Positions 1-64,000 of a stretch of DNA of 64,000 nt are shown one piece after another (the stretch's first letter is position 1; every line of letters starts with the position of its first letter). Source of the stretch: Chloroflexota bacterium (GTDB taxonomy: Bacteria; Chloroflexota; UBA6077; CF-72); the NCBI GenBank assembly GCA_016191465.1, contig JACPOP010000015.1:124001-188000 (forward strand), written 5' to 3'. The position numbers and the translations under genes are program-made. Below the pieces are notes generated by a model that saw nothing but the letters and a program-made list of their open reading frames with translations, was not told the DNA's origin and did no database searches.

Positions 1-15
1 CCCCTCGGACTGACG

Positions 16-1383
16 ATGGCGACGAGTGACATGGCCACGGCCGAGGCGGCGGCTCCGCGCGGGGAGCTGGACGACCTGCAGAAGATCGTGGCGCTGTGTA
101 AGCGACGCGGGTTCGTGTTCCCCAGCGCTGAGATTTACGGCGGCTTCTCCAACACCTACGACTGGGGCCCGCTCGGGGTCCTGCTGAAGAACAACGTCCG
201 CGACGCCTGGATCCGCGCCCATGTGCAGCGCCGGGATGACGTGGACCTGCTGGACGCCGCGATCATCACCTCGCCCTCGGTGTGGAAGGCTTCGGGCCAC
301 GTCGACAACTTCGTCGACCCGCTTGTCGAGTGCCTGGGCGAATGCCGCCAGCGGTTCCGCGCCGACCACCTGGAGAACCTTGAGAAGTGCCCCACCTGCG
401 GCGGGAAGCTGTCCGAGCCGCGGAACTTCAACGGGATGTTCCAGACGCAGGTTGGTCCAGTGGAGGACGCGGGCAGCGTGGCCTATCTGCGGCCCGAGAC
501 GGCGCAGGGGCAGTTCGTCAACTTCCTCAACGTGGCCACCTCCATGCGTCGCAAGCTGCCGTTCGGGATCGCCCAGGTAGGCCGCAGCTTTCGTAACGAG
601 ATCACGCCCGGCAACTTCGTCTTCCGGACGCGCGAGTTCGAGCAGATGGAGATTGAGTTCTTCGTGCAGCCAGGCACAGACGACGAGTGGTTCGAGCACT
701 GGGTGGACGCTCGCGAGGGGTGGTACCTGAGCCTGGGCCTGCGTACCCACAACCTGCGTCGGTTCGAGGTGCCGGACGACGAGCGCGCCTTCTACTCGAA
801 GCGAACGATCGACCTGCAGTACCACTTCCCTTTCGGCAAGGGCTGGGAAGAGCTGGAAGGGATCGCCAACCGCACGGGCTACGACCTGGGCCAGCACGAG
901 CAGGCCAGCGGCGAGCGGTTGCGCCTGTTTGATGACGAGACGAAGGAGCATGTCCTTCCGTACGTCGTCGAGCCCGCCGCGGGGCTGTCTCGGGCCGCGC
1001 TGGTCTTCATGGTGGATGCCTATGAGGAGCAGCTCCTGGACGCCGCGAAGAAGGACGTCCGAACGGTGCTGCACCTCCACCCGGCGCTGGCGCCGTACAA
1101 GGCGGCGATCTTCCCGCTCTCGAAGAAGCCCGAGCTGCTGGAGGTGTCGAGGAAGATCTACGCCGATCTCCGCACCGAGTGGATGGTCGTCCACGACGTC
1201 GCCAGCGGCATCGGCAAGGCGTATCGACGCCAGGACGAGATCGGGACGCCGTACTGCATCACCGTAGACTTCCAGACCCTGGAGGACCAGGCCGTCACCG
1301 TGCGCGATCGCGACACGATGCAGCAAGTGCGCATGGCGATCGCCGACCTGCGGTCGTACTTCGCGGGCGTCCTGCAGTTCTAG
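16..1383 (+). CDS. glyS: glycyl-tRNA synthetase
   Basis: 455 aa ORF with class II GlyRS sequence (KRRGFVFPSAEIYGGFSNTYDWGPLGVLLKNN, YLRPETAQGQFVNF, RNEITPGNFVFRTREFEQMEIEFF). Confidence 0.96.
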   Translation: MATSDMATAEAAAPRGELDDLQKIVALCKRRGFVFPSAEIYGGFSNTYDWGPLGVLLKNNVRDAWIRAHVQRRDDVDLLDAAIITSPSVWKASGHVDNFVDPLVECLGECRQRFRADHLENLEKCPTCGGKLSEPRNFNGMFQTQVGPVEDAGSVAYLRPETAQGQFVNFLNVATSMRRKLPFGIAQVGRSFRNEITPGNFVFRTREFEQMEIEFFVQPGTDDEWFEHWVDAREGWYLSLGLRTHNLRRFEVPDDERAFYSKRTIDLQYHFPFGKGWEELEGIANRTGYDLGQHEQASGERLRLFDDETKEHVLPYVVEPAAGLSRAALVFMVDAYEEQLLDAAKKDVRTVLHLHPALAPYKAAIFPLSKKPELLEVSRKIYADLRTEWMVVHDVASGIGKAYRRQDEIGTPYCITVDFQTLEDQAVTVRDRDTMQQVRMAIADLRSYFAGVLQF

Positions 1384-1449
1384 CTCCACGCTTTGAGCTC
1401 ACATCGAATTACCAGGACCGGCGCGCGGTTCGGGGAGGATCCATTCGGC

Positions 1450-4200
1450 ATGGCAGTTAACGTGAACACCAGGGTGGACGCCCAGCGCTGGGTCTTCCTG
1501 TCCAAAGATGCGCCTGACCCGGGCAACAAGGACCTGCTGGGTGGCAAGGGCGCCGGACTGGCGCAGATGACGCAGGCCGGCCTCCCCGTGCCACCCGCGT
1601 TCACGATCACCACCGAGGCCTGCAACGCCTACCAGGAAAGCAATGACTTCCCGCCTGGTATGTGGGAGCAAGCGGTCGAGGCACTCCGCGAGATTGAGGC
1701 CGAGACCGGCAAACGCCTGGGTGATGCCGCGGACCCGCTGCTGGTCTCAGTCCGCTCGGGCGCCAAGTTTTCTATGCCGGGCATGATGGACACGGTCCTC
1801 AACCTCGGACTGAACGACGAGACGGTCCAGGGGCTCGCCCGCCAGACGAACAATGAGCGCTTCGCCTGGGATGCCTACCGCCGGTTCATTCAGATGTTCG
1901 GCCGCATTGTCATGGGCGTGTCGGGCGAGAAGCTTGACCACGTCTTCGACGCGGCCAAGAAGGCCGCCGGAACGGAGCAGGACACCGATCTGACCGCCGA
2001 GCAGCTCAGGGCCGTTGCCCAGGAGCTGAAGCAGACCGTCGAGCGCGAAGCAGGCCGGCCCTTCCCGACCGACGTGATGGAGCAACTGGCGCTCGCTATC
2101 AAGGCAGTCTTTGGATCGTGGATGGGCAAACGCGCGGTGGACTACCGCAATGAGGTCCACATCGCGCACGACCTGGGCACCGCCGTGAACGTGGTGGCGA
2201 TGGTCTTCGGCAACATGGGCGACGATTCCGGGACTGGCGTGGCGTTCACACGCAACCCTTCCACCGGCGAGAAGAAGCTGTTTGGCGAGTTTCTGCCCAA
2301 TGCTCAGGGCGAAGACGTCGTAGCGGGCATTCGCACGCCGATCGTCATCTCGCGGATGCAGGAGGTTTGGCCGGAGGTGTACGCGGAGTTCCAGGCCATT
2401 GCCGACACGCTCGAAGCCACCTACAAGGACGTCCAGGACCTGGAGTTCACCGTGGAGCGCGGCAAGCTCTACATGCTTCAGACGCGCAATGCGAAGCGCA
2501 CCGGTCGGGCGGCCGTGGTGACCGCGGTGCAGATGGTGGACGAGGGAATCCTGTCGCGGGAAGACGCGCTCAAGCGCGTCGATCCAACCCACGTCCAGCA
2601 ACTGCTCGTGCCGCAGTTCGACGAGGCAGCTCGGAAGACGGCCGGCAAGCCACTCGGCAAGGGTCTGGCCGCGTCGCCGGGCGCGGCGGTCGGCAAGCTC
2701 GTTTTCGACCCGGATCGGGCGGAGCAGATGACCCTTGACGGCGAGTCCGTGATCCTCGCTCGGAAGGAGACCTCGCCCGAAGACTTCCACGGCATGGCGC
2801 GGGCGAAGGGCATCCTCACCTCGCGCGGCGGCATGACCAGCCACGCGGCGGTGGTGGCGCGCCAGATGGGCAAGCCGTGCATCGCGGGCGCCGAGGAGAT
2901 CGACATCGACGTCGCCAACCGCCGGCTGACGGCAGGCGGCGTGACGCTCTACGAGGGCGATTGGGCGTCGATGGATGCTGCCCTGGGCGAGGTGTACGCG
3001 GGCCGCATTCCCACCGTCGAGCCCGACATCGAGCGGGACCGAGAGCTCGCCACCCTGCTGGGCTGGGCGGACGACGTCCGCACCCTGGGCGTCCACGCCA
3101 ACGCCGACACGCCCGGCGAGGCAACCAGGGCGCGGGCGCTGGGCGCAGTTGGCATCGGCCTGTGCCGAACCGAGCACATGTTCCGCGACGAAGGTCGCCT
3201 GGAGCACGTCCGCGACGTGATCCTCAATGCCCTGGATGCGAAGCGTGCGCGGAAAGAGGCCACGCCCGATGCGAGCCTCCAGGAGGCGCGGGAGCGCTAC
3301 GAGGCCGGCTTGCGGACGCTCGGCGAGTTCCAGGTTGGCGACTTCTACGGGATCCTGAAGGCCATGGACGGCCTGCCGGTCATCATCCGCCTCATTGACC
3401 CGCCGCTCCACGAGTTCCTGCCCAGCCGAGAAAGGCTGATGGTGGAGGTGGCCCTGGCTGATGCCGCGGGCCGCTCTGGCACGGATCTGGACGAGATGCG
3501 CCTGGAGCTTGAAGCCGTGGAGCGGTTCCACGAGCAGAACCCGATGCTGGGGCTGCGCGGCTGCCGCCTGGGCATCCTCTTCCCAGAGATCGTGGAGATG
3601 CAGGTCCGCGCCATCGCGCTCGCCGCTGCCCGCCTCAAGTCGGAGGGGTTGGACCCGCGGCCGAAGATCATGATCCCGCTGGTGGGCACGAGGGGAGAAA
3701 TGGTCATGGAGCGGACGCTCCTCGAAAGGGTGGTCAAGGACGTTCTCGCCGCCGAGGGCTCGGACGTGGCCTACAAGATCGGCACGATGATTGAGCTTCC
3801 CCGCGCCTGCATGGTGGCCGACCAGATCGCCGAATCGGCCGAGTTCTTCTCGTTCGGCACCAACGACCTCACCCAGACCACCTTCGGCTATTCGCGCGAC
3901 GATGCCGAGGGAAAGTTCCTGGGCGAGTACGTTGAATCCGGGATCCTCCCGATCAACCCGTTCGAGACGCTGGACCGGGACGGCGTCGCGGAGCTGATGA
4001 AGATCGCCATCGAGAAGGGGCGGAAGGCGCGATCCGGGTTAGAGATTGGCATCTGCGGCGAGCACGGCGGCGATCCCGCGTCCGTACAGACCTGCCACGA
4101 GCTCGGGCTCAATTACGTGAGCTGTTCACCCGGACGGGTGCCGATTGCCCGCCTGGCCGCCGCCCACGCGGCGCTGGGCCACGTGCCCGCGGACCGCTGA
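1450..4200 (+). CDS. ppdK: pyruvate, phosphate dikinase
   Basis: ORF 1393-4200; internal ATG at 1450 gives a typical N-terminus. Motifs LLGGKGAGLAQM, GGMTSHAAVVARQMGKPC, GIGLCRTEHMF, SFGTNDLTQTTFGYSRDD. Confidence 0.95.
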   Translation: MAVNVNTRVDAQRWVFLSKDAPDPGNKDLLGGKGAGLAQMTQAGLPVPPAFTITTEACNAYQESNDFPPGMWEQAVEALREIEAETGKRLGDAADPLLVSVRSGAKFSMPGMMDTVLNLGLNDETVQGLARQTNNERFAWDAYRRFIQMFGRIVMGVSGEKLDHVFDAAKKAAGTEQDTDLTAEQLRAVAQELKQTVEREAGRPFPTDVMEQLALAIKAVFGSWMGKRAVDYRNEVHIAHDLGTAVNVVAMVFGNMGDDSGTGVAFTRNPSTGEKKLFGEFLPNAQGEDVVAGIRTPIVISRMQEVWPEVYAEFQAIADTLEATYKDVQDLEFTVERGKLYMLQTRNAKRTGRAAVVTAVQMVDEGILSREDALKRVDPTHVQQLLVPQFDEAARKTAGKPLGKGLAASPGAAVGKLVFDPDRAEQMTLDGESVILARKETSPEDFHGMARAKGILTSRGGMTSHAAVVARQMGKPCIAGAEEIDIDVANRRLTAGGVTLYEGDWASMDAALGEVYAGRIPTVEPDIERDRELATLLGWADDVRTLGVHANADTPGEATRARALGAVGIGLCRTEHMFRDEGRLEHVRDVILNALDAKRARKEATPDASLQEARERYEAGLRTLGEFQVGDFYGILKAMDGLPVIIRLIDPPLHEFLPSRERLMVEVALADAAGRSGTDLDEMRLELEAVERFHEQNPMLGLRGCRLGILFPEIVEMQVRAIALAAARLKSEGLDPRPKIMIPLVGTRGEMVMERTLLERVVKDVLAAEGSDVAYKIGTMIELPRACMVADQIAESAEFFSFGTNDLTQTTFGYSRDDAEGKFLGEYVESGILPINPFETLDRDGVAELMKIAIEKGRKARSGLEIGICGEHGGDPASVQTCHELGLNYVSCSPGRVPIARLAAAHAALGHVPADR

Positions 4201-4209
4201 GAGCACCGG

Positions 4210-4370
4210 GTCAGGAGACCGAGGACGGCTCGGTCTATTCGACGGGGAGGCGCGCACACACCCTGAAGCGTGCGAGCGCTGCTCGCACGTGAGGAGCAGT
4301 TGTGGAACTTGCCGCCAGGGCACGCAACAGCCGGGGCCGCCAACGCCGTGACGGAGAAGATCCGAGGCGG
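4210..4370 (+). pseudogene. decayed partial duplicate of the dgt upstream/5' coding region
   Basis: Shares GTCAGGAGACCGAGGACGG (4210-4228 = 5185-5203) and CGCAACAGCCGGGGCCGCCAACG (4323-4345 = 5393-5415) with the dgt 5' region. Across frames it encodes EARTHPEACER / LLAREEQL / ARARNSRGRQRRDGEDP, resembling Dgt EARSHPEVCERLLAREEQLSKFAAKARNSRGRQRPDVEDP. Confidence 0.75.
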
Positions 4371-4382
4371 CCGCTCGCGTCC

Positions 4383-4805
4383 TCAGCTCGTAGCAAGGCG
4401 GAAGCCGGCCACCTCGAAATGGTGGTCACCGGCGAACGCCTCCTCGATGCCGAGCCGGCGCATCGTCACGAAGGACGTCGCGTCCACGTAGCTGAAGTCC
4501 TGGTCGGCGTACCGATCGAGCAGCCGCTCAGCCTCGGCCTCCCAGGCTTCTTCCACGAAGACCCTCCGGGCACGCGGGCTCGCACGCAGGCGCCGCAGGA
4601 ACTCCGTGGCAGCGGTGTGTCCGAGCCGGACGCGGAGCAGCGTGTACGTCTCGCTGACCACGTAGTTGGTCGTCACGAGCTGCGTCCGGTGCACACTGAG
4701 CCGGGCAAATTGCCGCGTCGCGACCGCGTGCTGTGAGTCCCCGGCGTCCGCGACGGCGTACCAGGCCGATGTATCCACAAACACCGGGGCAGTGCGCGCG
4801 AGCAC
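4383..4805 (-). CDS. PIN-domain protein, VapC-like toxin
   Basis: VFVDTSAWYAVADAGDSQH at N-terminus, internal ..SETYTLLR.., C-terminal FSYVDATSFVTMRRLGIEEAFAGDHHFEVAGF: typical PIN acidic-residue layout. Confidence 0.88.
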   Translation of the reverse strand: MLARTAPVFVDTSAWYAVADAGDSQHAVATRQFARLSVHRTQLVTTNYVVSETYTLLRVRLGHTAATEFLRRLRASPRARRVFVEEAWEAEAERLLDRYADQDFSYVDATSFVTMRRLGIEEAFAGDHHFEVAGFRLATS

Positions 4806-4807
4806 GT

Positions 4808-5074
4808 TTACCGTTCGCGGCGGGCCGAGGCGGCCAGGATCCGGTCATGGTCACACGCCGCGGTGCCCGGACCAGCGTTCCCGAGCCCCACAATCCCTTG
4901 CAGCGGATCACCCTCCGTCGCTCCCACGTCCCGCAGCAGCCGCCAGGCTGCCTCACGCAGCACCTGGGCCCGCGACTGGCCACGCTGTTTGGCGAGCTGG
5001 TCGAGCGCGGCCGTCAGCTCAGGCTCCAGGTAAATCTGCGTGCGCCGCATGCAGCCGGTGGCCGTCGATTTCAT
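4808..5074 (-). CDS. ribbon-helix-helix (CopG/VapB-like) antitoxin
   Basis: RRTQIYLEPELTAALDQLAKQRGQSRAQVLREAAWRLL, immediately upstream of the PIN gene; start may be 5050 or 5074. Confidence 0.85.
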   Translation of the reverse strand: MKSTATGCMRRTQIYLEPELTAALDQLAKQRGQSRAQVLREAAWRLLRDVGATEGDPLQGIVGLGNAGPGTAACDHDRILAASARRER

Positions 5075-5266
5075 ACATCACCTCTTGAGAGGTTATACAT
5101 CAACGCTCCGTTCGCCTTTCGCGTGTCCTCACGTCCCATGGCCATGGGCGCCTTCCTGCATCCTGCCGACCGGTGAAAGCACGAGTCAGGAGACCGAGGA
5201 CGGCGCTCGGACTCCGACAACTGACTCCGGCGACCGCATCGGGGGGATACCCTGTGCGGGCGACCC

Positions 5267-6412
5267 ATGGCCTCCGCACCTGGTATCCCTCGGGCACCGA
5301 GTCCCTTCGACTGGGAGGCCCGCTCGCACCCGGAAGTGTGCGAGCGGCTCCTTGCGCGCGAGGAGCAGCTCTCGAAGTTCGCCGCGAAGGCGCGCAACAG
5401 CCGGGGCCGCCAACGTCCAGACGTGGAAGATCCCATGCGGACCGCCTTTCAGCGCGACCGCGACCGGATCATTCATTCGAAGGCGTTCCGGCGCCTGAAG
5501 CACAAGACCCAGGTGTTCATCGCCCCGCTGGGAGATCACTACCGCACCCGCCTCACGCACACCATGGAGGTGATGCAGGTGGCGCGCTCCATCGCCCGTG
5601 GACTGAACCTGAACGAGGACCTCGCTGAAGCCACCGCCCTCGGGCACGACCTCGGGCACACCCCGTTCGGGCATGCTGGCGAGACGGCGCTGGGCGAGCT
5701 GCTGCCCTGGGGGTTCCGCCATAACGAGCAGAGCGTGCGCGTGGTGGAGGTGCTGGAAAAAGGCGGCGAAGGGTTGAACCTGACCCAGGAGGTGCGCGAT
5801 GGCATCCTGAAGCATTCCAAGCTGCGGGACAGCATCGCCGCCGAAGGGTGGGGCATCGCCAACACCCTCGAAGGCCAGATCGTCAAGATCGCCGATAGCC
5901 TCGCCTATCTGAACCACGACATCGACGATGCGATCCGAGCCGGGATCATCTCCATCGCGGACCTGCCGCGGCATGCGAACGAGGCGTTCGGCACCACCTC
6001 CGGCTCGCGGATCACCGCGTTCGTTACCGACGTGGTGGACTACAACTGGCGCGTCGCTACGAATGAGGGGAGCACGTGGCAGGAGGCGATTGGTAACGGG
6101 ACGGCGGTGGGTATGAGTCCCGCCGTCCTGGCGGTAGTAGACGAGCTTCGGGAATTCATGTTCAGCCGGGTGTACACAGACTCGGCCGCGAAAGAAGATG
6201 ACCCCAAGACGCACTTCGTGATGCGCTGCCTGTATGAGCACTTCACCAGCCATCCCGAGGAGATGCCCGACGAGTGGGCGCGGAACCCGCGTCAGGAGCC
6301 GATTGAGCGGCGCGTCGCGGACTACATCGCCGGAATGACGGACCGCTACGCGGTGCAGGCCTTCGAGTCGATCTACGTCCCGAAGCAGTGGATCGCACTC
6401 GGCGGCCGCTGA
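5267..6412 (+). CDS. dgt: deoxyguanosinetriphosphate triphosphohydrolase-like protein (HD domain)
   Basis: NSRGRQRPDVEDPMRTAFQRDRDRIIHSKAFRRLKHKTQVF...DHYRTRLTHTMEVMQVAR...ATALGHDLGHTPFGHAGE. Confidence 0.95.
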   Translation: MASAPGIPRAPSPFDWEARSHPEVCERLLAREEQLSKFAAKARNSRGRQRPDVEDPMRTAFQRDRDRIIHSKAFRRLKHKTQVFIAPLGDHYRTRLTHTMEVMQVARSIARGLNLNEDLAEATALGHDLGHTPFGHAGETALGELLPWGFRHNEQSVRVVEVLEKGGEGLNLTQEVRDGILKHSKLRDSIAAEGWGIANTLEGQIVKIADSLAYLNHDIDDAIRAGIISIADLPRHANEAFGTTSGSRITAFVTDVVDYNWRVATNEGSTWQEAIGNGTAVGMSPAVLAVVDELREFMFSRVYTDSAAKEDDPKTHFVMRCLYEHFTSHPEEMPDEWARNPRQEPIERRVADYIAGMTDRYAVQAFESIYVPKQWIALGGR

Positions 6413-6436
6413 TTCGACACGGGTGAGTGACGTCGC

Positions 6437-8341
6437 GTGAGTAGCGTTACCGACGAGATCAAGGCCCGCGTGGACCTGGTCGAGCTGATCGGCCGGACGG
6501 TTCAGTTGCGCCGCTCGGGGTCGGCCGCGTTCAAGGGGCTGTGCCCGTTCCACACGGAGAAGACACCGTCGTTCTACGTGTTCTCCCAGAGCCACACCTG
6601 GGTCTGCTTCGGCTGCCAGAAGAAGGGGACCGCCTTCGACTGGTTGATGGAGCGCGAGAGCATGGACTTTGGCGAAGCCCTGCGCGAGCTGGCGCGGATC
6701 ACCGGCGTCGAGCTCCCGACCCACCGGGACACCGAAGCGGAGGAGCACAACGCACGCCTGTATGAGCTGCTGGCGCGGACGCAGACCTATTACCACGGCC
6801 TCTTGCTCGGCAGCGCGGGGTCCGCGGCGCGGCGCTACCTGGCGGGTCGCGGCGTCTCCGAAGAGACCATGGCAACGTTCGGTCTGGGGCATGCGCCGAG
6901 CGGCAACGGGCTGCTTCGCTACCTCGCGGAGCACGGTTTCTCGGAGGATGAGGCGGTGACGGCAGGCGTCGCGAGTATGTCTGACGACGGGCGCCCGTTC
7001 GATTTCTTCCGTGACCGGGTGCTCTTTCCTATCCGCGATGCGTCCGGCCGTACGGTTGCCTTCGGCGGCCGCGCCATGGGCGACACCCAGCCCAAGTACC
7101 TGAACTCGCGGGACACCTTGCTCTTCCACAAGCAGGAGACGCTGTTTGCGCTGGACCTCGCGCGAAAGCCCATGGGCCAGCAACGACGGGCGGTGGTGGT
7201 GGAAGGCTACATGGACGCGGTCATGGCCCATCAGCACGGGTACCGCAACGTGGTCGCCACGCTAGGCACTGCGGTAACCGAGCGGCACCTGGACGTGCTG
7301 CGGCGGGCGGCCGACGAGATTGTGCTCGCACTGGACTCCGACGCCGCCGGACAGGCGGCCACGTGGCGCACGCTCCAGGTGGCAGAGCAAAGCCTGGTGG
7401 CCGGCGCTCGCCCGGTCCTGGGGCCGGATCGCCGCCGGGTTCGGTACGTGCCAGATCGGGCGGCGCAGTTGAAGGTCCTCACCATTCCCGACGCCAAGGA
7501 CCCGGATGAGCTAATTCGGGGTGACCCGACCGCGTGGCCCACGCTTGTGAGCGCGGCCCTGCCGGTGACCGAGTTCGTCCTCGGCCAGCTCCCGATGCGC
7601 CACGATCTGGCGACGGCAAAAGGGAAAGCCGACGCGGCCGAGGAGGCGGCCGAGGTGCTGGCGGCCATGGCGAACCCGATCGAGCAGGCGCACTACGTTC
7701 AACGCGCGGCCGAGGTGCTGCACGTGGACGAAGCGGCCGTGCGCCTCCTGCTGCGCGGCCGACGACCGGCTGCCCCGGCTCGCGCGCCGGTGCGGCAGCG
7801 CCCTGCCGCACCACCGGACCGGGATGGCTCGGACCTGTCGAACGCGCCGGCGGCCGCGGCCCGCGCCGAACCACCGATCGGAGCCGACGCGCTGGACGAG
7901 TACGCGCTCGTGCTCATGGCGCGCTCGCAGGGCCGCGTGACGGTCCCGCACGAGGACCTCGCGCTGCCTGAGAGCCGTGCCCTGGCGGTGCTGATGGAGC
8001 GGGGCGCATTTGTCCCTGGCGAGGCGGCCCGAGAGCTGCCGGAGGGTCTGGCCGCGCTCGCGCGCCGGCTCCAGCGCCACCTGGAGGACGCCGGCCGGTT
8101 TAGTGACGACCATGTCATGCGGGAGATGCAGACTGTGCGGCTGCGGCTTCGCCACCGGAGCCTGATTCTGCAGAAGCGACAGGTGCATGACCTGCTCCGC
8201 GAGGCGGAGGACGAAGCCGAGCGGCGGCGGTGGGCCGATGAGCTCACCCGCCTGGCCCGCGCTGCCAACGAGGTGGAGGAGCAGTTGCTTCGAGAGCCCG
8301 GCGCGCTCCTCGCGAGCGCGGCCCGGGGCGAGGCGCCGTGA
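6437..8341 (+). CDS. dnaG: DNA primase
   Basis: Zinc-binding [25 protein letters not shown], Toprim region [38 protein letters not shown]. Confidence 0.96.
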
Positions 8342-9756
8342 ACGCCGACGGATCCGCGGGTGCGCCTGCCCCTGGCGGTGGCGCCGATTGGCCCACGGAC
8401 ACGCCCGACCTGCCCGACGACGAGCTCGACGTGCCGCTCGCGGCGGTCGCTCCCATCTCACGCATGACGCGGTCTGACCTGGATGGCTCGGAAGATCACG
8501 TACGCATGTACCTGCGTGAGATTGGAACGGTCCCGCTGCTCACCTGGGATGGTGAGAAGCAATTGGCCCGGGCTATGGAAGCAGGGGGCTACCTGCACGC
8601 GATCGGCGTTGAGCTTGCACTCCGCCACGGCACCCCGCCCCGGGCGACTGACCTGATGGCGGAGTGTTTCCGCCGCTTCCGCGACGTTCACGTGATCGGC
8701 CTTGCCATGTTCCCGCCGAAGGACCCAATCGAGAACCAGGCCGATGCGGTCCTGGCGTCGATGCGGACGCTGGCGGCGGTTGCCGAGATCGATCGCGAGC
8801 AGGCTCGGCAGGTGGCGGAGCACATGGAGCGGCCCATCCAGGACGTCGAGCGCGGCGTCGTGGCGGGCTCCATCCTGTGCTACCTGCTCCCCGGGCGCCT
8901 TCAGCAGTTCTGCGCCGAGACCCTTGCCAGCGGCAGCCGGTTGCCCGACGACGACGTCCTGCGCGTGGTCTACCTCGAGAAAGCCGAGGCTGAGCTCCGC
9001 GGGCACGTGGCGGACGTGACGCGCGCTTCCGAGCAGGCGCGTGCAGACCTGATCGAGGCGAATCTCCGGCTCGTGGTGTCAGTCGCGAAGAAGTACATGG
9101 GCCGCGGCATGTCCCTGCTGGACCTCATCCAGGAGGGGAACATCGGGCTGATGCGTGCCGTGGAGAAGTTTGAGTTCCGGAAGGGCTTCAAGTTCAGCAC
9201 GTACGCCACGTGGTGGATCCGGCAGGCGATCACCCGCGCGATCGCCGATCAGGCCCGGACGATTCGCATCCCCGTTCACATGGTGGAGACGCTGAACAAG
9301 CTCGCCCGCCTCTCGCGCCGGCTGGAGCAAGACATCGGCCGGGACCCTGCGGACGAGGAGCTTGCCGCGGAGCTGGATCTCACGGTCGACCGCGTGCGCG
9401 AGATCAGGAAGGCCGCCCAGGAGCCGATGTCACTGGAGGTTTCCCTGGGTCTCGACGACGACAGCCGTCTTGGCGACCTGGTCCGCGACGATCTGACCCC
9501 AAGTCCCTCCGATCAGGCGTCGAGGCTCATGCTCAAGGAGCAGATGGATGAGGTGCTGGACTCGCTCACGGACCGCGAGCGCCAGGTGCTGCTGCGCCGC
9601 TTCGGACTTGTCGACGGCCGCCAGCGAACCCTCGAAGAGGTCGGCCGCGAGTTCGGCGTCACCCGCGAGCGGATCCGGCAGATCGAGGCGAAGGCGTTGC
9701 GGAAGCTGCGCCACCCGACTCGCTCGCGCAAGCTGCGCGACTTCTTCGAGTCGTAG
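8338..9756 (+). CDS. rpoD: RNA polymerase primary sigma factor (sigma-70 family)
   Basis: [77 protein letters not shown]-terminal [13 protein letters not shown]...[21 protein letters not shown]. Overlaps the dnaG stop by 4 nt. Confidence 0.96.
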
Positions 9757-9806
9757 GGCGATCGGCCGCGGCTGGCTCGCGTGCCGCGGCGGCGCTGCCC
9801 GTTGGG

Positions 9807-11027
9807 TTAGCCCTTTCTGGGTCTTGGCGCCCCCACGGCGTCCTGGAAGCCGAGCTCCGCGAGCTTGTCCAGGTACTGGTAGCTATACGCCTTGCTGGCG
9901 TCCACGTCCTTGAGCGCCGGCGTTTGCGTCACCAGCAGCTCCTTGGCGAAGTCGAAGGCGCCCTTCGTCCAGCTCATGTCCCGCCGCAGGTAGGGCTGCA
10001 GCGAGTCTACCCGCGCGGCGGCCTCGGTGCGGTCGGTGAGCTGCGCCCGCTGCGCGAACAGGTCGATCGCCTTTTGTTTGCCAGCATCCGTGTACAGCAG
10101 CTGCATGCCTTCGAGTGCCGCCGCCGTCATGGCCAGCACGGTGTTGGGGTTCTTGTCGGCGAACTCCTTGACGAAGTTCAGGCCGTTGCGGGGGAACTCC
10201 AGGCCCGGCGATTCGGCCACGCTGATGAGCACGTTGTAGCCGCGCTGCTTCAGCTCCGGGCGGCGGAATATTTCCACGGGCGCCGCGGCGACGGTTCCCG
10301 ATTGGAGTGCCGCGAGGCGGGCAGCCTCCCCGCCAACGCCCGTGATGGTCACGTCGTTCGCGGTGAGGCCCAACCCGCGCAACGCCAGCAGCACCGAGGC
10401 GTGCGAGGTGCTTCCGAAGTTGCTGATGGCAACCTTCTTGCCCTTCAGATCGGCGGCTGTCTTCACGCTGGCAATGGACGTGAAATCATCCGTAATCTTG
10501 TCGGTGCTCATCGCGACCATCACGATGGGGGCATCCGTGAGGAGCGAGGAGATCGCCACGCTTGACCCTTGCGCCGTCGCATCAGTCCCGCCTGAGATGA
10601 GCGACTGCATGGTCTTCGCATCTCCATCGTTGAAGAGCAGCTCAATCTGGTCGATGCCGTACTTCTTGAAGAGCCCATTGGCTTCGGCGAGGAAGTAGCC
10701 AGCCATGATGGCCTCGAGCGCGGAGAAACCCATCTTGATGGAGGTCTTCTCCGGCTTTGGCAGCGTCACGGTGGCACCCGAGGGCTTTGGAGCCGCGGCC
10801 GCGGCGGGTGAGGCTGCTGCCGTCGGGGCGGCTGGTGCCGCGGCCGGTGAGGCCACGACCACCGGCGCGGTGGTCGCGGCCGGCTTGGGTGCTGCGTCAG
10901 TAGGCTTCGGCGCCGCCGTCGCCGGCGCGGAGGTGGGCGCGGTGGACTGGGCGGCGGGGCTGCAGGCAGCCGCCAAGGGTAGGGCGGTCAGCGCCAGGAG
11001 CAAGGAACGTCGGGTAACTGTTGGCAT
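9807..11027 (-). CDS. ABC transporter substrate-binding lipoprotein, NitT/TauT-like
   Basis: Lipobox-like LALTALPLAAACSP, Ala/Pro-rich linker, then SIKMGFSALEAIMAGYFLAEANGLFKKYGIDQIELL. Confidence 0.85.
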   Translation of the reverse strand: MPTVTRRSLLLALTALPLAAACSPAAQSTAPTSAPATAAPKPTDAAPKPAATTAPVVVASPAAAPAAPTAAASPAAAAAPKPSGATVTLPKPEKTSIKMGFSALEAIMAGYFLAEANGLFKKYGIDQIELLFNDGDAKTMQSLISGGTDATAQGSSVAISSLLTDAPIVMVAMSTDKITDDFTSIASVKTAADLKGKKVAISNFGSTSHASVLLALRGLGLTANDVTITGVGGEAARLAALQSGTVAAAPVEIFRRPELKQRGYNVLISVAESPGLEFPRNGLNFVKEFADKNPNTVLAMTAAALEGMQLLYTDAGKQKAIDLFAQRAQLTDRTEAAARVDSLQPYLRRDMSWTKGAFDFAKELLVTQTPALKDVDASKAYSYQYLDKLAELGFQDAVGAPRPRKG

Positions 11028-11374
11028 GAACTCCCACCTTCGTGTCTGCGCGGGGCCACGGGTACCCCGATCGTCAACGCACCCTCAAGTCCCCTGGGGC
11101 ACGGTCAGAATACCGTCCAGTTGTTCCAGTGTCAAAAGTGCCGGGAATGAGGGGTGCCCGGCGCAATCTTGGCGGAGGGGACTTCCGGGGGGAGCGGGCG
11201 GCAGGTATGGTGGCGGGAGCACGGAAGGGCCCGCCGCGGTGACTTGCAGCGGCGGGCCGAAAGGAAGGCCCGGATGCTCCATTCTCTCCCGGAGGAGATG
11301 AGCGCGGCGCTGGCAGCCGGGCAGACCTTCGCCAAAGCGCAGCCCCGGGTGATTTGGGGCGAGTGGGCAACCTG

Positions 11375-12403
11375 TTATCGGCGCCCGCTTCGCCGGGTGT
11401 TCTGGGTACCCGCGCCGTAATCGTTGACGGCCAGGGTCGCGTGGCGTCCATGGGCGGCCGCCAACCCATGGCCTGCTGGGCCCGTCTGCAAACTGCCGAT
11501 CAGCTCGCGCACGTCGGCAACACCTTCGCGCGCGAGCCACGCTCGCAGGCCGCTGATGATGCGCAGCATGGTATCGGGCCGCGTAAACGTCGCCGTGCCC
11601 ACCTGGACGGCGGTGGCGCCCACCACCAGGAACTCGAGTGCGTCTTCAGCGGTGCAGATCCCGCCCACGCCAATGACGGGGAGGGAGATTGCCCGCGCCA
11701 CCTGCCAAACCATACGTAACGCCAGGGCCTTGGTGGCCGGGCCGGTGAGGCCGCCGGTGTTGTTCCCGAGCTGCGTGCGGCGCCCTCGCAGATCGACGGC
11801 CATGCCAACGATGGCATTGATCGCCGTAACCGCGGCCGCCCCGCCCGCTTCGGACGCGCGTGCAATGTCGGTGATGGACGTCACGTTGGGCGTGAGCTTC
11901 GAAATGACCGGTACCTGGACGCGGTCCACCACGCCCCGGACCACCCGTTCCACATGATGTGGATTCGCGCCGATCTCCAGCCCTCCCGCCTCCAGGTTCG
12001 GACAGGAGATATTCAATTCAAGCGCGGCGACGTGGGGCACATCCGCCAGACGATCCGCCACGTCGAAATACTCTTCGATGGACAGTCCGCCGATACTCAC
12101 GATGGTGGGGGGCCGATAGGCGGCGTACCGTGGCAGGAGCTCGTCGACGAAGGCGCCGACGCCGCGGCTCGGGATGCCCACGGAGTTCAGCATGCCGCCA
12201 TGCGTCTCGGTGACCCGGTGGGCGGGATTGCCCGAGCGCGGGTTCAGGAAGATCGTCTTGGTGACCAGCGCCCCCAGGTGATCCAGATCCACAATGGCGC
12301 CGAGCTCGGGGCCGAAGCAGCCCGACGCCGGCATAACCGGGTTCGCCAGCTCAAGCCCGGGCGCAATCGTCACCGCCAGGCGCGGCTGCTCGGACCTCGT
12401 CAC
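11375..12403 (-). CDS. pyrD: dihydroorotate dehydrogenase, class 1B-like
   Basis: GTG start at 12403 overlaps the pyrK stop. LANPVMPASGCFG, NISCPNLEAGG, KLTPNVTSITDIA, GVGGICTAEDALEFLVVGATAVQVGTA. Confidence 0.9.
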   Translation of the reverse strand: MTRSEQPRLAVTIAPGLELANPVMPASGCFGPELGAIVDLDHLGALVTKTIFLNPRSGNPAHRVTETHGGMLNSVGIPSRGVGAFVDELLPRYAAYRPPTIVSIGGLSIEEYFDVADRLADVPHVAALELNISCPNLEAGGLEIGANPHHVERVVRGVVDRVQVPVISKLTPNVTSITDIARASEAGGAAAVTAINAIVGMAVDLRGRRTQLGNNTGGLTGPATKALALRMVWQVARAISLPVIGVGGICTAEDALEFLVVGATAVQVGTATFTRPDTMLRIISGLRAWLAREGVADVRELIGSLQTGPAGHGLAAAHGRHATLAVNDYGAGTQNTRRSGRR

Positions 12404-13371
12404 GCGCGTGCCACCTGGAACACCGGGCCATCGTGGCAGACCAGGGGCGCTTCGTCGGCAAGCCCCGCGTAGCCGGTGGAGCACCCGTGGCAGTAGCCCA
12501 GCCCGCACGCCATGTGTGCCTCGAGTGACACCTGGACCATGGCGTCGAACCGCTCGCCCAGCTCGGCGCCTAATCGCAGGAGCCGCTCAGCACCACACAC
12601 AAAGATCTGGTCCACGCCGCCCTCGGCCAGGAGCGCCGCCAGCCGAGGCCGCAGCCTCGGTACGTCGCTCGACCCGTCCTCGTCGTGGACCGCGAGGACG
12701 TCCTGAACGCCCACCGACGCATAGAAGTCCGCGCCGATGATTGTTTCGGGCGTGCGGGCGCTGGTCACGGCGGCGACGCGGATGTCGCGCTGTGCCGCCG
12801 TCTCGGCAAGGGCCGTGAGTGAACATGTGCCAATCCCACGTCCGAGCAATAGGACGCGGGTGGCCGCTGGCAAGAGGCTGAATCCGCGACCCACGGGCCC
12901 CACGGTGAGCATGCGCTCGCCCACGCGCCAGGTGGCGAGCACGCGGGTACCATCTCCGACCACCCGGTACATGACGTCCACCGTTCCCGCTTGCCGATCC
13001 CAGGCGTACAGGGCCATGGGCCGTGGCAGCACCGGGGCAGTCTCGCCTTCGCGAGCGAGCGTGAGCATGGCGAACTGCCCGGGCTGGACGCGCGCCGCGA
13101 CCACGGGCGCGTGCAGCGTCAGCAGCCACGTATCAGGGCCAACCTGCCGGTGGGCCACCACGGGCGCTTCCTCCAGCACGGGCTCGGTTACCACGGGCGC
13201 GGCCGGTCCGTTCGTGGGCAGCTTCACGAGGCGGGGGATTGTGGAAGGCGTGGGGGTCACGAATCCGCACTCCCGATCTCGGCGCTCATCTCCGTCAGAA
13301 AGCCATCGAGCCGCAGCACGCTGTGATAGAGGACCTCGACGCCGCGTGCGATGTCCGATGCGCTCGTCCAC
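12400..13371 (-). CDS. pyrK: dihydroorotate dehydrogenase electron-transfer subunit-like protein
   Basis: FAD/NAD-binding ferredoxin reductase pattern (LLLGRGIGTCSLTALAETAAQRDIRVAAV) and C-terminal Fe-S cysteines EAHMACGLGYCHGCSTGY...PLVCHDGPVF; true start probably internal to the ORF. Confidence 0.88.
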   Translation of the reverse strand: MDERIGHRTRRRGPLSQRAAARWLSDGDERRDRECGFVTPTPSTIPRLVKLPTNGPAAPVVTEPVLEEAPVVAHRQVGPDTWLLTLHAPVVAARVQPGQFAMLTLAREGETAPVLPRPMALYAWDRQAGTVDVMYRVVGDGTRVLATWRVGERMLTVGPVGRGFSLLPAATRVLLLGRGIGTCSLTALAETAAQRDIRVAAVTSARTPETIIGADFYASVGVQDVLAVHDEDGSSDVPRLRPRLAALLAEGGVDQIFVCGAERLLRLGAELGERFDAMVQVSLEAHMACGLGYCHGCSTGYAGLADEAPLVCHDGPVFQVARA

Positions 13372-14627
13372 TCTTCTGGCACATGGCTGAGGCCCTCACG
13401 GCTGGGTACGAAGATCATGCCGGCGGGGACCAACTGGTTCACCACTTGCGCATCGTGCCCCGCGCCACTGGTGATGGGGCGGGCATCGATTCCGAGCTCG
13501 CGGCACACGGCACTGGTGATCTCGCGCAGCCACATGGGCAGGACCGCTGGCGACGTGTCGGCAATCACCTCGGCTTCTAATCGGACACCCCGCCGCTGGC
13601 AGATGTGGGCCGCGATCTGGGTAATCTCCGCCGCGGCCGCTCGCTGGCGGTCGCTGTCCACATCGCGCACGTCGACCGTCAATGTCACGCGGCCTGGGAT
13701 GGTGGTGATGCTGTTGGGGTACACGTCCAGGCGGCCGACCGTGGCGCGCGTTCCGCGATGACGTGGATCAGTGGCAAGCCCTTCCGCTGCTACGACCACA
13801 TCCGCCGCGGCGACGAGCGCATCGGCCCGCACGTCCATCGGCGTCCCACCGGAGTGGTCGGCCCGCCCGTGCAGGGTCAATCGAAGCCGCGTACTACCGG
13901 AGACGACATCGACAAGGCCCACCTGGCGCCCCTCCGATTCGAGGAGCCGGGCCTGCTCGACGTGCAGCTCGAGGAACGCGGCCCATTCACGCGGGTCCCA
14001 CCGCGCGGCGGAGATGCGCACCGGGTCCAGACCCACGTCTTGGAGCGCGCTGGCCAGGCTCACGCCCTGCGCGTCGAGAATCCGGCCGAGGTCGCGACCG
14101 GCGAAGGCACCCACCACGGCCTTGCTGCCGATACACGGCTCACCGAAACGGGCGCCCTCCTCGCCGGCGAACAACACCACCCGCAGCGTGTGCTGGAGCT
14201 GCCGCCTGGTGACCGAGAGGAGGCGGACCATCTCGACGGCGCCGACCACACCGACGATGCCGTCGAAGCGACCGCCGTGCGGAACGCTATCCAGGTGCGA
14301 ACCCACGCCAATAGCCTTCGCGCCCGGGACAGTGCCGGGGCGCTCGGCGATCGTGTTGCCAATGGCGTCCTGGCGGACGGTAAGGCCAAGCTCGCGGAGC
14401 CAGCCACTCACGAGCTCGTGCGCCTGCCGCTCGGCGGCCGTAAAGGCCAGCCGCGACACGCCCGCGGTGGGATCGGTGCCGATCTCGGCGATCGCATCGA
14501 GCATCTCCGCGATGCGGGACGGCTCGGCGCGTGGCTCCTCCGGCGCGGGGGGAACGGACGCGGTCGCCGCGTCGGAGGCCGTGCTGGCCACGGCTTGCCC
14601 AGGGGGCGGACTAGCGCGCGTCGCCAC
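13257..14627 (-). CDS. M20-family Zn hydrolase, N-carbamoyl-amino-acid hydrolase / allantoate amidohydrolase-like
   Basis: GVGSHLDSVPHGGRFDGIVGVVGAVEMVRLL, FAGEEGARFGEPCIGSKAVVGAF, ELHVEQARLLESEG, SGAGHDAQVVNQLVPAGMIFVPSREGLSHVPEEWT. Confidence 0.92.
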   Translation of the reverse strand: MATRASPPPGQAVASTASDAATASVPPAPEEPRAEPSRIAEMLDAIAEIGTDPTAGVSRLAFTAAERQAHELVSGWLRELGLTVRQDAIGNTIAERPGTVPGAKAIGVGSHLDSVPHGGRFDGIVGVVGAVEMVRLLSVTRRQLQHTLRVVLFAGEEGARFGEPCIGSKAVVGAFAGRDLGRILDAQGVSLASALQDVGLDPVRISAARWDPREWAAFLELHVEQARLLESEGRQVGLVDVVSGSTRLRLTLHGRADHSGGTPMDVRADALVAAADVVVAAEGLATDPRHRGTRATVGRLDVYPNSITTIPGRVTLTVDVRDVDSDRQRAAAAEITQIAAHICQRRGVRLEAEVIADTSPAVLPMWLREITSAVCRELGIDARPITSGAGHDAQVVNQLVPAGMIFVPSREGLSHVPEEWTSASDIARGVEVLYHSVLRLDGFLTEMSAEIGSADS

Positions 14628-15129
14628 GAACGTGCTCCCCGTCCGCCATCTCCTCGGGCGCCGCTACCAGGCTGAACGCTGACGGGATTTCGGCCAGCAC
14701 CTCGGTGGCCATCAGCGCGGCCGCGGCCACGACTGTCCCGCCCTGCTGCGCCACCAGCGCCCGCATGGCGCGCACGTCCGCCACATCCCGGAAGGCGTCG
14801 GCCACCAGGACGGCCCGGCTCGCCGCCGGGAGCGGGCCGACAAAGCCGACCAGTCCTTCCGCGTTGTAGCAGCGCACGACCGGTACGCCCAGCTCGCGAC
14901 CGACGACATACCCGAGCACCGCGTCGCCGACATCATCCCAGACCACGGCTATCGTCGCACCGAGCGGCCGGATCCCCTCGGCGAGCAGCCGACCCAACTC
15001 CTCGGCCCCGGGCGGATCGGCCAGGGCGTTGTACTTCGGAAGCAACTGGTTCGCGGGCTGGGCCACCCGGCCCCGCTGGATCAGCTCCCAAACTCGGGCG
15101 TTCACGTCCATGTGCTCAGTGCTCCTCAC
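14611..15129 (-). CDS. phosphoribosyltransferase-like protein, divergent OPRT-type paralog
   Basis: 172 aa with PRTase-like layout (TIAVVWDDVGDAVLGYVVGRELGVPVV ... RAVLVADAFRDVADVRAMRALVAQQGGTVVAAAALM); overlaps neighbours on both sides. Confidence 0.6.
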   Translation of the reverse strand: MRSTEHMDVNARVWELIQRGRVAQPANQLLPKYNALADPPGAEELGRLLAEGIRPLGATIAVVWDDVGDAVLGYVVGRELGVPVVRCYNAEGLVGFVGPLPAASRAVLVADAFRDVADVRAMRALVAQQGGTVVAAAALMATEVLAEIPSAFSLVAAPEEMADGEHVRGDAR

Positions 15130-15707
15130 AATCCCAGGTCACGACGCCGGAAGAGCGCCTGAAACCGATAGCCCGCCGCGGCGATGTTTTGAGGGCCGCC
15201 CTGCTCGCGATCGACGACGCCGATGATGCCGCGAACGTCGGCGCCGCTCCTCCGCACCTGGTTTGCCGCTCGGATAGCCTGCGTGGCCGTGGTAATGATG
15301 TCCTCGACGACGATCACCCGGTCGCCGGGGTACAGCTCGCCTTCCACCGCTCGGGAGGTGGCGTAGCCCTTGGGCTGCTTCTTGACGATCACGAACGGAA
15401 GACCGATCTCGAGCGACAGGGCCGCGGCCAGCGCCACGGCCCCGAGCTCCGTGCCCGCGATGCGATCCGTCCGCGGGGGCACCATCTCAGCCAGGAAGGC
15501 CGCGATGCGCCGTAAGATGCTCGGCTTGGTCTCGAACAGGTACTTGTCAAAGTAGTAGCGACTGCGTGCTCCCGAGCTCAGAACGAAGTCGCCGCGCAGA
15601 TAGGCCGCGCTGGTGATGTCCCGGCCAAGCTCGGCCAGGCGCTCTTCGCGCGGCCGTACCAGCTGCGGCAGATCGAGGAAAGGCCCGGCGCTGTTGACGT
15701 CGATCAT
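15126..15707 (-). CDS. pyrE: orotate phosphoribosyltransferase
   Basis: SGARSRYYFDKYLFETKPSILRRIAAFLAEMV, RIAGTELGAVALAAALSLEIGLPFVIVKKQPKGYATSRAVEGELYPGDRVIVVEDIITTATQA. Confidence 0.94.
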   Translation of the reverse strand: MIDVNSAGPFLDLPQLVRPREERLAELGRDITSAAYLRGDFVLSSGARSRYYFDKYLFETKPSILRRIAAFLAEMVPPRTDRIAGTELGAVALAAALSLEIGLPFVIVKKQPKGYATSRAVEGELYPGDRVIVVEDIITTATQAIRAANQVRRSGADVRGIIGVVDREQGGPQNIAAAGYRFQALFRRRDLGL

Positions 15708-16561
15708 GGCTGTAGGTGGGTCCTCCTATTGTCCTGGCGCGCGGGGTTGTCCTCGATCACGGCCCCGTAACCGAGGTCCGCGGAGATCGCGGAAGCGCAG
15801 GCCAGGAGCAACTTGAGCATGGCGGGACGCCTGGCTGGTGCCAGGCGCTCGGCGGGTGCCACGATCGTGACACTGGCGGTCACTTCGGCCTCCCCGTCGT
15901 GGATGGGAGCGGACAGAGCCGCGACCCCGACTTCCATCTCTTCGTCACACACGGCCCAGCCCTGGGCGCGAATGCTGGGCAGGTCCGCGAGCAACTCCTC
16001 GATCGACGCCCGGGTGGCGCTCGTGTAGCGATCGAGGGGCTCGCCACGGAGGAGACGCTCCGCTTCGCCGGCGGGCCGATACGCCAGGATGACGCGCGCC
16101 GAGGCCGCGGCGTGGTAGGGCATGGTCTGGCCCGGCCGCATGAAGAATTGTAAAGGCCGCGGACTCTCGGCGGTGGCTATGCACACCGCCTCATGTCTCA
16201 CCAACTGGGTGAGAAACACGGTCTCCTGGGCACCATCACGCAGATCCTGGAGATGCGGCTGGGCGACGGCTTCCAGGGTGTTCTGGCGCCGGTAGGCCTG
16301 GCTAAGCTGCATCACCCGCGGGCCGAGCCGGTAGCGGCGTGTATCGGCGTCCTGGGTCGCGAGGCCGTGCTCCACGAGCACCCCGAGCAGCCGGTGCAGC
16401 GATGACCCGGGTAAGCCCAACTGCTCGCCGAGACGGATGACCCCGGTGCTCTGAGGCTGTTCCGCCAGGGCATCCAGGACGTCAAGGGCTCGCTCGACAA
16501 TGCGAAGGCGTGGCGAGGCGTGGGCGGGCCCGGTGGTGGATCCGTTGCTCCCCATGGCCAT
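15704..16561 (-). CDS. IclR-family transcriptional regulator
   Basis: RALDVLDALAEQPQSTGVIRLGEQLGLPGSSLHRLLGVLVEHGLATQDADTRRYRLGPRVMQL; C-terminal ligand-binding domain. Confidence 0.93.
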   Translation of the reverse strand: MAMGSNGSTTGPAHASPRLRIVERALDVLDALAEQPQSTGVIRLGEQLGLPGSSLHRLLGVLVEHGLATQDADTRRYRLGPRVMQLSQAYRRQNTLEAVAQPHLQDLRDGAQETVFLTQLVRHEAVCIATAESPRPLQFFMRPGQTMPYHAAASARVILAYRPAGEAERLLRGEPLDRYTSATRASIEELLADLPSIRAQGWAVCDEEMEVGVAALSAPIHDGEAEVTASVTIVAPAERLAPARRPAMLKLLLACASAISADLGYGAVIEDNPARQDNRRTHLQP

Positions 16562-16736
16562 TACGCTTGCGGCCTCACGAATCGGCCGGCGCCAGGCTGA
16601 TTGGCCACCTGCCCGCCGGTGACGTGCATGTCCAGCATTGCAGTCCTCTGGAATTGTGAATTCGATTCCACATTCTAGCCATCTCGCGATTATGCGGCCA
16701 AGCGTCCCTGTGTCGACCCTCGCGCCACGAGCGGTT

Positions 16737-16961
16737 TCACTGGACCATCAAGCCGGGACCTCGGCTCAACAGGCCTGAACCGGGCGCGGTAGCGCGCCAC
16801 CAGATTCCCCGCCGGCGCGCGTTCGCAGTGCGGGCGGCCGCGGCATCCGCCGAAACCTCGGCGATGGCGTTTCCCTCGATCCCCACCCAGCCCGTAGCGA
16901 TCTCCCGATCGTTTGCATCGACGGTCAGGATGTGCGCATTTTCCATCAACAGGTCGAACAC
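16737..16961 (-). pseudogene. N-terminal fragment of an amidohydrolase / deaminase-like protein
   Basis: MFDLLMENAHILTVDANDREIATGWVGIEGNAIAEVSA matches the N-terminal beta-sandwich of the amidohydrolase superfamily; no metal-binding HxH domain follows. Confidence 0.6.
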
Positions 16962-17161
16962 AAGCTACCTCCCTGATGCGCGGCATGCAGTACCCCTGGC
17001 CGAACGCCAACCTGGGGTCAGTCGGGGGCGCACGCCCAGCTGCAGCAGGCCCGGGTCTCACGCGCATTGGGCCCCAATCGAAGGATCGTACGCGGTGGCA
17101 CCGCCGGCCGCAGTGGCCGCTCCGTGGGACGGGAATGGGGAGCGGAGGGGCCGGTGGCGGG

Positions 17162-18484
17162 TCAGGCGAGGACCGGGAGCCGCATGGGTGCGGCCGGCCG
17201 CGCCTCGTGAACGGCGACGACCTCGCCTTCCAGGAACCACGGCTCGGTGCTGGTGATGCGCGCGTCCACGACCTGGCCCGCAAGGGGACGCTCGTCGCCG
17301 AAGTGGACGAGCTTGTTGGTCCGAGTGCGGCCGTACCAGCGGCCTTTGGCGGTACCTTCCACCAGCACGTCGACGGTCCTGCCGAGGTAACGCTGGTTGA
17401 TGGTCGTGGCAATGCGCTTCTGCAGCGCCTCCACGTCGTGCAGGCGGCGGCGCTTCTCCTCGCGGGGGATGTCGTCCACCAGCTCGGTGGCTGCAACCGT
17501 GCCAGGGCGGGGCGAGTACATCGCCACGTGGACGACGTCGAACCTGAATTCCTCGAGCATCGCCAGGGTGTTCTGGAACTGTGCCTCTGTTTCGCCCGGG
17601 AATCCCACGATCACGTCTGTCTGGAGGCCGATCTCCGGCATCCGTGCGCGCAGGCGGTGGATGAGCTGGCGGTAGTGGTCGACCACGTACCCGCGCTTCA
17701 TGCGCCGCAGCGTCTCGTCGTCGCCGGCCTGGATGGGCAGGTTGATGTCCTCGCACACCTTGGGCAGCTCTGCCACGGCGTCCACCAGGTCCTGCCCGAA
17801 ATCGCCGGGGTAGCTGGTCAGGAAGCGGATGCGGGCAAGGCCCTCGACGGCGTTCAGTTGCCGCAGCAGCTCGGACAGGAGCACGCGCGGGCGCAGGTCG
17901 CGTCCGTAGCGCTCGACGATCTGGCTGAGGAGCACCACTTCCCGAGCACCCCGTGCCACCAGCTGGTGGACCTCGTCCACGACGACGCGCGGCGCCCGGC
18001 TCCGCTCGCCGCCGCGCGTGGACGGCACGATGCAGTACGTACACGAGCGGTTACAGCCCTGGTGGATGGTAACGCCCTCGGAGATTCCGGGGAGCCGGAC
18101 CGCCGCTTCCGGATCGAAGCGGTACCGCTCGCCCAGGTCCAGCAGGTCCAGCAGCCGGTCGCGGATGCTGAGATCCTGGCCCGGCTCCGCGATGAGGTCC
18201 ACGAACGGATAGCGTTTGCGCCAGCCGACAGGGTTCGTGACGCAGCCGGCGACGATCACTTTCATTCCAGGCCGTTGCGCCTTGGCAGCCTTCAGCTTCT
18301 GCAGGTGGCCGTGGACGCGGTCTTCGGCGCCCTGCCGAACCACGCAGGAGTACAGCACCGCCACGTCGGCCCGGCCGAGTGAGTCGGCGGCCGTGAGCCC
18401 GTACTTTTCCAGGCTCTCCGAGATGCGGCGCGAGTCCGCGGTGTTCATCTGGCAACCGATGGACCAGATGTGGAAGGTGCTCAT
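17162..18484 (-). CDS. miaB: tRNA-2-methylthio-N6-dimethylallyladenosine synthase
   Basis: HIWSIGCQMNTADSRRI; radical SAM QGCNRSCTYCIVPSTRGGERSR; C-terminal TRAM-like region. Start set at internal ATG. Confidence 0.93.
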   Translation of the reverse strand: MSTFHIWSIGCQMNTADSRRISESLEKYGLTAADSLGRADVAVLYSCVVRQGAEDRVHGHLQKLKAAKAQRPGMKVIVAGCVTNPVGWRKRYPFVDLIAEPGQDLSIRDRLLDLLDLGERYRFDPEAAVRLPGISEGVTIHQGCNRSCTYCIVPSTRGGERSRAPRVVVDEVHQLVARGAREVVLLSQIVERYGRDLRPRVLLSELLRQLNAVEGLARIRFLTSYPGDFGQDLVDAVAELPKVCEDINLPIQAGDDETLRRMKRGYVVDHYRQLIHRLRARMPEIGLQTDVIVGFPGETEAQFQNTLAMLEEFRFDVVHVAMYSPRPGTVAATELVDDIPREEKRRRLHDVEALQKRIATTINQRYLGRTVDVLVEGTAKGRWYGRTRTNKLVHFGDERPLAGQVVDARITSTEPWFLEGEVVAVHEARPAAPMRLPVLA

Positions 18485-18573
18485 GGCGATGGCGGGATTG
18501 TACGGAGCGCGCTCCGTACAATCCCGAGAACCATCGTCCACACGTCAGCGTGCGATACTGCTCGGGGGCTGCC

Positions 18574-19134
18574 ATGGCAATCGCGATCACAAATTGGCCG
18601 CTCACTCTCGAGCAGTTTCTGGCGTTGCCCGAGGCCGAGCCACCACTCGAGTACGGCCCTGACGGAGTCGTCGCGCAGAAGATGTCGCCAACGACCGAGC
18701 ACGCGTTCATTCAGGTCCGCCTGTCGGCGCGCCTACTCGCGTGTGCCGAGTCGAGTGGCCGCGGTGAGGTCTTCACCGAACTGCGCTACACCGGCCGCGA
18801 TCGCTCGAAGGTACCCGACGTGGCTTACTATGCTCGGGAGCGCCTACCCCGCGCACCCGGTGGCGGTTGGCTTCGGTACCCCAAGGAGGCGCCCGACCTC
18901 GCAGCGGAGATCCTCTCACCCGACCAGTCGGCCAGGTCCGAGGCTGCGACCTGCCGCTGGTACCTGGCCGAAGGCACCCGCCTGGCCCTCCTGGTCGAAC
19001 CCGTCGCCCGGCGCGTCACTGCCTTCACCTCGTCATTCGAGACCGTCCTTCGCGGCGCCGACCGCCTCCCGCTGGATGGCGTCCTACCGGGCTGCAAGAT
19101 CACCGTCGAGGACCTCTTCCCGTCGTTGGACTGA
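18574..19134 (+). CDS. Uma2-family (DUF820-like) putative nuclease
   Basis: LTLEQFLALPEAEPPLEYGPDGVVAQKMSPTTEHAFIQ...VPDVAYYARERLP...PDLAAEILSPDQSA...WYLAEGTRLALLVEP. Confidence 0.88.
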   Translation: MAIAITNWPLTLEQFLALPEAEPPLEYGPDGVVAQKMSPTTEHAFIQVRLSARLLACAESSGRGEVFTELRYTGRDRSKVPDVAYYARERLPRAPGGGWLRYPKEAPDLAAEILSPDQSARSEAATCRWYLAEGTRLALLVEPVARRVTAFTSSFETVLRGADRLPLDGVLPGCKITVEDLFPSLD

Positions 19135-19181
19135 CGCGCTGAGGGCGCAGATCGTTCCCGCTCCTCTCGGCGGGGATTCGG

Positions 19182-19733
19182 CTAATGAACCGGGCCCCCG
19201 AGCTTTGCCGCGATTCGTCGCACCGTGTTCAGATTCCGCATCGTCGTCGGCACCTTGCCCAGCGCTCTGGTGATCTCGACGTCCTTGACGGTGGCGTCCA
19301 TCAGGTTGCCGCGTCGAAGCCAGTACACCTCTGCCCCGCGGACGTGGAACAGGTCGGCATCGTTGGACAGTGCCTCCACTCTGCCGCGCACGCCGGCGTC
19401 CGGCGCGGCGGGCAGGAACAGAATGTGAAGCCTGTCGCCGGGCCGCGCATTCACGCCCTGGAACGGCTCGTAGGCGGCGATCTCGGCGAGCTCATCCTCA
19501 CGGCGGAGGAAGGTTGCCACCTCGTAGCCAAGCGCGTCCTTGAGTGCCGTCTCGATGCGGCGCTCCAGGCTCCGAACGTCGGCCGCGGGCGTCCTGAAGA
19601 TGACGTTGCCGCTGGCGATGAAGGTGCTGACCTCCGTGAACCCCATCCCCTGAAACACCGTCCTCAATGTCTCCATTGTGACCGTGTGGCCGCCGACGTT
19701 GAGGGCACGGAGGAACGCGATATAGCGCTGCAC
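19182..19733 (-). CDS. DUF1697 family protein
   Basis: YIAFLRALNVGGHTVTMETLRTVFQGMGFTEVSTFIASGNVIFRT ... LNTVRRIAAKL. Confidence 0.88.
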   Translation of the reverse strand: MQRYIAFLRALNVGGHTVTMETLRTVFQGMGFTEVSTFIASGNVIFRTPAADVRSLERRIETALKDALGYEVATFLRREDELAEIAAYEPFQGVNARPGDRLHILFLPAAPDAGVRGRVEALSNDADLFHVRGAEVYWLRRGNLMDATVKDVEITRALGKVPTTMRNLNTVRRIAAKLGGPVH

Positions 19734-19836
19734 GACGTGAATTATCCTACGGGTCCGCCACGGCCGGATCGGTGGATCCATGGAGGCCCTCGCTCCGCTC
19801 GGCATGACACCGCGGCGAAAGTCGTGGGGCGGGCCA

Positions 19837-20997
19837 CTATGAGCCCTGCCGCAGCGCCTCGATGAGGGCATCGGCGATCACCGCGTAGCCGGCGTCGGTT
19901 GGATGCGCATCCAGCGCCGCGACGTGGGTGAACGCGAGCCCCCGGCCTCGGAAAAGCGGCTCGATATCCAGCACCTCGACCCCGGCGGCCTGGGCGGCGC
20001 AGCGGATGATGCCGTTCAGGCCGCGAGCCACCGGGTCTGCCGTGGAGCATGGCTCGAGAGCGGTCCCGCGGAGCGCCCGCTGGGTAAAGGCGTCGTACGC
20101 GGTGCCGGTGCCAGAGAACGGGTTGTAATAGGTGAGCACCACGATGCGCGCCGCGCCGGCGGCGTTGCGGAGGGATGCGAGGACAGATGGATAGCCGGCC
20201 GCGACTCCTTTCAGCGCCGCGCGGACCGCTTCGGTACACGCGGCTGATGACGGACTCACGAGACAGGGCGGACCGTTCAGCAGGTGCAGCAGGTCATTGC
20301 CACCCACCTGCAGCGTCAGCGCTCGCGGCGGGCTGTCCGGCCCGCGCAGGAGCGCAAGCGCCTGCTCGAACTGTCCGCCCGTCGCCAGGAACGTGCTGAC
20401 GGTCTCCGCCCGCTGGGCGAGGCTGGTGACCTGCTGGAACCCCAGCGGGCGCAGCGCGGCAAAGGTGAGCGGCACGTAGCCAAGCTGGGCGGGATCGGTA
20501 GCGCCTTCGCCCAGGGCGAGTGAATCGCCCAGCACCAGCAGAACGGGCGCCGTCTGCGACGGCGGGTCTACTGCCGAGCCCTGCCACGTCTCCAGCCCGC
20601 CGGTGGTGAGGGCCCAGTGGGATTGCCCGTCGGTAAAGGTCGGGGTATTGGTGCGCTTGCGGTAGAAGGCGAGGCCGGTGGTGGTCTGCTGGAGGGTGTC
20701 GCCGTTCTCGGGGTTGGCGTGCTCACACTCGATCGGCTCGCCCATGGCCGCGCCCACGTGCACCCGCAGCGCCGCGAAACCGAAGGCGAACGCCGGCGTC
20801 ACGCCGGGCGCGCACCAGGCGAACTGGCGGAGCGGCGCCGCCGCGGCTGGCCCTGCGATGAGGCTGAGCAGCAGGCAGGCTGCGCACGCCGACCAGGCCT
20901 GGGTCCGGCTCCGCACGGGCCGATCCGCGAACCGCGTCCCTCGCCAGGCCCGATGCACAGCCCCCAAAAGAGCGGCAACTACCCGTGAATCGTGCAT
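19837..20997 (-). CDS. SGNH/GDSL-type hydrolase, probably exported
   Basis: PVLLVLGDSLALGEGATDP, LTLQVGGNDLLHLLNGPPC, C-terminal AALDAHPTDAGYAVIADAL; hydrophobic N-terminal segment. Confidence 0.85.
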   Translation of the reverse strand: MHDSRVVAALLGAVHRAWRGTRFADRPVRSRTQAWSACAACLLLSLIAGPAAAAPLRQFAWCAPGVTPAFAFGFAALRVHVGAAMGEPIECEHANPENGDTLQQTTTGLAFYRKRTNTPTFTDGQSHWALTTGGLETWQGSAVDPPSQTAPVLLVLGDSLALGEGATDPAQLGYVPLTFAALRPLGFQQVTSLAQRAETVSTFLATGGQFEQALALLRGPDSPPRALTLQVGGNDLLHLLNGPPCLVSPSSAACTEAVRAALKGVAAGYPSVLASLRNAAGAARIVVLTYYNPFSGTGTAYDAFTQRALRGTALEPCSTADPVARGLNGIIRCAAQAAGVEVLDIEPLFRGRGLAFTHVAALDAHPTDAGYAVIADALIEALRQGS

Positions 20998-21047
20998 AGC
21001 GCTGGTATACTCGTCGGACCGTTCAGAACACACGTTCTGGCCGTTCC

Positions 21048-23315
21048 ATGCCTGAGTCACGGTTCCAGCTCGTCTCCGATTTCCAGCCCACGGGAGACCA
21101 GCCCCAGGCCATCGAGAAGCTCGCGCGCGGGTTAGAGCGCGGCCTGAAGAACCAGACCCTGCTGGGTGCCACCGGCTCCGGCAAGACGTTCACCATGGCG
21201 AACGTGGTCCAGGAGGTCCAGCGGCCGACGCTGGTGATGGCTCACAACAAGACCCTTGCCGCCCAGTTGGCCTCGGAGTTCAAGGAGTTCTTCCCGAACA
21301 ACGCGGTCGAGTACTTCGTCTCGTACTACGACTACTACCAGCCTGAGGCGTACATCCCGCGCACCGATACATTCATCGAGAAGGACTCGCTCGTCAACGA
21401 GGACATCGAGCGCCTGCGCCACTCCACGATGCAGTCGCTGCTGACGCGGCGCGACGTCCTGGTGGTTGCCTCCGTCTCGTGCATCTACGGCCTGGGCGCG
21501 CCCGAGGAGTACGGGCAGAGCGTGCTGCGCTTGCGCGTGGGCGAGCAGCACAAGCGCGATAAGGTGCTGCGCCGACTGGCGGACATTTACTACGAGCGCA
21601 ACGACTTCGACCTCTCCGCGGGCAAGTTCCGCGTGCGTGGCGACACCCTGGAGGTACACCCCGCCTCGCAGGAGGTCGTGGTCCGCGTCTCGTTCTGGGG
21701 CGACGAGGTGGAGCGCATCGCCGAAGTGGACATCCTGACCGGCGAGGTTCTGGCCGAGCGCACGAGCGTGGAGATCTACCCGGCTCGCTACTTCGTGACC
21801 ACGCGCGAGAAGCTGGACGCCGCGCTGCGGGACATCCAGGCGGAGCTGGATGAGCGCCTGCGCGAGCTGGAAGCAGACGACAAGCTCCTCGAGGCGCAGC
21901 GGCTGCGCCAGCGGACCCAGTACGACCTGGAGATGCTCGCCGAAACAGGCGTTTGCGCGGGCGTGGAGAACTACTCGCGCCACCTCCAACGCCGCGCGCC
22001 CGGCTCTACCCCCTGGACGTTGATGGATTACTTCCCCGACGACTTCGTGCTATTCGTGGACGAGTCGCACATGACCATCCCGCAGGTGCGGGGGATGTAC
22101 AACGGGGACCGGGCGCGCAAGGAAGTCCTGGTGGATTACGGGTTTCGCTTACCAAGCGCCATGGACAACCGGCCGCTCATCTTTCACGAGTTCGAGAGCC
22201 ACCTGAACCAGCTCGTGTACGTCTCGGCGACGCCCGGACCGTACGAGCTCACCGTCAGCCGCGTGCCGACCCTGGAGCAGGAGATCGTGCCGATTGGCTC
22301 GTTCTTCGACATGCCAGACTGGGAGCAGCGAGAGGAACCACCGCCGCCGATCACGGACGAGCCGTTGACGGCAGACGGGCGCTTCGCACCGGCCGATGGC
22401 GCCGCTGGGAATGGACTCGTGGTCGCTCCACGGCTCGACATACGGGCCGACCAGCGCTACGTGCGTGTGTACGGTGCCGAACAGTTGATCCGTCCAACCG
22501 GGCTGCTCGATCCGGAGATCGAAATCCGCCCGACCCGGGGCCAGATTGACGACCTGATGGCGCGGATCCAGGACCACGTGGCGCTGGGCCAGCGGGTGCT
22601 GGTGACCACGCTGACCAAGCGCATGTCCGAAGACCTGGCAGATTTCCTGCGCGACGCCGGCGTCAAGGTCCACTACCTGCATTCGGAAATCGACACCCTC
22701 GAACGGGTGCAGATCCTGCGCGACCTGCGGCTTGGCGTCTACGACGTGGTGGTGGGCATCAACCTGCTGCGCGAAGGTCTGGACCTGCCCGAAGTGGCGC
22801 TGGTGGCGATCCTGGACGCGGACAAGGAGGGCTTCCTGCGCTCCGGGTCGTCGCTGATCCAGACGATCGGGCGCGCGGCTCGGCACGTGGACGGGCGGGT
22901 GGTAATGTACGCGGACACGATGACCGCGAGCATGAAGCGGGCAATCGACGAGACCTACCGTCGCCGCGCCAAGCAGCAGGCGTACAACGAGGCGCATGGC
23001 ATAACCCCCAGGGGGATCCGGAAGACGATCCGCGACATCAACGAGCGGGTCCGCGCGGTTGCTGAAGCGCGCGAAGGCTACGACGCGAAGGCCGCGCTCA
23101 ATCCCGCCAGCCTCTCGCGCGATGACCTGCAGAAGCTCATACGCGATCTCGAGACCCAGATGAAGCAGGCTGCCAGGGAGTTGGAGTTCGAGAAGGCGGC
23201 GATGCTGCGCGACCAGGTCGTGCAGCTCAAGGGAACGCTTACGCTGAAGGAGGGCGAATCGGCGGGGGTGGTTCCCACGGAGTTTCGCGCGGCGGTCAAG
23301 ACCCGTCGGAAGTGA
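21048..23315 (+). CDS. uvrB: UvrABC excinuclease subunit B
   Basis: [59 protein letters not shown]-terminal UVR motif [28 protein letters not shown]. Confidence 0.97.
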
Positions 23316-23540
23316 GCTGGACGCTCGGTATCATGGGGTTCGACGCATGAAGAAAAGGAGCACCGCTGTGCAGAGACGCTGATTCGTCCCTGGCCTTGCC
23401 CGGTCGGGCACACACGGCCGCGGCGCTCGAGCTCCAGCGCCCTGCATGCGCTGAGCCACTCGGACTCCCGCGGGCAACGACAACCCGCCGCCCGGTGACG
23501 CGACGACGCGTCGCCGGTGGATTGATCGTGAGGAGCACTT

Positions 23541-24680
23541 GTGGCAACTGCCGCAGCTATCGACGCTCTCGCAGGCGTTCTTTCCGCCGTCATCGCCCCA
23601 GCCGCCTCGGAAGTGGATCGAAGCGGCACGTTTCCTCGCTCGGGTCTGGATGCCCTTGGCGAAGCCGGCCTAATGGGCCTGACCAGCTCCATGGATGTGG
23701 GCGGGCAGGGCAAGGGCCTGCGAGAGGCCGCCGCCGTTGTCGAGAAGCTCGCCGCCGTCGACGCGTCCACCGCGATGGTGGTGATGATGCACTACGCGGC
23801 GACGGCGGTCGTGGAGGCGCACGGCCCACGTGAGGTCCGGCAGGCCATCGCGGCTGGCCGGCACCTGACAACCCTCGCCTTCTCCGAGGCGGGCTCTCGG
23901 GCCCATTTCTGGGCCCCGCAAGGCACGGCCGCGCCAGTCGGCCGCGAGGTCCGGCTGGACGCCGAAAAGAGCTGGATCACGTCTGCTGGCGAAGCTGACA
24001 GCTACGTCTGGTCCAGCAAGCCCCTGGCGGCCGAAGGCCCCATGACCCTGTGGCTTGTACCGGCGAACGCCGCGGGCCTGAGTCAGCCCGGCGCCTTTGA
24101 TGGCCTCGGTCTCCGCGGCAACGGATCACGGCCCGTGACAGCCCAGGGAGTCCTGGTACCGGTCGCGGCCATGCTGGGTGCCGATGGCGCCGGTCTTGAC
24201 ATCGCCCTCGGCTCCGTCCTTCCAACATTCCTGGTCCTCAGCGCCAGCGTCAGCCTCGGTCTGATGGAGGCCGTGACCGCCGAAGCGGCTCAACACCTCA
24301 CGAGTACCCGTTTGCTCCACCTGGACCGTGCCCTCTCGGAGCAGACCGTGACACGCCTTGACTACGCCCGCATGCGCCTTGAGACTGACCGAACCCGCGC
24401 TTTCATCGAGGACACGCTGGCGGCGCTGGAATCGGGCAGGTCCGACGCCATGCTCCGCGTGCTGGAGGTGAAGGCCGCCGCGGCCGAGTCCGCGATCATG
24501 GTGACGGACCTGGGGATGAAGGTGGGCGGTGGCTCGGCCTTTCGCAAAGATCTTGGCCTGGAGCGGCGGTTCCGCGATGCCCGTGCGGCGCGCGTGATGG
24601 CGCCGACCACCGACGCGCTGCTCGACTTCGTGGGACGCGCCACGTTGGGATTGCCGCTCCTGGACGGCGCTGTCGCCTGA
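23541..24680 (+). CDS. acyl-CoA dehydrogenase-like flavoprotein
   Basis: ACAD fold layout: TLAFSEAGSRAHFWAPQGTAAPV, KSWITSAGEADSYVWSS, GLGLRGNGSRPV, C-terminal GMKVGGGSAFRKDLGLERRFRDARAARVMAPTTDALLDFVGRA. Confidence 0.85.
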   Translation: MATAAAIDALAGVLSAVIAPAASEVDRSGTFPRSGLDALGEAGLMGLTSSMDVGGQGKGLREAAAVVEKLAAVDASTAMVVMMHYAATAVVEAHGPREVRQAIAAGRHLTTLAFSEAGSRAHFWAPQGTAAPVGREVRLDAEKSWITSAGEADSYVWSSKPLAAEGPMTLWLVPANAAGLSQPGAFDGLGLRGNGSRPVTAQGVLVPVAAMLGADGAGLDIALGSVLPTFLVLSASVSLGLMEAVTAEAAQHLTSTRLLHLDRALSEQTVTRLDYARMRLETDRTRAFIEDTLAALESGRSDAMLRVLEVKAAAAESAIMVTDLGMKVGGGSAFRKDLGLERRFRDARAARVMAPTTDALLDFVGRATLGLPLLDGAVA

Positions 24681-25540
24681 TGGTGGACGCGCCCTTCACG
24701 CTCGGTGCGGTGGCCTACGATCCAAAGGTCGTCACTATCTGGGATGGGTTTCGGACCTGGTTCAACGCTCGCGGATTTCCGTTCGATTACGTGCTGTACT
24801 CCCACTACGAGCGGCAGGTGGAGGAACTGCTGGAGGGGCACATCGACGCCGCGTGGAGCTCGCCGCTCGCCTGGGTGCGCGCCCGCCGCCTGGCCGCCGC
24901 CGCCGGAACGTTCGTACAGGCCCTCGCCATGCGCGACACGGACCGGGACCTGACGTCCGTCGTGGTCGTGCGCGCGAATTCGGACATTGAGACTGTCGCC
25001 CAGCTCCGTGGGCGCGTCGTGGGGGTTGGCGCCGTGGATTCCCCGCAGGGGACCTTGATCCCGCTGGCGCACCTCCAATCGCTCGGCCTGGCCGCGGGCG
25101 AGGACTTCGAGGTGCGCGGCTTCGACGTCGGCGTGGGATTGCACGGCGACCACATTGGCGGCGAGCGAGACGCGGCCCGAGCGCTCACCGAGGGTCGGGT
25201 GGACGCCGCGTGCATGATCGATGGAAACCACCTCTTATTCACCCGAGAAGGCACGCTGCCGGGCAGCAGTATGCGAATCCTGACTCAGACTGCTCCCTAT
25301 GACCACTGCACCATGGCCACGCGGCCCCTTCTCGATGCAGAAACAGCGGGTCGCTTCCGCGAGCTGCTCCTCTCGATGTCGTACGCCGACCCCTCGGTGC
25401 GGCCGTTGCTCGACCTCGAAGGGCTCAAAGCCTGGCTCCCAGGTCGCACCGAGGGGTATGCCCAGCTTGAAACAGCAGTCGACACCTTCCACTTCTACGA
25501 CCGTGCCGGACACATCACCGCTCTCGACTATCGACCTTGA
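24680..25540 (+). CDS. PhnD/transferrin-like periplasmic-binding-fold protein without an obvious signal peptide
   Basis: LEGHIDAAWSSPLAWVRARRL, VVVVRANSDIETVAQLRGRVVGVGAVDSPQGTLIPLAHLQSLGL; starts directly with FTLGAVAYDPKVVTIWDGF. Confidence 0.75.
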   Translation: MVDAPFTLGAVAYDPKVVTIWDGFRTWFNARGFPFDYVLYSHYERQVEELLEGHIDAAWSSPLAWVRARRLAAAAGTFVQALAMRDTDRDLTSVVVVRANSDIETVAQLRGRVVGVGAVDSPQGTLIPLAHLQSLGLAAGEDFEVRGFDVGVGLHGDHIGGERDAARALTEGRVDAACMIDGNHLLFTREGTLPGSSMRILTQTAPYDHCTMATRPLLDAETAGRFRELLLSMSYADPSVRPLLDLEGLKAWLPGRTEGYAQLETAVDTFHFYDRAGHITALDYRP

Positions 25541-26714
25541 GGCGCTCGGGCTCGATCGCGGAGCGCACCTCCTCGTCGACCGGGCATTGGCGGTGCTGCC
25601 TGTAGGCGGGCGCCTGCTGGTGCGCGGGCGGGCGCCGGCGCTCGGCATACACCTCGCGGTGTGGGCTCGGGCTCGGGGCCACGGAATCGAGGACCTCCCG
25701 GCGGCTGATGGCGAGACGCGGGCGACGTTGGTGCGGGGTGGCGCCGATGTCGCGCGGTGGTTCGGGGCCGAGCGCGCCGGCGACCCTTCCCCGAGCGGCG
25801 TGTCTGATCGCCCAGACCCCACGTGGGGCTTCGCGGCGCGGGGCGCGCTGGTGGAGGCCGGCGGCAAGTCTCTGCCGTTGGACCTGGATGAGAAGCGCTG
25901 GGTGTGGACGGACCTGGCGCCCCAGTTGTACGCCCAGGCGGCGGCCAGCCAGTGGGATCCCAACACCGCCATCGACTGGGGCGCGGCTGAGCCGCTGCCG
26001 CGCGAGATCGAAGCCGCTGTCGTCCAGGTGATGACGTACCTGGTGGAGAACGAGCAGGCCGCGTTGGTCGTTCCGGCGCGCTTCCTGGGGAGGATCCACC
26101 CGCATTTCCGCGAGGCGATGCAGTTCCTGGCGACGCAGGTGGCCGACGAGGCGCGCCATGTCGAAGTGTTCACCCGACGCGCGCTGCTCCACGGCGGCCC
26201 GCTGGGGGCTTCGGGCGTGGGCGGTCGCGCCTCTCTGGGGACGCTCCTGGAGGAGCCCGACTTCGCGCTCGCGTCATTCTTGCTGTCCGTGCTGGGAGAG
26301 GGCACGTTCCTCAACCTGCTCGCATTCATCGAGCGGTTCGCGCCCGACGCGGTTACCCGGAACGTGGCGCGGCTGGTCCGGCAGGACGAAGCGCGTCACG
26401 TTGCCTTTGGCCTGGGCCACCTGGAATACCAGGTCACGCAGGACCCTGAGTTGCGGGACCGCCTGCGGGCGGCCATCGTGCGCCGCCACGACGCGCTGGC
26501 AAGTACCGCGGGCTTGTCTGAAGACGTCTTCGACGCGCTTGTCATCCTGGCCGCCGGTGGCTGGAATCCTGAGGCGATCGCCTCGGGCTACCGGGCTGTC
26601 GAGCGGCTCCAGGTGGACATGCACGACGGACGGCAGCGGCGCCTTGTTCGGCTTGGCTTCTCTTCTGCCGACGCCGCCGAGCTATCCGCGCTGCACACCC
26701 GCAATTTCATGTAG
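25503..26714 (+). CDS. diiron ferritin-like protein with a TusA-like N-terminal segment
   Basis: Two DEARH motifs (ATQVADEARHVEVF, VRQDEARHVAFGLGHLEY). N-terminus LEALGLDRGAHLLVDRALAVLPVGGRLLVRGRAPALGIHLAVWARARGHGIEDL resembles TusA but lacks the CPxP cysteine. GTG start at 25503 is tentative. Confidence 0.75.
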   Translation: MPDTSPLSTIDLEALGLDRGAHLLVDRALAVLPVGGRLLVRGRAPALGIHLAVWARARGHGIEDLPAADGETRATLVRGGADVARWFGAERAGDPSPSGVSDRPDPTWGFAARGALVEAGGKSLPLDLDEKRWVWTDLAPQLYAQAAASQWDPNTAIDWGAAEPLPREIEAAVVQVMTYLVENEQAALVVPARFLGRIHPHFREAMQFLATQVADEARHVEVFTRRALLHGGPLGASGVGGRASLGTLLEEPDFALASFLLSVLGEGTFLNLLAFIERFAPDAVTRNVARLVRQDEARHVAFGLGHLEYQVTQDPELRDRLRAAIVRRHDALASTAGLSEDVFDALVILAAGGWNPEAIASGYRAVERLQVDMHDGRQRRLVRLGFSSADAAELSALHTRNFM

Positions 26715-26868
26715 CCACTGCCAGCGGGTCGCGCTCGCGGCCGTACCGTCGGATGCGGTTCGCCGATCTCCACGGGGCGCTACGGTTGGCACGCTCCGTC
26801 AGCGGGGCAAGGCATTCGCTCGTTTCGCCCTGGCACGGTGCCTGCGGCCGTGCGTGCAGGAGGAACTG

Positions 26869-27057
26869 ATGTCGGGCAAAGCAAGCCATAAGAGCAAGGG
26901 CGGCGACAAGCAGTCGTCAGACAAGAACACCTTCAACCCCACTCATGAAGGGGGCCACATTCCTGGCTCCCAGACGAACGATCCGGAAGCCATGGACGTC
27001 AAAAACCGCGACAGTCAGGGCGGCGGCATGGGCGAGGCACACCTCATCAAGAAGTAG
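26869..27057 (+). CDS. small hydrophilic protein (62 aa)
   Basis: AGGAGG-like RBS just upstream of ATG at 26869; product MSGKASHKSKGGDKQSSDKNTFNPTHEGGHIPGSQTNDPEAMDVKNRDSQGGGMGEAHLIKK. Confidence 0.6.
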   Translation: MSGKASHKSKGGDKQSSDKNTFNPTHEGGHIPGSQTNDPEAMDVKNRDSQGGGMGEAHLIKK

Positions 27058-27260
27058 CAGCCGGTTGCGCGGCCGAGCGCCCCCAGCGGGGCGAGGCGGA
27101 GTTGGGATCGATCTCCACACCGCCGTACACTAGAACAAGTGTGCGAAAGCGCCGCCTGGCCTGAGCGTCCTCATTGGCGAGGGAAAGCGCGGGCTAGCGG
27201 CGCTTTCTGCGGCACAATCCTCTTCGCCCCAGCTCCGGCTTCGGACTGGCGGCTCCCTCC

Positions 27261-30200
27261 ATGCCCCAGGACGTCATCGAGATCCGCGGCGCGCGGCAGC
27301 ACAACCTCAAGAACATCGACCTCACGATCCCGCGCGACAAGCTGGTGGTCATCACCGGCCTCTCGGGCAGCGGGAAGTCGTCGCTGGCGTTCGACACCCT
27401 GTACGCGGAGGGGCAGCGTCGCTATGTCGAGTCCCTGTCGTCGTATGCCCGCCAGTTCCTGGGGCAGATGGACAAGCCGGATGTCGAGTACATCTCAGGC
27501 CTCTCCCCGGCAATCTCCATTGACCAGAAAGGCGCCAGCCACAACCCGCGCTCGACCGTCGGGACTGTCACGGAGATTTACGACTACCTGCGGCTCCTGT
27601 ACGCACGCGTCGGACGCCCCCACTGCCCGAAGTGTGGCCGGCCGATCCAGCAGCAGTCGTCCGAGCAGATCATCGACGCCGTGATGGTGATGCCAGAGGG
27701 TGCACGGATCATGGTCCTGGCGCCGCTGGTCAAGGATCGCAAGGGCGAATACCAGGCAGTCTTCGACGACGTCCGCAAGGCGGGCTTCGTTCGGGTGCGG
27801 GTGGACGGTGAGGTTCGCGACCTCTCGGACGAGCTCGCCCTCGAGAAACAGAAGAAGCACTCCATCGAAGTCGTCGTGGATCGCCTGGTGGTCTCGCGCG
27901 CACAGGAAGACAAGTCGCGCATCGCCGACTCGGTGGAGCAGGCCCTGAAGATGGGCTCTGGCCAGGTTGTCATCGCCGAGCCGAAGCCAGACGGCGGATG
28001 GAGCGACACCTTGTTCAGTGAGCAGTTCGCCTGTCCGCACGACGGCACCTCGTTGCCCCCGATCGAGCCGCGCTCGTTTTCGTTCAATACGCCCCATGGG
28101 GCGTGTCCCACGTGCACCGGCCTGGGGACTCGCCTAGAGGTTGACCCTGACCTGGTGATGCCGAACAAGGACCTGAGCCTGTCGCAGGGGGCGATCGCCA
28201 CCTGGGGGAAGGCGGGGATCAACGGCAACAGCTATTACCGCGCCATCCTGGAGGCCGCCGCGCGCCACTATGGGTTCTCGATGGACGTGCCGGTACGGGA
28301 TCTGGAGGAGCGCAGCCTCGAGCGGATCCTGTATGGCTCGGACGGCGAGCGCATCCCCATGCGCCACCAGGGCAAGACCGGCCGGGTACATGAGTACCGC
28401 ACCCACTACGAAGGCGTCATCCCGAACATCGAGCGACGCTTCAAGGAGACTGAGTCGGACTTTATCCGCGAGGACCTGCAGCGGTACATGTCGCCCCGCC
28501 CCTGCCCCACGTGCCAGGGTGCGCGGTTGAAGCCTGAGGTGCTGGCGATCACGATTGCCGGCCGCAACGTCGACGAAGTCACCCACTACTCCATTCAGCG
28601 CGCCCTGAGCTTCTTCACCGCGCTGGACGAGCGTCGGCCCGCCGAAGATGAAGCGCGCGCCGCCACACCCAAGAGCGCCTCGGGACGGACGGGCGCGGGC
28701 TTCACCTACCCGGAGGAGCGCGGGCTGACGCTCACGGACCGCGAGTTTGCCATCGGCCGGCAGATTTTGAAGGAGATCCGGGAACGCCTGCGGTTCCTCG
28801 TGGACGTTGGCCTGGACTACCTGACGCTGGCGCGTACCGCGGCCACGCTCTCCGGCGGCGAGGCGCAACGGATTCGCCTGGCCACCCAGATCGGATCAGG
28901 CTTGACGGGGGTGCTGTATATCCTCGATGAACCGAGCATTGGGCTCCACCAGCGCGACAATGCGCGCCTGATCCGCACCCTGCACCGTCTGCGCGACCTG
29001 GGGAACACGCTGATCGTGGTCGAGCATGACGAGGACACCATGCGTGCGTCCGACTGGATCGTGGACATGGGCCCGGGCGCGGGCGAGCACGGGGGCCGGG
29101 TGGTCGCCGAGGGACCGCTGGAGGAGATCCTGCGAACGTCCGGGTCGCAGACCGCGCGGTACCTGAACGGTGACATCCGGATTGACATTCCGACCGAGCG
29201 GCGCGAGGGCAACGGCCACGCGCTGAGCATCCGGGGAGCACGTGAGAACAACCTGAAGGACGTGAGCGTCGACGTGCCCCTCGGCTGCTTCGTGGCAATC
29301 ACGGGTGTGTCGGGCTCTGGCAAGTCGTCGCTCATCAATGCCACGCTCCACAAAGCGCTCGCAAACCACCTCCATCGCGCGCGTGAGGTTGCTGGCAGCC
29401 ACGACCGTATCGAGGGCCTGGAGCACCTGGACAAGGTGATCGACATCGACCAATCGGCCATCGGGCGGACGCCGCGCTCGAACCCGGCAACCTACGTGGG
29501 GCTGTTCACGCCCGTCCGCGAGCTGTTCTCGCAGGTCCCGGAGTCGCGGCTGCGCGGTTACCAGCCCGGCCGATTTTCGTTTAACGTGAAGGGCGGACGG
29601 TGTGAAGCCTGCCAGGGCGACGGCATCCTGAAAATCGAGATGCAGTTCCTCCCGGACGTGTACGTGCCGTGCGAGGTGTGCCACGGCAAGCGGTACAACC
29701 GGGAGACGTTGGAGATCCGCTACAAGGGCAAGAACGTGGCCGACGTGCTGGAGATGACGGTGGAGGAGGCCCTGGACTTCTTTCAGAACGTCCCGACGCT
29801 GAGGAACAAGCTCCAGACACTGTTCGACGTGGGGCTCGGGTACATTCACCTCGGCCAGTCGGCCACGACGCTTTCGGGCGGCGAGGCGCAGCGTGTCAAG
29901 CTGTCGAGCGAGCTTGCCCGTCGCGCCACCGGCCGCACCATCTACATCCTGGACGAGCCGACCACGGGTCTCCACTTCGCCGACGTGCAGCGCTTGCTGG
30001 GCGTGCTCCAGCGGTTGGTGGACACGGGCAACACGGTCCTGGTCATCGAGCACAACCTGGACGTGATCAAGACAGCCGACTGGGTGATCGACCTCGGCCC
30101 CGAGGGGGGCGACAAGGGTGGCGAGATCGTGGCCATTGGCACGCCCGAGGCGGTTGCGAATGTGCGAGCCAGCTACACGGGCCAGTTTTTGAAGCCGATG

Positions 30201-30305
30201 CTGGAGCGGGGCCGCGCCGCTCGCCCGGCTGAGCGCCGGAATGGCGCCGCCGGCTCGACGAAGGCTCCCGGCGAGGCGCGGACGCTCGCGGCGGCCGTCG
30301 CGTAG
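27261..30305 (+). CDS. uvrA: UvrABC excinuclease subunit A
   Basis: [62 protein letters not shown]; both ABC signatures; zinc modules incl. HCPKCGRPI. Confidence 0.97.
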
Positions 30306-30375
30306 CGGACCGCGCGGGATGCCGCGGCGTAGGGGTTGCTTACACGCTCCTCGCCGAAGGATCCGGTCCAGGCAG

Positions 30376-31305
30376 TCAGTCCACCCTCTCGCGTTGCGGC
30401 CGTGCGCCCACGTGCGTGACGCACAGGGAACCCAGGCGGTTTCCTTCGGTCAGCGCCTCCGCCGGGGACAGCCGATCCAGCCACGCGGCCAGGAAGCCGC
30501 CGCAGAAGGCGTCGCCCGCGCCTGTCGTATCCAGCACCTCCGCTGCAGCCACGGCCGGGCGGTGAACCGCTTCGGCGCCACTGCCGAGCCATATCGCGCC
30601 AGCGCCACCGAGCTTGACGACAACCTCGGGGAAATGCCGTGCGAGGCGGCTGGCCACAGTCTCCGCTCCAAGGTCTGACACCTGGGCAAGAGCCCGCGCC
30701 TCGTCGAGGTTGGCAATGCAGAGAGACGTCCCGACGGTCCATTCGAGAACCCGCTTGGCACCCACCCGTGCAACGAGAGATGCGGCCCCGGGGTCAATCG
30801 AGGTCGTCATGCCCGCTGCATGGGCGAGCTCAAGCGCATGGAGGGCGGCGGCGCGGGTCTCCTGGTACAGGAGCAGGTAGCCCGAGAGGTGGAGGTGGTG
30901 GCCGGGCTCAAACAGGTCGGAGGGAACATGCTCAGGCCGCAGACTGAGGTTGGCGCCGCGGTCGGTCAGCATGGACCGCTCGCCGCCTGGCTCGACCAGC
31001 GACACCACGAGCCCGGTCGGAGCGCCCATTTCAACTGATCCGTGGACGGTCACGCCCCAGCGCTGGAGGTCGGCGACGTTCAGGTGACTGAAAGGATCGT
31101 CGCCGAGGCGTGTGACAAAGTGAACCTCGTGTCGTCCGGTCCAGCCGAGCCAGGCGGCCTGGCTCGCTCCGGAGCCGCCTGGGAGGGCGGTGATCCGGGC
31201 TCGGGTATCGCTGCGATGGGCCAGCGGCTCGCGCAGGCGCACGATCAGGTCGGCGACGAGATCGCCCAGGACGACGACCCTGCTCCGCGGCACGGGCTTC
31301 TTCAA
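30376..31305 (-). CDS. PfkB-family sugar kinase, probable pseudouridine kinase by context
   Basis: PGGSGASQAAWLGWTGRHEVHFVTRLGDDPF; C-terminal DTTGAGDAFCGGFLAAWL; overlaps psuG by 4 nt. Confidence 0.88.
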   Translation of the reverse strand: MKKPVPRSRVVVLGDLVADLIVRLREPLAHRSDTRARITALPGGSGASQAAWLGWTGRHEVHFVTRLGDDPFSHLNVADLQRWGVTVHGSVEMGAPTGLVVSLVEPGGERSMLTDRGANLSLRPEHVPSDLFEPGHHLHLSGYLLLYQETRAAALHALELAHAAGMTTSIDPGAASLVARVGAKRVLEWTVGTSLCIANLDEARALAQVSDLGAETVASRLARHFPEVVVKLGGAGAIWLGSGAEAVHRPAVAAAEVLDTTGAGDAFCGGFLAAWLDRLSPAEALTEGNRLGSLCVTHVGARPQRERVD

Positions 31306-32204
31306 CCGCCGGCGTAGGCGGCGGCGATTCGCGCGGCGAGCCGGGCGTTGGCCAGCACGAGCGCGATGTTCACACGCAGGCTGGCCCCCTCGGTCTCTCT
31401 GTGGAAGTAGTCCAGCAGGAACGGCGTCACGGCCTTCCCGGTGATTCCTGCTGACTTTGCTGCTCGCAGCCCCTCGTTAAGGGTCCGATCGTGGACCCGT
31501 TCGTCCAGTTGCGCCTCGCGCCGGACTGGGTTCGCCACGACGAGGCCGTTCCGTAGCCCGAGGTCGTCCTGTACCCTGAGCACCGCGGCCACGCCGGCGG
31601 GCGTATCGATCCGCCAGTCCAGCCGGTGAGGTGAGTCTGCCAGGTAGAAGCGCGGGAACCAGTCGGTTCCGAAGCCGATCACCGGGACGTTCAGGGTTTC
31701 CAGGCGCTCAAGGGTCGCGGCGACGTCCAGGATGGACTTCACCCCGGCACAGACCACCGCGATGCGCGTCTGCGCGAGAGTCTGCAGGTCAGCCGATTCG
31801 TCCCAGGATTCACGTGCTCCGCGGTGTACCCCGCCGAGTCCGCCCGTGGCGAAAATGCGGATTCCAGCCCGAGCCGCGAGGTAGGCGGTGCTGGCCACGG
31901 TCGTCGCGCCATGTGCGTTGGCCGCGATCGCCAGGGGCAGGTCCCGAACGCTGACCTTGGCGACACCCTCGTGCAGGGCAATGAGGGCCAGGTCATCGCT
32001 GGTGAGCCCAATGACGGCTTCGCCGCCGACGATGGCGACGGTCGCCGGAACCGCACCTTCCTCGCGTACAACGGCCTCGATGTCACGCGCGACCTCGATG
32101 TTCCGCGGCCGAGGCAACCCGTGGGCAATGATCGTGCTTTCGAGCGCGACGACGGGACGCCCTTCCTGGAGCGCGGCCGAAACTTCGGCGTGGATCCTCA
32201 CAAT
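31302..32204 (-). CDS. psuG: pseudouridine-5'-phosphate glycosidase
   Basis: VALESTIIAHGLPRPRNIEVARDIEAVVREEGAVPATVAIVGG, FATGGLGGVHRGARESWDESADLQTLAQT, VVCAGVKSILDVAATLERLETLNVPVIGF. Confidence 0.95.
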   Translation of the reverse strand: MVRIHAEVSAALQEGRPVVALESTIIAHGLPRPRNIEVARDIEAVVREEGAVPATVAIVGGEAVIGLTSDDLALIALHEGVAKVSVRDLPLAIAANAHGATTVASTAYLAARAGIRIFATGGLGGVHRGARESWDESADLQTLAQTRIAVVCAGVKSILDVAATLERLETLNVPVIGFGTDWFPRFYLADSPHRLDWRIDTPAGVAAVLRVQDDLGLRNGLVVANPVRREAQLDERVHDRTLNEGLRAAKSAGITGKAVTPFLLDYFHRETEGASLRVNIALVLANARLAARIAAAYAGG

Positions 32205-32364
32205 TGGATGGTACGGGCGTCGCTGGCGGGGCGCGGCGCCACAACGTACCGCGTGCCACCTGCGTGTGCTGTCGGCCATGAAGCCGCGGGGTGCGCCTCA
32301 GCCGTATAGCCGCGGGGAGCCGAACGGAAGCTCCACCTCAGATCAACGCAAAGGGCTCTCCGGA

Positions 32365-32556
32365 ATGCCTCGCTTCATCGCAGCCGCCTTCGAGCGCCGC
32401 TCTCGGCAGATCTGCATCGCACTGGGCCTAATGGCCCTCGGGCTTGCGGGATGCACCACCACGACCGCCCCGGCTCCGACCGCGCCGCCGCCCGCCGCGG
32501 CAGATCTTGCTGAAGCCATCGTCGACGCCGTCCAAGGCGACGAATCCGGCGAGTAG
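32365..32556 (+). CDS. small putative lipoprotein (63 aa)
   Basis: MPRFIAAAFERRSRQICIALGLMALGLAGCTTTTAPAPTAPPP...: basic N-terminus plus lipobox LAGC. Confidence 0.55.
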   Translation: MPRFIAAAFERRSRQICIALGLMALGLAGCTTTTAPAPTAPPPAAADLAEAIVDAVQGDESGE

Positions 32557-32600
32557 GCCCCACTCTCGCGGTCATCGTGTGCGCGGTGGCCTGAGATCGT

Positions 32601-32638
32601 CGAAAGGGCCCGGTTCCTGTTGGAGTCGGGCCCTTTCG
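32601..32638 (+). terminator. probable intrinsic terminator hairpin
   Basis: Perfect 12-bp stem CGAAAGGGCCCG / CGGGCCCTTTCG (32601-32612 and 32627-32638), short T run inside the right arm; downstream of the small lipoprotein ORF. Confidence 0.6.
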
Positions 32639-32858
32639 TTGCTCGCGTAGCGGGCTCTTGGCGGGCAGGGAGGTGGCGGGCGCCGTGCGGACGCTCCTCC
32701 GCTCCGGCCATTGTCACGGAGGACCTGGCGTCCACCAAGCTGGAGGAGGCTCACGTCGAGTGGCCGGACATTGGGGCGGCTCCCCACCCCACTACTCACC
32801 CGCGGCAACGAGAAGTTCAGACGGCGCTACAGACTCCATACGTTTCCAACCCCCCGGG

Positions 32859-32931
32859 TGCCCCCGGCCGGACTCGAACCAGCGACCTTGTAGTTAGAAG
32901 CTACCTGCTCTATCCGCTGAGCTACGGGGGC
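32859..32931 (-). tRNA. tRNA-Arg (anticodon TCT)
   Basis: Reverse complement GCCCCCGTAGCTCAGCGGATAGAGCAGGTAGCTTCTAACTACAAGGTCGCTGGTTCGAGTCCGGCCGGGGGCA folds as a cloverleaf; CCA not encoded. Confidence 0.93.
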
Positions 32932-33072
32932 AACGGGGCGCACGTGCAGCATGACCGCCTGGCCCAGTATGCCGCTCGCTGAGCACTGCGCGCCTGACGG
33001 GTGCGGGCGGGATTCTACCCGGGCACAGAATCTGGCGCCGAAGGCGCCGCCTGTCGGAAGCGGTCTTCCGGT

Positions 33073-33465
33073 CTACACGCGCTGGAAGATGCGGTCGCCA
33101 CTGAAGATGTTGCGCATCTTGAGGGGCGCGGGAGTCTCCATGAGCTGCCAGGCGCGCAGCCGCCAGCCTGGATATAGGAACCACGGCTCCTCGAGGATCC
33201 ACTCGGCTCGATAGACCCAGGCGGGGCGGGGGAGCCCGTCCTGCCAGCACAGCCAGTCCACCGCGGCCGCGAGCAGCGAAGCCCAGCGCAGGTGCTCCAG
33301 GTTGGTCGGGACCTCGATCGGATCCGCCATGAGCCGTGGGCGCTCCTCGGGGTCGGCATGGCGCCAGTCATCAAGGAAATCGCCGACCGCCACCCAGGGA
33401 TCCGTGCCGCGTACAAGCCGGTCGAGCGCTCCGCGGGCCGTCGAGCGTTCAGGCGCTTTCGCCAT
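33073..33465 (-). CDS. uncharacterised protein, partner of DUF6036-like gene
   Basis: MAKAPERSTARGALDRLVRGTDPWVAVGDFLDDWRHADPEERPRLMADPIEVPTNLEHLRWASLLAAAVDWLCWQDGLPRPAWV...; overlaps the upstream gene by about 17 nt. Confidence 0.65.
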   Translation of the reverse strand: MAKAPERSTARGALDRLVRGTDPWVAVGDFLDDWRHADPEERPRLMADPIEVPTNLEHLRWASLLAAAVDWLCWQDGLPRPAWVYRAEWILEEPWFLYPGWRLRAWQLMETPAPLKMRNIFSGDRIFQRV

Positions 33466-33961
33466 CGAACAGGTCCTCGACGAGATACTGGATCCGCGCA
33501 GTGAGCAGCCGTTCGGGGACAAATGTGCGCACCAGCTCCAGTGCCTCCGACGCCGATCTCAGCCCAGACACCCTTCGGAGCACTTGAAGGTCGCGCAGGT
33601 CTTCCGGTCGGCCTGCGAGAGCCTTGAGGGCAAACACGTAGCTTGGTGGTGGCACGTAGATGCGAAGGCCTGGGAATTCCGCCCAAAATTCGATAGGTGG
33701 CGTCGTGTACAAGAAACCCTTGACCGCGTCATTGAGCCAGGCTGGATTGAGACCATGCTCACGTGCGACGCGGGTGGCAGCCTCGCGGATCGCCGCCGGC
33801 TCGGCGGCGAAGTACGCGTCAACATCTTTTGTTGCCTCGCGAGCATGGAGGACGAGCGACATATAGGCACCGCCCAGGAGGAGGATTTCCCCCCGAAGGC
33901 CCTGCTCAAGGAGCAGCTCGCCGACACGTCGAAGGGAACGGGTTATCTCCGTTGCTTGCAC
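33449..33961 (-). CDS. DUF6036-like nucleotidyltransferase-fold protein
   Basis: GEILLLGGAYMSLVLHAREATKDVDAYFAAEPAAIREAATRVAREHGLNPAWLNDAVKGFL: GG..x(>10)..DVDxx pattern; GTG start inferred. Confidence 0.7.
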   Translation of the reverse strand: MQATEITRSLRRVGELLLEQGLRGEILLLGGAYMSLVLHAREATKDVDAYFAAEPAAIREAATRVAREHGLNPAWLNDAVKGFLYTTPPIEFWAEFPGLRIYVPPPSYVFALKALAGRPEDLRDLQVLRRVSGLRSASEALELVRTFVPERLLTARIQYLVEDLFDGESA

Positions 33962-34097
33962 GGCTGCTCCCGTGTCTCCGGTAGCGGGGCCGATCGACGG
34001 GCTTGCTGCTCGAGTGAGGCGGCCTGCCGCGCTTGAGACCGGCGGAAGGCAGCGTACCGGCGCCTCGGCGGACCAGTGGCCACCCCGGACGAGCGGT

Positions 34098-34436
34098 CTA
34101 CTCGGCCTTGCGGCGGCGCCCCCGCCGGCCAGGCTGGCGGGCTTCCTTGACCTGGAAGACCACCGCGTCAGCCGTGTTGTCGCGCGCCCACTTGAGCGCC
34201 AGGCCGAGGCGCTTCGCGGCCTGACCAAGGCGACGCTTGAGTGCGCGCGGCGTCAACCCGTCGAGCTGCGCCTCACCGCCATCACCGACAGTCAGGGCGC
34301 GAAGCTGAGCCTCATACTCGGTGAGATCCATCTGCCCGCGGCGGGGGAAATACTTGGCCGTTTCATCTACTGAAAGTTTTCGTACTCGAACTGGCACGGA
34401 TAATTTGGCCTTTCCTGCAAGAGCATGTTGCTCCAT
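34098..34436 (-). CDS. hypothetical small basic protein
   Basis: MEQHALAGKAKLSVPVRVRKLSVDETAKYFPRRGQMDLTEYEAQLRALTVGDGG...RQPGRRGRRRKAE; upstream of the DUF6036-like pair. Confidence 0.55.
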   Translation of the reverse strand: MEQHALAGKAKLSVPVRVRKLSVDETAKYFPRRGQMDLTEYEAQLRALTVGDGGEAQLDGLTPRALKRRLGQAAKRLGLALKWARDNTADAVVFQVKEARQPGRRGRRRKAE

Positions 34437-34528
34437 GGTGTTCAATCGTCAACCGTAGTCGCACGCGGTGCTTACCGTCAAGGAGTACCCCGAGTCAAGT
34501 CCCCTCTGAGTTGCACATGATGGGCTCG

Positions 34529-36223
34529 TCAGACGCGAGAAAACGCGGCTGCCTCGCCCCACACCTGTCGAAACACGTCAGAAATCTCTCCCAGCGTACA
34601 CAGCGACTCAACAGCCTCCACGATGATGGGCATAACGTTCTCGTTTGCGTCGCGAGCGGCAGAATCGAGGCGGCCAAGGATCTCATGACAACGGACCTGG
34701 TCGCGCCGTTCTCGGAGCAGTCTTAGCCGCTCCGATTGCTGCTCGCGAACCAGTGGGTCGACGACCAGGATGTCGGCAACAGGCTCTGGCTGGGTGCTCT
34801 GGAATTGATTGAGGCCAACGATGATGCGCTTACGCTCCTCGATCTCCCGCTGATAGCGGTAGGCGGCCTCTTGAATCTCCCCCTGAATGTAGCCCTGTTC
34901 CACGGCGGAAAGCGCTCCGCCGAGGCTGTCGATACGCTCGATGTACTCCCAGGCTCGACGCTCCACCTCGTCCGTAAGCGATTCGACGTAATAGGAGCCC
35001 CCGAGCGGGTCCACGACCTCGGCCACTCCGCTCTCGTAGGCGAGGACTTGCTGTGTGCGGAGTGCTACCTGCGCGGTCTCCGCGGTTGGCAGCGCCAGGG
35101 CTTCATCCTTCGCGTTGGTGTGCAGCGACTGGGTGCCGCCGAGGATCGCCGCCAGCGCCTGGACGGTCACGCGAGCGACGTTGTTGTCGATCTGCTGGGC
35201 CATCAGCGTCACCCCCGCCGTCTGGGTATGAAATCGCAGTATCCAGGAGCGAGGGTCCTGGGCGTGGAAGCGCTCCTTCATGATCCGCGCCCACATGCGA
35301 CGGGCCGCACGGAACTTCGCCACCTCTTCAAACAGGTCATTGTGACTGTCAAAGAAGAAGCTCAAGCGAGAGGCGAAGGCGTCGACTTCCAGGCCAGCTT
35401 CCATCGCGGCCCGCACGTATTCGATCCCGTTCGCCAGGGTGAACGCCAGCTCCTGGACCGCCGTGGCGCCTGCTTCGCGCATGTGGTAGCCGCTAATGGA
35501 GATCGTGTTCCAGCGCGGAATTTCACGGCCGCAGTACGCGAAAAGGTCGGTGATCAGGCGCATGCTGGGGCGTGGCGGGTAGATGTACGTGCCGCGGGCG
35601 ATGTACTCCTTCAGGATGTCGTTCTGGACCGTACCACTGATCGCGCGCGGGCTCACCCCCTGCCGCCGGGCAATGGCGACGTACAGGGCCAGCAGGATCG
35701 GCGCGGTGGCGTTGATGGTCATGCTGGTGGTCACCCGGTCGAGGGGAATGCCTTCCAGCAGGGTCTGCATGTCCTCGACGGAGCAGATGGAGACGCCCAC
35801 CTTGCCCACCTCGCCTTCGGCGAGCGGATGGTCGGCGTCGTAGCCCATCTGAGTCGGCAGGTCGAAGGCGACGGAGAGGCCAGTCTGCCCCCGCTCCAGC
35901 AGGTACCGGTAGCGCTGATTGGATTCCTGGGCGGTGGCGAAGCCGGCGTACTGGCGCATGGTCCAGAGACGCCCCCGGTACATGGTGGGCTGGATACCGC
36001 GGGTGAACGGGAGCTCGCCCGGGAAGCCCAGGCGCTCCATCTCATCCCAGCCCCGACTCGCCAGGTCCTCCGACGTGTAGAGGGGACGCCGCGAGATCTC
36101 GGACGTCGTCTCGAACAAGGTATCCCGCTCCGGCGAACCTTCGATCGCGCGCTTGAGCGTCGTATCCCGCCATTCGCGGGCGGTGCGCGACGCGCCACGG
36201 CGACTCCCTTCAGGGGGCGTCAC
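34529..36223 (-). CDS. methylmalonyl-CoA mutase family large (catalytic) subunit, Y/R-type
   Basis: [85 protein letters not shown]; no cobalamin domain. Confidence 0.93.
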
Positions 36224-37493
36224 GCTGCCCCATCGTGCTGCCAGCCTGTTCGGCGGATCGGGGCGGCATGGTGCAGAGGCGTTGCCATAGCAGCGTCAGC
36301 GCTTCCAGCGCGCCGCGCCGCTGGAACTCGGCGCGCGTCGTCGAATAGGACGTGCTGTGGACGAACGTCTCCCCGCCGATGTCGAGCGCGAAGTGCAGCG
36401 TGCCGACTGGCTTGGATTCGGATTCTGAAGGACCGGCGACACCCGTGGTGGCAATAGCCACGTCCGCGCCACTCTGCAGGCGGGCCGCGCTGGCCAGCGC
36501 AGCGGAGGTCTCCTGCGCCACCGTCCCGTGCACATCGAGAATCTCCGGCGGCACGCCCAGCCGCTCTTTGGCACCGCGGGTGTACGCCACGTAGCCCCCG
36601 AGGAAATAGTCCGACGCTCCTGGCGCCTCCGCCACCAATGCGGCGAGGTGGCCGCCGGTGGCGCTTTCGGCGGTCGTGAGCGTCAGTCCCCGCTCCCGCA
36701 ACAACGCACCAACCACCGCGGGAAAGCTGGCGGTCTCGTCTCCATACACCCACCGCCCCACCCGTTCCCGGACGCGCGGCTCGAAGTCGTCCAGCAGCGC
36801 CCTCGCTTCGTTCGCGGTGGCTGCCTTGGCCGTCAACCGGAGGTGTACGCCATCGTTCTTCGCGTACGTGGCAAGAGTGGGGTTAGTGGATCGAATTAAA
36901 TCGCCCACGGCCTCCTCCGCGTGCGACTCGCCGATGCCGATGAGCTTGAGCGTGCGCGAGACGATGGCGCCCGCTCCCACACGGGCGGCGAGACGCGGTA
37001 GCACTTGCTCGGCCCACATCTGCCGCATCTCGTGGGGCACTCCGGGCATGGACGCGATCACCGTGCCGTTCCGCTCTACCCACCAGCCGGGCGCCGTTCC
37101 AATCGGGTTCGGTAGGAACGTGCCGGAAGCGATTGTGGTGGCCTGCTTCACGTTTCGCTCGGGCATGGCCCGGCCGCGCTGGGCGAAGAATGCGCGCAGG
37201 GTGCGCTCGAGCTCCGGCTGCACTTCCAGCGGCTCGCCCATCACCTCGGCAATCGCCTCGCGGGTCAGGTCGTCCTCCGTCGGGCCGAGCCCCCCGGTCG
37301 TGATCACGAGGTCCGATCGGTCGAGCCCACGTCGGATCGCCTCGGCCAGGCGGCCCAGGTTGTCGCCGACGTGGGAGACGTAGAACAGGTCGATGCCCAG
37401 CGCGGGCAGCTCCTGGGCCAGGAACTGCGCGTTGGTGTCGAGGATCTGGCCGAGCAGCAGCTCGGTCCCGATGGAGAGAATTTCCGCCCGCAC
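36210..37493 (-). CDS. cinA: CinA-family protein (competence/damage-inducible, NMN deamidase domain)
   Basis: [48 protein letters not shown]-terminal [43 protein letters not shown]. Confidence 0.95.
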
Positions 37494-37498
37494 GTCGG

Positions 37499-38014
37499 CT
37501 ACTCCAATACGACCAGGACCTGGCCCTGCTCGACCGTCTGGCCCGGTTCCACGCCAACGTGCTGGACGACTCCGTCGTGGGGCAGTGAAAGCTCGTTTTC
37601 CATTTTCATAGCTTGAAGGACGATCAACGGCTGGGCCTTGTGGGTGGCCTCGCCAGGCTGCACCAGGACCTTCACGACGAGCCCCGGCATGGGCGCCTTC
37701 AACTCGCGTTTGGCCGTTCCGACCGAGCTGGCGCCGGCCAGTTTCGCCAGGCGGGCACGGGCCTCGTCGACCACCACGGCGTCACAGGCGGCCCCACCGA
37801 CAACCATCTGAGTCTCCTCTCCGGTGCGGCGCAACATGACCTCGATGGTGCGCTCTCCCAGCCTCAGCGCGTACAGCGGCCCACGCACCTGATCGAGGCG
37901 GGCGCGCCGCTCCTGCGAATCACCGATCCGAACCAGGTGCTCCTCTCCCTCTCGACGGATGTGTACCACCTGGGTCTCACCGTCGATCGTCACGCTGAAG
38001 GCTCGCTCCGTCAC
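37499..38014 (-). CDS. biotin/lipoyl-attachment (biotin carboxyl carrier) protein
   Basis: C-terminal KAPMPGLVVKVLVQPGEATHKAQPLIVLQAMKMENELSLPHDGVVQHVGVEPGQTVEQGQVLVVLE; GTG start at 38014 inferred. Confidence 0.9.
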   Translation of the reverse strand: MTERAFSVTIDGETQVVHIRREGEEHLVRIGDSQERRARLDQVRGPLYALRLGERTIEVMLRRTGEETQMVVGGAACDAVVVDEARARLAKLAGASSVGTAKRELKAPMPGLVVKVLVQPGEATHKAQPLIVLQAMKMENELSLPHDGVVQHVGVEPGQTVEQGQVLVVLE

Positions 38015-38020
38015 GGGCTG

Positions 38021-38174
38021 CTCGAGGGTCGTTTGGCACGCCGCTCGGCCATGTCGCGGCGCCCACTCCCGGGTACGGGCGGGGGAAGGAAGATTCTCGG
38101 GCGGGGGCGCGGAGCGCCCCCGCCGATGCCCGGCGCCGGTGGAATGGCGCGAGTCGAGGCGAACGACCCTCGAG
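38021..38174 (+). repeat. MITE/REP-like structured element, copy 1
   Basis: Termini CTCGAGGGTCGTTTGGC (38021-38037) and GGCGAACGACCCTCGAG (38158-38174), inverted with 2 mismatches; internal hairpin GGCGGGGGCGC-gga-GCGCCCCCGCC; second copy at 62258-62425. Confidence 0.8.
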
Positions 38175-38303
38175 GCTCCGACCGATGTTCCACGTGCCGG
38201 GTTGTCCCATCTTGCAACTGGGAGCGCACGAAGCCAGACCTTTCGCTGTCCCCACCTGGACCCCCTGGGTCGTGGCACTCCTGCTCAATTCGCGGCGATC
38301 GGT

Positions 38304-39824
<1,521 letters not shown>

Positions 39825-39837
39825 CAGGCGGACGGGA

Positions 39838-39980
39838 GTTTCAAGTTCCAAGTTCCAAGTTCCAAGTTGACGGACGCGCTCACTGGTGATCGCTCGGCAT
39901 GCCCGGGCGCACGCGTCAAGAACACGAGCAGCCGGCGCGGAGCTCCAACTTTGAACTTCAAACTTGGAACTTGGAACTTG
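39838..39980. repeat. heptameric CAAGTTC / GGAACTT repeats arranged as an inverted pair
   Basis: TTTCAAGTTCCAAGTTCCAAGTTCCAAGTTGAC at left; AACTTTGAACTTCAAACTTGGAACTTGGAACTTG at right; fills the accC-pccB intergenic gap. Confidence 0.85.
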
Positions 39981-39984
39981 TCCT

Positions 39985-41601
39985 TCACAGCGGGATGTTG
40001 CCGTGCTTCTTTGGCGGGTTCGTGTCGCGCTTGTTGCGAAGCATCTGCAGCGCCGAGATCAACCGCGGCCGGGTCTCGCGCGGCTCGATGACGTCGTCCA
40101 GGTAGCCGCGCGCGGCGGCCACGTACGGGTTCGCGAGTCGCTCGCGGTAGTCCATCTCGAGCTGCTTGCGCAGGCCGGCCGCGTCTTCGGTGCCCGCGAG
40201 CTCCTGGCGGAAGACGATGTTCACGGCCCCCTCGATGCCCATCACCGCGATCTCCGCGGTCGGCCAGGCGAGGTTCACGTCACCCCGGATGTGCTTGCTC
40301 GACATAACGTCGTACGCGCCGCCATACGCCTTGCGAGTAATCACCGTCAGCTTCGGCACGGTCGCCTCGCAGTACGCGTACAGCAGTTTCGCGCCGTGGC
40401 GGATGATGCCGCCGTGCTCCTGGCCCACGCCTGGCAGGAACCCCGGCACGTCCACGAACGTGACGATCGGCACGTTGAAGGCGTCGCAGAAGCGCACGAA
40501 GCGCGCGGCTTTCACCGAGGCGTTGATGTCGAGCACGCCCGCGAGCACCGTCGGCTGCTGGGCCACGATGCCTACGCTGCGCCCGCCCAGGTGCGCGAAT
40601 CCGACCAGGATATTGCGTGCGTATTGCTCGTGGACCTCCATGAAGTCGCCGTCGTCCACGATGGCGCCAATCACGCGGTGCATGTCGTAGCCACGGTTGG
40701 CCTGGTCGGGCACGATGCTGTTGAGCGCGTCGTCCATCCGATCCGACGGATCGGCGGTCGCACGCGCCGGCGGGTCGTCGACGTTGTTGGAGGGCAGGAA
40801 TGCCAGCAGGCGGCGGACCTGCTCCATCGCGGCCACTTCGTTGGGAGCATTGAAGTGCGCCACGCCGCTGGTGCTGTTGTGGACCGCCGCGCCGCCCAGG
40901 CCCTCGAAGTCGATCTCCTCGTGGGTGACGGTCTTCACCACGTCTGGCCCGGTGACGAACATGAACGAGGTGTCCTGGACCATGAACGTGAAGTCGGTGA
41001 TGGCCGGCGAGTAGACGGCGCCGCCAGCGCACGGCCCGAGGATGGCGGAGATTTGCGGGATCACACCCGAGGCCAGGGTGTTGCGCAGGAAGATCTCGGC
41101 GTACGCGCCCAGCGAGACGACGCCCTCCTGGATGCGGGCACCCCCGGAGTCGTTCAACCCGACCATGGGGGCTCCATTCTTGAGCGCAAGGTCCATCACC
41201 TTGCAGATCTTCTCGCCATGCGCCTCGGAGAGGGAGCCGCCGAAAACGGTGAAGTCCTGCGAGAAGACGTACACGGTGCGGCCATCGACGGTCCCGTAGC
41301 CGGTGACGACGCCATCGCCGTAGTACTTCTCGTCGGCGAGCCCGAAATCCGTGGAGCGATGGGTGACGAAGCGGTCGATCTCGACGAACGAGCTGGGATC
41401 CAGCAGCAGCTCCAGGCGTTCGCGCGCGGTGAGCTTGCCTTTCCCGTGCTGGGCATCGATCCGGCGCTCGCCGCCGCCGAGCGTCGCCTGCTCACGCAAG
41501 CTTCGGAGGTGCTCGATCTTCTCGGCGGTCGTCTCGGCGTGGATGCTCGACGCGGCGCGGGCTGTCTCCGTCTCCGCCGAGCGGCTATTCGTTGTCGTCA
41601 C
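39985..41601 (-). CDS. pccB: propionyl-CoA/acyl-CoA carboxylase carboxyltransferase subunit
   Basis: [97 protein letters not shown]. Confidence 0.94.
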
Positions 41602-42577
41602 CCAGTGCAACCTCGCGCAACAGCTCGTCCGCCACAGCATACGGGTCTTCCGTGCGAGCCGCGATGTTCCGAAAGCGCGCCTCCCACGTCTCGCTCCGGA
41701 TGGTGCGCTCGAACGCGGAACGCACGTGATCCTCGAGGATGCCGAGGACCTGGCGCCGCGCGTTCTCGGCCCGTCGCGCCCGCCAACTGCCGCTGTCCTT
41801 CAGGAACTGGACATGTGCATCGATCTGCTTGACGAGCTCTGGTATGCCCCGCGCGGTGGTGGCGACCGTCTCCTGAATCGGTGGCGTCCAGCCGGGCGTC
41901 CGCGTAGCGCCCAGTGAGAGCATCGCGCGCAGGTCGTTGACCACCTGCTGCGCGCCCGGTAGGTCCGCCTTGTTGACCACGAGGATGTCGGCGATCTCCA
42001 GCACGCCCGCCTTGATCGACTGGATGTGGTCGCCAAGTCCCGGCACCCCAACGACGATGGTGGAGTCGGCAGTCCGAGCGATCTCGACCTCGTCCTGGCC
42101 CACACCTACGGTCTCGACCACGATCACATCTTTGCCGAATGCATCGAGCAGGGCGACCACGTCCATCGTGCTGCGCGCCAGTCCGCCTGTAAGGCCGCGC
42201 GTAGCCATGCTGCGGACGAAGACCCCGGGATCGTCGTGCAGCTCCATCATGCGGATCCGGTCGCCGAGGATGGCGCCGCCGGTGAACGGGCTGGACGGGT
42301 CCACTGCCACCACGCCCACTGTTTCGCCACGCGCCCGGTAGGCCTTCGCAAGGGCAGTGGTGAGCGTGGACTTGCCCGAGCCCGGCGGCCCTGTAATGCC
42401 GACTACGTGGGCCTTGCCGCCCAGCGCGAAGAGGTGACGGAGCTCCCGTCGTGCATCGCTCCGGCCGGCCTCGACCGCGCTAATCATCCGCGAAAGTGCG
42501 AGGCGATCCTCTTGCCGCAGTCTTGCGGCCAGCTCATGCGCCGGTGCCGAACGCAGCAGAGGCACTACGTCCGGCAC
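41585..42577 (-). CDS. meaB: methylmalonyl-CoA mutase-associated GTPase
   Basis: [105 protein letters not shown]. Confidence 0.95.
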
Positions 42578-42706
42578 GGGGCTCCCGAGCGGTGGATGGT
42601 GACGCCTGAGAGCGCTCCGGCGCCGCGCGTGCGCACACCCCGGGTATGAAGCGGTCGCGGAGGTAACGGCACGTGTTGGGTCTGGTAAGGAGTGAGCAGG
42701 GAGCAG

Positions 42707-43123
42707 TCAGGCCGAGCGGCCGCCGCCGGCGCGCAGAAATGCGATCGTCTCGGTGGTGGGCGAGCCAGGGCCGAAGACTGCCGTGATGCCCATCTCGCGC
42801 AGCTTCGCCGCGTCTGCCGCGGGGATGATGCCACCTGCCCACACCACCACGTCGTCCAGCCCACGCTTCCGAAGCTCCTCCACGATGCGTGGGAACAGCG
42901 TCATGTGAGCGCCAGAGAGGATGCTGAGCCCAATGGCATCCACGTCCTCCTGGAGCGCCGCTTCGGCGATCATCTCGGGCGTCTGCCGAATGCCGGTATA
43001 GACCACCTCGAAACCGGCGTCGCGCAGCGCCCGCGCGATCACCTTGGCACCCCGGTCGTGGCCGTCCAGGCCCGGCTTGGCGATCAGGACGCGCCGGATC
43101 TCAGCCGGAGCCGCTGCCGTCAC
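42707..43123 (-). CDS. cobalamin-binding (small) subunit of methylmalonyl-CoA mutase family
   Basis: [69 protein letters not shown]: canonical DxHxxG...SxL...GG B12 motif. Confidence 0.94.
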
Positions 43124-43799
43124 GCGCTGCTGCCTCCGTCCGTGCTCTCGGGCTGCCCCGCGGCGATGAGCTCGCCAGCTTCCTCTTCGGCCACCGGTGC
43201 GGAAGCTGCGCCGTCGTCGCGCGCCGCGGGTGCGGGTTGGATCAGCTCCACCAGGACCCCGAAGGTCGAAGCTGGCTGCAGGAACGCGACGTCGCCGTGA
43301 GCGCCCGGGCGGGCCGTCTCGTCGATCAGCGCCACGCCCTGCTCCTTGAGCTCGCGGAGGTGCTCGTCGATGTTGACCGTGCCGAAGCACAGGTGGTGCA
43401 ACCCGGGACCACGCCGATCGAGGAACTTCGCCACGTTGGAAGCCGGGTCCGTCGGCTGCAGGAGCTCGATGAGGGTGTTGCCCGTCTGGACGAATGCGAC
43501 TTCGATCAGGCGGTCCGGGAGCACCCGCCGATCGACGATCCCCATCCCCATCACGCCCTGGTAGAAGTGCATCGCCTCGTCGATGTCATGGACGGCCACG
43601 CCGACGTGGTGAACGGCCAGCGGCTCGCGTGGGGTTGCGTCGGGAACAGTGCCCGAGGGCTGGTCGGCAGAGGGGCGAACGAGCGCGTCGGGCACAGGCC
43701 GGCGCTGCTCGGGTGGCAGCACCGACTCAGCGATGTCACCGGGCGGGGCCATGCCGTACGGGTCCGGGTAGGGATTTTCCGGGGTTGGCTCGACAGTGG

Positions 43800-43803
<4 letters not shown>
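43120..43803 (-). CDS. mce: methylmalonyl-CoA epimerase (VOC family)
   Basis: [27 protein letters not shown] ... [69 protein letters not shown]. Confidence 0.92.
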
Positions 43804-45392
<1,589 letters not shown>

Positions 45393-45510
45393 GTCCGTGC
45401 GTTCGGCGGAGGCTGGTGGATGGGGGCGGCTGCGCGATGCGGCGGACCCCGAGACGGCAGTGCTTGAGGAATCGGCCGGCGGAACTTCCAGCGAGGCCGT
45501 GCCCTGTGTG

Positions 45511-45683
45511 CCGGAGTCCGAGAGCGGCGCTCCACCGGGCGCGCCGTTCGGCGCCGGGGAGTCTGAGGGCGCATCCCTCAGCGGGGTGGTGGGGCGGAGC
45601 GCCACCTTTGATCCAGAGAACTTCTCTCCTCCCCCGCCCGCGACAGGCAGAAGGCCCGGGGGTGGGACGACTTTGCGCTGCAC
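45511..45683 (-). repeat. interspersed repeat family 2, copy A
   Basis: AGTCTGAGGGC...CTCAGCGGGGTGGTGGGGCGGAGCGCCACCTTTGATCCAGAGAACTTCTCTCCTCCCCC shared with 60848-60954. Confidence 0.75.
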
Positions 45684-45684
45684 G

Positions 45685-46263
45685 CTAGTAATCCAGCCCT
45701 TTACGCGCCTGGTGGCCGGTGTCGAACGGGTGCTTCACCTTCTTCACCTCCGTGGCGAGGTCCGCGAGCTCGATGACGTGATCGATGAACCGATGGGCGT
45801 CGTCGTGCCCGGTTACCACCAGATTGAGCTCGCGTGGTTTTGCCTTCATCAGGCCCAGGAGCTGGTCGAGATCGATCTGCCCTTCTGATACGGCGCCGAT
45901 AACCTCATCCAGAATCACCAGCTCGTACTCGCCCGAGCCCATCTTCTCCTTCGCAAGCTCCAGACCGCGTTGGGCGGCCTCACGGTGCTCGCCGAACGTG
46001 AAGGTATCGCCGAGGATATTCACGAAGCCAATTCCGGTGGAGATCACCTCAAAATCGGGAGCCAGCCGGCGGGCGCCCGCAATCTCGCCCATGGGCTCGC
46101 CCTTCGGCCATTCGCCCATCTTGGTGTACTGGATCATCAGCACCTTCCAACCGCGCCCCACGGCCCGCAGCGCAATGCCGAAGGCGGCGGTGGTCTTGCC
46201 CTTGCCGTCGCCGAAGAAGACGAGCGTCTGGCCGGGCAGCCGGGATTTCCGAGATTCAGGCAT
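45685..46263 (-). CDS. cobO: cob(I)alamin adenosyltransferase, CobO type
   Basis: [122 protein letters not shown]. Confidence 0.94.
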
Positions 46264-46398
46264 CACGGACCGAGTTGCAAGCTCCAAGTGGCAAGTTGCA
46301 CGTTGTTCATTGTGCGCTCAAAGTGCTGTATGTCATTCCCGGCTGCCGCCGATGCCGCGCCCCAGCTTCCGCTGAGTTGCCTGGTAACGTGGAACTTG

Positions 46399-47604
<1,206 letters not shown>

Positions 47605-47752
47605 CGTGACGGCTCCTGCGTGCCTGGCCGCACGGCCTTGCGCTGGCTCGCGGGAGTGGCGATCCGCGATACGCGCCAGGCCAGGCTGTCGTGCTGAGCG
47701 AAGTGACGCATCCGTGCTCGACCCATCTCGGCGGTTCCGCAGTGGCAGCCCA

Positions 47753-48967
47753 TTAGACCAGCTCGAAGGCCACGGCGACCGCGCCGCCCCCGCCGTGGCA
47801 CAGGCCGGCGATGCCGCGGCTCTTGCCGCGCTGCTTCAGGGCGTGCAGCAAGGTGACGGCGATCCGTGCGCCCGTGGCTCCCAGCGGGTGGCCGAGCGCG
47901 ATGGCGCCGCCGTTCACGTTGACCCTGTCCCAGTCCCACCTCAGCGCCTTGCCGTTGGCAACGATCTGGGCCGCGAAGGCCTCGTTGATTTCGAGGAGGT
48001 CCCAATCGTGGACGGTGGTGCCGGTCTTCGTGAACAGCTTCTGGAGCGCCATCTCCGGCGCCTCGAACAGCCACAGCGGATCGGTGGCCGCGCTGGCGTA
48101 GGCGAGTACCCTGGCGATGGGCGCCACGCCCTGCGCCTGCACGAAGTCCCCGCCGGCGAGCACCAGGGCCGCCGCGCCATCCGTGAAGCCCGGCGCGTTC
48201 CCCGCGGTGACGGTGCCGCTGGGCGTGAATGCTGGTCCGAGCTTCGCGAGTGCCTCGATGGACGTATCGGCCCGCGGTGCCTCGTCGGTGTCGACGACCG
48301 TCGCCTGGCCCTTGCGGCCCGCGATTTCTACGGGGACGATCTCCTCCTTGAAGCGCCCCTCGCGGATCGCGGCGATGGCGCGCTGGTGGCTCTGGAGCGA
48401 AAACTCGTCCTGCTCCTCTCGGCTAATGCCACGCTTCTCGGCGATCGCCTCGGCGCTCATCCCCATGTGGTGGTCGTCCCAGGGTGACCAGAGTCCGTCG
48501 TAGATGGTGGCATCCTGCATGGTGACGGGGCCCATGCGGTACCCAAAGCGCGCCTTCGGAAGCAGGTGTGGCCCCTGGCTCATGCTCTCCATGCCACCGG
48601 CGACGACGACCGTGGAGTCCCCCGCCCGGATGGCGTGGCCGGCCTGGTTAATGGCCTCGAGACCCGAAGCGCACACCTTGTTCAGCGTGGTGGCGTTGGC
48701 GGATGTCGGCACGCCGGCGAAGATGCTCGCCTGCCGGCCCGGATGCTGGCCGGCGCCTGCTTGCACCACGTGGCCCATGATGACCTCGTCCACCTCGCCA
48801 GCGGGCACGCCGCTGCGCTCGACGGCGGACCTGATGGCCACGCCACCGAGCCGCGCCGCGGAGAGCGTAGACAGGCCGCCCATCATTTTCGCTATGGCGG
48901 TCCGGGCTGCCCCCAGCACGTAGACGTCGTTCGCCTGGAGCCCGTTCACTGAAGCTGAGCCAGTCAT
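47753..48967 (-). CDS. acetyl-CoA C-acetyltransferase (thiolase)
   Basis: LNKVCASGLEAINQAGHAIRAGDSTVVVAGGMESMSQGPHLL; LLEINEAFAAQIVAN; NVNGGAIALGHPLGATGARIAVTLLHALKQR; GIAGLCHGGGGAVAVAFE. Confidence 0.94.
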   Translation of the reverse strand: MTGSASVNGLQANDVYVLGAARTAIAKMMGGLSTLSAARLGGVAIRSAVERSGVPAGEVDEVIMGHVVQAGAGQHPGRQASIFAGVPTSANATTLNKVCASGLEAINQAGHAIRAGDSTVVVAGGMESMSQGPHLLPKARFGYRMGPVTMQDATIYDGLWSPWDDHHMGMSAEAIAEKRGISREEQDEFSLQSHQRAIAAIREGRFKEEIVPVEIAGRKGQATVVDTDEAPRADTSIEALAKLGPAFTPSGTVTAGNAPGFTDGAAALVLAGGDFVQAQGVAPIARVLAYASAATDPLWLFEAPEMALQKLFTKTGTTVHDWDLLEINEAFAAQIVANGKALRWDWDRVNVNGGAIALGHPLGATGARIAVTLLHALKQRGKSRGIAGLCHGGGGAVAVAFELV

Positions 48968-49317
48968 GCTGCCACCTCGTCCCGCTCCTGCGCGGTTAGG
49001 AGCACATGGTATCCCTCGGCTCGCAGAGACCTCGGGCGGGCTCCCTCATCGAAAGGGCCTAGCGGTAATGACGGCTGCACAGGTGCAGGGCCTTGTGCCC
49101 ACCATAGATTCGGTCGAAGCTCGTCGGAGGCGCTGGCCGACCACCACCCCGCGAGGTCCCCGTGCAGCGCGTGCACGCGTAACGATGGATGCTGCTCGTT
49201 CTCATCCAGGAGTCGAAGCGCCTTGCGGAACTGCGCTCGTTCGGCCTGAGAAAACTCCTTGCTCGCATAGGACTCGAGGAAGGTGTCGGTGAACACAAGG
49301 TTCTGGTACGTGCGCAA
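48964..49317 (-). pseudogene. RelE/ParE/YafQ-like toxin, apparently frameshifted
   Basis: Frame 1 reads MRTYQNLVFTDTFLESYASKEFSQAERAQFRKALRLLDENEQHPSLRVHALHGDLAGWWSASASDELR; the expected C-terminus FDRIYGGHKALHLCSRHYR* is in another frame, ending near 49059. Confidence 0.6.
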
Positions 49318-49332
49318 GGGCTGGGCTTGTCC

Positions 49333-49602
49333 TCAATCGCCCAAACGTTCGAGGTCGGCCTCGGATACCTGACGCACGCGACCTTGCCGTACGTCCTCCT
49401 GGGAGCGGGCAAGCAAAGCACGATGCTCCGGCGTGTAGGCCCATTCGTCCTCGCGGGGAATGATGACCGCCGGACGGAGCAGCATCAGGCCATCTGCAAC
49501 TTCGAGCTCGAGCGGAGATTGGCCCGCCAGCCCGAGCGATTTGCGGACTGCCGCGGGAACGGTGAGCCGACCCTCCGAGTTCATTATCACATGCGTCTTC
49601 AT
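49333..49602 (-). CDS. AbrB/MazE-like (SpoVT-AbrB fold) antitoxin
   Basis: MKTHVIMNSEGRLTVPAAVRKSLGLAGQSPLELEVADGLMLLRPAVIIPREDEWAYTPEHRALLARSQEDVRQGRVRQVSEADLERLGD. Confidence 0.85.
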   Translation of the reverse strand: MKTHVIMNSEGRLTVPAAVRKSLGLAGQSPLELEVADGLMLLRPAVIIPREDEWAYTPEHRALLARSQEDVRQGRVRQVSEADLERLGD

Positions 49603-49680
49603 CGACTCAGTGTACCCCGTTCCGTCGATACGGCGAATCGTCGAGCGAATGCCCTCCATTCCGCAATTACACTGGCTGCC

Positions 49681-50880
49681 GTGGATTTCCTGGACCCCGG
49701 CGAGCTTCACTGGTCGATCGAGGCGGCTCGGGGCCTTGCAGCGGCGTTTCGCACCACGGCTGCCGAGCGTGATGCGCGAGGCGGCACGCCGAAGGCGGAG
49801 CGCGACCTGATCCGGGCGAGTGGGCTGCTCAGGCTGGTTGTGCCGTCATCACTCGGCGGCGCGGGCGGCGACTGGGCCGTGGCGCTGACGGTGGTGCGGG
49901 AGCTTGCTGTTGCCGATGCTTCCCTGGCGCACGTCCTGGGTTACCACTACCTCGGAGTGGCCACACCGCACATCTTTGGCACGGCCCGTCAGCGGGACCT
50001 CGCGTACACCGAGGTTGCTCGCGACAACCTGTTCTGGGGGAATGCCCTCAATCCTCTGGACCTTCGCACAACCATCACGCGCCAGGGTGGCGGGCTGGTC
50101 CTGCGCGGCGCAAAGTCGTTCGCCTCGGGCTCCGGCGACTCGGACCGGCTCGTCGTGTCGGCGACGGAGGATGACAGCCCCGCGCTCCACGTCCTCGTGG
50201 TGCCGACGCGGGCGGACGGAGTTACCGTGCACGACGACTGGGACAACATGGGGCAGCGCCAGACCGACAGTGGGAGCGTCACCTTCGACAACGTCACGCT
50301 TTCTTCGGAGGCGCTTCTCGGGCCGCCTGGGCCGGGCGCGAGCCCATTCGGCACGCTGCGGACGTGTATCGTGCAGGCGATCCTGGCACACGTGTACGTC
50401 GGGCTGGCGCGAGGGGCCATTGTGGAGGCGGCGCCGTACACCCGCGCAAGCGCCCGCGCCTGGCCCGCCCGCGCCTGGCCGGGGTCCTCCGCGGCCGCGG
50501 CCGCGGAGGACCCCCTTGTTTTGCGCAGCTACGGCGAAATGGAGACCCTGACAGCCGGAGCCGAGGCGCTGTGCGCCCGCGCCGCCAATCTGGTCCAGGC
50601 TGGCTGGCAGCGCGGGGAGATGCTCACCGTCGAGGAGCGCGGCCAGATTGCCGTGGCGGTCGCGACGGCGCGTGCCAGCGCGGCGCGGACCGCGCTTCAG
50701 GTGACCAGCCAGATGTTCGAGGCCATGGGCTCGCGGGCCACCTCCGCCCGCCTGCGCTACGACCGTTTCTGGCGCAACGCCCGCACCCTCACCCTGCACG
50801 ATCCGATCGAGCACAAGCTCCGCGAGATCGGCGATTGGGTGGTCAACGGGCGTCCGCCCACCCCGGGCTCGTATAGCTAA
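49681..50880 (+). CDS. acyl-CoA dehydrogenase family protein (DszC/SfnB-like)
   Basis: GTG start 49681; SGLLRLVVPSSLGGAGGDWAVALTVVRELAVADASLAHVLGYHYLGVATPHIFGT; NDYW-like TVHDDWDNMGQRQTDSGSVTFDNV; C-terminal TARLRYDRFWRNARTLTLHDPIEHKLREIGDWVVNG. Confidence 0.85.
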   Translation: MDFLDPGELHWSIEAARGLAAAFRTTAAERDARGGTPKAERDLIRASGLLRLVVPSSLGGAGGDWAVALTVVRELAVADASLAHVLGYHYLGVATPHIFGTARQRDLAYTEVARDNLFWGNALNPLDLRTTITRQGGGLVLRGAKSFASGSGDSDRLVVSATEDDSPALHVLVVPTRADGVTVHDDWDNMGQRQTDSGSVTFDNVTLSSEALLGPPGPGASPFGTLRTCIVQAILAHVYVGLARGAIVEAAPYTRASARAWPARAWPGSSAAAAAEDPLVLRSYGEMETLTAGAEALCARAANLVQAGWQRGEMLTVEERGQIAVAVATARASAARTALQVTSQMFEAMGSRATSARLRYDRFWRNARTLTLHDPIEHKLREIGDWVVNGRPPTPGSYS

Positions 50881-50940
50881 ACCGCGTGCACGCCCGTCTG
50901 GCCTGGTTCCCCGGGTCCGAAGGCTGGTGCGTGCCACCCC

Positions 50941-53355
<2,415 letters not shown>

Positions 53356-53526
53356 CCGAGGGCCGCTCGGACGCCAACTGACGAGACCTGTCAGCTGGCT
53401 CGACTGGACCCTCAGGGCAGCCGTCAAGCACGGCTTCCGAATCGTTCGATAGCATCCCCCTGAGCCGCGAAGCCGCCCCACTCACGCGGGGCGCCGCGTC
53501 GTAGCCGTCTTGAATCGAGCGCCGCC

Positions 53527-54294
53527 ATGAGTCCTGCCGACCCGACCGCTGATGCACTGCCGCGCCTATACACCGATCTGGCCGATTGGTACCACCTCCT
53601 CACGTCCCCCGAGGATGCGAGGGAGGAGGCCGCGTTCTTCCTGCAGCAGATGACCGAAGCGCTCCGAGCGACCCCCCGGTCAGTGCTGGATCTGGGCTCG
53701 GGCGGCGGGAACCTCGCCTGGCACTACAAGCGCGAGATCCCTTCGGTGACGTTGACCGACCTTTCGTCACAGATGCTGGCAGCCAGTCAGCGGGTGAATC
53801 CCGAGCTGGAGCACATCCAGGGCGACATGCGCGCGGTGCGCCTGGACCGGCTCTTCGACGCGGTGCTCGTGCACGACGCGGTGTGCTACCTGACGACCGA
53901 GGATGACCTGCGCGCTGCCATGGCAACGGCCTTCGTTCACTGCCGTCCGGGCGGTGTGGCGATCTTCGCGCCGGACAGCGTGCGGGAGAACTTCTCGGAG
54001 AGCCTCGAATCGGACGGCCACGACGAGCCAGGCCGCAAGCTGCGGTACATGATGTGGACGTGGGACCCTGATCCCTCCGACGCCACCTGCGTGGTCGATT
54101 TCTCGTACCTGCTGCACGAGGAGGGGCGGCCGATGTGCACCATCTATGACCGACACGTCGAGGGCCTGTTCAGCCGTGAGACCTGGCTGCGTCTGCTGGA
54201 AGGCGTCGGCTTCGGTCCCACCACGGTCGTGCCCCTGATTCACTCGGACGTTGAGCCCGGGACTGTGGAGCTCTTTGTTGCCCTGAAGGCATGA
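53527..54294 (+). CDS. class I SAM-dependent methyltransferase
   Basis: YTDLADWYHLLTSPEDAREEAAFFLQQM...SVLDLGSGGGNLAWHYKREIPSVTLTDLSSQMLAASQRVNPELEHIQGDMRAVRLDRLFDAVLVHDAVCYLTT. Confidence 0.9.
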   Translation: MSPADPTADALPRLYTDLADWYHLLTSPEDAREEAAFFLQQMTEALRATPRSVLDLGSGGGNLAWHYKREIPSVTLTDLSSQMLAASQRVNPELEHIQGDMRAVRLDRLFDAVLVHDAVCYLTTEDDLRAAMATAFVHCRPGGVAIFAPDSVRENFSESLESDGHDEPGRKLRYMMWTWDPDPSDATCVVDFSYLLHEEGRPMCTIYDRHVEGLFSRETWLRLLEGVGFGPTTVVPLIHSDVEPGTVELFVALKA

Positions 54295-54498
54295 CCGTAG
54301 GAGCGCAGGATACGTTCGTTCACGCTCCGAAGGCCGCTTCGCGAGTGGCTCGCTTCGACAACGCCGAGCCGCGGCAACGCAGGGCGCGCGTGGCCGCGGC
54401 ATCGCTTGGCTGCTTCGATGCCGACGCCCGGCCAGCACCATGGCCACGGATTATCGGCGGCTTGGAACTGCCCGCCGTGGCCTACGCTTGTGGGAGTG

Positions 54499-55350
54499 AT
54501 GCCTCAGGCGATGCCGCGGACAGGTGTAGCCGCCAAGGCCCTCGCGCTGGCGGGCATCGTGCTGACGGCGCTGTTCGCCGGAGCGTGCTCCCGGCCCGTG
54601 CCTCCGGACCCCCGCGCGGAGGCAGGTCGAGTGACCGTGAGCGGCGAGATCACAGTCTTCGCGGCGTCCTCGCTGACCGAAGCCTTCAGGGAAATTGGCG
54701 CGGGATTCGAAGCCGCGAACCCGGGGACACGCCTGAACCTCAACTTCGGTGGCTCCAGTACGCTCCGGGCTCAGCTCGAGCAAGGGGCTCGCGCGGATGT
54801 CTTCGCCAGCGCGGACGAGGTGCAAATGAGCCTCGCCGTGAAGGCGGGGGTCACAGCGAGCGACCCAGCCGTGTTCGCGCGCAATCGCCTGGTGATCGTG
54901 ACGCCCAGGGGCAATCCGAGGCAGATCGCCAGCCTCGAGGACCTTGGCCGGCCGGGTGTCAAGCTCCTGCTGACCGCGCCAGGCGTGCCCATCGGGCAGT
55001 ACACGCTGGACCTGTTCGACCGAGCTGCCCGGGCGCCGGGCTTCGGGACGGACTTCCGAGCGCGCGCTGAGGCGAACGTGGTCTCGCGCGAAGAGAACGT
55101 GCGCCAGCTCGTGGCGAAAGTGCAGCTCGGTGAGGCGGATGCAGGTGTGTGCTACGCCACCGATGTCACGCCGAGCGTGCGGGACCAGCTCACGGTCATC
55201 CAGATCCCGGACGGGCTGCAGGTGTCCAGCGCGTACCCGCTGGCACCTACGAGGGGCTCCAACCCGGTCGGGGGGCAGGCATTTGCTGCCTACGTGCTGT
55301 CGCCGGCGGGCCAGGCTGTGCTCCAGCGGTGGGGGTTCCTGCCGCCGTGA
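54499..55350 (+). CDS. modA: molybdate ABC transporter substrate-binding protein
   Basis: GEITVFAASSLTEAFREIGAGFEAANPGTRLNLNFGGSSTLRAQLEQGARADVFASADEVQM; lipobox LFAGACSR. Confidence 0.93.
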   Translation: MPQAMPRTGVAAKALALAGIVLTALFAGACSRPVPPDPRAEAGRVTVSGEITVFAASSLTEAFREIGAGFEAANPGTRLNLNFGGSSTLRAQLEQGARADVFASADEVQMSLAVKAGVTASDPAVFARNRLVIVTPRGNPRQIASLEDLGRPGVKLLLTAPGVPIGQYTLDLFDRAARAPGFGTDFRARAEANVVSREENVRQLVAKVQLGEADAGVCYATDVTPSVRDQLTVIQIPDGLQVSSAYPLAPTRGSNPVGGQAFAAYVLSPAGQAVLQRWGFLPP

Positions 55351-56192
55351 GGCCAGACGTGGCGAGCGGCCCCGCTCCGCTGAACCGCGCTCGCACCACC
55401 CGAATTCCGTGGTGGGCGTCAGCGCCGAGCACGCTGCTGGTCGTGTTCCTGATCCTGCCGCTCGCGGGGCTGCTGCTCCGAGCGGCCAACCTCGATGCAA
55501 TGGTGCGCGCCCTCGGGAGGCCGGTCGTGCTCGATGCGCTTCGATTGAGCCTGCTGACAACCCTCGCCGTGCTCGTCCTGTCGGTCGTGCTGGGATCGCC
55601 GTTGGCGCTGCTCCTGGCGCGTTCCCGGGGGCCACTGGCGACCGCGGTCGACACGCTGGTGGACCTGCCGATCGTCCTCCCGCCAGCCGTGGCCGGCATT
55701 GCCCTGTTGCTAACGCTGGGACGAAGAGGCGTCCTCGGAGGCGTGCTGAGCGTATTCGGCGTGGAGATTCCCTTTACGACCGGCGCGGTGGTGCTGGCCG
55801 AGTTGTTCGTGGCGGCCCCGTTCTACGTGCGGGCGGCCCGGTCCGGGTTCCTCGCCGTCCCCGCCGAGGTTGAGGATGCGGCTCGGGTTGACGGAGCCAG
55901 CCCCTGGCAGGTCTTTCGCGCCGTGTCCGTACCGCTCGCGGCGCCCTCGCTCCTCGGCGGGGCGGTCCTGTGCTGGGCGCGGGCGCTGGGCGAGTTCGGC
56001 GCCACGATCATGTTCGCGGGCTCGTTCCAGGGCCGCACCCAGACGATGCCGCTGGCGATCTACGCCGCCCTGGAAAGCGACCTGGACGCGGCCGTCGCGA
56101 CGTCCGTCCTGCTGCTCCTGGCCGCACTCGCGGTCCTATTGTTCCTGCGGTTCGTGACGCGTGGCGCCACGACTCCGCTGCACCGAAGTTGA
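55347..56192 (+). CDS. modB: molybdate ABC transporter permease
   Basis: GTG start overlapping modA stop; [88 protein letters not shown]. Confidence 0.93.
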   Translation: MRPDVASGPAPLNRARTTRIPWWASAPSTLLVVFLILPLAGLLLRAANLDAMVRALGRPVVLDALRLSLLTTLAVLVLSVVLGSPLALLLARSRGPLATAVDTLVDLPIVLPPAVAGIALLLTLGRRGVLGGVLSVFGVEIPFTTGAVVLAELFVAAPFYVRAARSGFLAVPAEVEDAARVDGASPWQVFRAVSVPLAAPSLLGGAVLCWARALGEFGATIMFAGSFQGRTQTMPLAIYAALESDLDAAVATSVLLLLAALAVLLFLRFVTRGATTPLHRS

Positions 56193-56522
56193 TCGGGAGC
56201 GGTGCGTGCCAGCCAAGCGAAGGTGCGCCATCTGAGTATTGCCGGGTTGCGATACTGAGGTGCGCGAAGCCTCCGCCTCGTCGCATTTCCGCAGCTCCAT
56301 GGTGGCGGAGCACAACCTTGGACGAGTCACCGAAGCCCGGGCCATTCCGTTTCAGGCGTATTCCGACTTACGCGACAGACGGACACGTGGTACCGGAGGT
56401 TCGGCGGCTTACCGGCAAGCGCATGAAGAAGCGTCCGTCCTAGCGTCCCGTGCATCGCCGAGGTGCTGGTGGTGGACTGATCCGGAAGCTCAATGGGCGG
56501 TGAGCACCTGGGTAGCATAATG

Positions 56523-57164
56523 GGAATGACAACCCCGGAAATCGACTGGCACATCAATAAGCCTGATTTGATCGTGGCCGGGGTCGGCTGGGACAGGCTG
56601 CTGCAAGCGTTACGGGAAACGAGCGGGGAAGCCTTCGAGGTCCTCGGACCAGCCCTTCCGGGAGCCTGGTGGGAATGGCTGTACTCCGAGAAGGAGGGAG
56701 ATGCATGGCCCGTGCTCGCCGGCGAGTACCGAGGTCAGGCCTACGTGCTGGCCGACGGCATCGGTCCCGCCATGGCGGCGGATCGGGTTCCGCTGCTGGC
56801 GGCGCACCTCGATACAACCGTGGTGGGCTACACGTACGATGACACCAGTGCTTCTTGCACGCTGGTGGTTGCCCGTGAGTCCGAGCTGGTGCGCTTCGCA
56901 CTGAACTCCATGTGGGGGGACCACGAAGAAGGGGAGGCACTCGCTGGGGAAAACGAGAGCACCGATTTGCTGCTACGCCATCTGGGCTTCGATCCCGGCC
57001 TCTGGCTCGCCCACGGATCCACCCTGCGGCTGCACTGGGGCCCCCTCGACCCCGAAGCGGAGCCAAACGCGCACCACCGCCTGTACTTTGGCCCGCTGCG
57101 GATGCGAGTCGATCACATCGAGCAAGCCGCGCTTGCCGAGTTCGAGGACGAGGACGAACCGTAA
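56523..57164 (+). CDS. hypothetical protein
   Basis: MTTPEIDWHINKPDLIVAGVGWDRLLQALRETSGEAFEVLGPALPGAWWEWLYSEKEGD...; acidic C-terminus; start approximate. Confidence 0.65.
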   Translation, partial: GMTTPEIDWHINKPDLIVAGVGWDRLLQALRETSGEAFEVLGPALPGAWWEWLYSEKEGDAWPVLAGEYRGQAYVLADGIGPAMAADRVPLLAAHLDTTVVGYTYDDTSASCTLVVARESELVRFALNSMWGDHEEGEALAGENESTDLLLRHLGFDPGLWLAHGSTLRLHWGPLDPEAEPNAHHRLYFGPLRMRVDHIEQAALAEFEDEDEP

Positions 57165-57244
57165 CCAGGGCCCACCGAGGGCGACGCCGACCCGGTCCAA
57201 TCAGCCACGCACCTTCGAACTGACAACTGACAACTGACAACTCG

Positions 57245-58447
57245 TCACACCTCCAGGCCCATGCGGCGGGCGATCACGAGGCGCAGGATTTCGCTGGTGC
57301 CTTCGCCGATCGTGAGGATCTTGGCATCTCGATAGAAGCGCGGGATGGGCGAGTCCTCCATGTAGCCGTAGCCACCGTGGACCTGCATGGCCGTGTTGGC
57401 GGCTTGCACGGCAAGCTCGCTGGCGAAGAGTTTCGCCGCGGCGGCCTCTCGTGTGTGGGGTTTGCCGGCATCGCGGAGGCGCGCGGCGCCGTGGACGAGA
57501 GCGCGCGCCGCGTCGACCTGGACCTGGAGGTCTGCTAACTGGAACGCGATGGCCTGGTAGGTGGCGATGGGCCGCCCGAAGGCCGTCCGCTGGCGCGCCC
57601 AGGCCACTGAATGATCGAGGCAGCCCTGGGCAAGGCCAACTGAGAGCGCGCCAACGCCCACCCGGCCTCCGTCGAGCGTGGCCAGGAACTGGCGCGCGCC
57701 CGCCCCGCGCTCGCCGAGCGTGTTGGCCAGCGGCACGCGGCACTCGTTGAACGTCAGCTCCCGCGTGTCCGAGGCATGCCAGCCCATCTTGCGGTACGGA
57801 GCTTGGGGCATGAAGCCCAGCGTGCCGCTGGGCACGACAATGTTCGTGATCTCGCGCCGGCCATCCGGCCGCGTGCCGGTGGCGCACATGACGATCGTGA
57901 GCAGGCTGATCGGGGTGCCGGCGTTCGTGATATACGCCTTGGTGCCGTCAATCACCCAGGCATCGCCCTCGTCGCGGGCGCTGGTCTGGATGCCCTGCAC
58001 GTCCGAGCCGGCGCCCGGCTCGGTACTGGCGAAGGCGCCGAGCGCCTCGCCGCGGGCCAGCGGCACCAGCCAGCGCTGCTTCTGCTCCTCCGTGCCGAAC
58101 TGGAGCAGCGGCCAGCCGGCCAACGACGTGCTCGCCGCCACCGTGATGGCTACCGACGAATCGACCCGCGCGAGCTCCTCGATGGCAAGGGCCATGGCGA
58201 GCGAGCCGGCGCCCACGCCCCCGTACTGCTCGGGAAACGGCAGCCCCATCACGCCGAGCGCGCCGAGCTTCCTCACGGCGTCCAGGGGAAACGTGCCGTC
58301 GCGGTCCCAGGCGGCGGCATGGGGTGCCACTTCGCTCTCGGCGAACTCGCGGACCGTCGTGCGGAGGGCACGTTGCTCGTCGGTTAGCTCGAAGTCCACG
58401 TCCAGTCCCTGAAGCCTCTCGTCGCCAGTGTAGGGCGGCCGCGTCAC
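57245..58447 (-). CDS. acyl-CoA dehydrogenase
   Basis: FELTDEQRALRTTVREFAESEVAPHAAAWDRDGTFPLDAVRKLGALGVMGLPFPEQYGGVGAGSLAMALAIEELARVDSSVAITVAAS; YGYMEDSPIPRFYRDAKILTIGEGTSEILRLVIARRM. Confidence 0.94.
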   Translation of the reverse strand: MTRPPYTGDERLQGLDVDFELTDEQRALRTTVREFAESEVAPHAAAWDRDGTFPLDAVRKLGALGVMGLPFPEQYGGVGAGSLAMALAIEELARVDSSVAITVAASTSLAGWPLLQFGTEEQKQRWLVPLARGEALGAFASTEPGAGSDVQGIQTSARDEGDAWVIDGTKAYITNAGTPISLLTIVMCATGTRPDGRREITNIVVPSGTLGFMPQAPYRKMGWHASDTRELTFNECRVPLANTLGERGAGARQFLATLDGGRVGVGALSVGLAQGCLDHSVAWARQRTAFGRPIATYQAIAFQLADLQVQVDAARALVHGAARLRDAGKPHTREAAAAKLFASELAVQAANTAMQVHGGYGYMEDSPIPRFYRDAKILTIGEGTSEILRLVIARRMGLEV

Positions 58448-58561
58448 GGCGGACCGGGGCGCGGCGCCAGAAGCCGGATTCGGTGGATCGGCTACAGTCC
58501 GGCGCGGCGGGCCGCGACCCCGCCGATTCGCAGACTAGTAGGAGCGGCCAAGAGCTACAGC

Positions 58562-59332
58562 GTGCGCACCTTGGGGGAAACGCTGCGCCAGGCGCGGCTC
58601 GACCTGGGCGTCTCTCTGGCCGAAGCCGAGGATGCGACGCGCATTCGCCGCCGCCATCTCGAGGCGCTCGAAGGCGAAGACTGGGCAAACCTGCCCCCGC
58701 CGGTCTACACGCGCGGATTCGTGCGGACATACGCCGAGTACCTGGGGCTCAACCCGGCGGTGATGGTAGACCTGTACAAGCCCATCACTCGCCAGACGCC
58801 GGTGCCCACGCTCCGCCACGCGGTCCCGCGCATCGCCATCCCGCGCGAGATTCCCGTCCGTCCGCTGGCGTATGCACTGGCGGGGCTGCTGCTGGTGGTG
58901 GCGGTGATCTACCTGTGGGGCCAATACCAGGCGGCGGCAGCGGCGCTGCGCGACCAGGAGGGTGTGGCCCGCGCCCGGACGGGAACGCCCACCGTCCCGC
59001 CGCGCGTGCCGACGCCAAATCCCATCGCGGTCGCCTCGCCGCCCCCTACCCTTACGCCAACCCCCGAGCCGAGCCCGTCGCCGACGCCCGTGGTGGATGG
59101 AATCCTCGTGGAGATCCGCGCCACCCAGCGTGTCTACGTGGAGGCATCCGCTGATGGCAAACAGATCTTTGCCGACACCCTGGAAGCGGGCACAGCTCGT
59201 CAATTGCCGCTCGCCAGCGACGTGGTGATCGTGCGGGCCAGTGTTGGCTCGGCGGTGGAAATCACGCTCAACGGCCGACGCCAGGATGTCGCCTCCTCGC
59301 AGGCGCCCACGGAGTTCACATGGCGACGCTAA
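58562..59332 (+). CDS. RodZ-like protein (N-terminal HTH, TM, C-terminal DUF4115-like domain)
   Basis: TLGETLRQARLDLGVSLAEAEDATRIRRRHLEALEGEDWANLPPPVYTRGFVRTYAEYLGL; TM LAYALAGLLLVVAVIYLWG; Pro-rich linker; VEIRATQRVYVEASADGKQIFADTLEAGTARQL. Confidence 0.88.
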   Translation: MRTLGETLRQARLDLGVSLAEAEDATRIRRRHLEALEGEDWANLPPPVYTRGFVRTYAEYLGLNPAVMVDLYKPITRQTPVPTLRHAVPRIAIPREIPVRPLAYALAGLLLVVAVIYLWGQYQAAAAALRDQEGVARARTGTPTVPPRVPTPNPIAVASPPPTLTPTPEPSPSPTPVVDGILVEIRATQRVYVEASADGKQIFADTLEAGTARQLPLASDVVIVRASVGSAVEITLNGRRQDVASSQAPTEFTWRR

Positions 59333-60699
59333 CGACGCCCCTCGCGACAAAACCCACCCCCGCGGCGCGCCCGCGTACGTTTCACATCACCACGCTTGGC
59401 TGCTCGAAGAACACCGTGGATTCCGAGGCGATGGAGCAGTTGCTGCTGGCCTCGGGCCATCGGCGCGCGGACAACGCCGAGCAGGCAGACGTGGTGGTCG
59501 TCAACACCTGCGGGTTCATCGAGGCCGCCAAGCAGGAGTCCATCGACACGCTACTGGAGATCGGCGAGGCCAAGCGGCCGGGCCAGTCGCTGATTGCCAC
59601 GGGCTGCCTGGTGGAACGGTACTCGGCGGAGCTGGCGGCGGAGCTGCCGGTCGTCGACGCCTTCGTCGGTGCGCGCAACTGGTCGCGGCTGCCGACGATC
59701 GTGACGAAGCTGGACGAGGCGCGGGCACCTGGAAGCTCGCTGCGCCTCGTTGAGATCGCGGAGCCGGGCGAGCTGGACCTCGAGATCCTCTCGCGGCGAG
59801 CACAGGGGCCATCGGCCTACGTAAAGATCTCGGACGGCTGCGACCAGCGCTGCGCGTTCTGCGCCATCCCGCATATGAAGGGCAACCACCGCTCCAAGCC
59901 GCGTGAGCTGATCCTGCGCGAGATCGGGCAGCTCGTCGAGCAGGGCACGAAGGAGATCGTGCTCATCGGCCAGGACACGACCCGCTACGGGCACGACCTA
60001 GCCCAGAAGGACGGCCTGGCTTCGCTGCTGGAATCGATGTGCGACGAATACCCCGCGCTGCCGTGGATCCGGGTGATGTACGCCTACCCGCGCCACGTGA
60101 CCGAGCGCTTCCTGCAGGTGATGGCCGAGCGCAGGCAGGTGCTTTCGTACCTCGACATGCCGCTCCAGCACACCCACCCCTGGACGCTGGCGCGTATGCG
60201 CCGCCCCCACCGCGACGTGGACAACCTGGTTGGCTGGATGCGGGACCGCGTGCCGGGCCTGGTGCTGCGGACGACGTTCATCGTGGGCTTTCCCGGCGAG
60301 ACGGAGGAGGAGTTTGAGCACCTCGCGGAGAGCGTGCGGCGGCTGCGCTTCAGCCGCGTCGGGGCGTTCACGTACTCCGACGAAGACGGCACCGCGGCGT
60401 TTGCCATGCCCGATTCGGTGCCGCCGAAGCTGCGCGAAGCGCGCCGGCGAAAGCTGATGGCGGCCGCGAAGGACGTCACGGCGGAAGAGTCGCGCCGATT
60501 GGTCGGCGACGAGCTGGACGTGCTGATCGAGGGGCGGCCCGAGCCCGGCTCGGAGTGGTACGCCGGCCGCTCGTGGCGCGACGCCCCCGAGGTGGACGGG
60601 CTCGTGTTGGTCAAGGCCGACGACCTGCCGGTGGGCGAGATGGTCCGCGTCAAGGTCGACCGCGCCCTCACCTATGACCTGCTAGCGCGGCCCATTTGA
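59320..60699 (+). CDS. rimO: ribosomal protein uS12 methylthiotransferase
   Basis: FHITTLGCSKNTVDSEAMEQLLLASGHRRADNAEQADVVVVNTCGFIEAAKQESIDT; KISDGCDQRCAFCAIPHMKGNHRSKP. Confidence 0.95.
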   Translation: MATLTTPLATKPTPAARPRTFHITTLGCSKNTVDSEAMEQLLLASGHRRADNAEQADVVVVNTCGFIEAAKQESIDTLLEIGEAKRPGQSLIATGCLVERYSAELAAELPVVDAFVGARNWSRLPTIVTKLDEARAPGSSLRLVEIAEPGELDLEILSRRAQGPSAYVKISDGCDQRCAFCAIPHMKGNHRSKPRELILREIGQLVEQGTKEIVLIGQDTTRYGHDLAQKDGLASLLESMCDEYPALPWIRVMYAYPRHVTERFLQVMAERRQVLSYLDMPLQHTHPWTLARMRRPHRDVDNLVGWMRDRVPGLVLRTTFIVGFPGETEEEFEHLAESVRRLRFSRVGAFTYSDEDGTAAFAMPDSVPPKLREARRRKLMAAAKDVTAEESRRLVGDELDVLIEGRPEPGSEWYAGRSWRDAPEVDGLVLVKADDLPVGEMVRVKVDRALTYDLLARPI

Positions 60700-60749
60700 G
60701 CGCCCGAGGACCGTCGCGGATCTTTCGCCGTGGCCCGAGGGACGTGCGG

Positions 60750-60960
60750 GCAACGCACCGTCGCCGGGAGCCTGAGGGGGCTCCAACCGGCACGAGTCTG
60801 AGGGTCGGCAGGCCTTCCGTAGGCGCCAGCGCGAGTCGCTCTGCCAGCCGGGAGTCTGAGGGCTGTGCGCTCAGCGGGGTGGTGGGGCGGAGCCCCACCT
60901 TTGATCCAAAGAACCTCACCTCCCCCCACGCGCGAAAGGGAGGCCGGGGGTGGGCCGGCG
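60750..60960 (-). repeat. interspersed repeat family 2, copy B
   Basis: Shares GGGAGTCTGAGGGC...CTCAGCGGGGTGGTGGGGCGGAGC(C/G)CCACCTTTGATCCA(A/G)AGAAC with 45556-45666. Confidence 0.75.
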
Positions 60961-61066
60961 GAGCCGCCCAGCTGCTGGAGCCGAGTGCCCCTCGCGTCAG
61001 CCCACCGCGGGGTTGTATCGTGAGAGTCGCGGGGAATGTGAGAGCAAGGGAAGCATCGAGAAATAT

Positions 61067-61080
61067 CGAACAGATGTGCT
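61067..61080 (+). promoter_or_regulatory. candidate SOS (LexA-like) box upstream of recA
   Basis: CGAACAGATGTGCT matches 12 of 14 positions of the Gram-positive SOS consensus CGAACRNRYGTTYC as recalled; a TAAAAT -10-like hexamer overlaps at 61080-61085. Confidence 0.35.
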
Positions 61081-61190
61081 AAAATGGAGCCTGTCGTGCG
61101 GCGCTCCCGCTGCACTGGCGGCGCCGATCCTTCTACCTTTTGATCGCGTCCGATCGCGCCGGGGCAGGGTCCTACAAGGAGACATGCGAA

Positions 61191-62261
61191 GTGGCTGGAG
61201 CCGACAAGAGCAAGGCGATCGACATCGTCGTCATGAACATCGAGAAGCAGTTCGGGAAGGGCGCCATCATGAAGCTGGGCGAGGCCCAGCAGCGGATGGC
61301 GGTGGACATCATCCCGACCGGGTCTATCAACCTGGACATCGCGCTGGGTGTGGGGGGCGTCCCGCGTGGGCGGGTCACCGAAATTTTCGGCCCCGAGTCT
61401 TCGGGGAAGACGACGATCGTCCAGCACATCATTGCCGAGGCTCAGAAGACTGGCGGCGTGTGCGCCATCATCGACGCCGAGCACGCACTCGATCCGGAGT
61501 ACGCCAAGAAGTGCGGCGTGGACGTGGAGAACCTGTTCATCTCGCAGCCGGATTCAGGTGAGCAGGCGCTCGAGATTGCCGAGGCCCTGGTGCGGTCCGC
61601 CGCGTTCGACGTGGTGGCCGTGGACTCGGTGGCCGCGCTCGTACCGCGGGCCGAGCTCGAAGGCGAGATGGGCGACAGCCACGTCGGCCTCCAGGCCCGG
61701 CTCATGTCGCAGGCGCTTCGGAAGCTCACCGGCGTGGTGAGCCGCAGCCACACCTCGCTCATCTTCACCAACCAGTTGCGGGAGAAGGTCGGCGTGATGT
61801 TCGGCAGCCCCGAGACAACGCCAGGCGGCCGGGCGCTCAAGTTCTACTGCTCGGTCCGTCTTGACGTCCGCCGCATCGACTCGGTGAAGCAGGGCACGGA
61901 AATCGTGGGCAGCCGGGTCAAGGTGAAGGTTGTCAAGAACAAGGTGGCGGCCCCGTTCCGCCTCGCGGAGTTCGACATCCTCTACAACGAGGGCATCTCC
62001 AAGGAGGGTGGCCTGCTCGACCTGGGGGTGGAGCTGGGCTTCATCAAGAAGGCCGGCGCCTTCTTTTCGTACGGCGAGCAGCGCATCGGCCAGGGCCGAG
62101 AGAACGCCCGCGAATACCTGAAGAAGAACCCGCAGATGACGCAGGAAATCGAGGCGCAGGTCCGAAGGCAGATGCTGGCGGGTCCAAGCAAGATCGAGAT
62201 GCCCGAGCCGAATGGGCAGGTAGAGCTCGAAGGCGTCGAGGACCTCGCGCCCAGCTTCTAG
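61191..62261 (+). CDS. recA: recombinase RecA
   Basis: GTG start with AAGGAG upstream; [25 protein letters not shown]...[32 protein letters not shown]. Confidence 0.97.
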
Positions 62262-62425
62262 TGGGTCGTTTGGCACGCTGTGCAGCATTCCCGGGGTACC
62301 CACCCCCTCGCCCCCTCCCGTGCGCGGAAGGGGGAAGTGTTCTTTCCCGGAGGGGGCGCGCCGCGCCCCCTCCGACTCCCTGCGCTCCGGTGGAATAGCC
62401 CAATGCAAGGCGAACGACCCACTAG
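62258..62425 (+). repeat. MITE/REP-like structured element, copy 2
   Basis: Termini CTAGTGGGTCGTTTGGC (62258-62274) and GGCGAACGACCCACTAG (62409-62425); internal hairpin GGAGGGGGCGCG / CGCGCCCCCTCC; same architecture as 38021-38174. Confidence 0.8.
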
Positions 62426-62474
62426 CTGGTCCGCCGGGCGTGCCACTGGCACGCCCGGCGGAGCCTGACCGCGT

Positions 62475-63203
62475 ATGCCATTCCGCGCCACAGCACGGCG
62501 GACGTTCACGCGCACCGCAGCCGGGCGTAGCGTCACCGAACAACAACCCGCCGCGCCGCGCGAGCCTGTCGAGGGGCGCATCACCGCCATCCAGCCGCAG
62601 GAGCGCCGTGGCGGCCGGCGCTTCAATGTGTTTGTGGAGGGCGCGTTTGCCTTCGCCCTTGCCGACGACATCGCCGCGCGACTCCGCGTGGGCGAGCAGC
62701 TCTCACGTCCCGCGGCAGATGCGCTCCTGGAGCAGGATGACCTGCGGATCGCCGTTGAGACGGCGGTGAGCTTTCTGGGACCCCGTCCCCGGAGCGAGCG
62801 CGAGATCCGCCAGCGGCTCGCCCGCCGCGCCACGCCACCGGGCGTGGTCGACGCGGCGCTCGTGAAGCTCCGCGAGCACGGCCTCGTGGACGACGAGGCA
62901 TTCGCCCGCTACTGGGTGGAGCAGCGCCAGACGTTTCGCCCGCGCGGTGCTCGCTTGCTGAAGGCAGAGCTCCGCCAGAAGGGGATCGACGTGGAGGTGG
63001 CCGACGGCGCCGTGGGCGTCACCGAGGAGACGGCTGACGACGATGCCTACCGCTCAGCAGTGAAGAAGGCGCGTCAACTCTCCGGCCTTGACGAGCGCAC
63101 GTTCAAGACCCGTCTCGGCCAGTTCCTCGCCCGCCGCGGCTTTGGATGGGACGTGATCCAACCCGCCGCGCAGCGACTGTGGCGCGAGCAGAGCGACGCC
63201 TGA
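62475..63203 (+). CDS. recX: regulatory protein RecX
   Basis: AVSFLGPRPRSEREIRQRLARRATPPGVVDAALVKLREHGLVDDEAFARYWVEQRQTFRPRGARLLKAELRQKGID. Confidence 0.9.
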   Translation: MPFRATARRTFTRTAAGRSVTEQQPAAPREPVEGRITAIQPQERRGGRRFNVFVEGAFAFALADDIAARLRVGEQLSRPAADALLEQDDLRIAVETAVSFLGPRPRSEREIRQRLARRATPPGVVDAALVKLREHGLVDDEAFARYWVEQRQTFRPRGARLLKAELRQKGIDVEVADGAVGVTEETADDDAYRSAVKKARQLSGLDERTFKTRLGQFLARRGFGWDVIQPAAQRLWREQSDA

Positions 63204-63220
63204 CCTTGGGAGGCGCAGGA

Positions 63221-63511
63221 ATGTCGAATCTGACTACCCGCGGTCGCGGATCGGAGAGCAGGACTGGGAGCCGCCTACCGACCGACCAGCAGATCGAGGC
63301 GTTGGCGAGGGAAGCTGAGACTGGCTACGACCTGCGCCAGGCGCGCCGAGAGCGGGTGGGGCGGCCATCCCTTGAGTCGGGCGTCTCTCCCAGGGTGAGC
63401 TTTCGCACGAGCCAGAGCCTGTACGAGGCAGCGCGCGCTCGAGCGGCCAGCCAGGGCCGCAGCATCAGCGCACTGGCGCGTGAGGCGATGGAGCAACTGC
63501 TGGCAGGTTGA
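63221..63511 (+). CDS. small ribbon-helix-helix-like protein
   Basis: RVSFRTSQSLYEAARARAASQGRSISALAREAMEQLLAG at the C-terminus resembles an RHH domain. Confidence 0.55.
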   Translation: MSNLTTRGRGSESRTGSRLPTDQQIEALAREAETGYDLRQARRERVGRPSLESGVSPRVSFRTSQSLYEAARARAASQGRSISALAREAMEQLLAG

Positions 63512-63559
63512 GCCGATGCTTGTCGCGACTGACGAGCCGTTCGGTCGTCCGGCGGGCCG

Positions 63560-64000
63560 TCAGTGCTCGCCGACCTCGCCGCGGAGGGTCTCCACTGCGT
63601 GCGGGAGCGCGGCGGTGATGGCGGCGAGGTTCTCGCGGACGGCTTTCGGCGAGCCCGGCAGGTTGACAATCAGCGTGCGCCCGCGCACGCCGGCGGTACC
63701 TCGGGAGAGCATCCCCATCGGCGTGGCGCGCAGGCTGGCCGCGCGCATGGCCTCGGCGATGCCTGGCACCTCATAGTCCAGCATCGAGAGCGTGGCCTGT
63801 GGCGTCACGTCGCGCGGAGCGAGGCCAGTGCCGCCGGTGGTCAGCAGCACGTCCACCTGGCTGTCGTCGGCGGCCTGGCGGATGGCCTGGGCGATCTGCT
63901 CGACCTCGTCCGGCACCACCAGGTAGCTCACTTCCTCGAACTGCACGCCGCCCGTGGAAAGTGCTTCCCGAATCGCGGGCGCGCCGCCGTCGGCTCGCTC
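63560..64000 (-). CDS. molybdenum cofactor biosynthesis protein MoaB/MogA-like, truncated by the window end
   Basis: VDVLLTTGGTGLAPRDVTPQATLSMLDYEVPGIAEAMRAASLRATPMGMLSRGTAGVRGRTLIVNLPGSPKAVRENL; reading frame continues to the window edge. Confidence 0.9.
   Translation of the reverse strand, partial: ERADGGAPAIREALSTGGVQFEEVSYLVVPDEVEQIAQAIRQAADDSQVDVLLTTGGTGLAPRDVTPQATLSMLDYEVPGIAEAMRAASLRATPMGMLSRGTAGVRGRTLIVNLPGSPKAVRENLAAITAALPHAVETLRGEVGEH

Follow-up and report, generated by a model that had tools for sequence, protein, structure and literature searches.

Why do accC and the gene for the biotin-carrier protein (BCCP), neighbours on the minus strand, lie 289 nt apart in this genome, when their counterparts in relatives are spaced by 5, 9 and 10 nt? 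The relatives compared are three genomes (G001, G002 and G003) from the same family but another genus, with 50–80% protein identity. The interval consists of a palindromic element, here called c1, and about 130 nt of other sequence. A first-pass annotation of the window, i.e. the whole stretch of 64,000 nucleotides that was analysed (C9:124001-188000), had taken c1 for a copy of a dispersed MITE/REP-like element, and this description holds: the element has terminal inverted repeats (TIRs), copies throughout the genome and element-free sites in relatives. The best explanation, with a probability of roughly 0.78, is a non-autonomous, MITE-like imperfect palindrome of 97–170 bp that encodes no protein, has 34-bp TIRs and a variable, GC-rich hairpin interior, and, in this lineage, has reached 14 or more intergenic sites by transposition.

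Two models underlie the search for further copies: R1, a covariance model from nine aligned copies, and R2, a sequence model of the 34-bp end. The genome-wide covariance-model search that the first-pass annotation had suggested was productive. At least 14 copies occur in the assembly (2.15 Mb in 34 contigs; 78% complete, 4.8% contamination reported), all of them intergenic: nine are full-length (154–170 bp) and at least five are shortened (about 97–124 bp; Table 1). A putative sixth short copy at C31:363596 is unconfirmed and lies outside this count. The R1 E-values of the nine full-length copies range from 2e-20 to 3e-41 in the genome search, scores that are high in part because these copies built the model; the BLAST matches are the independent evidence. 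With c1 as the BLAST query three copies were found in the genome, few because c1 is divergent (63–73% identical to the others), and a consensus-like copy together with covariance models gave the remainder. The second copy claimed for the window, c2, is likewise real and full-length. It forms a subfamily with c4–c8 (86–93% identity); the remaining three, c1, c3 and c9, are older copies or have diverged.

Table 1. Element copies, their parts and adjoining genes. Positions are those of the window unless a contig is named; scores in bits refer to models R1 and R2.
Feature	Position	Strand	Context	Evidence
Copy c1, full length, 154 bp	38021..38174 (C9:162021)	+	between accC and BCCP gene	R1 117 bits, E 2.3e-24 (window), E 7.7e-23 (genome)
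c1 left TIR, first bases CTCGAGGGTC	38021..38054	+		R2 18.7 bits; alignment of 22 ends
c1 right TIR	38141..38174	-		R2 23.4 bits
c1 inner hairpin I	38061..38085	+	CCC...GGG module, common to another repeat family (family B)	RNAalifold consensus; module present in family B copies
c1 inner hairpin II, GGCGGGGGCGC/GCGCCCCCGCC	38100..38124	+	one compensatory pair relative to other copies	RNAalifold consensus, covariation test
BCCP gene	37499..38014	-	GTG start 38014	Pfam Biotin_lipoyl 1.5e-18
Copy c2, full length, 168 bp	62258..62425 (C9:186258)	+	between recA and recX; left CTAG holds recA TAG stop (62259-62261)	R1 200.5 bits
c2 left TIR	62258..62291	+		R2 31.6 bits
c2 right TIR	62392..62425	-		R2 28.0 bits
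c2 inner hairpin I	62311..62334	+		folding, RNAalifold consensus
c2 inner hairpin II, CGGAGGGGGCGC/GCGCCCCCTCCG	62348..62374	+		folding, RNAalifold consensus
recA gene	61140..62261	+	TAG stop common to c2 terminus	
Copy c3, full length	C31:295804		end bears stop of nuoC	R1
Copy c4, full length	C31:320061		ends bear stops of glcF and murJ (two sides)	R1
Copy c5, full length	C8:84776		end bears stop of RskA-like anti-sigma factor gene (TAA)	R1
Copy c6, full length	C8:247107			R1
Copy c7, full length	C31:155647	-	end bears stop of DUF3090 gene	R1
Copy c8, full length	C1:69352		end bears stop of PrpD-like protein gene	R1
Copy c9, full length	C9:402647			R1
Short derivative s1	C9:344596			
Short derivative s2	C5:7918-8038	-		
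Short derivative s3	C2:73544		end bears stop of hypothetical gene	
Short derivative s4	C20:50644			
Short derivative s5	C5:201343			
Tenth copy, a chimera	C31:196734-196854		element left end joined to second repeat family	

The chimeric tenth copy suggests modular exchange of hairpins. The window also harbours other repeats. A second dispersed palindromic family, GGGAGTCTGAGGGC...GTGGGGCGGAGCCCCACCTTTGATCCAAAGAA...CTCCCCC...GGGAGGCCGGGGGTGGG, is found at 45557-45634 and 60850-60960 (85% identical over 78 nt), with more copies on contig C8; it has a CCCACCCCC-GCCCCCTCCCG hairpin module in common with the element studied here. The segments 34970-35980 and 44247-45257, 71–77% identical over about 1 kb, are probably paralogues, the first lying within a methylmalonyl-CoA mutase-like gene (34529-36223). 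A direct repeat of 60 nt (83% identical) occurs at 4311-4370 and 5381-5440, 1070 nt apart.

Both ends of the element carry one and the same 34-bp TIR, CTAGTGGGTCGTTTGGCACGCnnTGCGCCATTCC. When the right ends are reverse-complemented and set beside the left ends, the 22 ends of eleven copies can be aligned in 34 columns, with one internal gap in one end. R2 alone recovers the copies as facing pairs about 100–170 bp apart, i.e. with TIRs at both ends, as in a MITE. The interior of full copies is formed by two GC-rich hairpins, and the short copies lack part or all of them. The inverted-repeat termini first noticed in c1 are correct in both coordinates and sequence: of the 17 positions of the opening CTCGAGGGTCGTTTGGC and the closing GGCGAACGACCCTCGAG, 15 are paired. 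The c1 end pattern, with up to three mismatches allowed, is matched three times in the window, where 0.40 matches would be expected; none of 100 shuffles did as well.

The same ends define where the element stops. In thirteen copies, the outer five TIR bases give 47 inverted matches out of 65, compared with 39.3 when ends are shuffled between copies (P = 0.004), and positions 6–12 give 23 of 91 against 26.5, which is chance level. The boundary is sharp at CTAGT, since matching drops to chance beyond the outer five bases; compared base by base across thirteen copies, flank similarity is at chance from the first base outside the TIR. Direct repeats of 2–6 bp do not exceed shuffles at any boundary of the thirteen copies, and the target duplication typical of a MITE was not detected. 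The outermost TCGA of c1 had been proposed as such a duplication, a proposal that is not supported: palindromic TCGA and CTAG are ambiguous, as they resemble direct repeats in any case, and outer ends that are not palindromic are inverted, not direct, namely CTAAT/ATTAG in c5 and CCCGT/ACGGG in s4. A TCGA, CTAG or TA duplication as a general feature is rejected by the boundary comparison of the thirteen copies.

Four loci that are occupied here are element-free in the same-family relatives: accC-BCCP, nuoC-nuoD, glcF-murJ and recA-recX. The spacing of nuoC and nuoD is 14 nt in G001 and 6 nt in G002, as opposed to 201 nt in this genome, where c3 separates the two. The convergent glcF and murJ have about 46 nt between their stops in G003, a gap that c4 fills here, and c2 intervenes at the recA-recX junction. 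Empty sites in relatives, which the first-pass annotation had made a test of its proposal, do therefore exist, all in comparisons with another genus. Elsewhere in the class, 28 genomes searched with R1 were free of copies, as were, at E <= 1e-6 with stricter filters, a further 300 from the phylum. Exact patterns gave no copy in GTDB contigs, a collection from which records near the source genome may be missing, and none turned up in phages and plasmids (blastn) or in IMG/VR (pattern). The literature searched contains precedents for REPs and for template switching, and no description of the element family. Among the genomes searched, the family is found solely in this one and is lineage-restricted.

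Several other explanations need to be weighed against a transposed MITE-like palindrome. A fortuitous resemblance among GC-rich hairpins, as a genome of high GC content might produce, has a probability close to nil. Base composition is indeed extreme and some partial matches cover the inner hairpins alone, but the less GC-rich 34-bp ends suffice to find copies; the R1 genome search, the R2 end search and the empty 300-genome search refute it. A structured RNA element at gene 3' ends (an mRNA stabiliser, or a processing or attenuation hairpin), kept by selection on its fold, is unlikely, even though the sites lie downstream of genes and inside operons and the outer five bases are more complementary within copies than between them. 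On the strand tested c1 folds strongly (-102.9 kcal/mol; z = -5.3 against dinucleotide shuffles, and -5.5 for c2), a strength that any long palindrome would give. Over 29 pairs, five are changed on both sides compared with 1.5 in shuffled columns (1 in 500). The compensatory pair noticed earlier between the internal stems of c1 and c2 is genuine: in the GC-rich inner stem a C-G pair replaces A-U, with c1 as the sole carrier among nine copies. Of the selection for structure that had been read into it, the excess of covariation over shuffles stands; the signal is modest, comes from nine related sequences, and could be caused by selection or by replication template switching, which makes and mends compensatory pairs without selection on RNA (PMC8794818). 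Further points against an RNA element are the mixed orientation (c1 runs against its genes, and c4 is flanked by convergent ones), the same operons without the element in relatives, shortened copies devoid of inner hairpins, and the invariance of most stem pairs. A known Rfam RNA family is rejected, as neither c1 nor c2 has a match above the gathering score (best sub-threshold match 23.3 vs 80 bits).

A bidirectional intrinsic transcription terminator would fit GC-rich hairpins placed immediately after stops, and c4 between convergent genes, but is very improbable. The scan for T-run terminators gave none in the c1 region and a single match near c2, inside recA on the opposite strand; with GC hairpins but no T-run in either c1 or c2, an intrinsic terminator is rejected. 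Moreover, copies sit inside nuoC-nuoD and accC-BCCP, adjacent pairs in the relatives examined. It is also doubtful that the element is a repeat of the REP/BIME type and owes its movement to a RAYT (Y1 tyrosine transposase). Like GTAG-tagged REPs and BIMEs, it is palindromic, intergenic, mostly located after genes and without coding capacity or a detected target duplication, and its termini give TAG stops, as GTAG REPs often do for flanking ORFs (PMC3733652). Unlike them, it is 97–170 bp long and bounded on each side by a 34-bp TIR rather than forming a hairpin of 20–40 bp, and its CTAGT...ACTAG ends contain a CTAG-like tetranucleotide paired within the TIR, not an unpaired GTAG (or CGTC). No associated RAYT was found either: the one RAYT/Y1 transposase gene detected in the incomplete assembly (PF01797, C12:5918) is on a possibly contaminating contig with no R1 or R2 match, and its flanking repeats are unrelated by inspection. 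Mobilisation by this gene is rejected on these grounds. The region C12:3000-9500, where the RAYT gene is embedded in GCCCGCTTCAGCGGGC-type repeats and has unlike neighbours, appears foreign to this genome, and the contig looks like contamination of the assembly.

Bacterial MITEs of the Correia, RUP and ERIC/IRU type are non-autonomous, about 100–170 bp long and intergenic, with TIRs, hairpins and deletion derivatives. The element resembles these in being non-autonomous, in its TIRs and hairpin folding, in its dispersal between genes and in its shortened derivatives. Correia and RUP insertions make TA duplications; in contrast, neither a duplication nor an IS with matching ends was detected for the element. 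Mycobacterial MIRUs are small repeats at stop/start junctions in operons, inserted at TGA/ATGA sites with reading frames kept functional. The present element also inserts at stop/start junctions inside operons and leaves functional frames, but MIRUs are shorter, not similarly palindromic, use TGA/ATGA sites and are unrelated in sequence. As a moderately abundant TIR family it is further comparable to the TIRYT repeats, which flank tyrosine transposase genes (PMC3733652), an association not found here. The name MITE-like is preferred for an element that has no detected duplication and that differs from REPs in size, tag and RAYT. The family is new, being undescribed in the resources searched, and is best filed as a lineage-restricted MITE/REP-like palindromic family.

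In seven elements, a total of eight ends include, in frame, the stop codon of the gene next to them, which is TAG seven times and TAA once. By comparison with relatives, the stops of recA, murJ and DUF3090 are at the native C-terminus. RecA ends at the same residue in relatives (...ATF or ...ETF before the stop, vs ...PSF here), with recX homology directly after it, and the DUF3090 stop is TAG in all three relatives, within CTAG in two. In G003 (contig C401), a different palindromic repeat, CCCTCTCCC...GGGAGAGGG, directly follows the DUF3090 stop, the same stop that carries c7 here. NuoC and GlcF are slightly longer than in relatives, and the element may therefore supply the stop in these two cases. 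With TGA as the RecA stop and TAA as the NuoC stop in relatives, these two loci give no evidence of a pre-existing CTAG target.

CTAG itself is depleted about ten-fold in the window (17 observed, 190 expected), and 4 of the 17 sites coincide with stops, that of recA included. CTAG-like targeting plus removal of gene-breaking insertions would by itself predict about a third of survivors at stops. The observed 7 of 14 elements is not clearly more, and a specific preference for stop codons is not proven. A tentative variant holds that these are TIR elements without target duplication that land on stop codons (CTAG/TAG), the ends being both a transposase-binding repeat and the host gene's stop, and that they are moved by a putative recombinase.

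For the preferred MITE-like palindrome, an enzyme acting in trans would recognise the 34-bp ends and insert the element at short TA-containing sites, presumably of the CTAG type, with no detectable target duplication. The terminal TAG, or that of the target, would keep or replace the stop of the upstream gene, which would make insertion at a gene's 3' end close to harmless. Movement itself is what we infer from the observed family and its ends, the element-free relatives, the absence of detectable target duplications and the coincidence with stop codons, because the searches for Y1 genes and for TIR pairs gave no transposase with matching ends, and no empty and occupied site from the same species was found. 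The first-pass annotation had looked to such a transposase; in the R2 search of the 78%-complete assembly, no pair of facing TIRs encloses a gene.

At the locus that raised the question, c1 ends 6 nt before the BCCP GTG, in keeping with the boundary just upstream of this start that had been described before; the Biotin_lipoyl domain confirms the biotin carrier. The gene is on the minus strand, so that the 'left' end of c1 is proximal to BCCP, and accC, on the same strand, has its stop at 38304 on the other side. The BCCP reading frame is open through c1 back to 38278, but relatives begin at the equivalent of 38014, which makes this GTG the likely start. Part of the BCCP 5' leader (...CCCTCGAG-CAGCCC-GTG) comes from c1, which also does away with the tight packing against accC. 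Given the spacings cited at the outset, loss of translational coupling may reasonably be inferred for accC-BCCP, and likewise for the other operons that copies split (nuoC-nuoD, recA-recX). Beside c2, RecX (62475-63203) has about 85 N-terminal residues for which tblastn gave no match in any of the three same-family relatives. Two elements, c2 on its right (62428-62464) and s3 on its left, directly adjoin almost perfect GC hairpins whose stems comprise 15 to 18 pairs or more; a stem of at least 12 pairs occurred in 0 of 300 random 70-mers from the window.

The family provides a clear, testable case of how a repeat may colonise a gene-dense genome cheaply: CTAG sites are rare but often stops, and an element that lands on them would bring or keep a stop codon. 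Its copies also split core-gene operons (nuo, acc and recA-recX) by 150–170 bp in place of the 5–20 nt spacers of relatives, which amounts to a natural experiment on translational coupling.
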